From Minwuia sp. (lineage in GTDB: Bacteria > Pseudomonadota > Alphaproteobacteria > Minwuiales > Minwuiaceae): DNA of 64,000 nt. Below, piece after piece: positions 1 to 64,000 of this stretch. Below the pieces are notes generated by a model. It saw nothing but the letters and a program-made list of their open reading frames with translations, did no database searches and was not told the DNA's origin. The stretch spans positions 124,001 to 188,000 of the forward strand of contig JARGPL010000027.1 of assembly GCA_029210175.1 (NCBI GenBank). The letters are read 5' to 3'. Each line of letters begins with the position of its first letter. Within the stretch, counting starts at the first letter, position 1. Both the position numbers and the translations under genes were made by a program.

Positions 1-210
1 TGCGACGATTCCCGACCGTGGAACCATCATTCAAAGCCGTCATGAACCATCTCCCGTTTCAATCCGTTGTTGGCCACGATCAGGAACCCCGATCAGGTTG
101 GCCACATCATCCGCACGATTGGCGGTTCGGCAAGTCATCGATCGCAACTGGATAAGCAAGATACAGGCCAGATGCACATACTGCCGATCAATTTCCAGTC
201 ATGCGGCCTG
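1..210. other. Window edge without recognised gene
   Basis: 210 bp downstream of dusA. I see no supported gene. A 12-bp direct duplication (ATGCGGCCTGTC) occurs at the dusA 3' end. Confidence 0.4.
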
Positions 211-1227
211 TCATGCGGCCTGTCGTGCACCTGCGACGTCCACGGCGGCCAGTGCCCGGCGGATCGTTTCCGGCCCCGCCCCCGGCTGCCGCGCCTCCTC
301 CCCCAGGATACGCCGGAACGTGCGGGCACCCGGCAGACCATTGGCAAGCCCCATCATGTGTCGGGTCATGTGAGGCAGCGGCGTCCCTGCCGTCATCTCC
401 CGCTCCACATGCGCAATGTATCCGGCGACGACTGTTGCCAGGTCAGGGTCCGGGGCCGTGTCACCGAACAGTACACGATCCACCCCAGCCAGCAGCATCG
501 GGCGGTGATAGGCGGCCCGGCCAAGCATCACGCCATCCAGATGATCCAGGTGCAGGACGGCATCCTCCAGCGTTTCCAGACCGCCGTTGAGGATGATCGG
601 GACCGCCGGGAACTGCTGCTTCAACCCATGCACCAGGCCATAGTCCAGCGGCGGGACATCCCGGTTCTCCTTCGGGCTCAGACCCGCCAGCCAGGCCTTG
701 CGCGCATGCACGATGACGGCATCGGCACCCGCGTCCACCACCCGACGCACGAAGTCCGGCAGAACCTCGGCCGGTTCCTGCTCATCAACACCGATCCGGC
801 ATTTGACGGTGACCGGAATCGAGACTCGCGCCTTCATCGCACTGACGCATTCCGCAACACGGTGGGCATCACGCATCAGAACCGCACCGAATGCGCCATT
901 CTGAACCCGGTCGGACGGGCACCCGCAGTTCAGATTGATCTCGTCATAACCGGCATCCGCACCCATCTGTGCACAATCGGCCAGATCAGGCGCATCCGAT
1001 CCACCGATCTGCAGGGCCACAGGATGTTCCGCCGCATCGAAACGCAGCAGCCTTTCGCGCGGCCCGTGCAGCAGGGCACCGGTCGTCACCATTTCCGTAT
1101 AGAGCCGCGCCCGACGCGATATCAGTCGCAGCAGGTACCGGTCATGCCGATCCGTCCAGTCCATCATCGGCGCAGCGGAGAAGCGATATTGCGGACAAGT
1201 GTCAGATGTCATGAAAGCCGTCATCGT
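211..1227 (-). CDS. dusA: tRNA-dihydrouridine synthase A (DusA)
   Basis: FMN enzyme that reduces uridines in the D-loop of tRNA (DusA modifies positions 20/20a). The TIM-barrel Dus signatures are visible: SAAPMMDWTDRH near the N-terminus, NLNCGCPSDRV around residues 98-107 with the general-acid Cys in GCPS (about C102), VKCRIGVDE, and NGGLETLEDA near the FMN phosphate site. The C-terminal RHMMGLANGLPGARTFRR is typical of the DusA subfamily, and about 338 residues is the normal length. The frame stays open upstream to 1278, but the extra 17 residues are not Dus-like. I prefer the ATG at 1227; the ATG at 1215, with AGGA about 12 bases upstream, is an alternative. It lies downstream of copA on the same strand with a 141-bp gap, so probably a separate unit. 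Confidence 0.93.
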   Translation of the reverse strand, partial: TMTAFMTSDTCPQYRFSAAPMMDWTDRHDRYLLRLISRRARLYTEMVTTGALLHGPRERLLRFDAAEHPVALQIGGSDAPDLADCAQMGADAGYDEINLNCGCPSDRVQNGAFGAVLMRDAHRVAECVSAMKARVSIPVTVKCRIGVDEQEPAEVLPDFVRRVVDAGADAVIVHARKAWLAGLSPKENRDVPPLDYGLVHGLKQQFPAVPIILNGGLETLEDAVLHLDHLDGVMLGRAAYHRPMLLAGVDRVLFGDTAPDPDLATVVAGYIAHVEREMTAGTPLPHMTRHMMGLANGLPGARTFRRILGEEARQPGAGPETIRRALAAVDVAGARQAA

Positions 1228-1368
1228 CCTGAATGATTTCCAACGGACATCATGCCCCAGATCCGTCGCTTTCGCCATGGCGCAGGAGACCTCAGTCAGG
1301 TCTTCCTGCTCGCCGAACTGCGCGATGGTGGGCGACCAACGACAGCCGCAGCGGTCCGGTGCCGGGCC

Positions 1369-3750
1369 TCACCTGTCCAGATCGATACGGCGCAGCCGCA
1401 GCGCGTTGGAGATGACCGAGACCGACGACAGACTCATCGCCGCAGCCGCCAGCATGGGTGACAGCAACATGCCGGTCAGCGGATAGAGCACCCCCGCCGC
1501 GATCGGCACACCGGCACTGTTGTAGGCAAAGGCGAGGAACAGGTTCTGGCGGATGTTGCGCAGGGTCGCCTGTGACAGCTTGCGGGCACGCAGGATGCCA
1601 TCCAGATCACCGCGGAGCAGCGTGATACCCGCACTCTCAACCGCAACGTCGGCACCGCTGCCCATCGCGATGCCGACAGCCGCAGCCGCAAGCGCCGGGG
1701 CATCGTTGACGCCATCGCCCGCCATCGCGACCCTGTGGCCCGACGCCTGCAACTGGTCAACCAGCGCCTTCTTGTCCACAGGCAGCAGATCCGCATGCAC
1801 CTGATCGATGCCGAGTTGATCGGCCACAGCCTGGGCTGTGACAGCCGTGTCGCCCGTCGCCATGACCACCGTCAGGCCAGCGTCCTGCAAGGCTGCGACC
1901 GCCGCTGCGGCGCCTGCCTTCACCGGATCGGAGACCGCGATCATCCCCGCATGACGACCGGCCACGGCGATGTGCATCACGGTGCGGCCCTGTCGCCGCA
2001 GACCGTTGGCCACATCATCATCCTGCACCAGCGTGACGCCCGCAGCCTGCAGCATGGTTTCATTGCCCAGCACGATCTCCGTGCCATCGGCACTGCCGCG
2101 CACCCCCTGGCCCGTTACGGACTGGAAGTCGGACACGGCTGCGGCACCGATCCCGCGTTCGGCAATACCCGTCACGATGGCTTCTGCCAGTGGATGTTCG
2201 GACGCCGCCTCCAGGCCGCGCACCAGGGCCAGCACCTCCGCCTCCACGTGGCCATCACCGATGATGACGTCCGTCAGTACCGGTCGCCCTTCGGTGAGTG
2301 TACCGGTCTTGTCGACGATGACCGTGTCGACGCCGGCCAGATGCTCCAGCACCTCGACGTCGCGCACCAGCACCCCGGCCTGCGCCCCGCGGCCCGTCGC
2401 GGTCATGATCGACATCGGCGTGGCAAGCCCGATGGCGCAGGGACAGGCGATGATCAGCACGGAAACCGCAGAGATGATGGCGAACGACAGCGTCGGTTCC
2501 GGCCCGAAGATCATCCAGGCAGCAAAGGCGACGACGGCAATCGCCACGACGATGGGCACGAACCAGGACGCCACACGGTCGGCCAGCGCCTGCACCGGCG
2601 CGCGCGACCGCTGCGCCGACGCAACCATGCCGACGATCTGCGCCAGCATGGCGTCATCGCCGACCCGCGACGCCTCCAGCACCAGCGATCCGTTGCGATT
2701 CAGGGTGCCGCCGGTGACGCTGTCACCCCTGGCCTTGGCCTGCGGCAGCGGCTCACCGGTCAGCATGCTCTCGTCCACCGCGCTCTGGCCGTCCAGCACA
2801 ACGGCATCAACGGGCACCGCATCCCCGGGACGAACCCGCAGCCGGTCGCCGACCATGATGTTGTCCAGCGGCACATCGTATTCGTCGCCGTCGGGTGTGA
2901 TCCGCCGCGCCGTTTTCGGGGCCAGGTCCAGCAGGCTGCGGATGGCGTCGCCCGTCCGTTCCCGCGCGCGCAGTTCCAGCACCTGCCCCACCAGCACCAG
3001 GGCAACGATGACCACCGCCGCCTCGAAGTAGACCGGCATGTGACCTTCCGGCGTGCGCAGCCCTGCGGGGAACAGGCCCGGTGCCAGCGTTGCGACCACG
3101 GAATAGGCGTAGGCGGTGCCGACCCCGACCATGATCAGGGTCCACATGTTCAGGTTCCGGGTGCGGATCGACGTCCAGCCACGATGAAAGAATGGTCGGG
3201 CGACCACGACCATCACCAGGGTTGCCAGCACGAGTTCGGCATAGAGGCTTGTCAGGTGGCCGATCCAGTCCCGCACCGGCAGGCCGACCATCGGTCCCAT
3301 GGTGAGGATGATCATCGGAATTGCCGCGGCGACACTGACCCAGAGCCGCCGGGTGAAATCAATCAGCTCATGGTTCGGCCCATCCGCCACGCCGTCCATC
3401 GGTTCCAGCGCCATGCCGCATTTCGGGCAGGTCCCCGGTCCCTCCTGAACGATTTCCGGATCCATCGGGCAGGTGAAGGTCGCCGTCTTCGGAGCGGCAT
3501 CCGCGACCATCGCGGCCTTTCGGGCCTTGTTGCCGGACAGATAGAAAAAGGGATCGGTGCCGAAACGATCATGGCAGCCCGTGCCGCAGAAATGGAACGT
3601 ATGGCCCTTGTGCACCAGCGACGGCTTGCCCTGATCAAGCGGCACGGTCATGCCGCAGACCGGGTCCTTCACCGCGCCATCGACAGGTTGTATCGCCGCA
3701 TTCAGGATCGCCGCCCGTTCCGTTTCGCCGGATACGTCTGTATGAACCAT
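1369..3750 (-). CDS. copA: Copper-exporting P1B-type ATPase (CopA-like)
   Basis: Inner-membrane heavy-metal ATPase of 793 residues, expected to export Cu(I). In order: a YHS domain (about 29-75, DPVCGM and HFCGTGCH), a Cys-rich heavy-metal-binding segment (about 92-118, CPMDPEI and CPKCGM), paired transmembrane helices, the actuator TGEP loop (about 331), the metal-site CPC in IACPCAIG (about 436-438), the phosphorylation site DKTGT at about D480, the SEHP loop, and [10 protein letters not shown] in the hinge. It has the YHS/HMBD N-terminus instead of the classical HMA (GMTCxxC) domain, as in many alphaproteobacterial CopA proteins. Regulation is readable: a CueR-type dyad promoter lies 40-65 bp upstream. 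No cueR or copper chaperone gene lies next to it. Silver transport cannot be excluded. Confidence 0.93.
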
Positions 3751-3789
3751 GGCATTCAGGCCTTTCCGATCAGGTGGAAGACCCTGCTT

Positions 3790-3815
3790 GCAACTTCCAG
3801 TTACTGGAAGGTCAA
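3790..3815 (-). promoter_or_regulatory. CueR/MerR-type copper promoter of copA
   Basis: On the minus strand a -35-like TTGACC (3810-3815) is followed directly by the dyad CTTCCAG-TAA-CTGGAAG (3794-3810), which occupies an overlong spacer before the -10 region. This is the arrangement of CueR-activated promoters such as E. coli copA (TTGACC-TTCC...GGAAG). The start codon of copA follows about 40 bp downstream. The motif is seen directly; CueR control is inferred from the family. Confidence 0.82.
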
Positions 3816-3840
3816 GCCCTGTGGTCGGGAGCGATCAGAA

Positions 3841-4701
3841 TCACCCGGCCCGATCCGGTACAGGCTTGTTCAGTTGCCAGTCATAATCGTCGCCTGAAAT
3901 CTGCCTCAGGATCGTCAGGTGCCCCCGCAAGCCGCCGCGGGCGTAGCGGAGCATGTGTTCGATGACACCGGTTTCGGTGCCACCGAAATCCTCCCGAAAC
4001 CAGACGAAGATCGACGATACATGCAGATTGCCGTCACCATCGATGCGGGCACCACGGGGGTGATTGATGAAGGTCGCGGCCTGCGCGTTCAGCTGTGCTT
4101 CCAGGCGGTCGGGCACGAAGGCTTCGGCCCGCAGGTCAGGGCAGCCGATGGATGCACAGTTGACCGCATAGTGGATGCGTGGATCCTTGAAGATCGGTCG
4201 CAGGATGCGGTGTTCGATCTGGTTCAGGGTCAATGGCCGTCCCTGCACGGTGATCAGTTCCGCATCCCAGGGACCACTGGCAAACAACCCCGGTGAGATG
4301 TCGATGTCACGGATGGTCTCCACGCCCGGATTGTCAACGATCAGCCGGACAGTCAGGGCGTTGTAGAGGTTGACCCAATAGGCGAACTGCGCGGGCCGGT
4401 TCAGGGCTGATACGGGCACTGCGCCCATGGTTTCCAGATAGGAATCCAGCCCGGCACGGTTCGCTGCCAGCCCCCGATAATCGAACCGCATCACGCCGTC
4501 CGGTCCGGGCATCGCATGGGTTTTCAGAACGGCATCCCAACCACTGTGGTCCACCTGAACAGTCGATGCCGGGTCATGGGGGGTCCATACCTCCCAGAGG
4601 TCCGATTTCGGCGCGAACAGGCGTTCCCAACTCGCCGCCTGGACCTGGCTGAGGCTGAAGACAGCGACAAGCACCCAAAGAAGGGGACGAAGGTACGGCA
4701 T
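3841..4701 (-). CDS. Exported DUF547 domain protein
   Basis: Protein of about 286 residues from the preferred ATG at 4701, where MPYLRPLLWVLVAVFSLSQVQAAS gives a clean signal peptide; an upstream in-frame ATG at 4740 would spoil it. The DUF547 core is recognisable: FAYWVNLYNALTVRLIVDN (about 106-124), the conserved HYAVNCASIGCPDLR (about 176-190), and ALxxFINHPRGARI-type and SSIFVWFREDFG-type stretches after it. The biochemical role of DUF547 is unknown; a thiol-protease-like fold has been suggested for the family, and the NCASIGCP cysteines are conserved in it. It is divergent from the downstream hypothetical gene at 4876 and lies upstream of the copA promoter on the same strand. No link to copper is shown by the sequence. 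Confidence 0.85.
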   Translation of the reverse strand: MPYLRPLLWVLVAVFSLSQVQAASWERLFAPKSDLWEVWTPHDPASTVQVDHSGWDAVLKTHAMPGPDGVMRFDYRGLAANRAGLDSYLETMGAVPVSALNRPAQFAYWVNLYNALTVRLIVDNPGVETIRDIDISPGLFASGPWDAELITVQGRPLTLNQIEHRILRPIFKDPRIHYAVNCASIGCPDLRAEAFVPDRLEAQLNAQAATFINHPRGARIDGDGNLHVSSIFVWFREDFGGTETGVIEHMLRYARGGLRGHLTILRQISGDDYDWQLNKPVPDRAG

Positions 4702-4875
4702 GGCGGATTTCCCGGTCAGTTGTCTCTGCGTCCCTGCCATATCGCCACGGGCAGGCCACGCGGCAAGGGCTTCAGCAAAAGGTGAAGTCGGCTGACCGAA
4801 TCGTGGCGACCATGCGATGCTTGGGTGATTCGCCCGGCAAGATCGCCCCCACCCCGTTCCGGCAGACGAGACCCC

Positions 4876-5613
4876 ATGCCCACCACCATCGGTCTTCTAT
4901 CCACCGAACAGCCACATTCGGCGCTCGTCCTGGCCCTGGCGCCGGTGCTGGCCGCGTCCGGTGTGGAGGTGATCGCAGCTATCGACGACTTTCTGGCCTT
5001 CGATATCGACCGCCGCGCCAAGTCGGGGCTGATGCTGATCCCCGGCAGCGGACCAGCGGTGGCGGAGCGCATACCGGCGGAGCGTGTGTTCTGGATCGGG
5101 GAGCCTCCCTTCACACCGAAACTGCCGGTGGGGCGCACCCTGGGCAGGGCCCGGTTCCATGAAGTCGTCGGCCTGCTGAACGGGCGGGCCAATGGCGGTG
5201 CGCTGCATCTGGCCGTGCAGGAAACCGGCACCTTCATCCTGTCCGGCCTGCGCGTGTTCGACCAGACCAGTGCTGCCTATGCCATCGACGGAGCCTTGAA
5301 GTCCGGCACGGCGGCGGAACGCTTCGCTGACATCTTCGGCGCGAAGGTGATGAGCGACCCGGGCCTGCATGCGCCCCTGCCCCAGACCCGGCGCGACGTC
5401 ATCGCCCCCCGGCGTGGCACGGTGGCCAGCTGGTCCACCGGCCCCTTGCGCGCCGCATTGCAGGCGCTCGGCAATGGTGGTGCGATTGGTCGGCTGGTGC
5501 CCACAGGTACGGCCACCGGACCCAGGAAACCGGTTGCGCGCCTGTATGGCACCGACGCCGAACAGGTGGATGCGGCCCAGTCCCTGCTGGTTGACGCGCT
5601 GGTTCTGGAGTAA
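4876..5613 (+). CDS. Conserved hypothetical protein of unknown function
   Basis: A 245-residue soluble protein I do not recognise. The start MPTTIGLLSTEQ at 4876 is chosen over the in-frame ATG at 4825 because the extra residues are low-complexity Arg/Pro-rich. The N-terminal half alternates hydrophobic strands with short helices (ALVLALAPVLAASGVEVIAAIDDF, SGLMLIPGSGPAVAERIPAERVFWIGEPP), suggesting an alpha/beta nucleotide- or sugar-binding type fold; this is inference. There is no signal peptide or membrane segment. It is followed after 67 bp by the RAM-domain gene and pncA in the same direction, so the three may share a transcript. Confidence 0.6.
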   Translation: MPTTIGLLSTEQPHSALVLALAPVLAASGVEVIAAIDDFLAFDIDRRAKSGLMLIPGSGPAVAERIPAERVFWIGEPPFTPKLPVGRTLGRARFHEVVGLLNGRANGGALHLAVQETGTFILSGLRVFDQTSAAYAIDGALKSGTAAERFADIFGAKVMSDPGLHAPLPQTRRDVIAPRRGTVASWSTGPLRAALQALGNGGAIGRLVPTGTATGPRKPVARLYGTDAEQVDAAQSLLVDALVLE

Positions 5614-5680
5614 CAAGGACCGAAGCACCGGGGCCGGGTCAATTCATGCGCCAGGCGACCATCAGCAAAGGGATATCGTC

Positions 5681-5923
5681 ATGCAGACCATCTTCATCTG
5701 GGTGAAGTGCCAGTTGGGCCAGGCTTACATCGTCGCCGCAGAAGCGGTGGAAAGTGTCGAGCAGGTCTCGGAAGTCCATTCGGTTTCGGGGGAGTGGGAC
5801 CTGTTGATGAAATGCTACCTGTCCGACACCCAGGACATCGGGCATTTCGTCAATGAGCAGATCCAGATGCTGCCCGGCGTCAAGGACACCTTCACCACCA
5901 TCACCTTCAAGGCGTTTTCCTGA
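5681..5923 (+). CDS. Stand-alone Lrp/AsnC-type RAM ligand-binding domain protein
   Basis: Only 80 residues: MQTIFIWVKCQLGQAYIVAAEAVESVEQ and so on. It matches the C-terminal regulation-of-amino-acid-metabolism (RAM, AsnC_trans_reg) domain: beta-alpha-beta with VxSVSGEWDLLMKCYL and ending GVKDTFTTITFKAF. The helix-turn-helix half of Lrp proteins is absent. Such SARD/RAM proteins form dimers or octamers and bind small molecules, and may modulate full Lrp regulators. AAAGGGA sits 7 bases before the ATG. The gene is 4 bp upstream of pncA, so the two are almost certainly co-transcribed. Confidence 0.87.
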   Translation: MQTIFIWVKCQLGQAYIVAAEAVESVEQVSEVHSVSGEWDLLMKCYLSDTQDIGHFVNEQIQMLPGVKDTFTTITFKAFS

Positions 5924-5927
5924 ACCC

Positions 5928-6554
5928 ATGGCACGGTTGGACCCCGCCCGCGATCTGCTGCTGCTGATCGACATCCAGAACGACTTCTGCCCCGGCGGCG
6001 CGCTGGCGGTGGCAGACGGCGATGCCGTGGTGCCGCTGGCCAACCGGCTCAGCGACCGGTTCAGCCATGTCGCCCTGACGCAGGACTGGCACCCCGCCGG
6101 TCACGCGTCCTTCGCGTCAAGCCATCCGGGTGCCGAACCATTCAGCACCATCCCTGCCAGTCACGGGCCGCAGACACTCTGGCCGGACCATTGCGTGCAG
6201 GGCACGGTTGGTGCCGCATTTCACGCCGGTCTGAACATCGACCGTGCAGAGATCATCACTCGCAAGGGCTGCCGCCCGACCCTCGACAGCTATTCGGCGT
6301 TCTTCGAAAATGACGGCGCCACCCCCACCGGCCTTGCAGGCTATGTGCGGGACCGGGGCCTTGGTCATGTCGTCATGGCCGGGCTGGCGACGGATTTCTG
6401 TGTCGCCTGGTCAGCGCTGGATGCACGGCGGCTTGGTCTGGACGTCAGTGTCATGCTGCCCGCCTGCCGCGCCATTGATCAGGACGGGTCACTCGCCGCC
6501 GCAATTGCTGACATGACCGATGCGGGCATTGCACTGCTGGACGACATCGCCTGA
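5928..6554 (+). CDS. pncA: Nicotinamidase / isochorismatase-family amidase (PncA)
   Basis: Hydrolyses nicotinamide to nicotinate for the Preiss-Handler NAD salvage route. At 208 residues it has normal length. The triad is visible: D15 in LLLIDIQNDFCPGG, the Lys in IITRKGC, and the Cys in GLATDFCVAWSALDA. Metal-ligand residues are in TQDWHPAGHASF. The cis-peptide-type ATDFCV and the C-terminal DGS are conserved as well. The start at 5928 follows the RAM-domain stop by 4 bp. An NAD synthetase gene lies 3.5 kb downstream, on the same strand. Confidence 0.94.
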   Translation: MARLDPARDLLLLIDIQNDFCPGGALAVADGDAVVPLANRLSDRFSHVALTQDWHPAGHASFASSHPGAEPFSTIPASHGPQTLWPDHCVQGTVGAAFHAGLNIDRAEIITRKGCRPTLDSYSAFFENDGATPTGLAGYVRDRGLGHVVMAGLATDFCVAWSALDARRLGLDVSVMLPACRAIDQDGSLAAAIADMTDAGIALLDDIA

Positions 6555-6678
6555 CGCGACCCGCGCAATCCCTGTCGCGGCGGCTTGCTGTCACACCCCT
6601 GCAAGATCATTCTGGCAAAGCATCGCCACGAGGCGACCGCCGGAAATTCGGTCGTCCATGCGCAACAGGTGAGCACCA

Positions 6679-8598
6679 ATGCCAGACACCATCCGATCAT
6701 CCTCAGACGATATCTCCTTCGATGACTTCGATGAGATCAACAGCCCGCGCCCGACAGCGACCGACTTCGATGCGGTCGTGGACCGCGCCCTGTCACGCCG
6801 TCGGTTCCTGGGCGGTGGCATTGCCTTCGGTGCCAGCGCCTTCGTGATGGGTACGACCGCCCTGACGCCGGCCCGCACCAGCGCGGATGCATCTGCAGCC
6901 GGCAGCCGCCTCGGCTTCGACGCCGTCGCCGCGAACGGACTGGATACCATCACGGTACCGGACGGATTCTCCTGGCATGTGGTGGCCCGCTGGGGGGACC
7001 CGATGTTTCCTGACGCCGCCGCTTTCGATCAGGCAAGCCGGGGCACCGGGGCCAGCCAGGAACGCGCCTTTGGTGACAACAATGACGGCATGGCCATGTT
7101 CGCCCACCAGGGCCGCACGATCCTGGCCGTGAACAATGAATATACCAACCGCGCGATCATCCATGGCAACCGGGCCAGCCTGCTGCCGGAAAATGCCGAT
7201 GACGTACGCAAGGGCAAGGCCGCCCATGGCGTCAGCGTGGTCGAGGTGATTGAACGGGACGGGTTCTGGCAGATCGTCCAGGATTCCCCCTTCAACCGCC
7301 GCATCACGGCAGACACGCCGATGGACATCACTGGCCCGGCACGCGGTCATGACCTGCTGAAGACCGCTGCCGAGCCCAGCGGCACCCGGTCGCTGGGCAC
7401 CTGGAACAATTGCGGCAACGGTCGCACGCCCTGGGGCACCTATCTGGCGTGCGAGGAGAACTTCAACGCCTATTTCTCTGCCAGCGACCCGACCTACACG
7501 CCTTCCGACGCGCTCGGCCGCTACGGTGTGGGCCGGAAGGACTGGGGGTACGCCTGGGCGACCGCCGATGAACGGTTCGATTTATCGAAACACCCCAACG
7601 AGCCCAATCGCGCAGGCTACATCGTCGAGATCGATCCCTTGGACCCCACGTCCGTGCCGAAGAAGCGCACTGCGCTGGGCCGTTTCAAGCATGAGAATGC
7701 CGAAGTGGTGGTCGCGGCCAACGGCCATGTGGTGGTCTATCTGGGGGACGATGAACGCGGTGAATTCCTCTACCGCTTTGTCAGCGATGGCAAGTATGCC
7801 CTGGGTGCCGACAACCGCGATCTGCTGGAAAACGGCCGGCTTTATGTCGCGAGATTCACCGATGACATGCGCGGAGAATGGGTGGAACTGACCCCGGCAG
7901 CAACCGGCATGGCCACGGACGCTGAAATCCGCATCCATACCCGCCAGGCTGCTTCCGCCGTGGGTGCCACCACCATGGATCGCCCGGAATGGGTCGCTGC
8001 AATCCCGCATCGGATCGAAGCCTATTGCTGCCTGACCAACAACAGGAACCGGGGCATCAAGCCGAACGCCGGGGGTGACCCGACGCCAGTCGGTGGCCCG
8101 AACCCGCGGGCAGCCAACCTGTACGGCCAGATCGTGCGCTGGGTGCCGGACGACGGCGACCATGCCGCAGACCACTTTGACTGGGACCTGTTCGTGACGG
8201 CTGGTAACCCGACAGTCCACGACGACGCCCAGGCCGGTTCCACCAATGTCACCGCCGAAAACATGTTCAATTCGCCGGATGGCCTGGGGTTCGACAGCCG
8301 TGGCCTGATGTGGATCCAGACAGACGGCAACTATTCCGACGCCGGGGACTTCGCCGGACAGGGCAACAATCAGATGCTGGTCGCCGACCCGGTCAGTGGC
8401 GAGATCCGGCGCTTCCTGGTTGGGCCGAGGCAGTGCGAAATCACCGGCATCACCTTTGCGCCTGACCGCCGCACCGTCTTCATCGGCGTGCAGCATCCGG
8501 GGGAAAAGGGCGACAGCCACTTCCCCGACGGTGGCCAGAGCGTCCCCCGCTCCGCCGTCGTGGCCATCCGTCGCGACGATGGCAAACCGGTTGGCTGA
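6679..8598 (+). CDS. Tat-exported PhoX-family (DUF839) phosphatase-like protein
   Basis: A 639-residue periplasmic protein. A twin-arginine signal, SRRRFLGGGIAFGASAF, starts near residue 39 after an acidic leader (SSDDISFDDFDEINS), as in PhoX proteins. The body contains PhoX/DUF839 beta-propeller signatures: WNNCGNGRTPWGTYLACEENFNAYF (about 233-257), the acidic metal-site segments such as FKHENAEVV and YLGDDERGEFLYRFV, and the Arg/Glu-containing VGPRQCEITGITFAPD near the C-terminus. PhoX enzymes are Ca/Fe-dependent alkaline phosphatases; many relatives have no assay, so substrate is not assured. AGGTGAG precedes the ATG at good spacing. No Pho box was found by eye. Confidence 0.88.
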   Translation: MPDTIRSSSDDISFDDFDEINSPRPTATDFDAVVDRALSRRRFLGGGIAFGASAFVMGTTALTPARTSADASAAGSRLGFDAVAANGLDTITVPDGFSWHVVARWGDPMFPDAAAFDQASRGTGASQERAFGDNNDGMAMFAHQGRTILAVNNEYTNRAIIHGNRASLLPENADDVRKGKAAHGVSVVEVIERDGFWQIVQDSPFNRRITADTPMDITGPARGHDLLKTAAEPSGTRSLGTWNNCGNGRTPWGTYLACEENFNAYFSASDPTYTPSDALGRYGVGRKDWGYAWATADERFDLSKHPNEPNRAGYIVEIDPLDPTSVPKKRTALGRFKHENAEVVVAANGHVVVYLGDDERGEFLYRFVSDGKYALGADNRDLLENGRLYVARFTDDMRGEWVELTPAATGMATDAEIRIHTRQAASAVGATTMDRPEWVAAIPHRIEAYCCLTNNRNRGIKPNAGGDPTPVGGPNPRAANLYGQIVRWVPDDGDHAADHFDWDLFVTAGNPTVHDDAQAGSTNVTAENMFNSPDGLGFDSRGLMWIQTDGNYSDAGDFAGQGNNQMLVADPVSGEIRRFLVGPRQCEITGITFAPDRRTVFIGVQHPGEKGDSHFPDGGQSVPRSAVVAIRRDDGKPVG

Positions 8599-8626
8599 CC
8601 GGCCTTCGGACAGACGCATGATTTTG

Positions 8627-9298
8627 TCAGAGACGACCGACTTCCAGTCGCGCTATTACTTTCAGAACATCGGGGACGCGGCTCTGTGTCATGGTCCAAC
8701 CTGCGTATGCCGGACTCATCCAGTGAATGGCTTCCAATATCTCATTGCTCGTGGCCTTGAGATCCTTCTGAAATACAGGTTCGTGGTGAGCAATCCGATT
8801 CCTGAACCGTCGCAATGCGTTCAATCTCCCGTGGACCTGCTGTCGTCGCAGAGGACGCCCGCGATGCAAGAACACACGATAGAGTGATCGCCGCCAGAGT
8901 ACCTGATCGTACCGGGGTCCGATCAGCGAGACCCAGAAGCCGAAACTGAGTTCTGCAACGGTAGCTCCGTTGGACACCTGCCGCTTGCCGCGTGCAACGC
9001 GGTCTTGTGCCTTTCCAATCTGCTGCCTGGCATCGGGCTGCAGCACCAGACCTCCAGATGTCATCCACTCGTCACCAAACGTATCGATGAGGCTCAAATT
9101 CATCTGGTTTCGCAGGCAGATCTCGAGGCACTGCAACGGTGTATAGAACGCCTCCGATATTGCGGTGTTCTGTTGATATTTCGTGATCGCCTGTTGGATA
9201 TCTCCGTTCGCCTGGTGCAGGTATGTGTTGAGACGTTCCTTTGAAACTGATCGCAGAAATTCCTCAAGTTCCTCAGACGTGTTGAAATTTTTCGTCAT
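8627..9298 (-). CDS. Abi-like (AbiD/AbiF family) HEPN protein
   Basis: About 223 residues from the ATG at 9298 (MTKNFNTSEELEEFLRS); the frame extends to 9349 without support. It looks like an Abi_2/AbiD-F type protein: a leading ERLNTYLHQANGDIQQAITKYQQNTAISEAFYTPLQCLEICLRN-type helical segment, TVAELSFGFWVSLIG in the middle, and RRFRNRIAHHEPVF near residue 164. The R-N-R-I-A-H stretch (about R166 to H171) fits the Rx4-6H motif of HEPN ribonucleases, used by abortive-infection toxins. There is no partner antitoxin next to it. It lies alone between phoX-like and nadE, 3.2 kb from the CRISPR locus. Function as a phage-defence RNase is inference. Confidence 0.78.
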   Translation of the reverse strand: MTKNFNTSEELEEFLRSVSKERLNTYLHQANGDIQQAITKYQQNTAISEAFYTPLQCLEICLRNQMNLSLIDTFGDEWMTSGGLVLQPDARQQIGKAQDRVARGKRQVSNGATVAELSFGFWVSLIGPRYDQVLWRRSLYRVFLHRGRPLRRQQVHGRLNALRRFRNRIAHHEPVFQKDLKATSNEILEAIHWMSPAYAGWTMTQSRVPDVLKVIARLEVGRL

Positions 9299-9454
9299 GC
9301 AAACTATCTTCGTGATGTAAACCCTGGGTCGGCCTCTGCCTTCTGGCAAGCTCCCAGGGTCAGTCGTTTCTGGCAGTTACAGCGACTATATGCGCGGCAT
9401 GTCTATATGTCCTGCCCGCTTGCAGCGGACGCGACGCGCGGCTAATGAAACCTT

Positions 9455-11116
9455 ATGACAGACAAGCTTCAGATCGCGCTGGCCCAGGCCAACCCGACCG
9501 TCGGTGATGTGCAGGGGAATCTTGCGCTTGCCCGTGAAATCCGTGCCGAGGCTGCTGACCTGGGCGCTGACCTCGTGCTTTTTCCGGAACTGTTCCTGAT
9601 CGGCTATCCGCCGGAAGACCTGGTGCTGAAACAGGCGCTGCAGGACGATGCGATCGCCGCCGCCGAGGCACTGGCGCGAGAAACCGCCGACGGTGGCCCG
9701 GCCATGCTGCTGACCACCTGCTGGCGGGAAGACGGCAAGCTGTACAACGCTGTCCTGTTGCTGGATGCAGGCGAGGTGAAAGCCGCCCGCTTCAAGCATG
9801 ATCTGCCCAACTATGGCGTCTTTGACGAGAAGCGGCTGTTCGCCGCCGGTGCCCTGCCCGGCCCTGTCAATTTCCGTGGCGTGCGGCTGGGCGTGCCGAT
9901 CTGCGAGGATATCTGGACCCCTGACGTGGTCGAGTGCCTGGCAGAGACCGGCGCCGAGATCCTGCTGGTGCCCAACAGTTCCCCGTTCGAGGATGCGAAG
10001 GTCGATGTGCGCCTGAACCATGTCGTTGGCCGGGTGACAGAGACCGGCCTGCCAATGGTCTATCTCAACCAGATCGGTGGCCAGGATGAGCTGGTCTTCG
10101 ACGGCGGGTCATTCGTCATCAATGCCGACTGTTCCGTGGCAGTGCAGATGCCGGAGTTCGAGAGCGCCCTGGTGCTGACCACCTGGAACCGGACAAGGGA
10201 CGGCTGGGTCTGCGAGAAGGGCCCGGACGCCACCCCGCGGTCGCGGCTGGAGAGTATCTATCGCGCCATGATGCTGGGCCTGCGCGACTATGTGAACAAG
10301 AACGGATTTCCCGGTGTCCTGCTTGGCCTGTCGGGCGGCATCGATTCCGCCTTGAGTGCCGCAGTGGCGGCTGATGCGCTGGGACCTGACCGGGTCTGGT
10401 GCGTCATGCTGCCGTCCAAGTACACCAGCCAGGAAAGCCTGGATGACGCGGCCCAGAACGCGCGCCTGATGGGCGCGCGGCTGGACACCGTCTCCATCGC
10501 CGACCCGGTCGATGCGGTGGAGGCGTCACTGGCGCACGTGTTCGAAGGCCGCGACCCCGACATCACGGAAGAAAACATCCAGTCCCGCGCGCGCGGGCTG
10601 ATCCTGATGGCCATGTCCAACAAGTTCGGCCACATGCTGCTGACAACCGGCAACAAGTCGGAGATGTCGGTCGGCTATGCCACCATCTACGGCGACATGG
10701 CAGGCGGCTATTCGGTGCTGAAGGATCTCTACAAGACCACCGTCTTCGCCCTGTCCGACTGGCGCAACCAGCACCGGCCATCCGATGCCCTGGGCAAGAC
10801 CGGGCGCGTCGTGCCGCAGAACATCATCGACAAGCCGCCGTCGGCGGAACTGCGCCCCGACCAGAAGGATGCCGACAGCCTGCCCCCCTATGACCAGCTG
10901 GATGACATCCTGATGTGCCTGGTCGAGAAGGAAATGGCATTCGAGGAGATCGTCGAGCGTGGTCATGCGCCGGACATAGTGAAACGGATCGAGCATCTGC
11001 TGTATGTCGCGGAATACAAGCGGCGCCAGGCCCCGCCGGGCGTGAAGATCACCACCCGCAGCTTTGGCCGTGACCGGCGCTATCCGATCACCAACCGCTT
11101 CCGCGACGCGATCTGA
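9455..11116 (+). CDS. nadE: Glutamine-dependent NAD+ synthetase
   Basis: Amidates nicotinate adenine dinucleotide to NAD+ using glutamine. The 553-residue protein has two domains. The N-terminal nitrilase-like glutaminase (about 1-260) shows LVLFPELFLIGYPPEDL (catalytic Glu), FKHDLPNYGVFDEKR (Lys) and GVPICEDIW (Cys nucleophile). The C-terminal synthetase (about 265-553) has the ATP P-loop GLSGGIDSAL and the later KSEMSVGYATIYGDMAGGY. The start at 9455 matches the usual N-terminus of the family. The stop is followed 4 bp later by the gltX GTG, so the two are probably coupled. Confidence 0.96.
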   Translation: MTDKLQIALAQANPTVGDVQGNLALAREIRAEAADLGADLVLFPELFLIGYPPEDLVLKQALQDDAIAAAEALARETADGGPAMLLTTCWREDGKLYNAVLLLDAGEVKAARFKHDLPNYGVFDEKRLFAAGALPGPVNFRGVRLGVPICEDIWTPDVVECLAETGAEILLVPNSSPFEDAKVDVRLNHVVGRVTETGLPMVYLNQIGGQDELVFDGGSFVINADCSVAVQMPEFESALVLTTWNRTRDGWVCEKGPDATPRSRLESIYRAMMLGLRDYVNKNGFPGVLLGLSGGIDSALSAAVAADALGPDRVWCVMLPSKYTSQESLDDAAQNARLMGARLDTVSIADPVDAVEASLAHVFEGRDPDITEENIQSRARGLILMAMSNKFGHMLLTTGNKSEMSVGYATIYGDMAGGYSVLKDLYKTTVFALSDWRNQHRPSDALGKTGRVVPQNIIDKPPSAELRPDQKDADSLPPYDQLDDILMCLVEKEMAFEEIVERGHAPDIVKRIEHLLYVAEYKRRQAPPGVKITTRSFGRDRRYPITNRFRDAI

Positions 11117-11120
11117 GACG

Positions 11121-12458
11121 GTGCAGCCCCCCGCCCCCCGCGTCCGCTTCGCACCCAGCCCGACCGGCGAGCTGCATCTGGGAAACATCAAGGCAGCGGT
11201 GATCAACTGGCTGTTCGCCCGCGCGCATGGCGGCCAGTTTGTGCTGCGCATCGATGATACCGATACGGAACGTTCCACCGCCGCGTTCGAGGCCGGGATC
11301 CTTGGCGATCTGGAATGGCTCGGCCTGCACTGGGATGACTTCGCGCGGCAGTCGGAACGGAACGCACGCTATGACGCTGCGGTTCAGCACCTGCGTGACG
11401 CGGGCAGGCTCTACGCCTGTTACGAGACACCGGATGAACTGAACCGGAAGCGCGGGCTGCAACGCGCCGCTGGCCGCCCCCCGGTCTATGACAGGGCCGG
11501 GCTGAAACTGACCGATGCGGAACGGGCCGCGCTGGAGGCCGGGGGACGGCGGCCACACTGGCGGTTTCTGCTGAACCAGACGCGGGTGGTCTGGGATGAT
11601 CTGGTGCGCGGCACCCAGGATGTGGATGCCGCATCCCTGTCCGACCCCGTGCTGATCCGCGAGGACGGCCGCCCGCTGTACACGATCACATCCGTGGTTG
11701 ATGACGGCGAGATGGCCATCAGTCATGTCATCCGGGGTGAGGATCACGTCGCCAACTCGGCTGCACAGATTCAGCTGTTCGAGGCCCTGGGACACGCCGT
11801 GCCGACGTTCGGCCACTTCGCGCTGATCGTGGAAGCAGACGGCGCGCCCCTGTCGAAACGGGACGGCAGCCGCACGGTGCAGGCACTGCGCGAACAGGGG
11901 ATCGAGCCCATGGCGCTGGTCAGTCTGCTGTCGCGCCTTGGCACCGCACAGCCGGTGGAGGCCTTTGCAACCCACGACGCGGCGGTTGCCGGTTTCGATC
12001 TGGCCACGTTCGGACGTGCCGCCGCGCGTTTCGATGAACGCGAGCTGCAGAAACTCTCGGCCACGCTGGTGCATGGCCTGAGTGTGGAACAGGCTGCGGA
12101 GCGTCTCGGCGCACCGATTGATCCCGCGCTCTGGGAAGCGGTCAGGGGCAATCTGGAACAGTTGCGCGATGTCGCGATCTGGCAGGACATTGTCTCGAAG
12201 CCGGTCGAACCCGTCATCGAGGACGCCGCATTTACCCGTCGCGCAGCCGAACTGCTGCCTGAAGGGGAGCCGGATCCGGAAACCTGGGGCATCTGGACCA
12301 AGGCCGTGCGGGCCGAGAGCGGGCGCAAGGGCCGCGACCTGTTCCGGCCACTGCGCCTCGCCCTGACCGCCCAGGAACACGGACCCGAAATGAAGGCGCT
12401 GTTACCGCTGATCGGGCGAACACGCGCCCTGGGGCGACTGCGCGGTGAAACGGCCTGA
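11121..12458 (+). CDS. gltX: Glutamyl-tRNA synthetase
   Basis: Charges tRNA-Glu (or, in organisms with GatCAB, also tRNA-Gln). Class I signatures are present: RFAPSPTGELHLGN (HIGH region) at the start, IDDTDTERS, and LSKRDGS as the KMSKS loop. About 445 residues is short but usual for alphaproteobacterial GltX. I use GTG at 11121 because translation from the upstream ATG at 11064 would overlap nadE by more than 50 bp and add a non-conserved leader; an ATG start inside nadE is the alternative. The stop at 12458 lies just 59 bp before the first CRISPR repeat. Confidence 0.92.
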   Translation: MQPPAPRVRFAPSPTGELHLGNIKAAVINWLFARAHGGQFVLRIDDTDTERSTAAFEAGILGDLEWLGLHWDDFARQSERNARYDAAVQHLRDAGRLYACYETPDELNRKRGLQRAAGRPPVYDRAGLKLTDAERAALEAGGRRPHWRFLLNQTRVVWDDLVRGTQDVDAASLSDPVLIREDGRPLYTITSVVDDGEMAISHVIRGEDHVANSAAQIQLFEALGHAVPTFGHFALIVEADGAPLSKRDGSRTVQALREQGIEPMALVSLLSRLGTAQPVEAFATHDAAVAGFDLATFGRAAARFDERELQKLSATLVHGLSVEQAAERLGAPIDPALWEAVRGNLEQLRDVAIWQDIVSKPVEPVIEDAAFTRRAAELLPEGEPDPETWGIWTKAVRAESGRKGRDLFRPLRLALTAQEHGPEMKALLPLIGRTRALGRLRGETA

Positions 12459-12517
12459 AGGTGAGGTCCGGTGCAGCTCCCTCTTGCGACGCCCCACTCT
12501 GGGATGCGGACGCCCCA

Positions 12518-14665
12518 ACCGTGGTTTCCCTGCCGATTTCCCTCAGGTAGGCTGTAATGGCGGACGTTGACGACACTAGCGGCGCCGTGGTTTCCCTGCC
12601 GATTTCCCTCAGGTAGGCTAACTTGCCGCCATGGCGCAGCGCACGGAGCGCCGTGGTTTCCCTGCCGATTTCCCTCAGGTAGGCTCCTTCTCACCCTGAG
12701 TTACGCCCTCGAGAAGCCGTGGTTTCCCTGCCGATTTCCCTCAGGTAGGCTGCCGGTGGATCACACATTCTGGGACACGCAGCCGTGGTTTCCCTGCCGA
12801 TTTCCCTCAGGTAGGCTCTGTACCCAGTACCGCTTTCGGATGCCGGTGCCGTGGTTTCCCTGCCGATTTCCCTCAGGTAGGCTCAGCACTCCGTGGCGGT
12901 GCTGAAACTGGTCGCCGTGGTTTCCCTGCCGATTTCCCTCAGGTAGGCTGACACGTCGAACGCGTAGACACTTGGGGCCGCCGTGGTTTCCCTGCCGATT
13001 TCCCTCAGGTAGGCTGCCGTATCGGCCTGGTACCGCGCCCGATACGCCGTGGTTTCCCTGCCGATTTCCCTCAGGTAGGCTTTGGCCCCGCTGAACCGCA
13101 GGGCCGACTTGGCCGTGGTTTCCCTGCCGATTTCCCTCAGGTAGGCTTTCATGCCAGGGTCCTCATGCGCCTGCTCCGCCGTGGTTTCCCTGCCGATTTC
13201 CCTCAGGTAGGCTGCGCATTGTTGCGGATGCGCTGGTCGGCCAGCCGTGGTTTCCCTGCCGATTTCCCTCAGGTAGGCTCGGTCGGTTGTTTCGGTGTGG
13301 GCTTCTGTCGCCGTGGTTTCCCTGCCGATTTCCCTCAGGTAGGCTAAATCGATGACACTGGATTCCGCCGAATCCGCCGTGGTTTCCCTGCCGATTTCCC
13401 TCAGGTAGGCTGTTCGGTTTCGACAATGCGTGCGCCGCTGCGCCGTGGTTTCCCTGCCGATTTCCCTCAGGTAGGCTTCGCACCGTGTCCGGCATCGCGC
13501 GTGCGTTGCCGTGGTTTCCCTGCCGATTTCCCTCAGGTAGGCTTCGCCATGGCCCCCGGCGGGGGGCGCTTGCGCCGTGGTTTCCCTGCCGATTTCCCTC
13601 AGGTAGGCTCCGCCCTTCAAGGACAACATGCCTTCATGGGCCGTGGTTTCCCTGCCGATTTCCCTCAGGTAGGCTCGCGGCAGGGCGAAGGTCAGGGACC
13701 GCGAGGCCGTGGTTTCCCTGCCGATTTCCCTCAGGTAGGCTATAGCCACGATCGAGGCGATGAATGGCATGGCCGTGGTTTCCCTGCCGATTTCCCTCAG
13801 GTAGGCTGGGACTGCCTGGCGAATGACCCGGACCAGTGCCGTGGTTTCCCTGCCGATTTCCCTCAGGTAGGCTAGATGCAGCTCTGCCTTGATGGTGATT
13901 GTCGCCGTGGTTTCCCTGCCGATTTCCCTCAGGTAGGCTCAGGCCGTCGGAGGGTTTTCGGGGCCTTCGGCCGTGGTTTCCCTGCCGATTTCCCTCAGGT
14001 AGGCTCATCGGACGTGTTGCCCTGGCTCTCAATGCGCCGTGGTTTCCCTGCCGATTTCCCTCAGGTAGGCTGTTGGGTGGAAAGATGTGCACGTTGCTTG
14101 TGCCGTGGTTTCCCTGCCGATTTCCCTCAGGTAGGCTGCCCCAGAAGGAGCCGTTGTTCATGTTGGCGCCGTGGTTTCCCTGCCGATTTCCCTCAGGTAG
14201 GCTTGGATGACAATGTTGTCGTGCTCAACATGGGCCGTGGTTTCCCTGCCGATTTCCCTCAGGTAGGCTCCACCGCCACCCGCCTGCGCCGCATGGCCGG
14301 CCGTGGTTTCCCTGCCGATTTCCCTCAGGTAGGCTAAGGAAGCGCTTGGTGCGGTGGTGTCCAAGGCCGTGGTTTCCCTGCCGATTTCCCTCAGGTAGGC
14401 TCGCCCGGCTCTATATTGGCCGTCCTGTAAAGCCGTGGTTTCCCTGCCGATTTCCCTCAGGTAGGCTAAAAGACCAGCCCGCGCAATGAGGCACTTGGCC
14501 GTGGTTTCCCTGCCGATTTCCCTCAGGTAGGCTGTGACGGTAAGCGCACAGGCTGACGGTGTCGCCGTGGTTTCCCTGCCGATTTCCCTCAGGTAGGCTC
14601 GCGTAGGCCGCGTAGGGTCCGCTGCATTAGCCGTGGTTTCCCTGCCGATTTCCCTCAGGTAGGCT
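12518..14665 (+). CRISPR. Type II-C CRISPR array, 33 repeats and 32 spacers
   Basis: I counted 33 copies of a 36-bp repeat starting at 12518, 12584, 12650 and so on to 14630, always 66 bp apart, giving 32 spacers of exactly 30 bp. On the plus strand the repeat begins GCCGTGGTTTCCC, continues TGCCGATTTCCCT and ends CAGGTAGGCT. All copies read identical by eye except the first (12518-12553), whose first base is A instead of G. The strand is set as plus because the tracrRNA anti-repeat pairs with this form. Spacers are all different and GC-rich; no origin can be named without a search. Flanks are tight: 59 bp from gltX and 46 bp to the cas2 stop. Because 66 is divisible by 3, open frames run through the array, but they are not genes. 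Confidence 0.99.
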
Positions 14666-14711
14666 ACGAGCACGGCAAGGCTTTGCAATTGCTGGGAGAA
14701 ACGGGAACTGG
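14666..14711. other. Short cas2-array junction, possible leader
   Basis: The 46 bp between the last repeat and the cas2 stop codon. It has no obvious -10/-35 and is AT-rich only around TTTGCAATTGC. Either this or the 59 bp at 12459-12517 must carry any leader sequence needed for spacer integration; both are unusually short. Confidence 0.4.
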
Positions 14712-15017
14712 TCATAGCAGAACAAGTTGACCGGTTCCTGTTTGTTCCTGCGCACTGGGCATTCCGACAAGCAGTTTCATGCGGGCATATTGCCTTTCCG
14801 TGACCTGCAGCGCACGGACACTGCCACGTGGTGGCAGATTCTTCTCCACGCGCGCGAGGTGTTTGTCGGCGGCATCCTGACCGCGACAGACACGGGTGTA
14901 GACCGAGAACTGCATCATGTCATAGCCATCATTGCGAAGGAAATTGCGGAACCTGGTTGCATTCCGGCGTTCCGGTCTGGTGCCGACCGGCAGGTCGAAA
15001 AAGACGAACAGATACAT
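14712..15017 (-). CDS. cas2: CRISPR-associated endonuclease Cas2
   Basis: Structural partner of Cas1 in spacer acquisition. About 101 residues, starting MYLFVFFDLPVGTRPERR: the beta1 strand with the conserved Asp (FFDLPV) of Cas2, then RNFLRNDGYDMMQFSVYTRVCRG and a C-terminal ALQVTERQYARMKLLVG strand-helix. I choose the ATG at 15017 because GAGGA lies 9-10 bases upstream and the protein then begins right at beta1; an upstream ATG at 15041 would add 8 residues. It is the last gene of cas9-cas1-cas2, 30 bp after the cas1 stop. Confidence 0.95.
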   Translation of the reverse strand: MYLFVFFDLPVGTRPERRNATRFRNFLRNDGYDMMQFSVYTRVCRGQDAADKHLARVEKNLPPRGSVRALQVTERQYARMKLLVGMPSAQEQTGTGQLVLL

Positions 15018-15047
15018 GAACCGAATTTCCTCTGCGCGCATGATTGT

Positions 15048-15941
15048 TTACACCACCGGCAATTCCAGCGCGTCCGCGCCGCCGTCTGTCAGCGCCCGCA
15101 CCAGCGAGGCAACAACCCGGTCGATGGCGGGCTGAAGGGCAAGCTGTTCCCCGTTGATGATGACGGTTTCTGCCAGAATGGCAGCCAGTTCACGGCGGTC
15201 GGCAAGCGACAGTTCTGCACCGGATGAGGGCTGACCCAGGCCGCTGATGGCGTGCACCCTGAAATCGACAACCGGGCGAAAGACCTCCAGCAGGTCATCG
15301 GCCAGGTTGAATGGATTGGCCGCACCGGCATGATGGATTCCGAATGCGGGCAACAACCCCGATGCAACCAGGGTGCGTGCGATACAGGCCCGCAGGATGG
15401 CATAGCCGTAATTCAGCATCGCATTGCGCACGTCCGCGGCGTCATGGCGACGGAACGCAACGAACAATCGGCCCCAGTAGAACCGTGCGCCCCGCGCCTC
15501 CACATTCTTCGGATCACCCGAACCGACATGCCGCGCCATTTCGCGCAATGCCTGCCCGCCCTCTGCCTGACAGGAATCAAGCGTCAGAGCCTGATTGGTC
15601 AGCTTGCAACGGATGATCCGCTGCCAGATTCTTTTCCGCAGCGGGCCGGATGCAGCCAGTTGCTGTCGCGCGATGCCCGCTTGCTGCCAATGCTGATGGA
15701 ATGGCATCAGCACGCCGCACGGCATGTGCCTGGCGTCGGAGATGACCAGCGGCACACCATTCTGCATGCAGGCCGCCATGACAGCCGCCGTAGCCGTCAC
15801 TTCCGGCGTGTCCAGGATGATCCAGCCAAGATCTTCCAGCGGAAACGACAGCGCCTGCTGTTCATGCCGCGCCACTTGCAATGAGCCGTGGCGCAGCGAC
15901 AACCGTGCAGGCTGGCTCAGGTGCAGACCGCGCCATGCCAT
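15048..15941 (-). CDS. cas1: CRISPR-associated endonuclease Cas1 (type II)
   Basis: Integrase of the spacer-acquisition complex, 297 residues. The Cas1 fold is clear: N-terminal beta domain with LSLRHGSLQV and LGWIILDTPEVTATAAVMAACMQNGVPLVISD, then the helical catalytic domain with VEARGARFYWGRLF (metal-binding Glu, about E148), NAMLNYGYAILRACIARTLVASGL, GIHHAGAANPFNLADDLLEVFRPVVD (His about 203-204 and a Glu about 219). The start at 15941 overlaps the cas9 3' end by 25 bp, so the two are translationally coupled. Confidence 0.97.
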   Translation of the reverse strand: MAWRGLHLSQPARLSLRHGSLQVARHEQQALSFPLEDLGWIILDTPEVTATAAVMAACMQNGVPLVISDARHMPCGVLMPFHQHWQQAGIARQQLAASGPLRKRIWQRIIRCKLTNQALTLDSCQAEGGQALREMARHVGSGDPKNVEARGARFYWGRLFVAFRRHDAADVRNAMLNYGYAILRACIARTLVASGLLPAFGIHHAGAANPFNLADDLLEVFRPVVDFRVHAISGLGQPSSGAELSLADRRELAAILAETVIINGEQLALQPAIDRVVASLVRALTDGGADALELPVV

Positions 15942-18900
15942 GTCCGCTGCTCCTGTTTCACCGGTGAGAGATTACCCAGTCGGTCTACCGAGAACTTCTC
16001 GATCAGTTGTGACGTAGGGGTGCCGACACGAGAAATTGTTCTCGAGTAGTGACTGGACAGGCCGATCTTGGCGTCGAACCGGTCCACACCCCTGTAATAT
16101 CCCTCAACCTCAGTGTCGTCGGATTTGACAATCCGGACATATGAATTTGGATAGAGACTCAGGCAGAAGTGCGCATCGGGACCGACAATCGGCCAATCCG
16201 ACTCCTGCACATTGCGGGCTATGGCTCGGTTGGGCGGACTCGGCCAGGCTGTCCGGTTCATGACCTGATGGCGATAGATCGGCACCAGGAAATAGCGTTC
16301 CCGACCCTTCTTGTCCGCCATTCTGAACACGTCAACCCGGACCATGTCGCCATTGTCGACCTGGCCTCCATTGACTTCGAATCCACTCTTGCTGCCCGCA
16401 TCAAGCCGAACCTTTCGAATTGGATCGCCTTTTGGTGAAAGCGGTGGCTTATCTTTTGGCTTCCCGGCGTCGATCCAGCTCTGCAGTGCATCAAAAAGCG
16501 GCCTGTTGCGGCCTTCGCCGTCGCGTATGCGTTTCAGGTCGGGCGCTTTCAGGTCATCCACCGACTTGCGTTCCATCACCATGCGTTCTCCGTCGGCTGT
16601 CTGCGCGATGGCGCGGATCGTGGCCGGGTGTCCCGCCCCGCGACCACGCCGCCGCTCCGACCGTGAAACGAAAATATTCCCATAGGCCTCAATGGCGTCC
16701 TTGCGGAAACCTGGCCACGGGGCAGGCACAGGGGGTGTCCAGCGGCTCCTGTCCTGTTCTTCCAGCCTCTGGTACTGACGGGTCAGTCCTTGCAGCAACC
16801 AGTCACTGCGCGCAGCGGCACAGATCAGCGCGTCCAGCCCGTGGTGGCGGTCATCGCGCCGGTCCTTGACATCGCCGAGGCCCCAGGCGTGGCGCAGAAT
16901 GGCGGTAATGGCCCCGGGGCGGGCAAACAGGCGCCGTCTGGTGTCTCCCATTCCGGTATAGCCGATGTCAGACGGCTCCGGTTCGCCGCCGTCGGCATAG
17001 AGAAGGCGCAGTGCCGCCAGCAGCGCGCGGGAGGCATAGCGCGTGTCATTCAGGTTCCGCGCGACGAAACCGTCCACCCGTTCCCCGAAGTTCTGCATCA
17101 GCAACAGGTTCCGCTTGTATCGCTTCATCTGTTTCAGTGCACCGACGCGAACCCTGAAAGCCTCCCACCGGGCGGCGTCATGGCCGAACCACTCAAACGG
17201 TGTCTGGTTGCCCTTTTCGCGGTTGGCGCTGGTCAGGCAGACCACCTGGTTCTGGAAACTGTTGTCCTGGCTGCGGCTGCGGGGCAGCGCATGGTCGATC
17301 TCCACGCCCTGCTTCAGCAACATGGATGGGGAAATATGTTCGTCGGAATAGAGGCATCGCTGGTTCTGTTCCTTCCACAGTTCATAGCGCCGCAATTGTT
17401 CATCCGTGGGTCGATTGCCCAACCCAAGTTCCTGTTGCAGCGTTTCGCGGGCTTTCTCCTTTGCCCTTGTCCGCTTTTCCAGACCCTTGGTCATCTTCTC
17501 CCGCTCTTCCGCCGATTTGCCGACGTCACGGGCCAGTTCGACGATGATCCGCCCCGGTCGGGCACCAAAGACATGCACCAGTGTTACCGTCTGCTTGATC
17601 GCTTCCGACAGGCTCCGCTGCACCACGGGGTTGGCGATGTCCGTGATCTCGATCCGACGCTCTGCTGTGTGGTCATAGCCGGCGGCGGCACAGGCTTGCG
17701 AATAGACCATGCCCTGCAGCAGGTTGGGCAGGATGTTCCGCGCGGCCTTGGCCGAAACATGACCGGTTCGCGTGAATCTGGCGAATTTGCCTGCTTCCAC
17801 CCCTGTCATCAGGGCTTCAATCAGGTGGGGTTCCAGACCGTCAATTGATTCCAGGCCCGCACGAATATCCTCCAGGTCCTCACGGAACGAGATGACGGCT
17901 GCGGCACGATCAAGCACCTCGGGGCGGGCCTTGAGCGCCTCAATGGATGCGGTTGGGATATGTTGAAACAAAGTTCGCGACCCCTCCATGGCGCCATCTC
18001 CGGCGGCGACGTCTTTCTTTGCCTTTTCGGGATCAATTCCGGTGAAAACGGTCCCGTCGCGAAAACCAAGCTTTTTCGCCAGCGCGTTCCACGTGAACTT
18101 CTTGGTGGTCATGCCCCAATCAGCCAGCGCGTGGCCAAGTTCCTCCGCTGTCAGGCGTCGCAGACCGGCCTCGGTCCTGACCTGAACCGTGTTCAATTTC
18201 GCCACGAAGCGGAATTTTTCGAACGAGGGGGCCATTCGGGGGCTGCGTTTCTCCTCCGGCTCGAACGGGCAATGGCCGACAAGGTCCTCACTGCCTTTCA
18301 GGCCGAGCTGGAAGAAGGCGATTTCGTGAAAGGCTGCTTCAAGATCTTCCGACGCGAGACGGTTGCCGAGGCGCCTTTGCGCCTGAAACAGGGTGCGCAC
18401 CTCATCCTCAAGTTCGTTGCGCAGCGCTGTTCTGCTGTATTCGCCTGACCGGTTGCGTTTGCGCTTCGAAAATTCCTCATGTTCCATCATCAGGCGGGCG
18501 ATGGAACCATAGGGCTGCATGATTTCCTGCCGGGCCGCGATGGCGGCCAGCATCTTGCTGTTTTCATCGGGCGCGTTCTCGCCCGCATCCGACTTGCTGC
18601 TGGACTTGAAGCCGCGATGCTTGGCGATATGCAGCAAGGCAGCCGCGAAGGCATCATCAGCGAGCCGCGCCTTCAGTCCGTCCGCACGGGCGATCCAGGG
18701 ATCCGGTGCATCTCTTCGGTGGTGAAACGCATCCGGGTCAGGGGTGGCGATCAGCCCATACTCGACGAAAAGCAACCGCACCTGCTTCATGCGACCGGCC
18801 CGGCGTCGAATGGTCCGCCGGTGCAGCCGCGCTTCCCGCCGGACGGCGTTGTTCAGCGTTCGGTCCTTGGGGTTTTCCGGCGCATCGAAACAGCGGCTGC

Positions 18901-19051
18901 CGCAATGCAGGATTGCCGGTTCCGTGCCATGCCGGACCATCGCAGACCCGATGGAGGCAATGCCGACGTCCAGACCCAGAACGAGCTCTTCGTCTATCGG
19001 ATAACGGCCACAAGCCGCCTCCAACCTGTCGAGAACGGTCCTGCCCGCCAT
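15917..19051 (-). CDS. cas9: CRISPR-associated endonuclease Cas9, compact type II-C
   Basis: RNA-guided DNA endonuclease, about 1044 residues. I place the start at the ATG at 19051 (MAGRTVLDRLEAACG) because GGAGG lies 5 bases before it; the TTG 12 bases upstream is part of that ribosome-binding region. Domains by residue: RuvC-I LGLDVGIASIGS with D28; Arg-rich bridge helix about 70-92 (RREARLHRRTIRRRAGR); REC region about 100-460; RuvC-II IIVELARD with E505; HNH about 555-625, with VEIDHALPRSRSQDNS (H587) and the Asn in LTSANREKGN (about N610); RuvC-III DRHHGLDAL with H736/H737 and D740; then a short PAM-interacting C-terminus. All catalytic residues are intact. No csn2 or cas4 is present, hence subtype II-C. 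The PAM cannot be read from the sequence. Confidence 0.98.
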   Translation of the reverse strand: MAGRTVLDRLEAACGRYPIDEELVLGLDVGIASIGSAMVRHGTEPAILHCGSRCFDAPENPKDRTLNNAVRREARLHRRTIRRRAGRMKQVRLLFVEYGLIATPDPDAFHHRRDAPDPWIARADGLKARLADDAFAAALLHIAKHRGFKSSSKSDAGENAPDENSKMLAAIAARQEIMQPYGSIARLMMEHEEFSKRKRNRSGEYSRTALRNELEDEVRTLFQAQRRLGNRLASEDLEAAFHEIAFFQLGLKGSEDLVGHCPFEPEEKRSPRMAPSFEKFRFVAKLNTVQVRTEAGLRRLTAEELGHALADWGMTTKKFTWNALAKKLGFRDGTVFTGIDPEKAKKDVAAGDGAMEGSRTLFQHIPTASIEALKARPEVLDRAAAVISFREDLEDIRAGLESIDGLEPHLIEALMTGVEAGKFARFTRTGHVSAKAARNILPNLLQGMVYSQACAAAGYDHTAERRIEITDIANPVVQRSLSEAIKQTVTLVHVFGARPGRIIVELARDVGKSAEEREKMTKGLEKRTRAKEKARETLQQELGLGNRPTDEQLRRYELWKEQNQRCLYSDEHISPSMLLKQGVEIDHALPRSRSQDNSFQNQVVCLTSANREKGNQTPFEWFGHDAARWEAFRVRVGALKQMKRYKRNLLLMQNFGERVDGFVARNLNDTRYASRALLAALRLLYADGGEPEPSDIGYTGMGDTRRRLFARPGAITAILRHAWGLGDVKDRRDDRHHGLDALICAAARSDWLLQGLTRQYQRLEEQDRSRWTPPVPAPWPGFRKDAIEAYGNIFVSRSERRRGRGAGHPATIRAIAQTADGERMVMERKSVDDLKAPDLKRIRDGEGRNRPLFDALQSWIDAGKPKDKPPLSPKGDPIRKVRLDAGSKSGFEVNGGQVDNGDMVRVDVFRMADKKGRERYFLVPIYRHQVMNRTAWPSPPNRAIARNVQESDWPIVGPDAHFCLSLYPNSYVRIVKSDDTEVEGYYRGVDRFDAKIGLSSHYSRTISRVGTPTSQLIEKFSVDRLGNLSPVKQEQRTWHGAVCT

Positions 19052-19084
19052 TGCAACCTCCAATCAACAACAAAAAACATATTC

Positions 19085-19118
19085 AATTGTTGACGGCGGC
19101 GGCGAATAAGGCAATCCT
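19085..19118 (+). promoter_or_regulatory. Candidate divergent promoter for tracrRNA (plus) and cas9 (minus)
   Basis: On the plus strand TTGACG (19090-19095) is followed after 17 bp by AATCCT (19113-19118), predicting a start near 19125, exactly where the anti-repeat begins. On the minus strand TTGCCT and AACAAT, also 17 bp apart, could drive cas9. The -35 of the plus promoter is good, the -10 weak. Inference from sequence only. Confidence 0.45.
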
Positions 19119-19120
19119 GC

Positions 19121-19205
19121 GGTCAGGGAAATCGGTTGGGAAACCACGGTAATTTGGATTTTTCCAAACGAAGAGTTACCCCGTCGACTTCGGTCGGCGG
19201 GGGAT
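19121..19205 (+). ncRNA. tracrRNA for the type II-C Cas9 (core)
   Basis: Positions 19125-19149 form an anti-repeat. Reading from 19150 back, it pairs with the repeat GCCGTGGTTTCCC over 13 positions (first pair G-U), then one mismatch, one G-U, and about ten further pairs with CCGATTTCCCT. The anti-repeat is followed by AA and two perfect hairpins: TTTGGA-TTTT-TCCAAA (19153-19168), placed like the nexus, and a 10-bp stem 19179-19188/19193-19202 closed by a TTCG tetraloop with one G-U pair. This is the standard order anti-repeat, nexus, 3' stem. The hairpins lie downstream only if transcription is plus, which sets the crRNA strand. The 3' end is uncertain: no T-run follows the second stem, and termination may occur at the hairpin at 19246. 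Confidence 0.88.
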
Positions 19206-19245
19206 CTCCTTATTCACCAACCGTTTGCAGCACATTTGAGATGAT

Positions 19246-19276
19246 GACAGGGCAGATTCTGCTCTGTCCCTTTCTC
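19246..19276 (+). terminator. Possible tracrRNA terminator
   Basis: A 10-bp stem GACAGGGCAG / CTGCTCTGTC (one G-U pair) with an ATT loop, followed by CCTTTCTC. It is the first hairpin with a T-rich tail downstream of the tracrRNA core. The T-tract is weak, so this is a modest call. Confidence 0.4.
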
Positions 19277-19488
19277 GACCAGACCGTCCTTGGGTTCAGA
19301 CCACAAGCTGGACTCGGCTCAATTGCTGGAGGCTGCGATCACTGCATCGCTGCTCTGGCAGCGAAAGCGGTCGAGACACATCCGTGCAGCATCAGACCCG
19401 TTGTCCTGTTCGCTTGTTGCGACACATTGGTACGCCATCACTGTCCGGAAACAGGCAACCATACCGCTCCATCAGGTTACGGAACGGT
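19277..19488. other. Intergenic region between tracrRNA and DEAD-box gene
   Basis: About 210 bp with no recognisable gene, repeat or RNA. Open frames here are short, lack ribosome-binding sites and resemble nothing known to me. No further CRISPR repeat copies were seen. Confidence 0.5.
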
Positions 19489-21243
19489 TCAGGCAGCGTC
19501 GCTGGATTCGGAGTCTGAATTGACGCGCAGCGGGCGGAGCAGGAATGCCGGGACATGATCGCCCAGGCCCACCGGCGTATCGCCGTCATCGCGACGGTTG
19601 CGGTTGCCGGAACGGCTGCGGGGCGCGCGGGCCGGGCGGCCTGACTCGGGGCCATCCCCTGACGGCACGCGGGCTGCCTGTCGATCCGAAGACCTGACCG
19701 GGGCCGCCTCTGCTGCAGGGGGGGTATCTGCCCTGGCCGCCTTGTCGACAGTTTCCGCCTTGTCGCCCGTTTCCGACTTGTCGACAGTTTCCGCCTTGTC
19801 GACAGTTTCCGCCTTGTCGCCCGTTTCCGCCTTGTCGGCCTTGGCCGAACGACGGGGTGCGCGTTTGCGCGGTGTCTTTGGCGCAGCTTCCTGGGTGGTA
19901 TCGGCGTCTGTCCCGACAGCCTCGGCGGCGGTCGGTGCGGCCTCTTTCCCTGCTTCCGCTTCTGCGTCCGCATCCTTCGGCTTCGCAGACCGACGGGCGC
20001 GACGGGGCTTCTTTTCCTTCGGCGCATCTTCTGCAGACGGCACGTCACCTTCATCGGCGGCAGCGTCCTTCGGAACAGCCGCCGGTTTCGGTGCCGACTT
20101 CGATGCCGGCGCGGTCTTCTTGCCGAATCCCTCGATCTCGATGTGATTGATGTTGCCACCGATCAGCTTCTGGATCGCATCCAGCGACTTGGTTTCCTTG
20201 GCAGTGGCGAGCATGAAGGTACGGCCCTTCATGCCAGCGCGCCCTGTACGACCGATGCGATGGATATAGTCTTCGGCGTGGAACGGCACATCGAAGTTGA
20301 ACACGTGGCTCAGCCCCTGAATGTCGATGCCACGGGCCGCCACATCGGAGCAGACCATGATTTTGGCCTGATCGGACTTGAACTTTTCCAGCGTTGCCAT
20401 GCGGTCCAGCTGGTCCATGTCACCATGCAGGGCCACGGCATCGAAGCCATGCTTCAGCATCGACTTGTGCAGCATCTTCACGTCGGACTTCCGATTGCAG
20501 AAGATCAGCGCGTTGCGGATGTTCTCCTGCGCGATCAACGCCCGCAGGGCATCGCGCTTGTCACGCTCGTCAAGTATCGTGATGTACTGTTCAACCGTTG
20601 CCGCAGTGGATGTGGGCGGTGCCACTTCCACTTCACGCGGATCGACCAGGAACTTGTCAGCCAGCTTGCGAATCGACGGCGGCATGGTGGCCGAGAAGAA
20701 AAGCGTCTGACGGCGCGGCGGCAGGCAGGACACGATCCGTTCGACATCAGGCATAAAGCCCATGTCCATCATGCGATCCGCCTCGTCGATGACGAAGAAC
20801 TGGATCTGGCTCAGCATCATGCGGCCGCGATCGAACAGATCAAGCAGCCGACCCGGGGTGGCGATGATGATGTCGCAGGTGCCGTCGAGTTCGGCCTCCT
20901 GCTCCTTCATGCCAAGGCCACCGATCAGCAGCGCCCGGGAAAGTTTCTGGTACTTGGTATACTTGTCGAAGCTGTCCGCCACCTGGGCAGCCAGTTCGCG
21001 CGTCGGTTCCAGCACGAGTGCGCGCGGCATGCGCGGCTTCGACCGGCCCTGGGCCATGACGTCGATCATCGGCAGCAGGAACGCAGCGGTCTTGCCGGTG
21101 CCCGTTTGCGCCGTGCCGAGCAGGTCCTTGCCCATCAGCACATGCGGAATGGACTTCTGCTGAATCGGAGTGGCAGTTTCATACCCCTCCTCGGAAATTG
21201 CCTTACAGACCTCGTCACTCAGACCCAGGTCCTGAAATGTCAT
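19489..21243 (-). CDS. DEAD-box ATP-dependent RNA helicase (RhlE-like)
   Basis: RNA helicase of about 584 residues from the ATG at 21243 (MTFQDLGLSDEVCKAI). The frame is open up to 22125 but that part is antisense to the hydrolase gene and not helicase-like. Motifs: Q motif TPIQQKSIP, Walker A AQTGTGKT (45-52), PTRELA (80-85), DEAD at 153-156, SATMP, and HRIGRTGRAGMKG (motif VI). The core ends near residue 380. The remaining 200 residues are a disordered Lys/Ala/Glu-rich tail carrying a hexapeptide repeat (DKAETV/G) and ending RSRSGNRNRRDDGD, a likely RNA-binding or assembly tail. The RhlE group acts in rRNA maturation or RNA turnover; the exact role is not assignable. Confidence 0.92.
   Translation of the reverse strand: MTFQDLGLSDEVCKAISEEGYETATPIQQKSIPHVLMGKDLLGTAQTGTGKTAAFLLPMIDVMAQGRSKPRMPRALVLEPTRELAAQVADSFDKYTKYQKLSRALLIGGLGMKEQEAELDGTCDIIIATPGRLLDLFDRGRMMLSQIQFFVIDEADRMMDMGFMPDVERIVSCLPPRRQTLFFSATMPPSIRKLADKFLVDPREVEVAPPTSTAATVEQYITILDERDKRDALRALIAQENIRNALIFCNRKSDVKMLHKSMLKHGFDAVALHGDMDQLDRMATLEKFKSDQAKIMVCSDVAARGIDIQGLSHVFNFDVPFHAEDYIHRIGRTGRAGMKGRTFMLATAKETKSLDAIQKLIGGNINHIEIEGFGKKTAPASKSAPKPAAVPKDAAADEGDVPSAEDAPKEKKPRRARRSAKPKDADAEAEAGKEAAPTAAEAVGTDADTTQEAAPKTPRKRAPRRSAKADKAETGDKAETVDKAETVDKSETGDKAETVDKAARADTPPAAEAAPVRSSDRQAARVPSGDGPESGRPARAPRSRSGNRNRRDDGDTPVGLGDHVPAFLLRPLRVNSDSESSDAA
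19741..19838 (-). repeat. 18-bp coding tandem repeat in helicase tail
   Basis: Five near-identical 18-bp units, CTTGTCGACAGTTTCCGC and variants with CGCCCG, start at 19741, 19759, 19777, 19795 and 19813, with a partial sixth. On the coding strand they give D-K-A-E-T-V/G repeats. Length variation by slippage would keep the frame. Confidence 0.85.
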
Positions 21244-21489
21244 TGCGCTAATGTGCGTGCTCCCGTTGGGATTTTGCATCTGATGGTGATACGTCGGGTT
21301 CCGCCTGCGTTTCCGTACTTCATCGCTCTCGGATCCGGGGCCTGAACAGTGTCCAATTCTTTGACGACAGTACCATGACACGTCAGATGCTTGTCGTCTG
21401 ACTTTGGGGGAAGTACTGAAGGTGAGGTGCCCTGTCAATCGCGAACACTGTGTTCGGGGTGTGGCGTGTCCGCACGGCTGGAGTATTTC

Positions 21490-22188
21490 ATGACCCGACA
21501 AGACCTGCTTCTCATCCCCGGCCTGCTCTGTACCCGACAGCTTTGGGAACCCCAGATCGAGGCACTGGCGGACAGAGCCAGGATCGCGGTCGCAGATCAC
21601 ACGCGCGATGACACCATTGCGGCCATCGCGCGCCGCATCCTGGATACCGCTCCGGCAACCTTCGCGCTGGCGGGCCTGTCCATGGGCGGCTACATCGCCT
21701 TCGAGATCTGGCGACAGGCACCTGAACGGGTCGAACGCATTGCCCTGATGGACACCCGCGCCAGCAAGGACACGGACGCGGAAACCATCCGGCGCAAGGA
21801 TCTGCTGGCCCTGGTGGATCAGGGGCGTTTCAACGGCATTCATGACCGGTTGATCCCGCTGTTCGTGCATGCCGACCGGCTGGACGACGACGCCCTGCTC
21901 GGCAGCATCCGCCAGATGGCGGAGGACACCGGCAAGGATGGCTTCGTGCGCCAGACCCGGGCGTTGATGGCGCGCCAGTCTGCGCATGACGTCTGTCAAA
22001 GCATCGATGTTCCGGCCCTGGCGCTTTGCGGGCGGCAGGACGCCCTGACCCCCCTTGAGATGCATGAGGAAATGGCTGACCTGATCCCCGGTGCCCGGCT
22101 TGCAGTGATCGAGGATTGCGGTCACCTGTCGACCCTGGAGAAGCCGGAAGCGGTCACTGCCGAAATGCGCACCTGGATGGATGCCTAG
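21490..22188 (+). CDS. Alpha/beta-hydrolase fold esterase or lactonase-like protein
   Basis: A 232-residue soluble hydrolase. The start MTRQDLLLIPGLLCTRQLWEPQ is at 21490; the in-frame upstream ATG at 21391 adds a Cys-rich non-conserved leader. Visible: oxyanion LLLIPGLLCTRQLW, nucleophile elbow GLSMGGYIAFEIW (Ser about 89), the acid in LCGRQDALTPLEMHEEM, and the catalytic His in VIEDCGHLSTLEKPEAV. This is the full canonical triad of the 3-oxoadipate enol-lactonase/RsbQ-like group; the substrate is unknown. It diverges from the DEAD-box gene with about 250 bp between start codons. Confidence 0.86.
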   Translation: MTRQDLLLIPGLLCTRQLWEPQIEALADRARIAVADHTRDDTIAAIARRILDTAPATFALAGLSMGGYIAFEIWRQAPERVERIALMDTRASKDTDAETIRRKDLLALVDQGRFNGIHDRLIPLFVHADRLDDDALLGSIRQMAEDTGKDGFVRQTRALMARQSAHDVCQSIDVPALALCGRQDALTPLEMHEEMADLIPGARLAVIEDCGHLSTLEKPEAVTAEMRTWMDA

Positions 22189-22435
22189 ATCGCCCCACTG
22201 CTGGATTGCATCACCAGCCCGCTCCCGTCATTTGATGGACAGATCCAGAACAGCCGGATGCCGAAACCGGGGCCGGATCCTGTCCGTTTGACCTGAAACG
22301 GGCTTTCTGGCCAGAAACCTGAGGTTTTTCGAGATTCCGTTGGCCATTGCCGCTTGATCGGCGCTAGTAAACGAGGGAACAGTTAAGCGTCGCTGAAAGC
22401 GCGACGATTCGGACCTGCCCGGAGCAGTAAACGGC

Positions 22436-23299
22436 GTGCGTCGTTCAAACAAACCACTGGCCACCCGCATGGCAAGCCCGCTCGGCCTGCTGTTCAACCG
22501 GTTCGCGTTCGCGTTCCTGCTGGCGCTCGGCCTGACCCTGCTGGTTGCCGGTCGTTCCGGGATCGGCCCGGTCGAGCAGGTGCGCACGGGTCTGCTGGAT
22601 ATCCTCGCCCCGGTCCTCAACGTGATTTCGCGCCCCGTGTCCGCCGTCAATGACCTGGCAACGGAGATCGAACAGCTGTCGCGGGTCTATGACGAGAATG
22701 CCCGGCTGCGTGAAGAGAACGCGCGCCTGCTGCACTGGCAGAACGCGGCGCGGTCACTGGAACGCGACAATGCGCAGTACCGCCGGCTGCTGAATGTCCG
22801 CGCCCGGTCCGACGTCACCTACATCACCGCGCGCGTCGTCGGGGAATCAGGTGGCCCGTTCGTGAAGACCCTGCTGCTGGCTGCGGGGCAGCGGGACGGG
22901 GTGGAAGCCAATCAGGCCGTGGTCAGTGAACTCGGACTGGTAGGCCGGATCACCGAGGCGGGGCGCAACGCCGCGCGCATCCTGCTGATCACCGACCTGA
23001 ACAGCCGCATTCCGGTGATGCTGGAGAGTGATCGGCGGCGTGCCATCCTGTCGGGCGACAACAGCGGTCGTCCCCTGCTTGCCTTCCTGGAGGCGGAGGC
23101 CGTTGTCCGCCCGGGCGACCGTGTGGTCACCAGCGGCCACGGGGGCCTGTTGCCGCCGGGTCTGGTGGTTGGCGTCGTGTCTTCCGTCGCCGACGGTCAG
23201 GTCAGGTTGCGTCCGTTTGTCGACCTTGGTCGGCTGGAACGGGTGAATGTCCTGCGCTATCGCCGCCCGGAACTGGGAAGCGAGCGGGACGGACCATGA
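22436..23299 (+). CDS. mreC: Rod shape-determining protein MreC
   Basis: Periplasmic scaffold of the elongasome, linking MreB/RodZ, MreD and PBP2. The 287-residue protein has one N-terminal membrane helix (FAFAFLLALGLTLLVAGR, about 22-40), a coiled-coil (EIEQLSRVYDENARLREENARLL, about 82-104), and the two beta-barrel domains with GLVGRITEAGRNAARILLITDLNSRIPV and RPGDRVVTSGHGGLLPPGLVVGVV. The start is GTG at 22436 with GGAG about 11 bases upstream. It overlaps mreD by 4 bp. The usual upstream neighbour mreB is absent; an unrelated hydrolase is there instead. Confidence 0.94.
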   Translation: MRRSNKPLATRMASPLGLLFNRFAFAFLLALGLTLLVAGRSGIGPVEQVRTGLLDILAPVLNVISRPVSAVNDLATEIEQLSRVYDENARLREENARLLHWQNAARSLERDNAQYRRLLNVRARSDVTYITARVVGESGGPFVKTLLLAAGQRDGVEANQAVVSELGLVGRITEAGRNAARILLITDLNSRIPVMLESDRRRAILSGDNSGRPLLAFLEAEAVVRPGDRVVTSGHGGLLPPGLVVGVVSSVADGQVRLRPFVDLGRLERVNVLRYRRPELGSERDGP

Positions 23300-23859
23300 A
23301 GAGCCGTCGCAGGAAGTCGAGCGCACGACGGGCCGGCGACGGGCCAGGCCTGTCGCAGCTTGGCCTCTGGCGTCTGGGCATGGCGATTCCGGGTCTGATA
23401 TCGGTCATGCTGGTCATGCTGGGCAGCCTGCCCATCGGCGTGCCGTTCCTCGGCCCCATGCTGCCGGCCTTCGGCCTGATTGCCGTGCATGTCTTCGCCC
23501 TGCAGCGCCCGGACCTGATGCCCCACTGGCTGGCATTCGCCCTCGGTCTGCTGACCGATCTGCTGTCGGGTGGTCCGCTGGGTCTGACCGCGCTTGTGTT
23601 CCTGGGTGTGCAGGTGCTGTCCGCCAGTCAGCGACGGGTTCTGATCGGGCGGCCATTCCTGCTGGGCTGGGCCGTGTTCGCGCTGATTGCCCTGGCTGCA
23701 GCGGTGGTTTCATGGCTCATCGCCTGCGCCTACTTCCTCGACATCGTCAATCCAGCGGCGGCCCTGCTGCAGGTGGCCATCACCGTGACCCTGTTCCCGC
23801 TGATTGCCGCACCCCTGTTGCTGCTCAGCCATCGCATGACGGGACAGGCCTATGCCTGA
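23296..23859 (+). CDS. mreD: Rod shape-determining membrane protein MreD
   Basis: 187 residues with about five to six hydrophobic helices after a basic N-terminus (MKSRRRKSSARRAGDG). GLISVMLVMLGSLPIGVPFLGPMLPAFGLIAVHVF and the PDLMPHWLAFALGLLTDLLSGGPLGLTALVFL stretch match MreD (the conserved GLLxDLLSGxPLG). The ATG overlaps the mreC stop (ATGA), so the two are coupled. MreD works with MreC in recruiting PBP2/RodA. Confidence 0.92.
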   Translation: MKSRRRKSSARRAGDGPGLSQLGLWRLGMAIPGLISVMLVMLGSLPIGVPFLGPMLPAFGLIAVHVFALQRPDLMPHWLAFALGLLTDLLSGGPLGLTALVFLGVQVLSASQRRVLIGRPFLLGWAVFALIALAAAVVSWLIACAYFLDIVNPAAALLQVAITVTLFPLIAAPLLLLSHRMTGQAYA

Positions 23860-23886
23860 CCGGACCACACATGATGGGGCCGATTC

Positions 23887-25752
23887 ATGAGGGGGCGCGT
23901 CGAAAAGGCCCGCTATCCGGTGTTCACCCGCCGCGCCCTGATGCTTGGCGGCATGAAGGCCGCGCTGTTCGCGGCCCTGGGTGCGCGCATGTACTACCTG
24001 CAGGTCGTCGAAGGCGATCAGTATCGCATGCAGGCCGACGAGAACCGCATCAACCTGGCCCTGCTGGCCCCGCCGCGCGGGCGCATTCTTGACCGTCGGA
24101 GCGTGCCGGTGGCAACGAACCGGCAGAATTTCCGCGTCCTGATCGTGCCGGAGCAGACCGGATCGCTGGAAGAGACGCTGGACCGGCTGCATCGCATCGT
24201 CCCGGTCAGCGACCAGACCCGCGCGCGCGTGCTGCGCGATGCCAAGCGCAAGCGCAGTTTCGTGCCGATCTCAGTGGTCGACAACCTGACCTGGGAGGAA
24301 TTCGCCAGGATCAATATCCGCAGCCCCGACCTGCCCGGCATCCAGCTCGACGTCGGACAGACCCGTGACTACCCCTTTGGCCCCTATCTGGGACATACGG
24401 TCGGCTATGTCGGCCCGGTCAGCGAGAAGGATCTCAAGGACGGGGACGGCGACCCCTTGCTGGAACTGCCGGGTTTCCGAACGGGGCGGCGCGGGCTGGA
24501 ACGCAGTCAGGAAACCACGTTGCGCGGCGCTGCCGGGAACCAGCGGGTGGAGGTCAATGCCTTCGGTCGCGTGATCCGGGAACTGTCGCGGACGGAGGGG
24601 CGCCCCGGCACCGACATTCACCTGACCATCGACGCCCGGCTGCAGCGCGCCGCCACCCAGGCCCTGCGTCCGGAGAGTGGGGCGGCGGTGGTGATGGACA
24701 TCCACAATGGCGACATCCTCGCCATGGCGTCGACGCCTGGCTTCGATCCCAATTCCTTCAACGTCGGCATCGGCACGCGGGAATGGCAGCGCTTGTTGAA
24801 CAACAGCCGCAAACCCCTGACCGACAAGACGATCGCCGGGCGCTACCCCCCCGGGTCCACGTTCAAGATGGTCGTGGCGCTGGCTGCGATGGAGGCCAAT
24901 GTCGCCGGTGCTGCCCACCGGGTCTTCTGCAATGGCAAGTATGTGCTGGGCAATCACACGTTCCATTGCTGGAAACGCTGGGGGCACGGCTGGATGAACC
25001 TGGACGATGCCCTGACACAGAGCTGCGATGTCTATTTCTATGACGTCGCCCGCCGCGTTGGCGTCGAGAAGATTGCGGCCATGGCTGAACGGCTGGGGAT
25101 GGGCCAGACACTGCTGCCCGAACTGCCGGGCGAAAAGGCCGGACTGGTGCCGAACCCGGCCTGGAAGGAAGGGGCGATCGGTGAGGCCTGGCAGGGCGGC
25201 GAAACGCTGATCCTCGGCATCGGCCAGGGCTATCTGCTGGCGACGCCCCTGCAGCTGGCCACCATGACCGCCCGGCTGGCCAATGGGGAGCGCGCGGTGA
25301 CCCCGCGGCTTGTCTTTGGCGATGGCCCGGATGTGGAGGCACCGCCCCTGGGCATCTCGCAGGATGCGTTGCGCGAGGTTCAGCGTGGCATGAACCATGT
25401 GGTCAACGGCGAACGCGGTACTGCCCGTGCCCACAAGATCAGGGAAAACGGCTGGACCATGGCGGGCAAGACCGGCACGGCGCAGGTCCGGCGCATCAGC
25501 AGGGCGGAACGCGAAACCGGTGTGCTGAAGAATGAGGATATCGAGTGGCGCACCCGTGACCATGCCCTGTTCGTGGCCTACGCCCCGGTGGAGAAACCCC
25601 GCTACGCCCTGTCCGTGATCATCGAACATGGTGGCAGCGGTTCGTCAGCCGCCGCCCCCGTGGCGCGGGAAATCATGCTCGCGGCACTGGAACTCGACCC
25701 CGCATCGCAACGCCCGCGCCGCGTTGCTGCCGCGTCGGAAAGGGAGGGCTGA
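23887..25752 (+). CDS. mrdA: Penicillin-binding protein 2 (elongation transpeptidase)
   Basis: Class B PBP of 621 residues, cross-links lateral-wall peptidoglycan with RodA. It has an N-terminal membrane anchor (LMLGGMKAALFAALGARMYYLQV, about 18-40), then PPRGRILDR, the dimerisation domain with DLPGIQLDVGQTRDYPFGPYLGHTVGYVG, and the transpeptidase domain with nucleophile S324 in PPGSTFKM, the second motif as SCD in ALTQSCDVYFYD, and KTGT in MAGKTGTAQV. All motifs are intact and length is normal. It lies 27 bp after mreD and 3 bp before rodA. Confidence 0.96.
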   Translation: MRGRVEKARYPVFTRRALMLGGMKAALFAALGARMYYLQVVEGDQYRMQADENRINLALLAPPRGRILDRRSVPVATNRQNFRVLIVPEQTGSLEETLDRLHRIVPVSDQTRARVLRDAKRKRSFVPISVVDNLTWEEFARINIRSPDLPGIQLDVGQTRDYPFGPYLGHTVGYVGPVSEKDLKDGDGDPLLELPGFRTGRRGLERSQETTLRGAAGNQRVEVNAFGRVIRELSRTEGRPGTDIHLTIDARLQRAATQALRPESGAAVVMDIHNGDILAMASTPGFDPNSFNVGIGTREWQRLLNNSRKPLTDKTIAGRYPPGSTFKMVVALAAMEANVAGAAHRVFCNGKYVLGNHTFHCWKRWGHGWMNLDDALTQSCDVYFYDVARRVGVEKIAAMAERLGMGQTLLPELPGEKAGLVPNPAWKEGAIGEAWQGGETLILGIGQGYLLATPLQLATMTARLANGERAVTPRLVFGDGPDVEAPPLGISQDALREVQRGMNHVVNGERGTARAHKIRENGWTMAGKTGTAQVRRISRAERETGVLKNEDIEWRTRDHALFVAYAPVEKPRYALSVIIEHGGSGSSAAAPVAREIMLAALELDPASQRPRRVAAASEREG

Positions 25753-25755
25753 GCC

Positions 25756-26895
25756 ATGGCCATGAGCTATCGCAACGACCCGAACGACCTCCGCCTCGGC
25801 CAGAAACTGATGGCACTGAACTGGGGTCTGGTGCTGTTGATCGCACTGACGTCCTCGGTCGGCTTCGCCATGCTCTATTCGGCTGCGGGCGGGGATATCC
25901 AGCCCTGGGCCAGCCGTCAGATGATCCGTTTCGGCGCGGGCGCGTTCATGATGCTGACCATCGCGCTGATCGATATCCGGTTCTGGATGCGCTGGGCCTA
26001 CCTGATCTACGGCATTGCACTGGCGCTGCTGGTCGCTGTCGAATTCGTTGGCATGACCGGCATGGGTGCCACCCGCTGGATCAGCCTCGGGTTCTTCAAC
26101 CTGCAGCCGTCCGAGATCATGAAGATCGCGCTGGTGCTGGCGCTGGCCCGCTATTTCCACGGCCTGTCGCTGGATGACACCGGGCGCATCGGTTATCTGC
26201 TGCCTCCGCTGGCCCTGATCGGCATGCCGACCCTGCTGGTGCTGAAACAGCCCGATCTGGGTACCGCACTGCTGCTCGCCGCCGGTGGGTCCATCGTGCT
26301 GTTCCTCGCCGGGGTCCGGCTGTGGAAATTCGCGCTGGCACTGGCTGCGGCCCTGGCCGCCCTGCCCATCGCCTGGTCGCAACTGCATGAGTACCAGAAA
26401 GGTCGGATCATGACCTTCCTGAACCCGGAGGACGACCCCCTGGGCGCCGGATACCACATCATGCAGTCCAAGATCGCGCTCGGGTCCGGCGGCGTCTCCG
26501 GCAAGGGCTTTCTGGAAGGCACGCAGAGCCACCTGAACTTCCTGCCCGAAATGCGCACCGACTTCATCTTCACGATGCTGGCGGAGGAATTCGGCATGAT
26601 CGGCGGACTGGCGCTGATGGGCCTCTATATCCTGATCCTGATCTACGCCTATGCCATCGGCTTCCGGTCACGCCATCAGTTCGGACGGCTGGTCGCGCTG
26701 GGTATCGCGACCACGTTCTTCCTCTACATCTTCATCAACATCGGCATGGTCACCGGCATCCTGCCGGTTGTCGGCGTGCCCCTGCCGCTGATTTCCTATG
26801 GCGGCACGGCCATGCTGACCCTGCTGATCGGCTTCGGGCTGGTGCTGTCGGTGTCCATCCATCGCGGCGTGGATATCCCCCGCAGCAGCGGTTGA
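25756..26895 (+). CDS. mrdB: Peptidoglycan glycosyltransferase RodA (MrdB)
   Basis: SEDS-family polymerase of 379 residues with about ten membrane helices. SEDS signatures: GATRWISLGFFNLQPSEIMKIALVLALARYFH, LLVLKQPDLGTALLLAAGG, the loop MQSKIALGSGGVSGKGFLEGTQSHLNFLPEMRTDFIFTMLAEEFG, and NIGMVTGILPVVGVPLPLISYGGTAMLT near the C-terminus. It forms the functional pair with PBP2, with which it is transcribed. Confidence 0.96.
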   Translation: MAMSYRNDPNDLRLGQKLMALNWGLVLLIALTSSVGFAMLYSAAGGDIQPWASRQMIRFGAGAFMMLTIALIDIRFWMRWAYLIYGIALALLVAVEFVGMTGMGATRWISLGFFNLQPSEIMKIALVLALARYFHGLSLDDTGRIGYLLPPLALIGMPTLLVLKQPDLGTALLLAAGGSIVLFLAGVRLWKFALALAAALAALPIAWSQLHEYQKGRIMTFLNPEDDPLGAGYHIMQSKIALGSGGVSGKGFLEGTQSHLNFLPEMRTDFIFTMLAEEFGMIGGLALMGLYILILIYAYAIGFRSRHQFGRLVALGIATTFFLYIFINIGMVTGILPVVGVPLPLISYGGTAMLTLLIGFGLVLSVSIHRGVDIPRSSG

Positions 26896-26961
26896 GCGGA
26901 TTGCTGCGCGGATCAGCGCTGCACGTGTCCGGCATGACAGTCGGAAAGGTACAACGCTGTC

Positions 26962-26986
26962 GCCCCGGGGTGCCGGACCCGGGGGC
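26962..26986 (+). terminator. GC-rich hairpin downstream of rodA
   Basis: GCCCCGGG (26962-26969) pairs with CCCGGGGGC (26978-26986, one bulged G) around a GTGCCGGA loop. No T-run follows, so rho-independent activity is doubtful. It separates the mre block from the liv operon. Confidence 0.35.
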
Positions 26987-27036
26987 AACATCACAAACGC
27001 TTGACGGGCATCTGAGAATCCAGCCAACTCGGGCGC

Positions 27037-28860
27037 ATGGGATTTTACTTCGCACAGGCACTGACCGGGCTGGCCAGCGCGTCGTCGCTGTTTCTGGTGG
27101 CCGCCGGGCTGAGCCTGATCTTCGGCGTCACGCGGGTGGTCAACTTCGCCCACGGCTCCCTCTACATGATCGGTGCCTACGTGGCGATGGACGTCATCGG
27201 CCTGTTCGGCAAGGTGCCCGGATTCTGGCTTGCCCTGCCCGTCGCGGCACTGGTTTCGGCGGTCGTCGGCGGCCTGATCGAGGTCACGGTGCTGCGCCGC
27301 ATCTATCGCGCGCCGGAGATGTTCCAGCTGGTCGCCACCTTCGCCATCGTGCTGATCGCGCAGGATGTGGCGGAATGGATATGGGGGGTGGCCGACCGCT
27401 TCGGCCCCCGTGCGCCGGGCCTGTCGGGCGTCGTCACCATCTTCGGTGAACGCATCCCCGAATACGACCTGTTCCTGATCGCCATGGGGCCGATCACGCT
27501 GTTCCTGCTCTGGCTGCTGTTCGCCCGCACCCGGTTCGGTGTGCTGGTCCGCGCCGCGACGCAGGATCGGGAGATGGCGGCCGCGCTGGGCGTGGATCAG
27601 GCAAAGCTGTTCACTGCCGTCTTCTGTCTGGGTGCCGGACTGGCGGGGCTGGGCGGTGCCATGCAGGTGCCGCGTGACGCCGTCACCCTGACCATGGATC
27701 TGGAGATCATTGCGGAGGTCTTCGTGATCACCGTGGTCGGCGGCATGGGGTCGATACCCGGTGCCTACCTCGCCGCCATCCTGATTTCAGAACTGAACGC
27801 TTTCGGAATCCTGATCCTGCCGGAGATCACGCTGATCGTGGCCTTCGCCGCCATGGCCGTGGTGCTGGTGATCCGCCCGTATGGCCTGCTGGGTCGTCCG
27901 CCATCCGCCCCTGAAACACCGCCCGGTCCCGGCATCGGTACCCTGCGTCTGCCTGCAAAAGTGTGGTTCGGTCTGTTGGCGGTGATGATGATACTGCCCT
28001 TCTTTGCCGATGATTTCATGACCGTACTGATCATCGACATCATGATCCTGGGCATGTTCGCCATGTCGCTGCAGTTCCTGATGGGGCCAGGGGGCATGGT
28101 CAGCTTCGGCCACGCGGCCTATTTCGGCGTCGGCGCCTATGGCGCGGCGTTGCTGGTGTACCATCTGGATGCGGGCATGGGCTGGGCGCTGGCCGTGGCA
28201 CCGGTTGCCGCCGCTGCAGCAGCCCTGTTCTTCGGCTGGTTCTGTGTCCGCCTTTCCGGTGTCTACCTCGCCATGCTGACGCTCGCCGCGGCGCAGATTG
28301 TCTGGGCCGCCGCGACACAGATGCAGGGCCTCACCGGGGGCGATGACGGCATCACCGGCGTCTGGCCGACGAAGCTGTTCAGCGACGGTACCGCGTTCTA
28401 CTACCTCGCCCTCTCCTTCGCGGTCATCGCTGTCATCGTGCTGCGACAGGCGACGCGCAGTCCATTCGGGCGCGCCCTGACCGCCGCCCGCGACGCGCCA
28501 CTCAGGGCCGAAGCGCTGGGGATCAACGTGCAGAACCAGCAGTGGATGGCCTTTACCCTGGCGGGCACCGTCGCCGGTCTGGCCGGCGGCCTCTACGTGT
28601 TCAAGAAGGGCAGCGTCTTCCCCGATGTGCTGGCCATTCAGCAGTCGGTGGATGCGCTGATCATGGTCCTGCTTGGCGGGGTCGATGTGCTGGCGGGCGC
28701 GCTGATCGGGGCCACGACCTTCGTGGTGCTGGAAGATGTCTTCAACCAGTTCGAGGCATGGCGATCAATGCTGGGCGGTGTGATCCTGCTCATCGCCATG
28801 CTGGCACCGGGCGGCATGGCCGGTCTCGGCACCCTGATCCGCAGGCGGAAAGCCGCATGA
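27037..28860 (+). CDS. Fused LivH-LivM branched-chain-type ABC permease
   Basis: One 607-residue polypeptide carries both inner-membrane permeases of a HAAT (branched-chain amino acid type) transporter. The first half (about 1-285) is LivH: GLSLIFGVTRVVNFAHGSLYMIGAYVAM and VFVITVVGGMGSIPGAYLAAILISELNAFG. A linker rich in Pro (PPSAPETPPGPGIGT, about 288-302) joins the LivM half: FLMGPGGMVSFGHAAYFGVGAYGAALLV and the EAA-like LGINVQNQQWMAFTLAGTVAGLAGGLYVF. About 16 membrane helices in all. It overlaps livG by 4 bp. Substrate class is inferred from the family; amino acids, amides or aromatic acids are possible. No binding-protein gene is in the operon. Confidence 0.93.
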   Translation: MGFYFAQALTGLASASSLFLVAAGLSLIFGVTRVVNFAHGSLYMIGAYVAMDVIGLFGKVPGFWLALPVAALVSAVVGGLIEVTVLRRIYRAPEMFQLVATFAIVLIAQDVAEWIWGVADRFGPRAPGLSGVVTIFGERIPEYDLFLIAMGPITLFLLWLLFARTRFGVLVRAATQDREMAAALGVDQAKLFTAVFCLGAGLAGLGGAMQVPRDAVTLTMDLEIIAEVFVITVVGGMGSIPGAYLAAILISELNAFGILILPEITLIVAFAAMAVVLVIRPYGLLGRPPSAPETPPGPGIGTLRLPAKVWFGLLAVMMILPFFADDFMTVLIIDIMILGMFAMSLQFLMGPGGMVSFGHAAYFGVGAYGAALLVYHLDAGMGWALAVAPVAAAAAALFFGWFCVRLSGVYLAMLTLAAAQIVWAAATQMQGLTGGDDGITGVWPTKLFSDGTAFYYLALSFAVIAVIVLRQATRSPFGRALTAARDAPLRAEALGINVQNQQWMAFTLAGTVAGLAGGLYVFKKGSVFPDVLAIQQSVDALIMVLLGGVDVLAGALIGATTFVVLEDVFNQFEAWRSMLGGVILLIAMLAPGGMAGLGTLIRRRKAA

Positions 28861-29615
28861 GCGCCCTGCTGCAGGTGGAGGATCTGGCAAAGTCGTTCGG
28901 CGGCGTGGCTGCGGTTGCCGGCGTCGGCTTTCACGTCAATGCGGGCGAAAGGCTGGCACTGATCGGCCCCAATGGGGCGGGAAAGACCACCTGTTTCAAC
29001 CTGCTGAACGGCCAGTTGCGCGCCGACCGGGGCAAGGTCGTGCTGGATGGCCGGAACATCACCGGTCGCAAGCCACGCCAGATCGTCCGCCTCGGCATTG
29101 GCCGCACGTTCCAGATCGCCCGATCCTTCCTCAGCATGACGGTGGCGGAGGCGGTGGAGACCGCGCTGGATGCCGCCACCCGCCATACCCTGTCCTTTCG
29201 CCGCGCCCCGGATGCCAGTGTCCGCATTGGCGAACTGCTGGAACAGGTGGGCCTGCAGGAACAGGCGAATCGCAGCGTCACGGAACTGCCCTATGGGGAC
29301 GTGAAGCGCCTCGACCTCGCGATGGCGCTGTCGTCGTCGCCTCGCCTGCTGTTCATGGATGAGCCGACGGCCGGCATGGCCGCCGCTGATCGTGCCCTGC
29401 TGATGGATCAGGTGAGCCGCATCGTGGAAAGGTCCGGCCTCGCTGTCCTGTTCACCGAACATGACATGGAAGCCGTTTTCGGCCACGCCGACCGGGTAAT
29501 CGTCATGGCGCGCGGACAATTGATCGCTGAGGGCACCGTGGAAGAGATCCGCCGCGACCCGGAGGTTCGCCGCGTTTACCTTGGTCGGACAGAGGGGGCC
29601 GAGGCCCATGGCTGA
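28857..29615 (+). CDS. livG: HAAT-family ABC transporter ATPase LivG
   Basis: 252-residue ATPase. Walker A is GPNGAGKTT (about 40-48), followed by GIGRTFQIARSFLSMTVAE in the Q-loop region, a signature variant TELPYGDVKRLDLAMAL, where LSGG is replaced by LPYGD as in LivG proteins, Walker B LLFMDEPTAGM, and the H-loop FTEHDMEAVF. The ATG overlaps the permease stop. It ends 8 bp inside livF. Confidence 0.94.
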   Translation: MSALLQVEDLAKSFGGVAAVAGVGFHVNAGERLALIGPNGAGKTTCFNLLNGQLRADRGKVVLDGRNITGRKPRQIVRLGIGRTFQIARSFLSMTVAEAVETALDAATRHTLSFRRAPDASVRIGELLEQVGLQEQANRSVTELPYGDVKRLDLAMALSSSPRLLFMDEPTAGMAAADRALLMDQVSRIVERSGLAVLFTEHDMEAVFGHADRVIVMARGQLIAEGTVEEIRRDPEVRRVYLGRTEGAEAHG

Positions 29616-30321
29616 GATGATGCTGCAGGTCGCGGGCCTCACCGCAGGTTATGGCCCGGCCACCGTGTTGCACGGACTGGATTTCAGCCTGGCACAGGGC
29701 GATTCCATGGCCCTGCTGGGCCGCAACGGCGCAGGCAAGTCGACAACCATCAAGGCGATCATGGGCATGGTGCGGCGTGAAGCGACGGACCTGCGTTTCG
29801 AAGGCCAGTCCCTGACCAGACTGCCGCCGCAAAAGATCGCGCGCCTGGGCGTCGGCTACGTGCCGGAGGAACGGCGGATATTCCCGGAACTGACCGTGGC
29901 CGAGAACCTGGAGGTCGGGCGTCGCCCGGCCCGCAGCGATGCCCCGGAATGGCCCGAAAAGCGACTCTACGACCTGTTCCCCGAACTGCACGCCATGCGC
30001 GACCGCCGGGCGGGGCGCATGTCCGGCGGTGAGCAGCAGATGCTGACCATCGCCCGCACCCTGGCTGGCAACCCGCGCATCCTGCTGCTGGACGAACCGG
30101 CGGAGGGGCTGGCCCCGGTCGTGCTGGACCGCATCGCCGACACGGTTGCCACGCTGCGCGACGAGGGGCTGACCCTGCTGATTGCCGAGCAGAGCCTGGG
30201 TTTCGCCGCCGAAGTCGCCAGCCGCTGCGTTGTCCTGGAAAGCGGTCAGATCGCCCATGAGGGCAGCATGCAGGAACTGGCCGCGGACAGTGCCTTGCGG
30301 GACCGGTTGCTATCGGTCTGA
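29608..30321 (+). CDS. livF: HAAT-family ABC transporter ATPase LivF
   Basis: 237 residues from MAEMMLQVAGL at 29608 (an in-frame start at 29581 would overlap livG further). Walker A LGRNGAGKSTT, Q-loop GVGYVPEERRIFPELTVAENL, signature RMSGGEQQMLTIARTL, Walker B ILLLDEPAEGLAP, and LIAEQSLGFAAEV with Gln in place of the H-loop His, a frequent LivF feature. Last gene of the operon. Confidence 0.94.
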   Translation: MAEMMLQVAGLTAGYGPATVLHGLDFSLAQGDSMALLGRNGAGKSTTIKAIMGMVRREATDLRFEGQSLTRLPPQKIARLGVGYVPEERRIFPELTVAENLEVGRRPARSDAPEWPEKRLYDLFPELHAMRDRRAGRMSGGEQQMLTIARTLAGNPRILLLDEPAEGLAPVVLDRIADTVATLRDEGLTLLIAEQSLGFAAEVASRCVVLESGQIAHEGSMQELAADSALRDRLLSV

Positions 30322-30347
30322 GCAAGCGATCAAAACGCGCTCATTCT

Positions 30348-31106
30348 TCAATTCACCACAACGTTATTCAGAATGAAGTGACTGCGCGAATTTACCTTTA
30401 TTGCGACCGTCGTCAATTCACCTGAATCGATTTTTCCGTCAAAAATGATCCCAATATCGTAATTTGGACCGACGAAAAGATCATCATAAACATACGATCT
30501 CTTCTTTCCATGAACTGATCCAGATTTATTTCCAATTTTTATTGTAGATGCAAAATATGTACTTCCCAATTTGTTCAAAATTCGGGAATCACCCTTTATC
30601 GCTATTCTCATATTACGCTTCATAGACAACGAAAATCTACATTTTGTGCTTCTAGAAACATTCACACAATTGACAACCTTCAATATCAAATCGTCATCTT
30701 CATAGAACGGCAAAGAAATAGGCCTTCTTATCTCCCCAGGTGAGTTAATATTCACTAAATCCATTATCACGCCAAAATACTTAGAAGTGCATTCCATAGC
30801 CGACTGGCTGATTATCAAACGGTCGTCGTCTTGCAAGAATTGAATTATGGAAGGTATTTCTTTTCGGCTTGCCACGAATTTGCCCTCTACTCCCCTTCGA
30901 AAAATGCTCAAACTCCCGGACGCATCGACCCTTATTTGCACATCTTGACCCAGGGTACAGGCACGAATCATCGAATCTGTCAAAGAATTTGCAGCATTCA
31001 CTCGGTCGTCAAGACTTTCTCCTTGCGCATAAGCAGCTGAAAAAAGTGCAAAAAATGCGAATCCGATCACTGTTGTGACAAGAAACTTTCGGTTCCTATT
31101 TTTCAT
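30348..31106 (-). CDS. AT-rich exported protein of unknown function
   Basis: 252 residues, start MKNRNRKFLVTTVIGFAFFALFSAAYAQGE, an obvious signal peptide cleaved after AYA. The mature part has two Cys pairs (RACTLGQ, AMECTSKY, VNCVNVSRSTKC) and a strand-rich pattern ending SRSHFILNNVVVN; I do not recognise a family. The DNA here is far more AT-rich than any neighbour and uses A/T-ending codons (AAA, ATT, AAT), so recent transfer is likely. A purine-rich AACGGAGTTG lies before the ATG. The upstream 150 bp is also AT-rich, with no clear mobile element. Confidence 0.75.
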   Translation of the reverse strand: MKNRNRKFLVTTVIGFAFFALFSAAYAQGESLDDRVNAANSLTDSMIRACTLGQDVQIRVDASGSLSIFRRGVEGKFVASRKEIPSIIQFLQDDDRLIISQSAMECTSKYFGVIMDLVNINSPGEIRRPISLPFYEDDDLILKVVNCVNVSRSTKCRFSLSMKRNMRIAIKGDSRILNKLGSTYFASTIKIGNKSGSVHGKKRSYVYDDLFVGPNYDIGIIFDGKIDSGELTTVAIKVNSRSHFILNNVVVN

Positions 31107-31261
31107 AAAACAACTCCGTTATCCAGTTCCGCTTGCATGAATTTTGTCTAAGAAAAATATACCTCTACTAATTGCGATATTTCAATTTTTATGTTTACGA
31201 AAGTGACTTCATACAAAATGAATGGTCAGCATGCTTAACTGGCCAAGCCGCGCTTTTGACC

Positions 31262-31940
31262 TCACGCAATCCGGCGGTAGTCCGCTGTCATGCCGAAACC
31301 CGACCATTGCAGTTTCAGCCAGGCACCGGTCACGCTGTACCAGACATCGAAGTCGCGGCTGGTATCCACGTGGAACCGCCGCGCCAGATGGCGTCTTTCC
31401 CGGGCGTCGATGAACTCGGCTTCCTGTTCGGCGATGGCGACCTTGCGGATATCGCCCCGGGCGGCGTCAAGGAACTCTGTCCGGCCAACAGCATCCAGCC
31501 GCCAGAAAGCCGTGGACGGCCAGGTGTCGGCAGGCAGGCGGCGACCCCCGAAACGCAGGCTTTCCACATCCAGCCCGTCCAGGCCCTGAATGGCCGTCAC
31601 CGCATCGCGGTTGTCGCCGTCCAGGGTGGTGGAGGTGAAGCGGACCAGCCGGTCACCACGCCAGACTTCCTCCGTCTGTTGCGTATAGTCGAAGACGGTG
31701 ACGAAGAACAGCCGTACCCGCATGCGGACATCCACCCGGACGGTCAGTTCATCCGCACCCGGCCCCTGCGTGAAGGTCAACGTGTGGTGCCCCACCTTCG
31801 ACCCGGCAACGTGCACGTCGAAATGAATGTCAGCCGGCAGGTCTGCTGGCAGATCCGATGACAGGATCGCGGCACGGGACCCGCGCGGCAACAGCGCGGC
31901 AAGCGCCAACGCCCCGCCGCCCAGCAGCAGCGCCCGGCGG

Positions 31941-31963
<23 letters not shown>
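31262..31963 (-). CDS. Exported DUF6134/DUF3108-like protein
   Basis: 233 residues. The N-terminus CSNRRALLLGGGALALAALLPRGSRAA is a Tat-like or Sec signal (RR followed by LLLGGGALALAALL). The mature part, DIHFDVHVAGSKVGHHTLTF, FDYTQQTEEVWRGDRLVRFTSTTLDGDNRD, has the lipocalin-like beta pattern of DUF6134/DUF3108 proteins found with oxidative or lipid genes. The start at 31963 is inside the end of the monooxygenase gene (23-bp overlap), so the two are coupled. Function is unknown. Confidence 0.75.
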
Positions 31964-33557
<1,594 letters not shown>

Positions 33558-33614
33558 GGCGTCTCTCCCCTGCTCCTCAGGTTAGCATGACAACGAACCG
33601 CGACCAGCGCCCGC

Positions 33615-34778
33615 TCAGAATACCCCGTCTGCGCGCATTGCAGCCAGGTCTGCGTCCGAATAGCCAAGCTCCCGCAGCAGCGGCTCGGTATGTTCGCTCA
33701 GGGTCGGCAGGGCGATGTCGGCGCGCCCCGGTTCCTCGGCGAACTTCATCGGCACACCAACATGCTCATAGCCCTGATCATCCTCGAAGATCATGCCACG
33801 GTGGCGCAATTGCGGGTCATCGCAGGCCTGACGCAGGTCGTTGACCGGGGCGAAGGCAGCATCCACATCGTCGAACCACGCCACCCATTCTGCCTGGGTC
33901 TTCGTGCGGAAGGTCTCACGCAGGTAATCGATGGCAGGTTTCTGCGTCGGTCCGGGCGGCGGCTCACAGGCTTCGATCAGGTCCGGGCGACCGAGCTTGG
34001 TCAGGATGGCCCTGGCGAAATGCATTTCCGCCCCGCCCAGCACCACATGCTTGCCGTCGGACGTTTCGTAGATGTTGTACATCGCATTGCCGCCCCAGGT
34101 GCGTTCATGCTTCACCACGGGCATCTTCTTCTCGGCGAAGACGGTGCCAAGCAGGTTGGGCATCGCAGCCATCAGCGAATCCATCATGGACAGGTCGATG
34201 GTGTCGCCCTGCCCCGTCTGCGTGCGCCGCAGCAACGCCATCAGCACAGCTGAAAGGCCCATGGTGGCGGACAGCATGTCGGCATTGGCGACACCCGGGA
34301 TGGCAGGGCTGTTGTCGGGACCAACATTGCAGCTCAACACCCCGGCCAGCGCCTCCGTCGCCAGATCATGCGCCGGGCGCTTCACATAGGGGCCGTCCTG
34401 CCCGAAGGCGGAGATCGAACAATAGACCAGGCGCGGGTTGCGTGCCCGCACCGTTTCCGCATCGACACCCAGGCGCTTGACCACGCCGGGGCGAAACGCC
34501 TCGATCATCACGTCCGCCGTCTCGGCCAGTTTCAGCAGCGCCTCCCGCCCTGCTTCGGTCTTCAGGTTCAACTGCACCGATTTCTTGCCCCGGTGCGTGT
34601 TCTGGAAATAGACCGTCACGCCATCGGCCCGGCGTGCACCGATTTCCCGGTTCGGCTCACCGCCGTTGATCGGTTCCAGCTTGATCACCTCCGCCCCGTG
34701 ATCCGCCATCATCTGGGTCAGCAACGGACCGGGCAGGAACAGGGACAGGTCGAGGACGCGAATACCTTCGAGTTTCAT
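33615..34778 (-). CDS. Family III CoA-transferase (CaiB/BaiF)
   Basis: 387 residues. MKLEGIRVLDLSLFLPGPLLTQMMADHGAEVIKLEPINGGEPNRE is the canonical N-terminus; next come FQNTHRGKKSVQLNLKTEAGREALLKLAETADVMIEAFRPGVVKRLG, and YCSISAFGQDGPY. The catalytic Asp is expected in the middle, near DLATEALAG. These enzymes move CoA between acyl groups; the donor/acceptor pair cannot be told. The start codon overlaps the aminotransferase stop (TGATG-type), indicating an operon with it. Confidence 0.93.
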   Translation of the reverse strand: MKLEGIRVLDLSLFLPGPLLTQMMADHGAEVIKLEPINGGEPNREIGARRADGVTVYFQNTHRGKKSVQLNLKTEAGREALLKLAETADVMIEAFRPGVVKRLGVDAETVRARNPRLVYCSISAFGQDGPYVKRPAHDLATEALAGVLSCNVGPDNSPAIPGVANADMLSATMGLSAVLMALLRRTQTGQGDTIDLSMMDSLMAAMPNLLGTVFAEKKMPVVKHERTWGGNAMYNIYETSDGKHVVLGGAEMHFARAILTKLGRPDLIEACEPPPGPTQKPAIDYLRETFRTKTQAEWVAWFDDVDAAFAPVNDLRQACDDPQLRHRGMIFEDDQGYEHVGVPMKFAEEPGRADIALPTLSEHTEPLLRELGYSDADLAAMRADGVF

Positions 34779-35623
34779 CAGTACCCCTCCGAACGGGACC
34801 AGTCGAAATAGAGGCCATGCGCGCGGCGCCCGATCGGCCCCGGCTGCAGGTCACGCCCTTCGTAGCGGGTCACCGGCACGACCTTGCCGAAATTGCCGGT
34901 GGTGAAGATCTCGTCCGCCGCCGCAAAGTCCTGCGGCGTCAGGGTGACTTCCTGCACCTCGATCCCGTCGGCGCGGAAAAGTTCCGCCATGCGCTGCTTG
35001 GTGATGCCGTTCAGGAACGTGCCATTCCAGACCGGGGTCATCGCCACCCCGTCCTTGACCATCCAGATGTTGGCGGTCGCCAGTTCCGCGACATTGCCGG
35101 ACGGGTCGCACAGCAGGGCATTGTCATAGCCGCGCTGCGCCGCCTCCCGCAGGGCCCGCTGCGAATTCGGATACAGACAGGACGCCTTGGCATCGGTCGG
35201 GGCCATGTCGCGCGCCGGGCGTCGGTGGGTGGACAGGCAGACACTCTGGCCGCCACCAGCTGCAGGCAGCGGTGACTCATAGACCGCCAGGGTGAATTCG
35301 GTTGAATCAGGGTCCGGCGAGACGAAGCCCGTGCGGGCAAAGAACATCGGACGGATGTAATAGGCCCGGTCGCGCGGCAGGTCGGCCAGGGCTTCGCGAC
35401 AGAGTTCCTCGACTCTGGTCGCATCTTCCTTCGGTTCCAGCAACATGGTGCGGGCAGACCGGACAACCCGCTGGCAATGCGGTGTCAGGTCCGGGGCCAG
35501 ACCTTCGAAGGCGCGGGCACCATCGAAGACGACACTGGCCATCCAGAAGGCATGGTCCATCGGGCCGGTCAGGCGCGGGTTCTCCGTGTACCATGTACCG
35601 TCATGATAGAATCTGGCAGCCAT
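34778..35623 (-). CDS. Class IV PLP aminotransferase (branched-chain-type)
   Basis: 281 residues, fold type IV. WMASVVFDGARAFEG near the start, RPMFFARTG and YESPLPAAGG in the middle, K146 in PTDAKASCLYPNSQRALREA (Schiff-base Lys), GNVAELATANIWMVKDG (PLP phosphate region), and FTTGNFGKVVPVTRYEGRDL. Related to IlvE and to D-amino-acid aminotransferases/4-amino-4-deoxychorismate lyases. Branched-chain substrates are likely but not certain. It diverges from pyrD with 132 bp between. Confidence 0.88.
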   Translation of the reverse strand: MAARFYHDGTWYTENPRLTGPMDHAFWMASVVFDGARAFEGLAPDLTPHCQRVVRSARTMLLEPKEDATRVEELCREALADLPRDRAYYIRPMFFARTGFVSPDPDSTEFTLAVYESPLPAAGGGQSVCLSTHRRPARDMAPTDAKASCLYPNSQRALREAAQRGYDNALLCDPSGNVAELATANIWMVKDGVAMTPVWNGTFLNGITKQRMAELFRADGIEVQEVTLTPQDFAAADEIFTTGNFGKVVPVTRYEGRDLQPGPIGRRAHGLYFDWSRSEGY

Positions 35624-35755
35624 CGCGTCGTCCCTCCCCCACGTCTCTGATGCTTCGTCTTAGTTTCAGATGCGTCCCCGGACAAGCCGCACGGTGGCAT
35701 TGCGGCGAACAAGCCTGTATCAGCGAAGGCCGGATGAGTATCAGGAGCCTGTCGC

Positions 35756-36766
35756 ATGAGCATGCTGTTCGCAATCGCCCGTCGGGTGCTGTTCGGCATG
35801 GACCCGGAACGGGCGCATGATCTGACGGTGCGCGCCCTCAGCCACCCTGCGCTGGCGCGGATGGCTGCAGTGAAGGTGCCTGACAACTCGGTGGAGATTG
35901 CCGGGCTGCGGCTGCGCACCCCCGTCGGACTGGCCGCCGGGCTGGACAAGAACGCCATTGCCGTGGACGGCCTGCTGGCGCTGGGTTTCGGATTTGTCGA
36001 GATCGGCGGCGTGACCCCGAAACCGCAGCCGGGGAACCCCAGGCCGCGCGCTTTCCGCCTGATGCAGGATCGCGCGGTGATCAATCGCTACGGCCTGAAT
36101 TCCGACGGGGCCGAGGCCGTGGTCCGGAACCTGGAACGCCAGCGCCGCGCCGGCATCGTCGGGGTCAATCTGGGTGCCAACAAGGACAGTGTCGACCGCA
36201 CGGCGGACTATGCCGAATGCCTGCGCATCGTCGGACCGCATGTGGACTATGCCACCATCAATGTCTCGTCGCCGAACACGCCGGGCCTGCGCGCCTTGCA
36301 GGATGGCGCGGCGCTGACGGAAATCTTCAAGCGGCTGAACCAGGTGCGTGATCAGGGCAAGCTGTCCACGCCCCTGTTCCTGAAGGTCGCGCCGGACCTG
36401 ACGCCGGAAGACATCACCGACATTTCCAGGGTGTCCCTGGACCTCGGCATCGACGGGCTGGTCATTGCCAACACCACCATCGCACGGCCTGACAGCCTGT
36501 CGAGCGAACACCGTGACGAAGCCGGGGGGCTGAGCGGCGCGCCGTTGATGGCCGCTTCCACGGAAGTGCTTGCCCGCTTCAGGGATGCAACCGAGGGAAA
36601 GATGCCGCTGATCGGGGTCGGCGGCATCATGTCCGGTGCCGACGCCGCAGCGAAGATCCGTGCCGGAGCCACGGCCGTGCAGTTCTATTCCGGCATGATC
36701 TGGCGCGGCCCGGCACTGATCGCGGAGGCTGCAGAGGCCATAGCCGCCGAACAGAAGAGGCAATGA
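35756..36766 (+). CDS. pyrD: Dihydroorotate dehydrogenase (quinone), class 2
   Basis: Membrane-associated flavoenzyme of pyrimidine synthesis, 336 residues. The amphipathic N-terminus (MLFAIARRVLFGMDPERAHDL) marks class 2. Visible: VGLAAGLDKNA, GFVEIGGVTPKPQPGNPRPR, LINRYGLNSDG-type INRYGLNSDGAE, INVSSPNTPGLR (catalytic Ser), and the C-terminal GVGGIMSGADAAAKIRAGATAVQFYS. pyrE is 12.5 kb away in this window. Stop overlaps the next gene by 4 bp. Confidence 0.96.
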   Translation: MSMLFAIARRVLFGMDPERAHDLTVRALSHPALARMAAVKVPDNSVEIAGLRLRTPVGLAAGLDKNAIAVDGLLALGFGFVEIGGVTPKPQPGNPRPRAFRLMQDRAVINRYGLNSDGAEAVVRNLERQRRAGIVGVNLGANKDSVDRTADYAECLRIVGPHVDYATINVSSPNTPGLRALQDGAALTEIFKRLNQVRDQGKLSTPLFLKVAPDLTPEDITDISRVSLDLGIDGLVIANTTIARPDSLSSEHRDEAGGLSGAPLMAASTEVLARFRDATEGKMPLIGVGGIMSGADAAAKIRAGATAVQFYSGMIWRGPALIAEAAEAIAAEQKRQ

Positions 36767-37677
36767 ACGCCCGGGGCACACCCCGACCGGCGGTCGAGGT
36801 CGGGATGGTCATGATGGCCGCCGCCATGCTGTGGATTCCGGTGATCGACGCCATCGCCAAGCTGTTGGGGGATCAGGTGCCCGCAGGCCAGATCGCGGCC
36901 AGCCGGTTTCTGTTCCAGTCCCTGCTGCTGCTGCCGCTGATCGTGCTGGCGGACGGTCTGCCACGCGTCCCCTGGCGGCAGATCCACCTGCATGCGGCGC
37001 GGGGTGCCCTGATCGCGCTGGCGACGGCGTTCTTCTTCACGGCGCTGAAATATCTGCCCATGGCGGACGCCATCGCCATCTTCTTCGTGGAGCCGCTGAT
37101 CCTGACCCTGCTGTCTGCCCTCTTCCTGGGGGAGACGATTGGCTGGCGTCGCCTGTCCGCTGTCGTCATCGGCTTCATCGGTGCCCTGATCGTCATCCGG
37201 CCCGGCTTCGGCTGGGCTGGCTGGCCTGCACTGATGCCCCTGCTGGCGGCGGGCTGCTTCGCGGTCTATCTGGTCCTGACCAGAACCATGGCACAGACAA
37301 CGGATGCGGTTCAGATGCAGTTCTGGGCCGGCGTCTTCGGCTGCATGACCATGGCCGTGGTCCTGGCCCTGGGTGAGCTGGCGGAGATACCGGCCCTGAC
37401 GGCGGTGCAGCCTGACCTGTTCGCCTGGGGCATGCTGTTCGCGCTCGGCGTCATCGCAACCATCGGCCACATGCTGGTTGTCCACGCGTTCCGGCGCGCG
37501 CCAGCCGGGGTGCTCGCCCCGTTCCAGTATCTGGAGATCATCAGCGCGACGGTGCTGGGATACTTCATTTTCAATGATTTTCCCGACGCGATCACCTGGG
37601 TCGGCGTGGCGATCATCGTCGGCGCGGGCCTGTATGTATTCCATCGCGAGCGACGTCTGGGGCAGCTTTCCCCCTGA
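36763..37677 (+). CDS. EamA-family DMT transporter
   Basis: 304 residues with ten predicted helices in two EamA repeats (for example LLLLPLIVLADGLP, LATAFFFTALKYLPMADAIAIFFVEPLILTLLSALFLGE, and a second AFRRAPAGVLAPFQYLEIISATVLGYFIFNDFPD). Typical exporter of metabolites; substrate unknown. Coupled to pyrD by an ATGA overlap, though a pyrimidine role is not implied. Confidence 0.9.
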   Translation: MNARGTPRPAVEVGMVMMAAAMLWIPVIDAIAKLLGDQVPAGQIAASRFLFQSLLLLPLIVLADGLPRVPWRQIHLHAARGALIALATAFFFTALKYLPMADAIAIFFVEPLILTLLSALFLGETIGWRRLSAVVIGFIGALIVIRPGFGWAGWPALMPLLAAGCFAVYLVLTRTMAQTTDAVQMQFWAGVFGCMTMAVVLALGELAEIPALTAVQPDLFAWGMLFALGVIATIGHMLVVHAFRRAPAGVLAPFQYLEIISATVLGYFIFNDFPDAITWVGVAIIVGAGLYVFHRERRLGQLSP

Positions 37678-37807
37678 CGGCCAGGCATCGCCTGTCTGTT
37701 CGCAGGTGCGGCGGTCCCCTGCCCGAATGGCGCACGCGGTTCGCGCGTGCTATGTCATCGGGTCAAGAAAAGCGCCCTTGTCGGGCCGGGCAAGCAGGGA
37801 GAAAACG

Positions 37808-39154
37808 ATGCGTGGTGGCGGACTTGCAGGGATGATCATCTGCATGCTCATCGCAGCTTCGGCTGCTGTGGCGCAGGACAAGGCGACGTCTCTCGGCAAG
37901 CCCAAGGAAGCACCCAGACAGTTCATTCCCATCGCCGCTTACTGGACCGGCCCTTACGCGGCGGGCGGATCGGCCTTCGGCGATGGCATGGCGGACTACT
38001 ACCGCATGCTCAACCTGCGCGATGGTGGCATCAACGGCGTCAAGCTGGCATGGGAAAAGTGCGAGACCGCCTACAAGGTGGACAGGGTCGTTGCCTGCTA
38101 TGAGCGACTGAAGAACAAGGGCGCGACGGGTGCGCCGTTCTTCCACCCCCTGTCAACCGACGGCACCTATGCCCTGATCGAGCGCGGGCAGACGGACCAG
38201 ATTCCCATCATCACCATCGGGGCCGGTCGGGCAGATGGCTCGGATGGCCGGGTCTTCCCCTATCTGTTCCCCGCCACGACCAGTTTCTGGAGCCAGTCGA
38301 CCGCGAAGATCCGCTTCATCGGCCAGCTGGCCGGGGGCATGGACAAGCTGAAGGGCCTGAAGATCGCCAACGTGCATCATGATTCCGCTTACGGGAAGGA
38401 GACCATTCCCGTCCTTGAGCGGCAGGCGGAGAAATACGGTTTCCAGTTCCGCAATTTCCCGGTGCCACACCCGGGACTGGACCAGAAATCCATCTGGCTG
38501 CAGGTCGCGCGCCAGTACAAGCCGGACTACATCATCCTGCGCGGCTGGGGCGTCATGAACCCGACCGCGCTGAAGGAAGCCCAGCGGGTCAGGTTCCCCG
38601 CAGAACGCATCATCGGCGTCTGGTGGTCGGGGTCGGAAGAAGACGTCATCCCCGCAGGTTCCGCCGCGGTCGGGTATCGTGCGGCCGGGTTCCATTCCGC
38701 CGGTACCGACTTCCCCGTCATTCAGGACATGATCAAGTACCTCTATGACGACGGCCGGGGCGACATGGACCCGCGCAGGGTCGGCACCATCTATTTCAAT
38801 CGCGCTGTGGCCATGGGCATCCTCGGCACGGAAGCGATCCGCGATGCGATGGCCATGGTGGGGGAAAACCGGCCGGTCACCGGGGCGGAGGTGCAGGCCG
38901 CCCTTGAACAGCTGCATATCGACCGCGACCGGCTGGCGCGGTTGGGTGCCGTCGGGCTGCTGCCGGAGATTCACCTGAGCTGCCGCGACCATGGCGGCAG
39001 TTCCCACGTGAAGTTCCTGCAGTGGAACGGCGATGCCTGGGTGGAGGATACCGACTGGATCGAGACCGATCAGACCATCGTGCGCCCCATGGTCGAGGAG
39101 TCAGCCGCAGCCTACGCGCGGGAAAAGGGCATCACGCCCCGCAACTGTCCTTGA
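37808..39154 (+). CDS. HAAT-type ABC transporter substrate-binding protein
   Basis: 448 residues from the ATG at 37808, with GGGAG 7 bases upstream. The signal peptide MRGGGLAGMIICMLIAASAAVAQ is cleaved near AVA-QDK. The mature protein has the type I periplasmic-binding fold: FIPIAAYWTGPYAAGGSAFGDGMADYYRMLNLRDGGINGVKLAWEKCETAYKVDRVVACYERL, LKIANVHHDSAYGKETIPVLE, and PDYIILRGWGVMNPTALKEA. It is the likely partner of the livHM-G-F operon that ends 7.5 kb upstream and lacks a binding protein; this pairing is inference. Confidence 0.9.
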   Translation: MRGGGLAGMIICMLIAASAAVAQDKATSLGKPKEAPRQFIPIAAYWTGPYAAGGSAFGDGMADYYRMLNLRDGGINGVKLAWEKCETAYKVDRVVACYERLKNKGATGAPFFHPLSTDGTYALIERGQTDQIPIITIGAGRADGSDGRVFPYLFPATTSFWSQSTAKIRFIGQLAGGMDKLKGLKIANVHHDSAYGKETIPVLERQAEKYGFQFRNFPVPHPGLDQKSIWLQVARQYKPDYIILRGWGVMNPTALKEAQRVRFPAERIIGVWWSGSEEDVIPAGSAAVGYRAAGFHSAGTDFPVIQDMIKYLYDDGRGDMDPRRVGTIYFNRAVAMGILGTEAIRDAMAMVGENRPVTGAEVQAALEQLHIDRDRLARLGAVGLLPEIHLSCRDHGGSSHVKFLQWNGDAWVEDTDWIETDQTIVRPMVEESAAAYAREKGITPRNCP

Positions 39155-39264
39155 ACGCGGAACACCGGCTGGCGTGACCCGCAAACCGCCCGGCGGACGC
39201 GCCCCATCATTGCGCCCATGCGCATCAGGGCAGGCATTTGGCGTCTGACGCCCAAGCGCGCCAC

Positions 39265-39293
39265 TTATCCGGACCGGTGGCCTGGGGCATAAT
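39265..39293 (+). promoter_or_regulatory. Putative promoter of the luciferase-like oxidoreductase
   Basis: TTATCC and CATAAT separated by 17 bp, 35 bp upstream of the ATG. The -10 is close to consensus, the -35 only half. Confidence 0.35.
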
Positions 39294-39328
39294 CGGTTCC
39301 CGCAAGGATGACCGGACAGGAGCCCGCC

Positions 39329-40357
39329 ATGAAGTTTTCGCTGATGTACAGTTTCGTGGTGGAGCCAGGTTCATCCATGTCGCACCTGGATACGTTCCGG
39401 GAGATGGACCGCCTGCTGCCCCTGGCCGAGGATCTGGGGTTCCACGCATTCCACACCACGGAACATCATTTCCAGGCCAATGGCTGGGCGCCCAACCCCC
39501 TGCTGGTACTGGCCAAGGCAGCCGGCCTGACGACACGCATGCGCCTGGCCACCAACATCATGGTGGTGACCCTGTGCCAGCCGCTGCGCCTGCTGGAAGA
39601 CCTGATGACCCTCGACAACCTGCACGCCGGACGGGTCACCCTTGGCACCTCACCAGGATATGTGTCGGAGGAATTCCAGGCCTATGGCGTGACCTATGAA
39701 GACCGGTTCCGCCTGCATGAGGAGATCATCGATTTCCTGCAGCACGGCTGGGCCAACCCCTCCGATATCGGCTTCGATGGCAAGCTGTTCCAGGTGCCGA
39801 ATGTCGGGCTGATGCCGGGCCCGGTACAGAAGGAACTGCCGATCTGGTACGGCGTGTCCGGGCCGAAGCTGCTGGCCCGTGCCGCCCGTCGCAGGGTGCC
39901 GGTTTCCGCGTCGCCCCGGCATGCGCTGGGGGAACTGGTGGAACATTTCGAACGCTACGACAAGGTCGCGGCGGAGGTGGGGTATGTCCCCGACGAACGC
40001 CCGGTGATCCGCGAAGCCTTCGTCGCGCCCACCACGGCGGAGGCGGAGCGGCTGGCAGGACCGGCGCTGGAGCAGATGTTCAGCCTCTATGCCCGCAAGT
40101 CAGCGGAGGGAGAGCGCGGCCTGCGCAACGACAATGGCGATCTGGTCACCGAAGCCTCCGCCGTGAAGTTCCAGAACTTCGCCTCCCGCTACATGGTCGG
40201 TGACCCGGCAGTGATGCGCCGCGACATCCAGGAACTGATCGACCGCCTGGCCCCGACAGAAATCATCCTGCGCATGCAACTGCCCGGCATCCCCACCGAC
40301 GCCCTGGAACAATCCCTCCGCCTGTTCGCGGCAGAGGTGATGCCTGCGTTCCGGTGA
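39329..40357 (+). CDS. LLM-class flavin-dependent oxidoreductase
   Basis: 342 residues from MKFSLMYSFVVEPG at 39329 (ACAGGAG upstream; a second ATG at 39308 lacks conservation). Luciferase-like TIM barrel: AEDLGFHAFHTTEHHF (the conserved EHH), RMRLATNIMVVTLCQPLRLLEDLMTLDNLHAGRVTLGTSPGY, and LPIWYGVSGPKLLARAARRRVPV. Uses reduced FMN with O2 on an unknown substrate, as in alkanal monooxygenase-like proteins. Stands alone. Confidence 0.92.
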   Translation: MKFSLMYSFVVEPGSSMSHLDTFREMDRLLPLAEDLGFHAFHTTEHHFQANGWAPNPLLVLAKAAGLTTRMRLATNIMVVTLCQPLRLLEDLMTLDNLHAGRVTLGTSPGYVSEEFQAYGVTYEDRFRLHEEIIDFLQHGWANPSDIGFDGKLFQVPNVGLMPGPVQKELPIWYGVSGPKLLARAARRRVPVSASPRHALGELVEHFERYDKVAAEVGYVPDERPVIREAFVAPTTAEAERLAGPALEQMFSLYARKSAEGERGLRNDNGDLVTEASAVKFQNFASRYMVGDPAVMRRDIQELIDRLAPTEIILRMQLPGIPTDALEQSLRLFAAEVMPAFR

Positions 40358-40365
40358 GGGGAAGG

Positions 40366-41313
40366 TCAGAGGTCCGTCAGCAGATAGCCAAGCTCCGATT
40401 TTTCCAATAGCGGCCGGATCAGATCCCAATAGATCGGGCTGCATTTGTCATCAAAGTCTGACTCCTTGAAAACACCGCATTTGCGCTGCATCTCTTGCCG
40501 CTTTTTTTCCAACTCCCCAGGGTACGACTCAACGCCACAGTACAGTCGCTCTGCATGGAAATTTGCGGCGAATGGTGTCCGATTGTAGGAATAGCCACGC
40601 ATCTGACCGCGCATGACCGGACGGCGTCCGGGTTTGGAAGGTGGCCGCGCGATTCCGGATATGAGCGAGATACGGCTGCCAGGTGCACCTGCACCGGTAC
40701 TGAGTAGATTGACCCGCTCTCTATCTGGCAGGACCCAACCATCGTATACGTCGAGGGATCGATCGAACTTGCCCACCAGATAGTGGTGAAAGGGCTTCAG
40801 TCTGCTGTTCGGGTCAGGAGGCAGCGAGAGATCAAGGAACGAGAGGCTGATCTCTGGATCGTTCTGGCGTGATGTGAAGTGCGTTGAGACACGAGCCAGC
40901 AGCCACATGCCATCCACAATATCGGAATACGGACTATGCACGTGCGAAGGGTCCGACCAGTCGCCAAAACTGGGTGGCCCGGATTTGGCAACCTGCGTTC
41001 GAGATATTGCCACCGAGGTCACCGGTGGCATGAGCACATCCCGGAGCTCTCGCAAGAACGGCTCACTCCAGAGGTCCATCTCATCGAAGATTTGCAGAAC
41101 GACAGGCCGCAGCGTTTCGATATGGCGCGCGTGAGTTCGGCCGCTGGCCTGCCGATTCAAAAAATTGAGCACCTGTTCACGCGAGAACCCATCACCGTGC
41201 GCACGAATCCGCTCATGCAGTTCGCCCAGCGTGAACTGAGTCTGTCCAAGCAGGTATCTGATCAGTGTCTGAAGAGCGAACCGTGTCAGGTCGATATCTC
41301 GGGCGGAACCCAT
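40366..41313 (-). CDS. Hypothetical protein with helical N-terminus
   Basis: 315 residues not matching a family I know. The first 70 residues (DLTRFALQTLIRYLLGQTQFTLGELHERIRAHGDGFSREQVLNFLNRQASGRT) look like a helix-turn-helix or winged-helix module. The rest has strands and long basic stretches (SGIARPPSKPGRRPVMRGQMRGYSYNR) and a C-terminal helix, SPIYWDLIRPLLEKSELGYLLTDL. No signal or membrane helices. Base composition is a little lower in GC than the core genes. It is convergent with the LLM gene and starts the accessory patch. A regulator or effector role is only a guess. Confidence 0.6.
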   Translation of the reverse strand: MGSARDIDLTRFALQTLIRYLLGQTQFTLGELHERIRAHGDGFSREQVLNFLNRQASGRTHARHIETLRPVVLQIFDEMDLWSEPFLRELRDVLMPPVTSVAISRTQVAKSGPPSFGDWSDPSHVHSPYSDIVDGMWLLARVSTHFTSRQNDPEISLSFLDLSLPPDPNSRLKPFHHYLVGKFDRSLDVYDGWVLPDRERVNLLSTGAGAPGSRISLISGIARPPSKPGRRPVMRGQMRGYSYNRTPFAANFHAERLYCGVESYPGELEKKRQEMQRKCGVFKESDFDDKCSPIYWDLIRPLLEKSELGYLLTDL

Positions 41314-41442
41314 TGGTCGATCCTTACTGTGTCATGTCTGACTTTGGATACGCCTCGCCAGGCGAGTCGGCAAGAAAATTACCGGAAAAATACCAAACGC
41401 CTCAGATATGCGTAACCGCGCCAGACCCTGCTGACATATTAC

Positions 41443-41455
41443 CGTAATAATTACG
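41443..41455. promoter_or_regulatory. Palindromic site CGTAAT-A-ATTACG
   Basis: A perfect 13-bp odd palindrome in an AT-rich intergenic stretch, about 80 bp before the 97-residue gene and 130 bp before the divergent 315-residue gene. Placement fits an operator controlling either. No regulator is assigned. Confidence 0.35.
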
Positions 41456-41536
41456 TGAATAATGCTTCCTGATTTACATCCAGCGACAGTTTGGCGTTCG
41501 GTCGAACGGCTGAGATGGCACAACAGAGGAGCAAAC

Positions 41537-41830
41537 ATGATTACGCTCTTTATCCTGCGCCGCATCCTCATGGGGGACGGGCCACCTGAGGAACCGACTG
41601 GGGACATGGCAATCCCCGACAAGTCCGAATCCCATGGGCAAGAGGTCATCACACCCGTCACGTTTAGCATTCCGGGCGGTACTGACGATCTCTTGGCAAC
41701 TGACATCGTCCTCAATGACAACGTCCCCACCAGACCGTATCAGGTAAATGGGGAAAAAATGTCACTCAAGACCTATGGAGACGAATTCATGTACTGGAAA
41801 CAAAGATATGGAGGAACTCAAGGACAATGA
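41537..41830 (+). CDS. Small hypothetical protein
   Basis: 97 residues, MITLFILRRILMGDGPPEEPTG and so on. AGAGGAG lies 5 bases before the ATG, and a clean rho-independent terminator follows at 41870, so this is a real transcription unit. The N-terminal 12 residues are hydrophobic, the rest is polar and acidic (VTFSIPGGTDDLLATDIVLNDNV). No family recognised. An in-frame ATG at 41462 lacks a ribosome-binding site. Confidence 0.6.
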   Translation: MITLFILRRILMGDGPPEEPTGDMAIPDKSESHGQEVITPVTFSIPGGTDDLLATDIVLNDNVPTRPYQVNGEKMSLKTYGDEFMYWKQRYGGTQGQ

Positions 41831-41869
41831 CATCACCGTCGTGTGGCAATGCCACCACCGTCGATTGAG

Positions 41870-41905
41870 GGGTAGTTGCGTATTCGGCAACTGCCCATTT
41901 TTTTT
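41870..41905 (+). terminator. Rho-independent terminator
   Basis: Ten-bp stem GGGTAGTTGC / GCAACTGCCC (one G-U) with a GTATTCG loop, then A and eight T. Strong intrinsic terminator 40 bp after the small gene. Confidence 0.9.
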
Positions 41906-42170
41906 GCCCGGCACCGGTCTCGGTGCGCAGACAAGTGGAGCCTAGCCCATCCGGCCAACAAGAAAGACAGACGCTGCTCCGCCCCATCGGCGACAGACAC
42001 GAAGAACCTGGCTCACCGTTCAATGTTTGCCTCAGGTTGGCCTGGTGTCGGAATCACTTGCACCATTCGCAGTAGCATCTATCGGATTATTGCTGTAATA
42101 TATCATGGAAAAATAGCAAAGAAGAGTTTCCTGAGGTTGCATACGAGGCATTTTTGCAAGGGAGCCAGTC
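41906..42170. other. Intergenic region in accessory patch
   Basis: About 265 bp without a supported gene. The last third (42080-42130) is AT-rich (TTGCTGTAATATATCATGG) and probably holds the promoter of the 68-residue gene. No repeat was seen. Confidence 0.45.
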
Positions 42171-42377
42171 ATGATAGCAAACCCGTTCATGATCGTCGGA
42201 AAGCCCCGGGCGTCAGACATTACCCGCGATGGCAATTTCCCTGAATACGAGATCATTTGTCGTTCGGAATACCACGGCTGGCAACAGACATGCGCACGAA
42301 GGCTTGCCGCCGAGCACGAGGAAGACAGGCAGATCGCCAACCGGAATGCGGCATTGAAGAATAGGATCCTGCGCTGA
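42171..42377 (+). CDS. Small hypothetical protein
   Basis: 68 residues, MIANPFMIVGKPRASDITRDGNFPEYEIICRSEYHGWQQTCARRLAAEHEEDRQIANRNAALKNRILR. AAGGGAG sits 6 bases before the ATG. Two Cys and a charged C-terminal helix (AAEHEEDRQIANRNAALKNR) are visible. No family recognised. It lies between the accessory patch and a CoA-transferase on the other strand. Confidence 0.5.
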   Translation: MIANPFMIVGKPRASDITRDGNFPEYEIICRSEYHGWQQTCARRLAAEHEEDRQIANRNAALKNRILR

Positions 42378-42511
42378 GTCGTCCCTTCGAATGAGGAAAG
42401 CGCGCCGTCAGCGTCTCCGTCATGTCGTCGTGGAAGCACGAGTCTGACGAACCATCACAAAACCTCATTCGGTTGAGAAGATGGCCCATTCCTGCATTGG
42501 AACGATCCAGT

Positions 42512-43702
42512 TTAACGCAACCGCACCGCGCCGCCGCTGGCCAGGGCCTTGATCTCATCCGCGCCATAGCCAAGTCCTGCCAGGATTTCCGCACCCTGCT
42601 CGCCGATTTCCGGTGCGTCACCGATGTCGGCGGGGGATTGAAGGGCGCCCGGGACACGGACCAGCGGGCTGTCGCCGAAGCCGGGCTGGGCGGCGACCGG
42701 GGCCGTGTCGGTTGCCTGCACATGCGGGTGGTCCAGCCAGGCAGGCAGATCCATCACCGGGTCGCAGAGGATGTTCTTCGCCTTCAGCAGCTCCAGCCAT
42801 TCGGCGGATGTCCGCTCCATGAACCGGGGCAGGAAGGCTTCGCGGATGACGTCCAGGTGCTTGCCCCGTTCCGCGAATGTCTTCAGGCGCGGGTCACTGC
42901 CGATCTCCGGCAGGCCGATCGTTTCGCAGATCACAGGGAAATCCGTGTCGCGCACCAGGGTGACGGCGATCCAGCCATCCCTTGTCTGATAATTGCCTGC
43001 GGGCGGGTTGAAGGCTGCGGGCGTCGTGCCGGTCATCGCCGCTTCCAGCACCTTCGGTGCCAGCAATGCGGCGGCACCACCCATCAGGCTGACATCCAGA
43101 TGCCGTCCCGCACCGCCATCCCGCCGGGCGTAGATCGCGGTCGCGACGGCCTGATAGGCGAACAGCCCGGTCAGGGTATCCACGATCACCGCGCCGACCT
43201 TCACCGGCGTCCCGTCAGGTGCCGTGTTCAGGCTCATCAGGCCGGAGAATGCCTGGGCCACGGTGTCGGTGCAGGGGCGTTCCCGGTACGGACCGGTCTG
43301 CCCGAAACCGGACACGGACACGTAGAGCAGCGCCGGATTGCGTTCCCGCATCGCCGCGTACCCCACCCCCAACCGCTCCGCGACGCCGGGACGGAAGCTT
43401 TCCAGCATCACATCGGCCTCGGCGGCGAGTTTCTGCACGATGGCAAGCCCGTCCGGGTTCTTCAGGTCCAGGGCGATGGAGCGCTTGCCGCGGCTGTAAT
43501 AGACGCTGTGGGCCGAATGCTCCCCCTTCTGGACGCCGATGGGGCGGATCCAGTCACCTGCAAAGGGTTCCACCTTCACCACATCGGCACCATAGAGGGC
43601 CAGCAGCATGCCACAGTGCGGTGCGGCCACGCCCTGGCTCAGGTCCAGCACTTTCAACCCCTTGAAGGGTGTCGCGTAGTCGGGCTCAGGCTGGGTGGTC
43701 AT
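42512..43702 (-). CDS. Family III CoA-transferase (CaiB/BaiF)
   Basis: 396 residues from MTTQPEPDYATPFKGLKVLDLSQGVAAPHCGMLLALYGADVVKVEPFAGDW; GGGAG lies 7 bases before the ATG at 43702. SRGKRSIALDLKNPDGLAIVQKLAAEADVMLESFRPGVAERLG and YVSVSGFGQTGPY are canonical. A second family III enzyme besides that at 33.6 kb; they are diverged paralogues. It lies 41 bp downstream of the DMT exporter on the same strand. Confidence 0.93.
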   Translation of the reverse strand: MTTQPEPDYATPFKGLKVLDLSQGVAAPHCGMLLALYGADVVKVEPFAGDWIRPIGVQKGEHSAHSVYYSRGKRSIALDLKNPDGLAIVQKLAAEADVMLESFRPGVAERLGVGYAAMRERNPALLYVSVSGFGQTGPYRERPCTDTVAQAFSGLMSLNTAPDGTPVKVGAVIVDTLTGLFAYQAVATAIYARRDGGAGRHLDVSLMGGAAALLAPKVLEAAMTGTTPAAFNPPAGNYQTRDGWIAVTLVRDTDFPVICETIGLPEIGSDPRLKTFAERGKHLDVIREAFLPRFMERTSAEWLELLKAKNILCDPVMDLPAWLDHPHVQATDTAPVAAQPGFGDSPLVRVPGALQSPADIGDAPEIGEQGAEILAGLGYGADEIKALASGGAVRLR

Positions 43703-43743
43703 GGTGGTTCTCCCGTTGAATCGTCGTTTCTGCATGTGTGGAA

Positions 43744-44706
43744 TCAGGCGTCGCGCGCAGGGTCCGGTTGGGTTTCCACCACGCCTTTGACCTTCCGCTC
43801 CCGCCAGGCGATGTAGAAGCCGCCGAAGAAGATCAGAACGCCGCCGATCCAGACCCAGATATCCAGCACCTGCGCGAAGAAGACGTAGCCCAGCGCGGCG
43901 GAAAAGATCAGCTTGGCGAAATCAAAGGGCAGAACCGCGGTGGCGTCCGCCATGCGGAACGCCTGCGTGAAGCTCAACTGAGCCATGGTCCCGACGATGC
44001 CGATGGCCACCAGCCAGGGCCATTGCTCCGGCGTGGGCCAGGTCCAGACAAAGGCGGCGGCAATGCCGGAGATCGGCCCCATGAACAGCACCATGTAAAG
44101 TGCCACGGTGACGGCGGAGTCCGTTGCGGTCAGCCGCTTGATGATGATCATCGCGACACCCCAGATCAGCGCCGAGCAGAGGATGTAGATCGCGCCGGGA
44201 TGGATTTCCGCTATGCCCGGACGCAGGATGATCAGCGTACCGGCAAAACCGATGACCAGTGCCGTTGTCCGATGGGCACGAAACCGCTCCCCCAGGAACA
44301 CCACTGCCAGCACGGATACGAACAGCGGCGCGGTGAACGTCAGCGCCTGCACCATGCCCAGCGCAATGCCGGTGGTGATGCCATAGAAGAACAGCAACAT
44401 GGCGACGGAATTGACGACGGCCCGAATGCCATGCAGCGGCAGCCGCGTGGTCTTGAAGGGCGTCAGTCCGTGGCGCATCAGGATCGGCAGCAGGGCGAAG
44501 AAGCCGAACACGTTGCGGAAGAACGCGATCTCGAAGCCGTGCAACCCCTGCGACCCGAGATACTGGATCATGGCATGCATGACACTGAACCCCAGTGTCG
44601 ACAGCACCATGAAACCGGCGCCACCTAGCGTGTTTGAACTGTTCAACTGAGTCGTGCCTGCGCGCGGGTCAAGGAAGCCCACGTCATACGGCCTATCGCG
44701 TGACAC
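43744..44706 (-). CDS. EamA-family DMT transporter
   Basis: 320 residues, ten helices in two EamA repeats (FGFFALLPILMRHG, VVNSVAMLLFFYGITTGIALGMVQALTFTAPLFVSVLAVVFLGERF; second repeat AFRMADATAVLPFDFAKLIFSAALGYVFFAQVLD). The N-terminal 30 residues (SRDRPYDVGFLDPRAGTTQLNSS) are polar, so the real start may be internal, for example at MVLSTLGFS. Substrate unknown. Confidence 0.88.
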   Translation of the reverse strand: MSRDRPYDVGFLDPRAGTTQLNSSNTLGGAGFMVLSTLGFSVMHAMIQYLGSQGLHGFEIAFFRNVFGFFALLPILMRHGLTPFKTTRLPLHGIRAVVNSVAMLLFFYGITTGIALGMVQALTFTAPLFVSVLAVVFLGERFRAHRTTALVIGFAGTLIILRPGIAEIHPGAIYILCSALIWGVAMIIIKRLTATDSAVTVALYMVLFMGPISGIAAAFVWTWPTPEQWPWLVAIGIVGTMAQLSFTQAFRMADATAVLPFDFAKLIFSAALGYVFFAQVLDIWVWIGGVLIFFGGFYIAWRERKVKGVVETQPDPARDA

Positions 44707-44772
44707 CGGTAGCGATAACGCTGCAGGGCTGGGTCGAGGCCGTTCACCCGGTCATGGCGACAGTGCCCGGGA

Positions 44773-45909
44773 TCAGGCAAGCGCCAACACCCGCCCGGCC
44801 AGCATGTGCACATCATCTGCTGTCGCCGGGCGGATATTGGCATCCAGCATCGGCGCGTTTTCCGGTGCCAGCATCTGTGCCGTCAACCGGTCAACGGTCA
44901 GTCCGGAAATCTTCATGTCGATGCCGCAGTCATCCACCAGCCGGGCAAACCAGTCCCCGAACGCACCGGGCACGCCAAGCCCCAGCGCCGAAGAGACCGC
45001 CTGATAGCGCGCCGGTGCGGCATCGAGGTTCCAGGGCAGGCTGGCGCGCATGCCGATGGCGACGGCCCGTCCGTGATGGATCGGGGTCAGGCTGGCCAGG
45101 GCATGGGCGATGTTGTGGGCAATGGCCGTACCCGCATTGTCGATGGCGGTCCCGGCGAGACAGGCCGCGTGCAGCATGGCACTTCTGGCATCCAGGTTGT
45201 CCGGTTCGGCCACCGCCTGGCGCAGGTTGCCGGCGGCGAGACGGATCGCGGTCAGTCCGGTCGCCTCGTTGGCGGCGAACGACTTCGCATTGGTCAGCGC
45301 CTCCACGGCATGGACCAGTGCATCGACGCCGCTTGCTGCAGTCAGCGCCGGTGGCAGACCCACCGTCAGCACGGGATCAAGCAGGATCAGATCCGGGCGC
45401 AGCCCCGGCCCCCAGTACCAGTACTTGATGCCCGCCGCGTCCGACAGGATGCTGGTGGCTGTTGCTTCACTGCCTGTCCCGGCAGTTGTCGGAATGGCGA
45501 TCAGCCGCGCCCTGCGCTCAGGCAGGGGATTGGCCATCAGCCGGAAATCGCGGGCCGGGCGGTCATGCCCGGTCAGATTGGCGATCAGCTTCGCCGCATC
45601 CAGTGCCGACCCTCCGCCCAGCGCCACGATGACATCTGCCCGCGCTGCATCTGCGGCACACACCCCGGCACCGACCTGGGATTCCTTCGGATCACTTTGC
45701 AGATCGTCGAACAGGTGCACCGTCGCGCCACTGGCCCGGAGCGCGATCAGCGCGCGGTCGATCAGTCCAGCGGCGGCAAGACCCGGGTCCGCCACCAGCA
45801 ACACGCGGCAGTCGCCCCCGGCAAGCGCGGTGATGTCGGCCCCCAGCGCATCAATGCGACCGGCGGCCATGCTCATGGCCGGCACCGGCTGCAGGTCGAA
45901 CCGGCTCAA
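44773..45909 (-). CDS. Iron-containing alcohol dehydrogenase family protein
   Basis: 378 residues, group III ADH fold. Nucleotide loop VIVALGGGSALDAAKLIANL, PTTAGTGSEATATSIL, and metal region GVDALVHAVEALTNAKS, GTAIAHNIAHALASLTPIHHGRAVAIGM, which supplies Asp and three His. Substrate could be an alcohol, lactaldehyde or maleylacetate-like keto acid. Start overlaps the dioxygenase stop by 4 bp, so the two form an operon. Confidence 0.9.
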   Translation of the reverse strand: MSRFDLQPVPAMSMAAGRIDALGADITALAGGDCRVLLVADPGLAAAGLIDRALIALRASGATVHLFDDLQSDPKESQVGAGVCAADAARADVIVALGGGSALDAAKLIANLTGHDRPARDFRLMANPLPERRARLIAIPTTAGTGSEATATSILSDAAGIKYWYWGPGLRPDLILLDPVLTVGLPPALTAASGVDALVHAVEALTNAKSFAANEATGLTAIRLAAGNLRQAVAEPDNLDARSAMLHAACLAGTAIDNAGTAIAHNIAHALASLTPIHHGRAVAIGMRASLPWNLDAAPARYQAVSSALGLGVPGAFGDWFARLVDDCGIDMKISGLTVDRLTAQMLAPENAPMLDANIRPATADDVHMLAGRVLALA

Positions 45910-46742
45910 GCGGGGCGGTCTCCGGCCAGGGTGATGCGATGCATGACCCGGCGGTACCCGTGATAGTCGTTGATGGGATTGTGCTGGGCACAGCGATTGT
46001 CCCAGAACGCGATGGTGCCGGGGGACCAGACCAGGCGGCAGGTGAATTCCGGTCGGATCTGGTGCTGAAACAGGTAATTCAGGATCGGGCGGCTCTCATC
46101 CTCCGTCATGCCGTCGAAGCGGACGGTGTGCGCCACATTGACGAACAGCGCCTTCCGGCCGGTTTCAGGATGGGTCCGCACCGCAGGATGGTAGGACAGA
46201 TAGTCCTTCCCCGCCTCCGCCGTGCCGCCGGACCTGATGCGATCCTCCCGGGTCTTTGAAACATCGGCCTTGGCGGAACTGTGGATCGCGGTCAGCCCGT
46301 CCAGCAGGCCCTGGAACGTCGGACTGAGGGCGTCATAGGCCATGTACTGGTTGGCAAAAAGGGTATCGCCCCCCTGCGGCGGAATTTCACGTGCCAGCAG
46401 CATGCTGCCCATCGGCGGCTCATCCAGATAGACCGTATCGGAATGCCAGATGCCACCGAAGTTGCTGGTTTCATGTTCCAGCTTCGCCACCTCGATGATC
46501 TGCGGGAACGCGTCCAGTCCTTTCACGAACGGATATTCGACAGGCGTGCCAAAGGCCTGCGCGAAAGTCAGGAACCGTTCCGGCGCCAACGGCTGGTCGG
46601 GCAGGAAAATGACCAGATGGTCCAGCAGGGCCTGGCGGATCGCAGCCACTGTCCCGGGCGTCAGGTCGCGGGACAGATCAACGCCCGTGACCTCGGCCCC
46701 GATCGCGCCCGCCACCTTCCTGGTCTGGATGTCATCACCCAT
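45906..46742 (-). CDS. TauD/TfdA-family 2-oxoglutarate-dependent dioxygenase
   Basis: 278 residues. Fe(II) ligands are visible as the HxD in GIWHSDTVYLDEPP and the distal His in GYRRVMHRITLAGD; the 2-oxoglutarate Arg is in that same last segment. ALLDHLVIFLPDQPL and SYHPAVRTHPETGRKALFVN are typical. Oxidises an unknown small acid such as a sulfonate, aryloxy acid or carnitine precursor. It is 4 bp downstream of the TPR gene and coupled to the ADH. Confidence 0.92.
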   Translation of the reverse strand: MGDDIQTRKVAGAIGAEVTGVDLSRDLTPGTVAAIRQALLDHLVIFLPDQPLAPERFLTFAQAFGTPVEYPFVKGLDAFPQIIEVAKLEHETSNFGGIWHSDTVYLDEPPMGSMLLAREIPPQGGDTLFANQYMAYDALSPTFQGLLDGLTAIHSSAKADVSKTREDRIRSGGTAEAGKDYLSYHPAVRTHPETGRKALFVNVAHTVRFDGMTEDESRPILNYLFQHQIRPEFTCRLVWSPGTIAFWDNRCAQHNPINDYHGYRRVMHRITLAGDRPA

Positions 46743-46746
46743 GCGA

Positions 46747-47316
46747 TCAGATCTCCTTGTCTTTCAGTTCCTTGGCGATGGCGTCTGCCCGCTGCCGGAT
46801 TTCCGCCATGTGCGGATTGATCAGCAATGCTTCCTCGAACGCGTGCAGGGCTGCCTCCGGCTGGTCGATACGATCATAGATCAGGCCGAGACCCGACAGC
46901 GCACCGAAGTGGCGCGGTTCCAGGTCCAGCACCTTCTGGATATCCTCGATCGACCCGACATAGTCCTTGCGCATGAAACGCAGGGTTGCCCGCCGATTCC
47001 AGCCCTCCGCAAACTCCGGTGCGAGTTCGACTGCGGCGTCCAGTTGTTCCTCTGCCTGGCCGAACAGCCCCATCTGGATCGCTTCGCGTGAATCCATCAG
47101 CAAGAGGTCGACCATCTGGCTGCCGGAGTCATGCCAGACTTCCCAGATGCGGTTCTGCACCTTCAGCGCGGCGGGTCCTTCTGCGGCCTGCAGATCGGCG
47201 AACAGACTGTCCAGCAACGGATCGCGCTGGTCGGCCTGCGCGCCGTGAAATGCCAGCAGGGCGACCAGCGCAAACATGCAGGCCAGACCGTTCAGCGCTT
47301 TTCGGATATGGGTCAT
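46747..47316 (-). CDS. Exported TPR-repeat protein
   Basis: 189 residues. Signal peptide ALNGLACMFALVALLAFHGAQAD at the start. Two or three TPRs from about residue 80: AIQMGLFGQAEEQLDAAVELAPEFAEGWNRRATLRFMRKDYVGSIEDIQKVLDLEPRHFGALSGLGLIYDRIDQPEAALHAFEEALLINPHM. Likely periplasmic adaptor; partner unknown. Confidence 0.85.
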   Translation of the reverse strand: MTHIRKALNGLACMFALVALLAFHGAQADQRDPLLDSLFADLQAAEGPAALKVQNRIWEVWHDSGSQMVDLLLMDSREAIQMGLFGQAEEQLDAAVELAPEFAEGWNRRATLRFMRKDYVGSIEDIQKVLDLEPRHFGALSGLGLIYDRIDQPEAALHAFEEALLINPHMAEIRQRADAIAKELKDKEI

Positions 47317-47345
47317 GACAGCATGTTGCCATGGTGCGCACCGGA

Positions 47346-48134
47346 TCAGAAGACCCAGTATCCACCATCGATCAGGAAGTTCTGGGCGGTATGGAAGCTG
47401 GAGGCGTCGCTCATCAGGTAAACCGCGATACCACCGAAATCTTCCGGCTTGCCCCAGCGGCGCATGGGCATACGTGGCATGACATTGCCGTGGAACCGGG
47501 GGTCCGCGAACGTCTTCTCGGTCATTTCGGTCTCGATCCAGCCCGGCAGGATCGAATTGGCAGTGATGCCATACCGGGCGAATTCGATGGCCATGGCATT
47601 GGTCATGGAAATCAGACCGCCCTTGGACGCCGCATAATGTTCGTTGCGGGCGGGGCCGGAAATCGCGGCCAGCGACGCGGTGCCCACCAGCCGTCCGCCC
47701 GGATCGCCATTCTTCGCGCGCTCCACCATGTGGCGGGTGGCAGTACGGAACGTCAGGAACGCGGCATCCAGATTGACCGACAGGACCTTGCGAAACTCTT
47801 CCATGGTCATGTCGTTGAAGGACTTGCCGCGGGCCGACATGCCGGCATTGGCAAAGCAGCCGTCGACGCGGCCATGCGCTTCCAGCGTCTCGGCGAAATG
47901 TTTCTCCACCTCGGCTTCGTCCGTGACATCACAGATCAGTGCCGTGTGGGTGCCGCCGCCGCTGACTTCATTCAGCCGTGCCAGCGCAGCCGCGTTCTTT
48001 TCCGCGCTGCGGCCCCAGATGCAGACGTCGCCGCCTGCCATGGCAATCGCCTCACCAAAGCCCAGGCCGATGCCGCCGTTGCCGCCGGTGATCAGGGCAA
48101 CCTTGCCGTTGAGGTCAAAGGGTTTGTAGCTCAT
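47346..48134 (-). CDS. Short-chain dehydrogenase/reductase
   Basis: 262 residues from MSYKPFDLNGKVALITGG; GGGGAGGA lies before the ATG at 48134. Classical SDR: TGGNGGIGLG cofactor motif (TGxxxGIG), ICDVTDEAEV, FANAGMSARG, catalytic Ser in VGTASLAAIS and YAASK, and PGWIETEMTEK. Ends with DGGYWVF. Oxidoreductase on an unknown alcohol or ketone. No Arg is obvious in the NADP-selecting position, so NAD is possible. Confidence 0.93.
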   Translation of the reverse strand: MSYKPFDLNGKVALITGGNGGIGLGFGEAIAMAGGDVCIWGRSAEKNAAALARLNEVSGGGTHTALICDVTDEAEVEKHFAETLEAHGRVDGCFANAGMSARGKSFNDMTMEEFRKVLSVNLDAAFLTFRTATRHMVERAKNGDPGGRLVGTASLAAISGPARNEHYAASKGGLISMTNAMAIEFARYGITANSILPGWIETEMTEKTFADPRFHGNVMPRMPMRRWGKPEDFGGIAVYLMSDASSFHTAQNFLIDGGYWVF

Positions 48135-48279
48135 GGATCGTCCTCCCCAGGAAATGGTCTGGGCATTTTGATACCGCAAACATCCGTCCCTGTCTGCATC
48201 TGCGCGCCAGCGGTGGCGCTGTTTCCCGATCCGCGCCGTCTGCCGCGTTCTGCCCTTTTCCTCTGCTGTCGAAACACCC

Positions 48280-48285
48280 TATAAC
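48280..48285 (+). promoter_or_regulatory. Possible -10 box upstream of pyrE
   Basis: TATAAC lies 60 bp before the pyrE ATG; the -35 17 bp upstream (TTTCCT) is poor. Low-confidence guess. Confidence 0.3.
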
Positions 48286-48345
48286 GCGCGGAGATCGGGA
48301 ATCAGTTTCGATGGCAGCATTGGCGGAAACCGGGGGCATACGAAC

Positions 48346-49044
48346 ATGGCGGTCAACAGGAACCATCCAGCATCGCAGGAGGCCGCGCGCCTTGTCAGCC
48401 GCATGCTGATCGAGACGGAGGCGGTGCGTTTCAACGCGGAAACGCCGTTCATCTTCACCGCCGGCTGGGCCAGCCCGGTCTATATCGACTGCCGGAAGCT
48501 GATCGCGTTCCCGCGCGTACGCATGAAGATCACCGAACTGGCCGTGGACATGATGGGCCGTGAAGTGGGTTTCGAAGCCTTCGACAGCGTCGCCGGTGGC
48601 GAGACGGCAGGTATTCCCTATGCCGCCTGGATCGCCGACAAGCTGATGCTGCCCATGCAGTATGTCCGCAAGAAGCCGAAGGGCTTCGGCCGCATGGCAC
48701 AGATCGAAGGCAACCTGCACGAGGGGGAACGGGTGCTGCTGGTGGAGGATCTGACCTCCGACGGCGGGTCCAAGATCAACTTCTGCGAGGCCATCCGCAA
48801 CGCCGGTGCGCAGGTGGATCATGCCTTTGTCGTGTTCTATTACGACATCTTCCCGCATGCCCCGGCGAACTTTGCCAAGGCGGCAATCGATCTGCATTAC
48901 CTCGCCACATGGCGTGACGTGCTGGTCGCCGCGCGGGAGAGCGGCTATTTCGAGACCAGGACCCTGGATGAGGTCGAGAAATTCCTCGATGACCCGGTCA
49001 GCTGGTCCGGCACCCATGGCGGGCGGTCCGACATCCCCGAATAA
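48346..49044 (+). CDS. pyrE: Orotate phosphoribosyltransferase
   Basis: 232 residues; makes orotidine 5'-phosphate from orotate and [84 protein letters not shown], and the PRPP motif [14 protein letters not shown]. Somewhat longer than the enteric enzyme, as usual in Alphaproteobacteria. pyrD is at 35.8 kb. Confidence 0.95.
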
Positions 49045-49079
49045 CCTGCGGGAAACCGCCGCTTCCGAGATTCCTTGCC

Positions 49080-49111
49080 GCACTGCACAAAATAACATTG
49101 TGCAATGCAGC
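49080..49111 (+). promoter_or_regulatory. PhaR-like operator upstream of the phasin gene
   Basis: The inverted repeat TGCACAA (49084-49090) / TTGTGCA (49098-49104) extends to GCACTGCACAA / TTGTGCAATGC with one mismatch, and continues into ATGCAGC. TGC/GCA-rich dyads of this form are the known targets of the PHB-responsive repressor PhaR in Alphaproteobacteria. It lies 70-100 bp upstream of the phasin ATG. PhaR binding is inferred. Confidence 0.6.
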
Positions 49112-49179
49112 ATGAATTGCTATCTGTATGCCATGGTTCCAGTGCGTCTGATGGCGCACGTGTGTACGGAGAATTTCAG

Positions 49180-49935
49180 ATGACCGAGAAGACAACAGAA
49201 GCAACGCCGAAGGCCGATGCCGTGGCCCCCAAGGCAGCCACCCCCAAGGTCGTTGCCGTCGCCAGCAATGAAACGGCCAAGCCTGCCGCTGCCGCAAAGC
49301 CTGCTGCCAGGACAGAGGCGAAGGTCGAAGCCCCGGCCATGCCCGCAACAACCGCCGCTGCCGTGAAGAAGGCTGCGCCGGCCAAGAAGGCCGCTGCGCC
49401 CAAGGCTGCCACAGCGAAGGCGTCGCCGAAGAAGACCGCTGCTGCACCAAAGGCACCAGTGAAGAAGGCCGCGCCCGCCAGGAAACCTGCCGTGGCTGCC
49501 AAGGCTGCTGCACCCAAGGCCACTGCACCGAAGGCAGTTCCGGCCAAGGTCGCCAAGCCGGTTCTGGCCGCCGCGCCTGCCGAATTGCTTTCAACGGACC
49601 TCTTCACGGTCGTCCGCGAAGGCATCGACGTCGTGGCTGAAACCAACCGCACGGCCGTCGAGACGGCGCTGCAGTTGCAGGAAACCACCAGCACCTTCGT
49701 GCAGGGTCGCATGGCCGCCAACGCCGCAATCGTCGACAGGATCGGCAATGCCGATGGTGTCACCGACCTGGCCACCGTTCAGCGCGAATATGCCGAGAAC
49801 GCACTGGAAGCCTGGACCACCCACATGGACGTGGTCAGCACCGCCTGTCAGGACGTCATGTCCCGCAGCGTTGCCCTGGCAACCAAGCGCATGAATGAGG
49901 CATCGGCCCAGTTCCGCGACGCGCGCTGGTTCTGA
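49180..49935 (+). CDS. Phasin-family protein with long Ala/Lys/Pro-rich N-terminus
   Basis: 251 residues from MTEKTTEATPKADAV (ACGGAGA before the ATG at 49180). About 1-135 is low-complexity AAKP repeat (KKAAPAKKAAAPKAATAKASPKKTAAAPKAPVKK), like histone-H1/PhaF-type DNA-binding tails. The rest, LLSTDLFTVVREGIDVVAETNRTAVETALQLQETTSTFVQGRMAANAAIVDRIG and ALEAWTTHMDVVSTACQDVMSRSVALATKRMNEASAQFRD, is an amphipathic phasin domain. PhaF proteins bind PHA granules and the nucleoid; such a role is likely here. A PhaR-like operator upstream and a terminator downstream make it a single-gene unit. Confidence 0.85.
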   Translation: MTEKTTEATPKADAVAPKAATPKVVAVASNETAKPAAAAKPAARTEAKVEAPAMPATTAAAVKKAAPAKKAAAPKAATAKASPKKTAAAPKAPVKKAAPARKPAVAAKAAAPKATAPKAVPAKVAKPVLAAAPAELLSTDLFTVVREGIDVVAETNRTAVETALQLQETTSTFVQGRMAANAAIVDRIGNADGVTDLATVQREYAENALEAWTTHMDVVSTACQDVMSRSVALATKRMNEASAQFRDARWF

Positions 49936-49993
49936 TCGCCGGCCAGGCCCCGGTCTCGCTGACGGAGACTCCGGGCCTGACGGAAAATGAAGA

Positions 49994-50025
49994 GGGGGTT
50001 GTGGCCAAGCCGCAGCCCCCTTTTT
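49994..50025 (+). terminator. Rho-independent terminator of the phasin gene
   Basis: Twelve-bp stem GGGGGTTGTGGC / GCCGCAGCCCCC (two G-U pairs) with a CAA loop, followed by TTTTT. It abuts the stop of the convergent metallopeptidase gene. Confidence 0.9.
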
Positions 50026-50408
50026 CATGCCTCTTCCTCTATCCGGTCCATGTCATCGTCGGAGAACCCGAAGTGGTGGCCGATCTCGTGGATCAGCACA
50101 TGCTGCACGACCTGGCCCAGAGGCTCCGTCGTTTCACGCACATAGGCAAGGATGGCGCGACGGTAGAGCCAGACCTGATCCGGTTCCGTCCCCGTGTCCC
50201 AGGAATCCCGCAGCGGCATGCCCTGCCCGACATAGAGTCCAAGCAGGTTCAGCGGGTCATCGATGTCCAGTTCCGCCAGTTCCTCCGGTGTCGCCTGGTC
50301 GGCCACGCGGATCACCAGATCGCGGCAGTGGATGCGCAGATTCTCAGGGATGATGGTCATCGCCCTGGCGCCGAGGGCGGCTATGTCGTCCAGGTCAGGT
50401 TCGCTCAT
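50025..50408 (-). CDS. Zinicin-like metallopeptidase family protein
   Basis: 127 residues from MSEPDLDDIAALGARAMTIIPENL at 50408; the longer frame upstream to 50507 adds non-conserved residues. The zinc motif is HEIGHHFG near the C-terminus (HExxH plus a following acidic residue in FSDDDM). PDQVWLYRRAILAYVRE and LGLYVGQGMPLRD match the small metallopeptidase family PF06262 (DUF1025). Substrate unknown. Confidence 0.85.
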   Translation of the reverse strand: MSEPDLDDIAALGARAMTIIPENLRIHCRDLVIRVADQATPEELAELDIDDPLNLLGLYVGQGMPLRDSWDTGTEPDQVWLYRRAILAYVRETTEPLGQVVQHVLIHEIGHHFGFSDDDMDRIEEEA

Positions 50409-50524
50409 GCCCCATGATCTGGGTGCGGCAGGTCCGGTTGACAATGCCGTGAAGCCGGACGGGATCGCTTGAGCCTGCGGGCACCGCACCGGATGATCAG
50501 GTCTCACCCTTCCGGAGGATCGAG

Positions 50525-50998
50525 ATGACGTACATGCGCACCGCCCTGGCCCTGATGATCGTGATCGTCATGGGCGCTGTCGGCACGGCCCGGGCTGATG
50601 GCCTGCCGGGCAGCACCACCGTGAAGACGGACATGGGCTTCGGCGCACTGGTCGAAAGCCTCGACCGGGCCGTTGAGGCAGAAGGATTCTTCGTCGTCAC
50701 CCGCGCGTCCGCCAGTGTGGGCGCCAGCCGCCGCGGCGTCACCATTCCCGGCAACATGGTCGTCGGCGTCTATCGCAACGACTATGCGGTGCGGATGCTG
50801 GAAGCCAGCGTGCCCTCGGGGATCGAGGCCCCGCCGCGTTTCTACATCACGGCCAATGCCGACGGCACGGCCAGCCTGACCTGGCGCGCGCCCAGCGCCA
50901 TTTTCGCCCCCTATGACGGCGGCGAGGCCCTGACCGAAATGGCGGCGGAACTGGATGTGGTCTGGGCCGCCATCGCCCAACGCGCGGTCACGAAGTAG
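50525..50998 (+). CDS. Exported DUF302 protein
   Basis: 157 residues. Signal peptide MTYMRTALALMIVIVMGAVGTARAD. The DUF302 core follows: GLVESLDRAVEAEGFFVV-type (ALVESLDRAVEAEGFFVVTRASAS), VGVYRNDYAVRMLEASVPSGIEAPPRFYI, ending in a helix EMAAELDVVWAAIAQ. Function of DUF302 is unknown. GGAGGATCG lies just before the ATG. Confidence 0.88.
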   Translation: MTYMRTALALMIVIVMGAVGTARADGLPGSTTVKTDMGFGALVESLDRAVEAEGFFVVTRASASVGASRRGVTIPGNMVVGVYRNDYAVRMLEASVPSGIEAPPRFYITANADGTASLTWRAPSAIFAPYDGGEALTEMAAELDVVWAAIAQRAVTK

Positions 50999-51071
50999 AG
51001 CGGCCTGCTATCCGGAGGAACAACCGGCACGGTCCCCGCAGTGAGACCCGGGGGGCGTGCCGATCCGCTTG

Positions 51072-52202
51072 TCAGATGCAGACGCAGGTCAGCGGTGCGA
51101 AACCGTTGAAACCGTTCGCGGCGTAGGTGGTGGTGTAGGCCCCGGTGGATTCGATCAGCACCGTTTCCCCGATCTGCAACGAGATCGGCAGGTCGCAAGG
51201 GGCCTTTTCATACATCACATCCACCGAATCACAGGTGGGACCGGCCAGGATCGTCGGCTCCATCGGATCCATGTCATGGTCGGTGCGGATGGGGTAGCGA
51301 ATGGCCTCATCCATGGTTTCGGCCAGACCGCCGAACTTGCCGATGTCCAGATAGACCCAGCGGATCGGATCGTCGTCGGACTTGCGGGAGATCAGGACGA
51401 TCTCCGAGCGGATGATGCCCGCATCGCCCACCATGCCACGACCTGGCTCGATCACCGTCTGCGGCAACCGGTTGCCGAAGTGGCGACGCAGCGCATCATG
51501 GATCGACTGGCCATAGCGCCCGACTTCCGGCACGTCACGCAGGTATCGCGTCGGGAACCCGCCACCCAGGTTGACCATGCGCAGATAGACACCCTGATCG
51601 GCCAGATCGCGAAACAGGCTGGCACAGGTGGCCAGCGCACGGTCCCACATCTGCGAATTGGTCTGCTGCGACCCGACGTGGAACTGCAGCCCGAACGGCA
51701 CCAGGCCCATGCCTGGGGCGCGGGCCAGCAGGCGCTTCGCCATCTCGGGCACGCACCCGAACTTCCGCGACAGCGGCCATTCAGCCCCCTCACCATCGCA
51801 CAGCAGACGGCAGACAACGCGGCTGCCCGGGGCAACCCGCGCCAGCTTCTCCAGCTCGGCCTCGCAATCGAACGCGTACTGGCGCACGCCTATCTGCCAG
51901 GCGCGGGCAATATCACGCTCGCGCTTGATGGTGTTCGAATAGGCAATGCGGTCGGGTGATGCGCCTGCGGCCAGCGCCATCTCGACTTCCGGCACCGACG
52001 CGGCGTCGAAGCTGCTGCCCAGGTCGGCCAGCAGGGACAGGACTTCCGGTGCCGGGTTCGCCTTGATCGCGTAGTAGATCGCGGTATCGGGGAATGCCCG
52101 GGCAAAGCCCTCGTAATTCTGCCGCACCCGATCCAGATCGACCACCAGGGTGGCGGTGTCATGCGGCGTTGCGGACAGGTAGTCGCGGATGCGGTCGGTC
52201 AT
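51072..52202 (-). CDS. Ornithine/lysine decarboxylase (alanine-racemase fold)
   Basis: 376 residues, group IV PLP decarboxylase. K47 in YYAIKANP binds PLP; GSSFDAASVPEVEMAL, QFHVGSQ, VNLGGGFPTRY and the late AGPTCDSVDVMYE with its catalytic Cys are all present. Supplies putrescine (or cadaverine) for spermidine. It is the third gene of speD-speE-odc. A 20-bp tandem repeat lies between speE and its start. Confidence 0.92.
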   Translation of the reverse strand: MTDRIRDYLSATPHDTATLVVDLDRVRQNYEGFARAFPDTAIYYAIKANPAPEVLSLLADLGSSFDAASVPEVEMALAAGASPDRIAYSNTIKRERDIARAWQIGVRQYAFDCEAELEKLARVAPGSRVVCRLLCDGEGAEWPLSRKFGCVPEMAKRLLARAPGMGLVPFGLQFHVGSQQTNSQMWDRALATCASLFRDLADQGVYLRMVNLGGGFPTRYLRDVPEVGRYGQSIHDALRRHFGNRLPQTVIEPGRGMVGDAGIIRSEIVLISRKSDDDPIRWVYLDIGKFGGLAETMDEAIRYPIRTDHDMDPMEPTILAGPTCDSVDVMYEKAPCDLPISLQIGETVLIESTGAYTTTYAANGFNGFAPLTCVCI

Positions 52203-52253
52203 GGGACGACGGCCTTTTCGGGATCGGCGGGATCAGGAATATGGAATGACGGT

Positions 52254-52333
52254 CAGGTAGGGAGACAGGCTGGCAGGTAGGGAGACAGGCTGGCAGGTAG
52301 GTAGACAGGCTGGCAGGTAGGTAGACAGGCTGG
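52254..52333. repeat. Four tandem 20-bp repeats between speE and the decarboxylase
   Basis: Units CAGGTAGGGAGACAGGCTGG start at 52254 and 52274; at 52294 and 52314 the third G block reads GGTAG. The array is non-coding and sits in the 145-bp gap between the two spe genes. Copy number may vary by slippage. Confidence 0.9.
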
Positions 52334-52347
52334 GCGCGCGATGGGGG

Positions 52348-53229
52348 TCAGTCAGGTTCAACCAGCTTTTCAACATATCCGGGCAGCGCGAAGGCACCCC
52401 GGTGCACCGCAGGGGTGTAATAGCCAGGCGAGAAATCGAGCTTCGCCAGCCGGGCGGCAAGCTCTGCCTCGGATACCGCGAGCAGGTCCGCATTGTCGGT
52501 GCCGAACCCCAGCGCCATGGCCCCGCCCACATAGGTGGGCACGGTCACCAGGTAACAGGTGGCAACCTGGAACAGGGCACGGAACGCCCGCATGGTGCCT
52601 GACAGTTCATCAGCCTGCAGGAACGGCACACCGTTCTGGGTCACCACAACTCCGCCCGGATTGAGCAGGCGCTGCACATGCCCATAGAAGCTGTCGGTGA
52701 ACAGGACTTCACCCGGCCCGATTGGGTCCGTCGAATCGATGATCACCACGTCGAAGCGGTCCTGCGTTTCCCGCACGAAGGCTGCGCCATCGGCAATCAC
52801 CAGGTTCAGTCGGGGGTCATCAAAGGCACCGTCGGATACGCTGGGCAGCCATTGCTGCGAGAATGCGACGACACCGGCATCGATCTCCACCATCGTCGCG
52901 CGTTCCACACCGGGGTGGCGCAGCACTTCACGCAGGATGCCACCATCACCGCCGCCGATGATCAGCACCGACCGCGCCTGGCCATGTGCCAGCATCGGCA
53001 CATGGGTCAGCATCTCGTGATAGATGAACTCATCACGCTCGGTCACCTGGGTGACGCCGTCCAGGGACAGCATCCGCCCGAAGATGGCGTTGTCCACCAG
53101 CATCAGCCGCTGCTGGCCGGTTTCGGTGTCGAACAACACCCGATCCGCGCGATAGCTGGACCGGAATGACCCGTGCAGGGATTCCGTGATCCAGGTTTCG
53201 GGATCGGCTTTCGGGTCGCGGGTGGTCAT
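52348..53229 (-). CDS. speE: Spermidine synthase
   Basis: 293 residues; transfers aminopropyl from decarboxylated SAM to putrescine. ITESLHGSFRSSYRADRVLFDTETGQQRLMLVDNAIFGRMLSLDGVTQVTERDEFIYHEML, LIIGGGDGGILREVLRHP (dcSAM loop), VEIDAGVV, and the catalytic VIIDSTDPIGPGEVLFTDSFY. Start overlaps the speD stop by 4 bp. Confidence 0.96.
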   Translation of the reverse strand: MTTRDPKADPETWITESLHGSFRSSYRADRVLFDTETGQQRLMLVDNAIFGRMLSLDGVTQVTERDEFIYHEMLTHVPMLAHGQARSVLIIGGGDGGILREVLRHPGVERATMVEIDAGVVAFSQQWLPSVSDGAFDDPRLNLVIADGAAFVRETQDRFDVVIIDSTDPIGPGEVLFTDSFYGHVQRLLNPGGVVVTQNGVPFLQADELSGTMRAFRALFQVATCYLVTVPTYVGGAMALGFGTDNADLLAVSEAELAARLAKLDFSPGYYTPAVHRGAFALPGYVEKLVEPD

Positions 53230-53675
53230 CCCACCAGGCCCTTGCCCCGGCGGATCTCTTCCACCTGCACGTCGCCTGCCTTGAACGCCCGGCGCAGAAC
53301 CGGCACGGCCTTCTGCGGCTGCGCGTCACCACACATGAAGACGTCCAGTGCGGCATAGCCGTATTCCGGCCAGGAATGGATGGAGATATGCGACTCAGCC
53401 AGAATCGCCACACCGGAAACACCACCGTTCGGGGTGAAGTGGTGCAGGTCGATGGACAGCAGCGACGCACCGGCAGCGGTGACGCACTCGCGCAGGGTCT
53501 TCTCGATATGGTCGATATCGTCGAGCCGCGATGCATCGCGCACGTCGATCAGCAGATGCGTGCCAGCGAAGTTCTCGCCGTCCTTGCTGATGAAGAAATC
53601 CTTGTGGCCTTCTTCGGCCAGGGTGTCGGTATCGATGATCTCCGCAGGTGCGAAGGAAGTGTTGGTGAAGTCCAT
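53226..53675 (-). CDS. speD: S-adenosylmethionine decarboxylase proenzyme
   Basis: 149 residues, prokaryotic class. Self-cleaves at Glu-Ser in AESHISIHSWPEYGYAALDVFMCG, S95 becoming the pyruvoyl group. C-terminal KAVPVLRRAFKAGDVQVEEIRRG is usual. First gene of the polyamine operon. The 440 bp upstream may hold control elements. Confidence 0.95.
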   Translation of the reverse strand: MDFTNTSFAPAEIIDTDTLAEEGHKDFFISKDGENFAGTHLLIDVRDASRLDDIDHIEKTLRECVTAAGASLLSIDLHHFTPNGGVSGVAILAESHISIHSWPEYGYAALDVFMCGDAQPQKAVPVLRRAFKAGDVQVEEIRRGKGLVG

Positions 53676-54118
53676 TGTGTCATCCCCATGAACGCAGATG
53701 AGTACGGCCCATACGCCCGAGGGGTTCGGCGGGCGGCGGGTACGATATTCCAGTCTTGGAAATCAGGTGTGACAGGCATCCCGAAACGGGCACTGCGCAG
53801 TCACGCATCAATCACGATGTCAGGTCCGTCTGGGGAACGGCATGGCACTTCTCCAATAGCCCCAGCCACAATGGCCAGATTAGAACAAAAGCTCATTAGA
53901 GACGCTCACGCCGTGACGGGAACCGGGGGACTGCCGACGGGTCGAACAGCGGTCCGTCCAATGTCCGTGCGATTGCGTTCGAGGGGGGCATTAGCGGCCC
54001 GTGCGCGCCCTGTCAAGCATGTTTGTTTCGCAACTGCGAGCAGACCTGTCGTGTATGGGGTGGCCGACGTGAATGTGCCGGTTATGCTCGGCCCCGAACC
54101 AGAGTGGAGTGTATCGAT
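53676..54118. other. Divergent intergenic region upstream of speD and DUF2332 gene
   Basis: 443 bp with no supported gene. It should contain the speD promoter (minus) and the DUF2332 promoter (plus). Small palindromes such as TCACGCCGTGA occur, and a CCCGTTTCGGG hairpin, but no riboswitch could be identified by eye. Confidence 0.5.
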
Positions 54119-55162
54119 ATGGGCGATCTGACCCGCCGTCATTTTGAGCGGCAGGCGGAAGCTTGCGAGCGAATGAAATCCCCTTTCACAGCCAAACTGC
54201 TGCGGCTCGGCGCCGACCGGCTGACACCGGAAACAACCTTTGCCGCACGGGTGCTGGGCTGGTCGGATGAGCGGATGCGCGACGACGCACTTGCCTTGCG
54301 CTTTGCCGGTGCCCTGCATGCCTGTGTACTGTCGGACAGGGCACCGGAGCTGGCCGCCTGTTACCCGCCGAATGCCGGGCCGGATGATGAAGCTCTCTGG
54401 GCCGCAGTCTCACATACGATGGTGCGAGACGACGAATTCCTCAGCGCATTCCTGGACCATCCGCCCCAGACCAACGAGACCGGGCGCGCCGCCGTTCTGC
54501 TGCTCGGCTTTCAGCGCGCGGCGCTGGATACCGGCAACCCGCTGGCCATGCTGGAACTGGGTGCCAGTGCCGGGCTGAACCAGAACTGGGACCGCTTTGC
54601 TTATGATTTCGCAGGCACCACCTGGGGGGATGTCGAATCAGGCGTCCGTCTCGCCCCGGAATGGCGTGGCCGCGCGCCGGACAACCTGGCCCCGCTGGAG
54701 GTCGTCAGACGTCGCGGCTGCGATCTCAATCCGTTGCAGGTGGCCGATCCGGCACAGCAACTGCGGCTGCGCAGCTACATCTGGCCGGACCAGCAGGATC
54801 GCCTGGAACGCATGGACGCGGCCATCGCCATCGCCCTGGCGCAGAACACCCGTCTGGCGCGCGCCAATGCCGCCGACTGGGCCGAAGCCTGTCTCGTCGG
54901 CCTGCCGAAAGGCGTAACGACGGTCATCTATCATTCGATCTTCTGGCAGTACATGCCGGTCGGGATACAGGAATCGCTGCGCTCCACCATCGAAGTCGCA
55001 GGTGCCATGGCCACCGAAGACGCCCCGCTGGCATGGGTCAGGATGGAACCGAGCGAGGACAATCCCGAACATGCCGACCTCTTCTACACCCTCTGGCCGG
55101 AGCCGGAACGGCAGGTTCTCGCGCACTGCGACTATCACGGTCGCTGGATCGAGCCAGTGTGA
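54119..55162 (+). CDS. DUF2332 domain protein
   Basis: 347 residues from MGDLTRRHFERQAEACERM at 54119; upstream in-frame ATG at 54023 adds a Cys/Arg-rich leader. DUF2332 marks: RFAGALHACVLSDRAPELAACYPP, ETGRAAVLLLGFQRA, LAMLELGASAGLNQNWDRFAYDF, IWPDQQDRLERMDAAIAIA, and VIYHSIFWQYMP. The LELGASAGLN stretch suggests a Rossmann-like methyltransferase-type fold. Function unknown. Confidence 0.88.
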   Translation: MGDLTRRHFERQAEACERMKSPFTAKLLRLGADRLTPETTFAARVLGWSDERMRDDALALRFAGALHACVLSDRAPELAACYPPNAGPDDEALWAAVSHTMVRDDEFLSAFLDHPPQTNETGRAAVLLLGFQRAALDTGNPLAMLELGASAGLNQNWDRFAYDFAGTTWGDVESGVRLAPEWRGRAPDNLAPLEVVRRRGCDLNPLQVADPAQQLRLRSYIWPDQQDRLERMDAAIAIALAQNTRLARANAADWAEACLVGLPKGVTTVIYHSIFWQYMPVGIQESLRSTIEVAGAMATEDAPLAWVRMEPSEDNPEHADLFYTLWPEPERQVLAHCDYHGRWIEPV

Positions 55163-55194
55163 CGGGGCTGCAGGTGCACCACAAGCCCGCCCGT

Positions 55195-55231
55195 CGCGCA
55201 TCCCTGCCTTGACCTGACGCGGGGATGCGCG
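55195..55231 (+). terminator. Hairpin downstream of DUF2332 gene
   Basis: Perfect 10-bp stem CGCGCATCCC / GGGATGCGCG with a 17-nt loop, no T-run. Possible terminator or attenuator upstream of the ketosynthase fusion. Confidence 0.35.
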
Positions 55232-55443
55232 GACTTGCCGTCGGGGCCGCTGTCAGGTTAACTCATGGATAGCGACGGGGAGGTCGCCAGCGTGCGGCGC
55301 GGAATGCCGAATTCGGATCGGGCATCCGGCGCACCGGCGAAACAAGCAACCGTCTGTTCGATTGAGTTCGTCGTCTGCTGTCCGGGCCCCTGCGGGGTCG
55401 GGGCACAGGGGCGAAGCGACAACCAGGGTGAGGGACAGAGCGA

Positions 55444-56904
55444 ATGGCAGGAATTACCGGATTTGGCGGTTATGTGCCGCGGCTGAGGCTGCAGCGCAAA
55501 TCAGTTGTGGAGGCCAATGGCTGGTTCAACCCGGGCCTGGCCGGTCTCGCCAAGGGCGAGCGGTCCATGTGCAACTGGGACGAGGACAGCCTGACCATGG
55601 CGGTCGAGGCCGGGCGTGATTGCATGGGGGAAAAGGGGCCGAAGGATCTGCGCGCCATCTACCTGGCATCCACCACCCTGCCCTTTGCCGATCGCCAGAA
55701 TGCCACCGTGGCCGCGACCGCACTGGATCTCGGGGAAGACCTGAAGACGGTCGATCTGACCTCGTCCCAGCGCGCAGGCACATCCGGCATGATCGACGCG
55801 CTGGAGGGCATGGGCGACCGTGCCGGACAGATCCTCTACCTCGCCGCAGACCATCGCCAGACCGCTGCCTCCGGTGCCCAGGAACTGCAGATGGGGGACG
55901 GTGCCGCATCGTTCCTGCTCGGGCAGGAGAATGTGGTGGCCGAATATCTCGGCAGCCATCAGATGTCCGTGGACTTCGTTGACCATTACCGCGGCCAGAA
56001 CCGCGACTTCGATTACAACTGGGAAGAACGCTGGATCCGCGACGAGGGCTATTTCAAGATTGTCCCGCGCGGCATCGACGCCCTGTTCGCCAAGGTCGAT
56101 GTGGCCCCGGCGGACGTGGACATCATGGTCATGCCCGCCCTGATCCGTGGCGTGCCGCAGAAGATCGCCAAGGGTGCCGGCATTCCCGACGCCGCCGTGC
56201 AGGACAATCTGCATGCGGTGATGGGTGAAGCCGGTGCGGCCCACGCGCTGATCATGCTGTCAAAGGCGCTGCAGACCGCCAAGCCTGGCCAGGTGATCCT
56301 GGTGATCGGCTGGGGTCAGGGTTGTGATCTGATGCTGTTCCGGGCGACGGATGCCATCGCGAAGTTCAAGCCCGCGCTTGGTGGTGTCGATGCCTCGCTG
56401 GCGCGCGGCAAGGCGGAAACCAACTACAACCGCTATCTCGCCTTCAACGATCTGATCGATCGCGACAAGGGCATCCGGGCAGAGACCGACGCCCAGACCG
56501 CGCTGTCGACGCTCTATCGGAAGCGGGAAATGGTGCTGGGCTTCAAGGGCGGCAAGTGCACCAAGTGTGGCACCGTGCAGTACCCGAAGGCGCATATCTG
56601 CGTGAACCCGAACTGCGGTGCCTGGCACAGCCAGGAAGATTACCGCTTCTCCGACGTGCCCTGCACCGTGCAGAGCTGGACAGCGGATGGCCTGACCTAC
56701 TCACCGGACCCGCCCACCCATTTCGGCATGGTCACCTTTGAAGGTGGTGGGCGCCTGATGGCCGACCTGACCGACGTGGACAAGGGCGGCGTCGAAGTCG
56801 GCATGCCGCTCAGGATGGTGTTCCGCATCAAGGTCGAGGACGAACGGCGCGGCTTCAAGAAATACTTCTGGAAGGCCGCACCCGACCACCGCAAGACGGC
56901 GTGA
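55444..56904 (+). CDS. KAS III/HMG-CoA-synthase-like protein fused to a DUF35 domain
   Basis: 486 residues. The first 345 have a ketosynthase/HMG-CoA-synthase fold: ITGFGGYVPRLRLQRKSV, IYLASTTLPFADRQNATVAATALDLG, VDLTSSQRAGTSGMIDALEGM, LQMGDGAASFLLGQE, and VMGEAGAAHALIMLSKAL. At the site where KAS III has its nucleophile (AACxGF) this protein reads SQRAGTSG, and I see no Cys there. About 365-480 is a DUF35 OB-fold with a zinc ribbon KCTKCGTVQYP / CVNPNC. In archaea a DUF35 protein holds thiolase and HMG-CoA synthase together; the next gene here is a thiolase. Reaction not assignable. Confidence 0.88.
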   Translation: MAGITGFGGYVPRLRLQRKSVVEANGWFNPGLAGLAKGERSMCNWDEDSLTMAVEAGRDCMGEKGPKDLRAIYLASTTLPFADRQNATVAATALDLGEDLKTVDLTSSQRAGTSGMIDALEGMGDRAGQILYLAADHRQTAASGAQELQMGDGAASFLLGQENVVAEYLGSHQMSVDFVDHYRGQNRDFDYNWEERWIRDEGYFKIVPRGIDALFAKVDVAPADVDIMVMPALIRGVPQKIAKGAGIPDAAVQDNLHAVMGEAGAAHALIMLSKALQTAKPGQVILVIGWGQGCDLMLFRATDAIAKFKPALGGVDASLARGKAETNYNRYLAFNDLIDRDKGIRAETDAQTALSTLYRKREMVLGFKGGKCTKCGTVQYPKAHICVNPNCGAWHSQEDYRFSDVPCTVQSWTADGLTYSPDPPTHFGMVTFEGGGRLMADLTDVDKGGVEVGMPLRMVFRIKVEDERRGFKKYFWKAAPDHRKTA

Positions 56905-56914
56905 CGAAACAGGG

Positions 56915-56942
56915 AAGGGCCGGGCACAAGCCTGGCCCTTTT
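56915..56942 (+). terminator. Terminator between the KAS/DUF35 and thiolase genes
   Basis: Eleven-bp stem AAGGGCCGGGC / GCCTGGCCCTT (one G-U) with ACAA loop, followed by TTC; the T-run is short. May attenuate read-through into the thiolase. Confidence 0.65.
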
Positions 56943-57006
56943 CGCATCTGAAGGGGCACTGCGGGAAAGCAGGAAAGCCTGAAACGGATCGGAAGAGGAG
57001 GCAGAC

Positions 57007-58209
57007 ATGCCCAAGGGTATTAGAGATCGCGTTGCCATTCTGGGCATGGGTTGTTCGAAGTTCGGGGAGCGCTGGGATTGCGATGCGGATGATCTGATCA
57101 TCGAAGCCTACGAGGAATGCATCAAGGATGCGGGCATCGAGACCAGTCAGATCGATGCCGCCTGGTTCTCCACCGCCATCGAGGAAATCCATGTCGGCAA
57201 GTCCGCCGTGCCGCTGTCCGTTGCCCTGCGTCTGCCCTACATCCCGGTCACCCGCGTGGAAAATTACTGCGCGTCAGGAACCGAAGCCTTCCGCGGCGCG
57301 GTCTATGCCGTGGCCTCCGGCGCTGCTGACATCGCGCTGGCCGTGGGCGTCGAGAAGCTGAAGGACACGGGTTATGGCGGTCTGCCGCAGAACATGGCCG
57401 GTGCCGTATCGGCCATGACCTGGGCCAATGCCTCCGCCCCGGGATCGTTCGCGCAGCTCGCCACGGCCTACCAGACCAAGCATGGTGTCGATCCGAAGGA
57501 TCTGAAGCGCGCCATGGCGCAGGTGTCCGTGAAGAGCCATGCCAACGGGGCCAAGAACCCGAAGGCGCATCTGCAGAAGGTGATCGATACGGATGCCGTG
57601 CTGAACGCGCCGATGATCGCCGAACCGCTGGGCCTGTTCGACTGCTGTGGCGTGTCCGACGGTTCCGCCGCCGCCATCGTCACCACCCCGGAAATCGCCC
57701 GCAAGCTGGGCAAGAAGGACCTGGTGACCGTCAAGGCGCTGCAGCTGGCCGTGTCGAACGGCATGGAATCGCAGCACAACTCCTGGGACGGGTCGTATTT
57801 CATGACCACCCGGCACGCGGCTGAGCGCGCCTACAAGGAAGCCGGCATCACCAATCCACGCGATGAAGTGTCGATGTTCGAATGCCATGACTGTTTCTCC
57901 ATCACCGAACTGGTGACGGCGGAAGACCTCTACATCTCCAAGGAAGGCGATGCCTGGCGGGACTTCCTGGACGGGTTCTTCGATGCGGACGGCAAGGTTC
58001 CGGCGCAGATCGACGGCGGCCTGAAGTGCTTCGGCCATCCGATCGGTGCCTCCGGCTTGCGGATGCTCTACGAAATGTACATGCAGCTGCAGGGACGTGC
58101 CGGTGCACGCCAGCTCTCTGATCCCAAGATCGGCCTGACACACAATCTGGGCGGTTTCCCGCATCAGAACGTGTCCTCCATCGCCATCGTTGGCCTGGAA
58201 GGCGCGTAG
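57007..58209 (+). CDS. Thiolase / SCP2-type acetyl-CoA acetyltransferase
   Basis: 400 residues. N-terminus [19 protein letters not shown]; nucleophile Cys in [19 protein letters not shown] (His/Cys) in [32 protein letters not shown]; ending [18 protein letters not shown]. This is the non-canonical SCP-x-like class, often acting on CoA esters as a C-C lyase or transferase. AGAGGAGG precedes the ATG. It probably pairs with the KAS/DUF35 fusion. Confidence 0.92.
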
Positions 58210-58253
58210 GCGCAGCGGCTTCACCGCATCGGCACGACTTCGCCGACCTGCTC

Positions 58254-58293
58254 ACACCTGTCACGCCGGGCGAAGACCCGGCGTGACAGGTGT
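58254..58293. terminator. Perfect 17-bp hairpin between convergent genes
   Basis: ACACCTGTCACGCCGGG and its exact reverse complement flank a CGAAGA loop. It sits midway between the thiolase stop and the enoyl-CoA hydratase stop. No T-run on either strand, but it is the strongest hairpin in the window outside RNA genes; likely a bidirectional terminator or a transcript-end barrier. Confidence 0.75.
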
Positions 58294-58302
58294 TGCCCGG
58301 CC

Positions 58303-59112
58303 TCAGGCTTCCGACGTGGGATCGAAGTTGGGCGCGCGCTTCTCGCGATGGGCGGCGAGGCCTTCGCGCACTTCAGGGCCGGTGAAGCCCAGCATCTCCA
58401 GCGCCACGGAGGCGTCGAAGGCCGGCCCAGCCATGCGATACCAGTTGTTCAGCGCATATTTGGTGAACCGTATTGCGGACGGTGCGCCATTGGCGAGTCG
58501 TTCAGCCACTTCCAGCGCCTTGGCCTGCAACTGGTCATCATCGACGGCGAGGGAGACGAGACCCATCCGCTCCGCTTCCTCGCCGGTCATCGGCTCACAG
58601 AGCATGAGGTGATATTTCGCCTTGGCCATGCCGCACAGGATCGGCCAGTTGATCACCGCATGATCCCCCGCCGCGACGCCCAGCCGCGTATGCCCGTCGA
58701 CGATCCTTGCCGACTTTGCCACGATCGAAATATCGGACAGCAATCCGGCGACCAGTCCGGCACCGACCGCGACACCATTGATGGCGGACACGATGGGCTT
58801 GCCGCAATTGATGATGTTGTAGACGAGGTCCTTCGCCTCCTTCCACGACCGCACGCGGGCCTGATAGTCGTCGACCATTTCCTCGATCATGCCGAAGTCG
58901 CCACCGGCGGAGAACGCCCGGCCCTTGCCCGTCAGGATCACCGCTGACACGTCCGGATCGGCATCGATCTCGTTCCAGACATAGGTCATGTGGTTGTGAC
59001 CGGTCTTGTTGAGGGAATTGAGGGTTTCAGGATTGTTGAGGGTCAGCCGCAGCACCCTGTCTGCGGGCCAGTCCACATCGAACGTAGAGAATTTCGCGTA
59101 ATCGCCAGCCAT
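58303..59112 (-). CDS. Enoyl-CoA hydratase/isomerase family protein
   Basis: 269 residues from [43 protein letters not shown] lies 7-8 bases before the ATG at 59112. Crotonase motifs: [23 protein letters not shown] (oxyanion Gly), [58 protein letters not shown]. The hydratase Glu of the second motif (usually in PELxLG) is replaced by [12 protein letters not shown], so a different crotonase reaction is possible. Confidence 0.9.
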
Positions 59113-59184
59113 GTTCAGTTCTCCCCAGGAGTTTGGTTTCTCGCGGGACAGCCTTTCAACCTGGCCAATTGCCGTCACCCGGTA

Positions 59185-60276
59185 TCAGGCCCCGCCAACC
59201 CCATCATGACGGATTACGATCTTGCCGACATGCTTCTTTGCAATGAATGCCTCCTGCGCCGCGCGCAGGTCACGCAGTGCGTACTCGGCGGCAACCAGCG
59301 GCTGGATCTCGCCGCGCTCGACATAGCCGACCAGGTCCGACATCACATTGTCGGGCTGGCGCGTGGACCCGAGCAGGCTCAGGTCGCGCAGATACAGCGT
59401 CCGCACGTCCAGTTCGACGATGGGACCGGCAATCGCGCCTGACGCCACGTAGCGCCCGTCATTGCGCAGGCCATCGATTGTCGCGGACCAGGCTGGACCT
59501 GCCACCAGGTCAATCACCACGTCGAAGGCCGCGCCGGGGATGGCGTCCGTCCGCGACAGGGTGGCATCTGCCCCCATGGCTGACAGGGTGGACATCTTGT
59601 CAGCGGCAGAAATGGTGGTGACCCTGGCACCGCGTCGCAGCGCAAGCTGTATCGCGGCCGAACCGACCCCTCCGGATGCGCCGGCGATCAGCACCTGTTC
59701 GCCTTCACCCACGCAAGCGCGCTGCAACATCGCCTCTGCGGTCGAGCTGGCGCAGGGGAGTGAGGCCAGTTCCTGGTCCGTCCAGTCGCAGTTGACGGCG
59801 AGCGCATCATGTGCGCGGCAGCACATGTACTGGGCGAACGCCCCCGGACTGTCGGTGCCGAGGGTGTGGGTTTCATGGCTGCCGTCGGCATTGGTGACAT
59901 CCTGCAATGCACGAACCAGCACCCGCTCGCCCACCCGGCGCGGGGAGACGTGATTGCCGACGGCAATGATCTCGCCGCAGCAGTCCGCCCCCTGCACCAG
60001 CGGAAACGAGATGGGTTTGCCTGACCAGCTGGCGTCGTCGGGATTGGTGTTCGCATTGCCTGTCGTCGCACCGCTGGCCGTGTCGCCGCGTACCGCCTTC
60101 GAATACCAGCCGGTGCGGGTGTTGATATCGGTATTGTTGACCGATGACGCCAGGACGCGAATCAGCACTTCGCCTTCCGCCGGGGCCATGACCGGCAGAT
60201 CATCGCGCCATTGCAACTGGTCCAGCCCACCGTGCCCGACCAGCACCATGCCCCACATTCGTTCGGGCAATTTCAA
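59185..60276 (-). CDS. MDR-family zinc-free alcohol dehydrogenase / quinone oxidoreductase
   Basis: 363 residues. GLDQLQWRDDLPVMAPAEGEVLIRVLASSVNNTDINTRTGWY, VQGADCCGEIIAVG, GASGGVGSAAIQLALRRGARV (NADP Rossmann), and C-terminal EIQPLVAAEYALRDLRAAQEAFIAKKHVGKIVI. Zinc-ligand Cys of classical ADH are missing, so NADPH:quinone/enone reductase-like. Follows the M24 gene on the same strand and precedes the hydratase. Confidence 0.9.
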   Translation of the reverse strand: MKLPERMWGMVLVGHGGLDQLQWRDDLPVMAPAEGEVLIRVLASSVNNTDINTRTGWYSKAVRGDTASGATTGNANTNPDDASWSGKPISFPLVQGADCCGEIIAVGNHVSPRRVGERVLVRALQDVTNADGSHETHTLGTDSPGAFAQYMCCRAHDALAVNCDWTDQELASLPCASSTAEAMLQRACVGEGEQVLIAGASGGVGSAAIQLALRRGARVTTISAADKMSTLSAMGADATLSRTDAIPGAAFDVVIDLVAGPAWSATIDGLRNDGRYVASGAIAGPIVELDVRTLYLRDLSLLGSTRQPDNVMSDLVGYVERGEIQPLVAAEYALRDLRAAQEAFIAKKHVGKIVIRHDGVGGA

Positions 60277-60322
60277 GATGTCTTTCCCCTGTCAGGCTCT
60301 GAATCGCCCTGGTTCTCGACCT

Positions 60323-61576
60323 TCAGACCGAGGGGCGCTCCTTCGTCGGGTCGGAAGCGGGCACGTCGCCGACCGTGATTGTCGCATCGGCTGCATGCTT
60401 GACGACCAGTTCCCGGGGAACATTGGCCAGACATTCCGGGCCGTCATCACCGATCACGATGCTTTCTGTGATCGCGATACCCCAGTCGGCTTGCCAGAGT
60501 CCAGTCATGAAGTGAAAGGTCATGCCGGACTGCAGCACGGTCCGGTCTCCAGCACGGAAACTCATGGTCCGCTCGCCCCAGTCCGGCGGATAGGACAGCC
60601 CTATGGGATAACCGGTACGGCTGTTCTTCTCGAAACCATGACGACGCAACTCGTCGAAAAACGCCAGCGCCACATCCTCGCATGTATTGCCCGCCTTCGC
60701 CTTCGCCAGCCCCAGTTCCATGCCTTCCTGCACGGCCGCCTCCGCCCGGCGGAACAGCTCCGGCGGTTCCCCGAAATGGACCGTGCGGGTCAGGGGGCAG
60801 TGATAGCGGTGATAGCAACCGGCGATCTCGAAGAACACGCCCTCATTGTCCCGCAGGGGGCTGTCGTCCCAGGTCAGATGCGGCGCGGAGCCATCAACAC
60901 CAGCCCCGATCAGCGGCACAATCGCCGCGTAGTCGCCGCCATGACCGTCCACCCCTCGCAAGCCGGCATCATATATCTCCGCGATCAGGTCGCACTTGCG
61001 CATGCCCGGCTCGGCCATGTCGAAGATTCGGGTCATCTGGGATTCGACGATGCGCGCTGCCTTGCGCATGTAGTCCAGTTCCTGCGCGCTCTTCACGGCG
61101 CGCTGCCAGTTGACGAGCGCGGTCGCATCCTGAAAGCGCATGTTCGGCAACCCGGCCTGAAGCACTGCGAAGGCGCGGGCGGAGAAATAGTAGTTGTCCA
61201 TCTCCACGCCAATCGTGCCGGTGGCCCAGCCACGTGCCACGATCTCAGCCGCCAAGACTTCCATCGGATGATGTTCCATCGACTGGACGTAATGGTCCTC
61301 GTAGCCCGCGAGATCGGCCATATCCATGTAGACGGTGCGCCTGGCCCCGTTGACATCCTGCCCGCGTCCGAACCAGACGGGGTCACCGTCCGGGCCGACG
61401 ATGACGGCCTGATGCACATAGAACGACCAGCCGTCATAGCCGGTCAGCCAGGCCATGTTCGACGGGTCACTGATGATCAGAAGGTCGATTCCGGCGGCCG
61501 CCATCGCGCCCCGGGTCTTGAGCAGACGGGCCGCATATTCCTCGCGGCTGAAACGCAGAACGACGTCATGAGGCAT
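60323..61576 (-). CDS. M24-family creatinase/ectoine-hydrolase-like protein
   Basis: 417 residues from MPHDVVLRFSREEYAARL; GGAGA lies 7 bases before the ATG at 61576. The N-terminal creatinase domain has ISDPSNMAWLTGYDGWSFYVHQAVIVG; the pita-bread domain has ELDYMRKAARIVESQM and VFFEIAGCYHRYHCPLTRTVHFG. At the metal sites of M24 peptidases (DxG, DITRT) this protein reads EIAG and CPLTRT, losing at least two Asp ligands. That is the state of creatinase and of ectoine hydrolase DoeA, which cleave C-N bonds without metal. An osmolyte-type amide is a reasonable guess; it is next to PotB/PotC-like permeases. Confidence 0.87.
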   Translation of the reverse strand: MPHDVVLRFSREEYAARLLKTRGAMAAAGIDLLIISDPSNMAWLTGYDGWSFYVHQAVIVGPDGDPVWFGRGQDVNGARRTVYMDMADLAGYEDHYVQSMEHHPMEVLAAEIVARGWATGTIGVEMDNYYFSARAFAVLQAGLPNMRFQDATALVNWQRAVKSAQELDYMRKAARIVESQMTRIFDMAEPGMRKCDLIAEIYDAGLRGVDGHGGDYAAIVPLIGAGVDGSAPHLTWDDSPLRDNEGVFFEIAGCYHRYHCPLTRTVHFGEPPELFRRAEAAVQEGMELGLAKAKAGNTCEDVALAFFDELRRHGFEKNSRTGYPIGLSYPPDWGERTMSFRAGDRTVLQSGMTFHFMTGLWQADWGIAITESIVIGDDGPECLANVPRELVVKHAADATITVGDVPASDPTKERPSV

Positions 61577-61711
61577 CGACATTCTCCGACAAGCAGGACT
61601 GGTGACAGGCAACCAGTCTTGCAGTCGGTCATGCGCGCGCTGTTCCGCTATCGCCGCCCGGTATCCGGCCTGCGACCAGCAATCAGCGCCGAAAGGCCGT
61701 TTTCCGGAAAG

Positions 61712-62566
61712 TCAGGTGTTCTTGATGCCGCGCAGTCGCTCGGTCCGCCGCCGCAGCAGTTCCAGCGAGAACAGCAGCAGCATGGAAACCAGGGTCAGCA
61801 GGGTCGCCACCGCCAGGATCGTCGGACTGATGTTCTCGCGAATGCCGGAGAACATCTGCCAGGGGATCGTGCGCTGATCGACGGAGCCGACGAACAACAC
61901 CACCACCACTTCATCGAAGCTGGTGATGAAGGCAAACAGCGCACCCGATATCACGCCAGGCGTGATCAGCGGCACGATGACCTTGAAGAACGTGCGCACC
62001 GGCGCGGCACCCAGGCTGTTGGCCGCGCGGATCAGGTTGTTGTCGAAACCGACCAGCGTCGCGGTCACGGTGATCACCACGAATGGTGTCCCCAGCGCGG
62101 CATGGGCCAGGATGACACCCAGATGCGTGCCCTGGATACCGATGCGTGAATAAAAGAAGTACATGCCCGCAGCGGAAATGATCAGCGGCACGATCATCGG
62201 AGAGATCAGGATGCTCATGATCAGTGTGCGATAGGGCATGGAGGGACGCGAAAGCCCCAGTGCTGCCAGCGTGCCGATCGTGGTCGACAGGATGGTGGAG
62301 AAGATGGCGATGACGAAGGAGTTCGAGACCGCGCCCTGCCAGTTCGGATTGCCGAAGAAGTCATCATACCACTTCAGCGAATAGCCCGCTGGATCGAACG
62401 CCAGCATCTCCGGCGTGAATGTGAAGAACGGCTCCGCATTGAACGACAGGGGCACGATCACCATCAGCGGGAAGATCAGGAAGAAGAACACCGCCGCGCA
62501 GATGACACGAAACGCGTAATACCAGATACGTTCCGGCATCGAGGCATAGGGAGGTATGGCAGCCAT
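61712..62566 (-). CDS. ABC transporter permease, PotC type
   Basis: 284 residues with six helices, binding-protein-dependent permease family. EAA loop: NLIRAANSLGAAPVRTFFKVIVPLITPGVISGALFAFITSFDEVVVVLFV. Partners with the PotB-type permease that ends 11 bp upstream. The C-terminus ELLRRRTERLRGIKNT is basic. Confidence 0.93.
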   Translation of the reverse strand: MAAIPPYASMPERIWYYAFRVICAAVFFFLIFPLMVIVPLSFNAEPFFTFTPEMLAFDPAGYSLKWYDDFFGNPNWQGAVSNSFVIAIFSTILSTTIGTLAALGLSRPSMPYRTLIMSILISPMIVPLIISAAGMYFFYSRIGIQGTHLGVILAHAALGTPFVVITVTATLVGFDNNLIRAANSLGAAPVRTFFKVIVPLITPGVISGALFAFITSFDEVVVVLFVGSVDQRTIPWQMFSGIRENISPTILAVATLLTLVSMLLLFSLELLRRRTERLRGIKNT

Positions 62567-62577
62567 TGTTCTGTCCC

Positions 62578-63855
62578 CTAACCCAGCTTCATGTTGTCAA
62601 TGCCGACGATGCGGTCGTACAGCAGGTAGAAGACCATCACGATGGCCAGCAGGACCGCCCCCAGCGCCGCAGCCAGACCCCAGTTCAGGGAATTCAGGAT
62701 GTGGAAGGCGATACGGTTGGAAATGAATGTACCTGACGTGCCGCCCACCAGTTCCGGCGTGATGTAGTAGCCGATGGCCAGGATGAAGACGAGGATCGCG
62801 CCCGCACCAATGCCCGGCACGGTGTTCGGGAAGTAGACCTTCCAGAACGCAGGCCACGGATGGGCGCCAAGCGACGTGGCGGCCCGCATGTAGGTCGGCG
62901 GAATCGTCTTCATGACGCTGTAGAGCGGCAACACCATGAACGGCAGCAGGATGTGGGTCATCGCAATGACCGCGCCAGTGGCATTGTGGATCATGGCCAA
63001 TCGCCCGTCTTCGGATATCAGCCCGACAAGGACGAGGAAATCGTTGATCACGCCCTTCTGTTGCAACAACGCGATCCAGGATGTCGTGCGCACCAGCAGG
63101 GACGTCCAGAATGGCAACAGCACCAGGATGATCAGCAGGTTGCTGATCTTCGCCGGTTGAGTGGCGATCAGATAGGCAATGGGGAAACCCAGCAACAGCG
63201 TCGTGATGGTGATCGCCACCGACATGATCATGGTGCGGACGAACAGCTTGGTGTGGATCGCCTTTTCCGAATCCTCGAACTGGATCGATCCGTCCGGTGT
63301 CTGCATCGCATCGACAGAGGCGAGGTAGTAGCCAGGCGTCAGATTGGGTGAGAACTGCTTGATCACCTGCCAGGTGACAACCTTGCCCCAGTCCTTGTCG
63401 GCCTTGATCAGCTTTTCCTTGTACGGCCCCTCCTTTATGCGGACAGCCTTCCGGCCGGAGCCGCGGAACAGGCTCGACATGCCCGACCGTTCATAGTTCA
63501 GCCGCTGACCGACCTTGGAATTCGTGCGATTCGCCTTGGCGACCTTCAGGTCCGCGACCATGGCCGCGAAGACCGCTTCATCGGGCAATTCCCCGGAATT
63601 CTCGTCCCAGCTTTCGAGCGCCTTGACGGTCTCGGGCAGGATCTCCTCGACGATGCTGTTCTCGACGGACCGGAACAGCATGTCGGCGATGGGGATGATG
63701 AAGCTGATCGTGACAAAGATGAACAGCGGCGCGACAAGAGCCAGCGCGAAGAGACGCTGGCGACGCAATGCCCGCGCCAGCGAAACCTTCAGGGGTTGCC
63801 CATCTGCCGTGACGATTGCCCCGGTCGGGCCGTTCTGGATGTCGGTCGCGGTCAT
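62578..63855 (-). CDS. ABC transporter permease, PotB type, with long periplasmic insert
   Basis: 425 residues from MTATDIQNGPTGAIV at 63855 (AGGA 7 bases upstream; ATG at 63891 is an alternative). First helix FALALVAPLFIFVTISFIIPIADMLF, then about 140 hydrophilic residues (ENSIVEEILPETVKAL... up to EDSEKAIHTK) before the second helix LFVRTMIMSVAITITTLLLGFPIAYLIA. Usual PotB has a much shorter loop. EAA loop TYMRAATSLGAHPWPAFWKVYFPNTVPGIGAGAILVFILAIGYYITPELVGG. Putrescine/spermidine- or osmolyte-type importer. Binding protein and ATPase are probably upstream beyond the window end. Confidence 0.92.
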   Translation of the reverse strand: MTATDIQNGPTGAIVTADGQPLKVSLARALRRQRLFALALVAPLFIFVTISFIIPIADMLFRSVENSIVEEILPETVKALESWDENSGELPDEAVFAAMVADLKVAKANRTNSKVGQRLNYERSGMSSLFRGSGRKAVRIKEGPYKEKLIKADKDWGKVVTWQVIKQFSPNLTPGYYLASVDAMQTPDGSIQFEDSEKAIHTKLFVRTMIMSVAITITTLLLGFPIAYLIATQPAKISNLLIILVLLPFWTSLLVRTTSWIALLQQKGVINDFLVLVGLISEDGRLAMIHNATGAVIAMTHILLPFMVLPLYSVMKTIPPTYMRAATSLGAHPWPAFWKVYFPNTVPGIGAGAILVFILAIGYYITPELVGGTSGTFISNRIAFHILNSLNWGLAAALGAVLLAIVMVFYLLYDRIVGIDNMKLG

Positions 63856-63936
63856 TGGTCGGTCCTGAGCCTCCTGCGCCTCCGATGCCATGCCTGAGCG
63901 CACTTGTCGCGATGCGTTGAGGTATGGCGACGGAAA

Positions 63937-63961
63937 CCGGGGCGGGCGTAACCCGCCCCGG
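63937..63961 (-). terminator. Strong hairpin upstream of the PotB-type gene
   Basis: Perfect 10-bp stem CCGGGGCGGG / CCCGCCCCGG with a CGTAA loop, no T-run. It may end the preceding minus-strand gene or tune read-through into the permeases, as after binding-protein genes in ABC operons. Confidence 0.55.
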
Positions 63962-64000
63962 AACCAGTCTTCACGTCATGGCCGGTATCCCGTGACGCGA

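What the first reader, a model, noticed from the sequence alone, without database searches (positions are those of the whole stretch)
19121..19276. Unannotated tracrRNA fixes guide strand of a compact II-C Cas9
The anti-repeat (about 19125-19149) pairs at about 24 of 26 positions with the plus-strand repeat, then come a nexus-like hairpin and a TTCG-capped 10-bp stem. A TTGACG box is placed to start transcription at the anti-repeat. This shows crRNAs are read on plus, opposite to cas9-cas1-cas2. The pair is nearly bulge-free, so a single-guide design would be simple to model.
Basis: partly seen in the sequence, partly recalled or inferred. Interest (0 to 1): 0.8.

Follow-up and report, generated by a model that had tools for sequence, protein, structure and literature searches.

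The report
Ordinary Cas9 partner RNA, strand confirmed
This stretch very probably encodes the partner RNA (tracrRNA) of a bacterial Cas9 immune system and shows which strand its guides are read from; the layout is standard, but two of the guides match a virus that sits in the same bacterium's genome, so something may be holding this Cas9 in check.

Summary
At 19125-19150 a plus-strand anti-repeat pairs with the 36-nt CRISPR repeat at 25 of 26 positions (23 Watson-Crick, 2 G-U, one U-U mismatch), followed by a nexus-like hairpin (19153-19168) and a TTCG-capped 10-bp stem inside a longer bulged stem (19173-19208). Relatives settle the strand: in 42 of 48 distinct stretches (window included) TTGAC lies 33-48 nt upstream of the anti-repeat (control 1.7%), and folding is stronger on the tracr strand in 47 of 48. 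The predicted start is base 19125. crRNAs are therefore read on plus, against cas9-cas1-cas2, the published rule for type II-C. New member of a known kind. No RNA was measured. More interesting, outside the window: a 42-kb prophage in tRNA-Ser on contig C15 of the same genome carries a 30/30 protospacer for spacer 15 and a 29/30 one for spacer 27, both with C at +5 like the other protospacers found. Cas9 looks intact, so interference is probably blocked or off. Two small-ORF/HTH gene pairs at the prophage end are unproven anti-CRISPR candidates.

The parts
12518..14665 (+). CRISPR array, 33 repeats of 36 nt and 32 spacers of 30 nt; crRNA sense is plus
   Evidence: 32 of 33 repeats identical; the first (12518) has one change at position 1
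14712..15041 (-). cas2, 109 aa
   Evidence: NCBIfam TIGR01573, 78.8 bits; Pfam PF09827
15048..15941 (-). cas1, 297 aa, type II (NMENI) form
   Evidence: NCBIfam TIGR03639, 274 bits
15917..19063 (-). cas9, 1048 aa from TTG 19063, or 1044 aa from ATG 19051 behind a GGAGG box (start choice by eye)
   Evidence: NCBIfam TIGR01865, 607 bits; D32, E509, H591, N614, H741 and D744 invariant in the alignment with five relatives (their catalytic roles are recalled)
19090..19095 (+). -35 box TTGACG of the tracrRNA promoter
   Evidence: TTGAC 33-48 nt upstream of the anti-repeat in 42 of 48 distinct stretches, window included; control 162 of 9600
19113..19118 (+). -10 box AATCCT, 17 nt after the -35
   Evidence: At the same offsets from TTGAC, T6 in 34 of 43 and A2 in 24 of 43 stretches, window included
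19125..19150 (+). anti-repeat; 19125 is the predicted transcription start
   Evidence: Pairing and energies; same place in relatives
19153..19168 (+). nexus-like hairpin, 6 bp, loop of 4
   Evidence: hairpins at this place in many relatives (folds, not counted)
19173..19208 (+). bulged stem-loop holding the TTCG-capped 10-bp stem 19179-19202; terminator-like
   Evidence: counterpart of GAAGGATTACCCC..GGGGGATTCC in relatives (sequences)
19246..19268 (+). second hairpin, 10 bp, followed by CCTTTCTC; possible terminator of a longer form
   Evidence: not compared among relatives

Best explanation
Bases 19125 to about 19212 (or to about 19275 if the second hairpin is the terminator) encode the tracrRNA of the adjacent type II-C CRISPR-Cas9 locus. 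It is transcribed on plus from a sigma-70-type promoter (TTGACG, 17 nt, AATCCT), divergently from cas9. Its first 26 nt pair with the first 26 nt of the repeat in plus-strand crRNA precursors; RNase III and trimming (recalled from known type II systems) would leave a crRNA with part of the spacer plus part of the repeat. The hairpins behind the anti-repeat would be the Cas9-binding part. Shown here: sequence, pairing, predicted fold, conserved promoter box, conserved position. Inferred: expression, processing, Cas9 binding, cleavage.
For: Pairing -55.8 kcal/mol against -45.6 for the best of 4106 control stretches. Tail fold z -4.25. Of 61 sources with an array (91 examined, window included), 56 have an anti-repeat scoring at least 42; 51 of these, window included, are of the same repeat family and carry it upstream of cas9 on the other strand. 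TTGAC in 42 of 48 distinct stretches against 1.7% in control; fold z median -5.1 on the tracr strand and -0.8 on the other, tracr strand stronger in 47 of 48 (window included). Promoter offsets put +1 on 19125. Repeat positions 1-10 mismatch the anti-repeat in 1 of 510 cells (rows were anchored on CACGG/CACGA, which favours positions 2-6). Protospacer 3' flanks share C at +5 in 5 of 5 spacers that match at 27/30 or better, with no invariant base among 12 on the 5' side.
Against: No transcript data. In the window itself the raw energies of 95 nt downstream of the anti-repeat are equal on the two strands (-31.1 plus, -31.5 minus); only z-scores (-4.6 against -1.6) and the relatives tell them apart. 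The U-run behind the TTCG stem is weak (CCTTATTC), and the scan found neither a terminator nor an E. coli-type promoter. RNAalifold on the MAFFT alignment of 46 stretches gave only 6 pairs and no useful consensus, so covariation was not measured. An invariant base among the first eight flank positions of five random sites has a chance of about 0.06. In the own family only the own genome has this cas9 (1 of 9 genomes).
Confidence: 0.95

Rival explanations
1. The tracrRNA is read on minus, running from the anti-repeat towards cas9, and crRNAs come from the minus strand of the array.
For: Pairing is formally symmetric. The 95 nt downstream on minus fold as well as those on plus in raw energy (-31.5 against -31.1); a nearby 67-nt minus stretch (19040-19106) has z -2.05, 7 of 200 shuffles as good.
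Against: That RNA would run into the cas9 ribosome site within about 60 nt. Relatives show little structure there (median z -0.8; weaker in 47 of 48), and TTGAC points the other way in 42 of 48. Protospacers have no shared base on the side where a minus reading would put the PAM.
Confidence: 0.02
2. A true tracrRNA locus, but the system is switched off in this strain (cas9 or RNAs not expressed, or PAM unsuitable), which is why the self-matching prophage is tolerated.
For: Spacer 15 matches the resident prophage 30/30 and spacer 27 29/30 with the mismatch at the PAM-distal position 3.
Against: Cas9 is full length with the expected catalytic residues, promoter and tracr fold look intact, 32 of 33 repeats are identical, and both flanks fit the N3YC motif, which was however inferred partly from these same sites.
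Confidence: 0.4
3. The prophage carries an anti-CRISPR that blocks this Cas9; candidate genes are the small ORFs C15:13340-13714 (124 aa) and C15:14067-14318 (83 aa), each directly upstream of a helix-turn-helix gene, as in acr-aca operons.
For: Two intact protospacers with fitting flanks; a perfect 65-nt att duplicate, so a bounded prophage. The 134-aa HTH protein meets Pfam Aca2_YdiL below threshold (E 0.22) and has relatives at the end of Bradyrhizobium phage ppBeUSDA76-1 (34%) and in genome G005 (54%), each with another small ORF upstream, different by eye.
Against: No dedicated anti-CRISPR library was on hand. In Pfam, NCBIfam and PHROGs the 83-aa protein matched nothing and the 124-aa protein only phrog_21393, function unknown (E 6e-7). 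HTH genes next to small ORFs are common in phages. G005 has no cas9 of this kind.
Confidence: 0.35
4. The anti-repeat is a chance match or a relic, not a gene.
For: None beyond lack of transcript data.
Against: Energy, fold and conservation controls.
Confidence: 0.01

Closest known systems
Type II-C CRISPR-Cas9 of Neisseria meningitidis, Pasteurella multocida and Campylobacter jejuni (PMC3936727, passages seen)
   Same: cas9-cas1-cas2 as the minimal set; array read opposite to the cas operon
   Different: Repeat GCCGTGG..GGTAGGCT and a tracr tail with a bulged GAAGGA-UUA-CCCC stem (window variant GAAGAG); no Rfam family matched 12000-23000 at E up to 1; best PDB match of the Cas9 425 bits (9ar4_A)
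Bordetella pseudohinzii II-C locus (PMC4624362, passages seen)
   Same: cas9-cas1-cas2, array downstream, 36-nt repeats with mostly 30-nt spacers, putative divergent tracrRNA upstream of cas9 with predicted promoter and terminator
   Different: Another bacterial class; sequences not compared here
II-C relatives found here, e.g. Hwanghaeella sp. MAG (L043, Cas9 55%), Tistrella mobilis (L071), Rhodopseudomonas pseudopalustris (L079)
   Same: Repeat family, place of the anti-repeat and TTGAC box
   Different: Cas9 35-55% identical among the 46 that were kept; nexus length varies; L043, L045, L046, L076 and L094 have an extra small hairpin before the terminal stem (folds)

Membership tests
tracrRNA | Anti-repeat complementary to the CRISPR repeat, near cas9 | tested here: met
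   25 of 26 positions paired, -55.8 kcal/mol; 61 nt between it and the cas9 ORF start at 19063
tracrRNA | Structured tail (nexus and terminal hairpin) 3' of the anti-repeat on the same strand | tested here: met
   z -4.25; z stronger than on the other strand in 47 of 48 distinct stretches, window included
tracrRNA | Own promoter upstream | tested here: met
   By sequence conservation only: TTGAC in 42 of 48, -10 positions; not found by the consensus scan
tracrRNA | Terminator at the 3' end | tested here: inconclusive
   None by the scan; stem 19173-19208 with a weak U-run, hairpin 19246-19268 then CCTTTCTC
tracrRNA | Expressed, co-processed with crRNA, bound by Cas9 | not testable with these tools
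   Needs RNA-seq and biochemistry
Type II-C CRISPR-Cas | cas9, cas1, cas2 and no csn2 or cas4 in the operon | tested here: met
   cas9, cas1 and cas2 fill the space between tracrRNA and array. csn2 and cas4 were not searched for elsewhere; the ORF left of the array looks like glutamyl-tRNA synthetase by eye, the one right of the tracrRNA is a DEAD-box helicase
Type II-C CRISPR-Cas | Array transcribed opposite to the cas operon | tested here: met
   By tracrRNA strand, no RNA data; weak support from the PAM side
Type II-C CRISPR-Cas | New spacers enter at the 3' (cas2) side, so the oldest repeat is the transcriptional first one | tested here: inconclusive
   First repeat degenerate in 15 of 29 arrays with both ends in view, last repeat in 0 of 29 (window included with one change); the extension rule allowed 12 mismatches, so some end repeats may be spurious (e.g. 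L066, 11 mismatches)
Anti-CRISPR locus (acr-aca) | Protein inhibits a Cas effector | not testable with these tools
   Candidates only
Anti-CRISPR locus (acr-aca) | HTH regulator of a known Aca family beside the small gene | tested here: not met
   Aca2_YdiL E 0.22, 12.1 bits against a cut-off of 23.8

The most novel reading that the evidence does not exclude
The strain is a lysogen of a phage that its own intact II-C Cas9 should cut at two sites, so the 42-kb prophage on contig C15 carries an undescribed anti-CRISPR against this Cas9 clade, most likely in the small-ORF/HTH pairs next to attL; spacer 15 targets one of those HTH genes itself.
Probability: 0.3. Interest if true: 0.6.

Novelty: new member of a known kind. 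Interest (0 to 1): 0.3.

Why it matters
It gives the guide strand, likely tracrRNA start, promoter and a tentative PAM (N3YC) for a compact Cas9 clade found mostly in Alphaproteobacteria records, enough to set up a dual-RNA cleavage test. The tracrRNA itself would not surprise a specialist. The coexistence of an intact-looking Cas9 with a matched prophage gives a concrete place to look for a Cas9 inhibitor.

Tried and rejected
Minus-strand tracrRNA: rejected on relatives' folds and promoter conservation, although raw energies in the window alone do not separate the strands. The complementary pieces GAATAAGG (near 19105)/CCTTATTC and CGGTTGG/CCAACCG suggested an alternative fold (note); the first lies upstream of the predicted start, and by eye the relatives do not keep the flanking pieces, so I dropped it without a count. 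Rfam: no match up to E 1 over 12000-23000. Scans at the array: no promoter, one terminator-like site (14821-14837) against 4.2 expected. RNAalifold on A3 (46 of 48 distinct stretches; L101 and L104 left out) was uninformative. An EM search for the -10 beat shuffles (4.40 against at most 3.74) but mixed several spacings; I rely on the column counts at fixed offset.

Protospacers elsewhere: no match in 50,697 phage records at E up to 0.1; in plasmids one record, Tistrella, whose matches lie beside its cas9, that is its array; exact 28-mers of spacers 15 and 27 absent from IMG/VR. In 385 genomes of the class 9 matched the array query at E up to 5e-4; apart from the own genome and G005 I take these to be arrays or weak matches, since a scan of 151 fetched loci (1.64 Mb; L001, L002, L009 and L043-L122 left out) at 24 of 30 or better added no new site. 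Matches of 21-23 of 30 were not counted. The array of L043 searched in its own genome gave itself, its anti-repeat and one 23/30 site. Homologs of the 134-aa HTH gene in IMG/VR: 13 pattern matches, none a relative; the 83-aa protein has no match in the phage records, the 124-aa one only E 0.9.

In one search a first TTGAC count used too narrow a range (29 of 51); one search replaced it with 23-50 nt on 48 distinct stretches (window included). In one search, 10 of 61 sources were dropped before counts: 5 for anti-repeat score under 42 (L083, L107, L116, L117, L121) and 5 for another repeat family (L020, L110, L111, L115, L120). Shuffles were mononucleotide, 60 per sequence. No structure prediction and no covariance model were made.

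Full report
What is there. The window carries a complete type II-C CRISPR-Cas9 locus. From left to right: a 33-repeat array (12518-14665; 36-nt repeats, 30-nt spacers, 32 of 33 repeats identical), then cas2, cas1 and cas9 on minus, then the stretch of the finding on plus. Cas9 is 1048 aa from the listed TTG, or 1044 aa from an ATG at 19051 behind GGAGG. Residues that I recall as catalytic are invariant in an alignment with five relatives.

The observation. The anti-repeat is 19125-19150. Against repeat positions 1-26 it makes 23 Watson-Crick pairs, 2 G-U pairs and one U-U mismatch at position 14. The duplex energy is -55.8 kcal/mol; the best of 4106 control stretches of the window is -45.6 and the best of 1000 shuffled repeats is -43.7. 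Behind it come a 6-bp hairpin (19153-19168) and a stem-loop 19173-19208 whose inner 10 bp are capped by TTCG. The 67-nt tail folds at z -4.25, with 0 of 200 dinucleotide shuffles as stable. Cofolding with the repeat keeps the duplex and both hairpins (-77.1 kcal/mol). Against this, 95 nt downstream of the anti-repeat on minus reach the same raw energy as on plus (-31.5 and -31.1), so the window alone does not fix the strand by energy.

Relatives. A search with an alignment of five Cas9 proteins gave 115 relatives in a collection of 84,980 species genomes, of which the best 80 were kept; the nearest is a Hwanghaeella MAG at 55%. Of 91 sources (window, 10 loci, 80), 61 show an array. In 56 of the 61 an anti-repeat scores at least 42, and 51, window included, are of the same repeat family, with the anti-repeat upstream of cas9 on the opposite strand. 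In 42 of 48 distinct stretches (window included) TTGAC lies 33-48 nt upstream of the anti-repeat, in 35 of them at 33-35; random stretches of the same loci have it in 162 of 9600. Aligned on TTGAC, offset 28 is T in 34 of 43 and offset 24 is A in 24 of 43, the places of the last T and the second A of a -10 box 17 nt on; with that T at -7, +1 is offset 35, base 19125 in the window. The tail has a lower z than the opposite direction in 47 of 48 (medians -5.1 and -0.8; for the window -4.6 and -1.6). Many relatives show GAAGGA-UUA-CCCC..GGGG-GA-UUCC; the window and L043 have GAG..CUC in place of GGA..UCC, a two-pair exchange that keeps pairing (read by eye, not counted).

Strand. This makes the tracrRNA a plus-strand gene and the crRNAs plus-strand, opposite to the cas operon. 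That is what II-C systems do (PMC3936727, passages seen), and a like layout was drawn for Bordetella pseudohinzii (PMC4624362, passages seen). A catalogue of Cas9 orthologs reports that place and orientation of these parts are in general conserved within clades (PMC7606464, passages seen). Array ends lean the same way: the transcriptional first repeat is degenerate in 15 of 29 arrays with both ends in view, the cas2-side repeat in 0 of 29, as expected if spacers enter downstream of the array (PMC12080349, passages seen); the rule for end repeats was loose. None of 29 has TTGAC in the 70 nt upstream of the array. All 51 repeats have TAnnnT or TAnnnC at their end and 37 of 51 have TGnTAnnnT, which would suit promoters inside the repeats as I recall for Neisseria; the window's own repeat lacks the TG. 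This is inference.

Protospacers and PAM. The own genome's contig C15 (87 kb) holds sites for spacer 15 (30/30), 27 (29/30), 22 (28/30) and 23 (27/30), and a weak one for spacer 6 (24/30). Genome G005 of the same genus has a site for spacer 18 (28/30), and two IMG/VR contigs related to the prophage have one for spacer 22 (26/30). Read on plus, each of these 3' flanks has C at +5 and C or T at +4; among the five best spacers no base is shared on the 5' side. In five random prophage sites some invariant base among eight positions turns up with probability 0.06, so this is supporting evidence only.

The prophage. C15 holds a prophage from tRNA-Ser(gct) at 12988-13078 to a perfect 65-nt duplicate of that tRNA's 3' part at 55157, about 42 kb, with integrase and repressor, terminase, capsid, neck, tape measure, tail fibre and endolysin genes and a head protease. 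Spacers 15 and 27 should still cut it if N3YC is the PAM. Tolerance then needs a reason: a silent system or an inhibitor. Next to attL, two small ORFs each precede an HTH gene (my own codon-usage gene calls). The 134-aa HTH protein has a sub-threshold Aca2_YdiL match (E 0.22); its relatives in G005 (54%) and in Bradyrhizobium phage ppBeUSDA76-1 (34%) have other small ORFs upstream (by eye). Of the two small proteins, one matches only a PHROG of unknown function (E 6e-7) and the other nothing. Self-matching spacers have led to anti-CRISPRs before (PMC6990116, passages seen). This remains a lead.

Novelty. A search for papers holding tracrRNA, Tistrella mobilis and Cas9 gave none. Searches on II-C, tracrRNA and Alphaproteobacteria (15 of 24 listed) and on PAMs of Cas9 orthologs (7 listed) showed no title or abstract start that names this repeat family; GCCGTGG does not occur in the main text of PMC10281378. 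Supplements could not be read, so I do not claim it is unpublished. Rfam has no match. I rate it a new member of a known kind, interest 0.3.

Noticed in passing
G000 contig C15 13015-55221 (L124-L126), outside the window: A 42-kb tailed-phage-like prophage in tRNA-Ser(gct) with perfect 65-nt att duplicates carries 30/30 and 29/30 protospacers for spacers 15 and 27 of the window's own array, plus two with 2-3 mismatches.
   Followed up: partly
G000 contig C15 13340-14719 (L124:1340-2719): Two small-ORF/HTH gene pairs next to attL look like acr-aca operons; the spacer 15 protospacer (13822-13851) lies inside the 68-aa HTH gene. No known Aca family reaches threshold.
   Followed up: partly
window 12518-14665 and related arrays: All 51 repeats (window included) have TAnnnT or TAnnnC at the end, 37 of 51 an extended -10-like TGnTAnnnT, and none of 29 arrays has TTGAC in the 70 nt upstream: crRNAs may start from promoters inside the repeats.
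   Followed up: partly
window 19246-19268: A 10-bp hairpin followed by CCTTTCTC behind the tracrRNA, possibly its real terminator or one belonging to the DEAD-box helicase gene on minus.
   Followed up: no
window 19719-19855: Tandem 18-nt units in the C-terminal coding part of the DEAD-box helicase gene, giving repeated DKAET-like residues.
   Followed up: no
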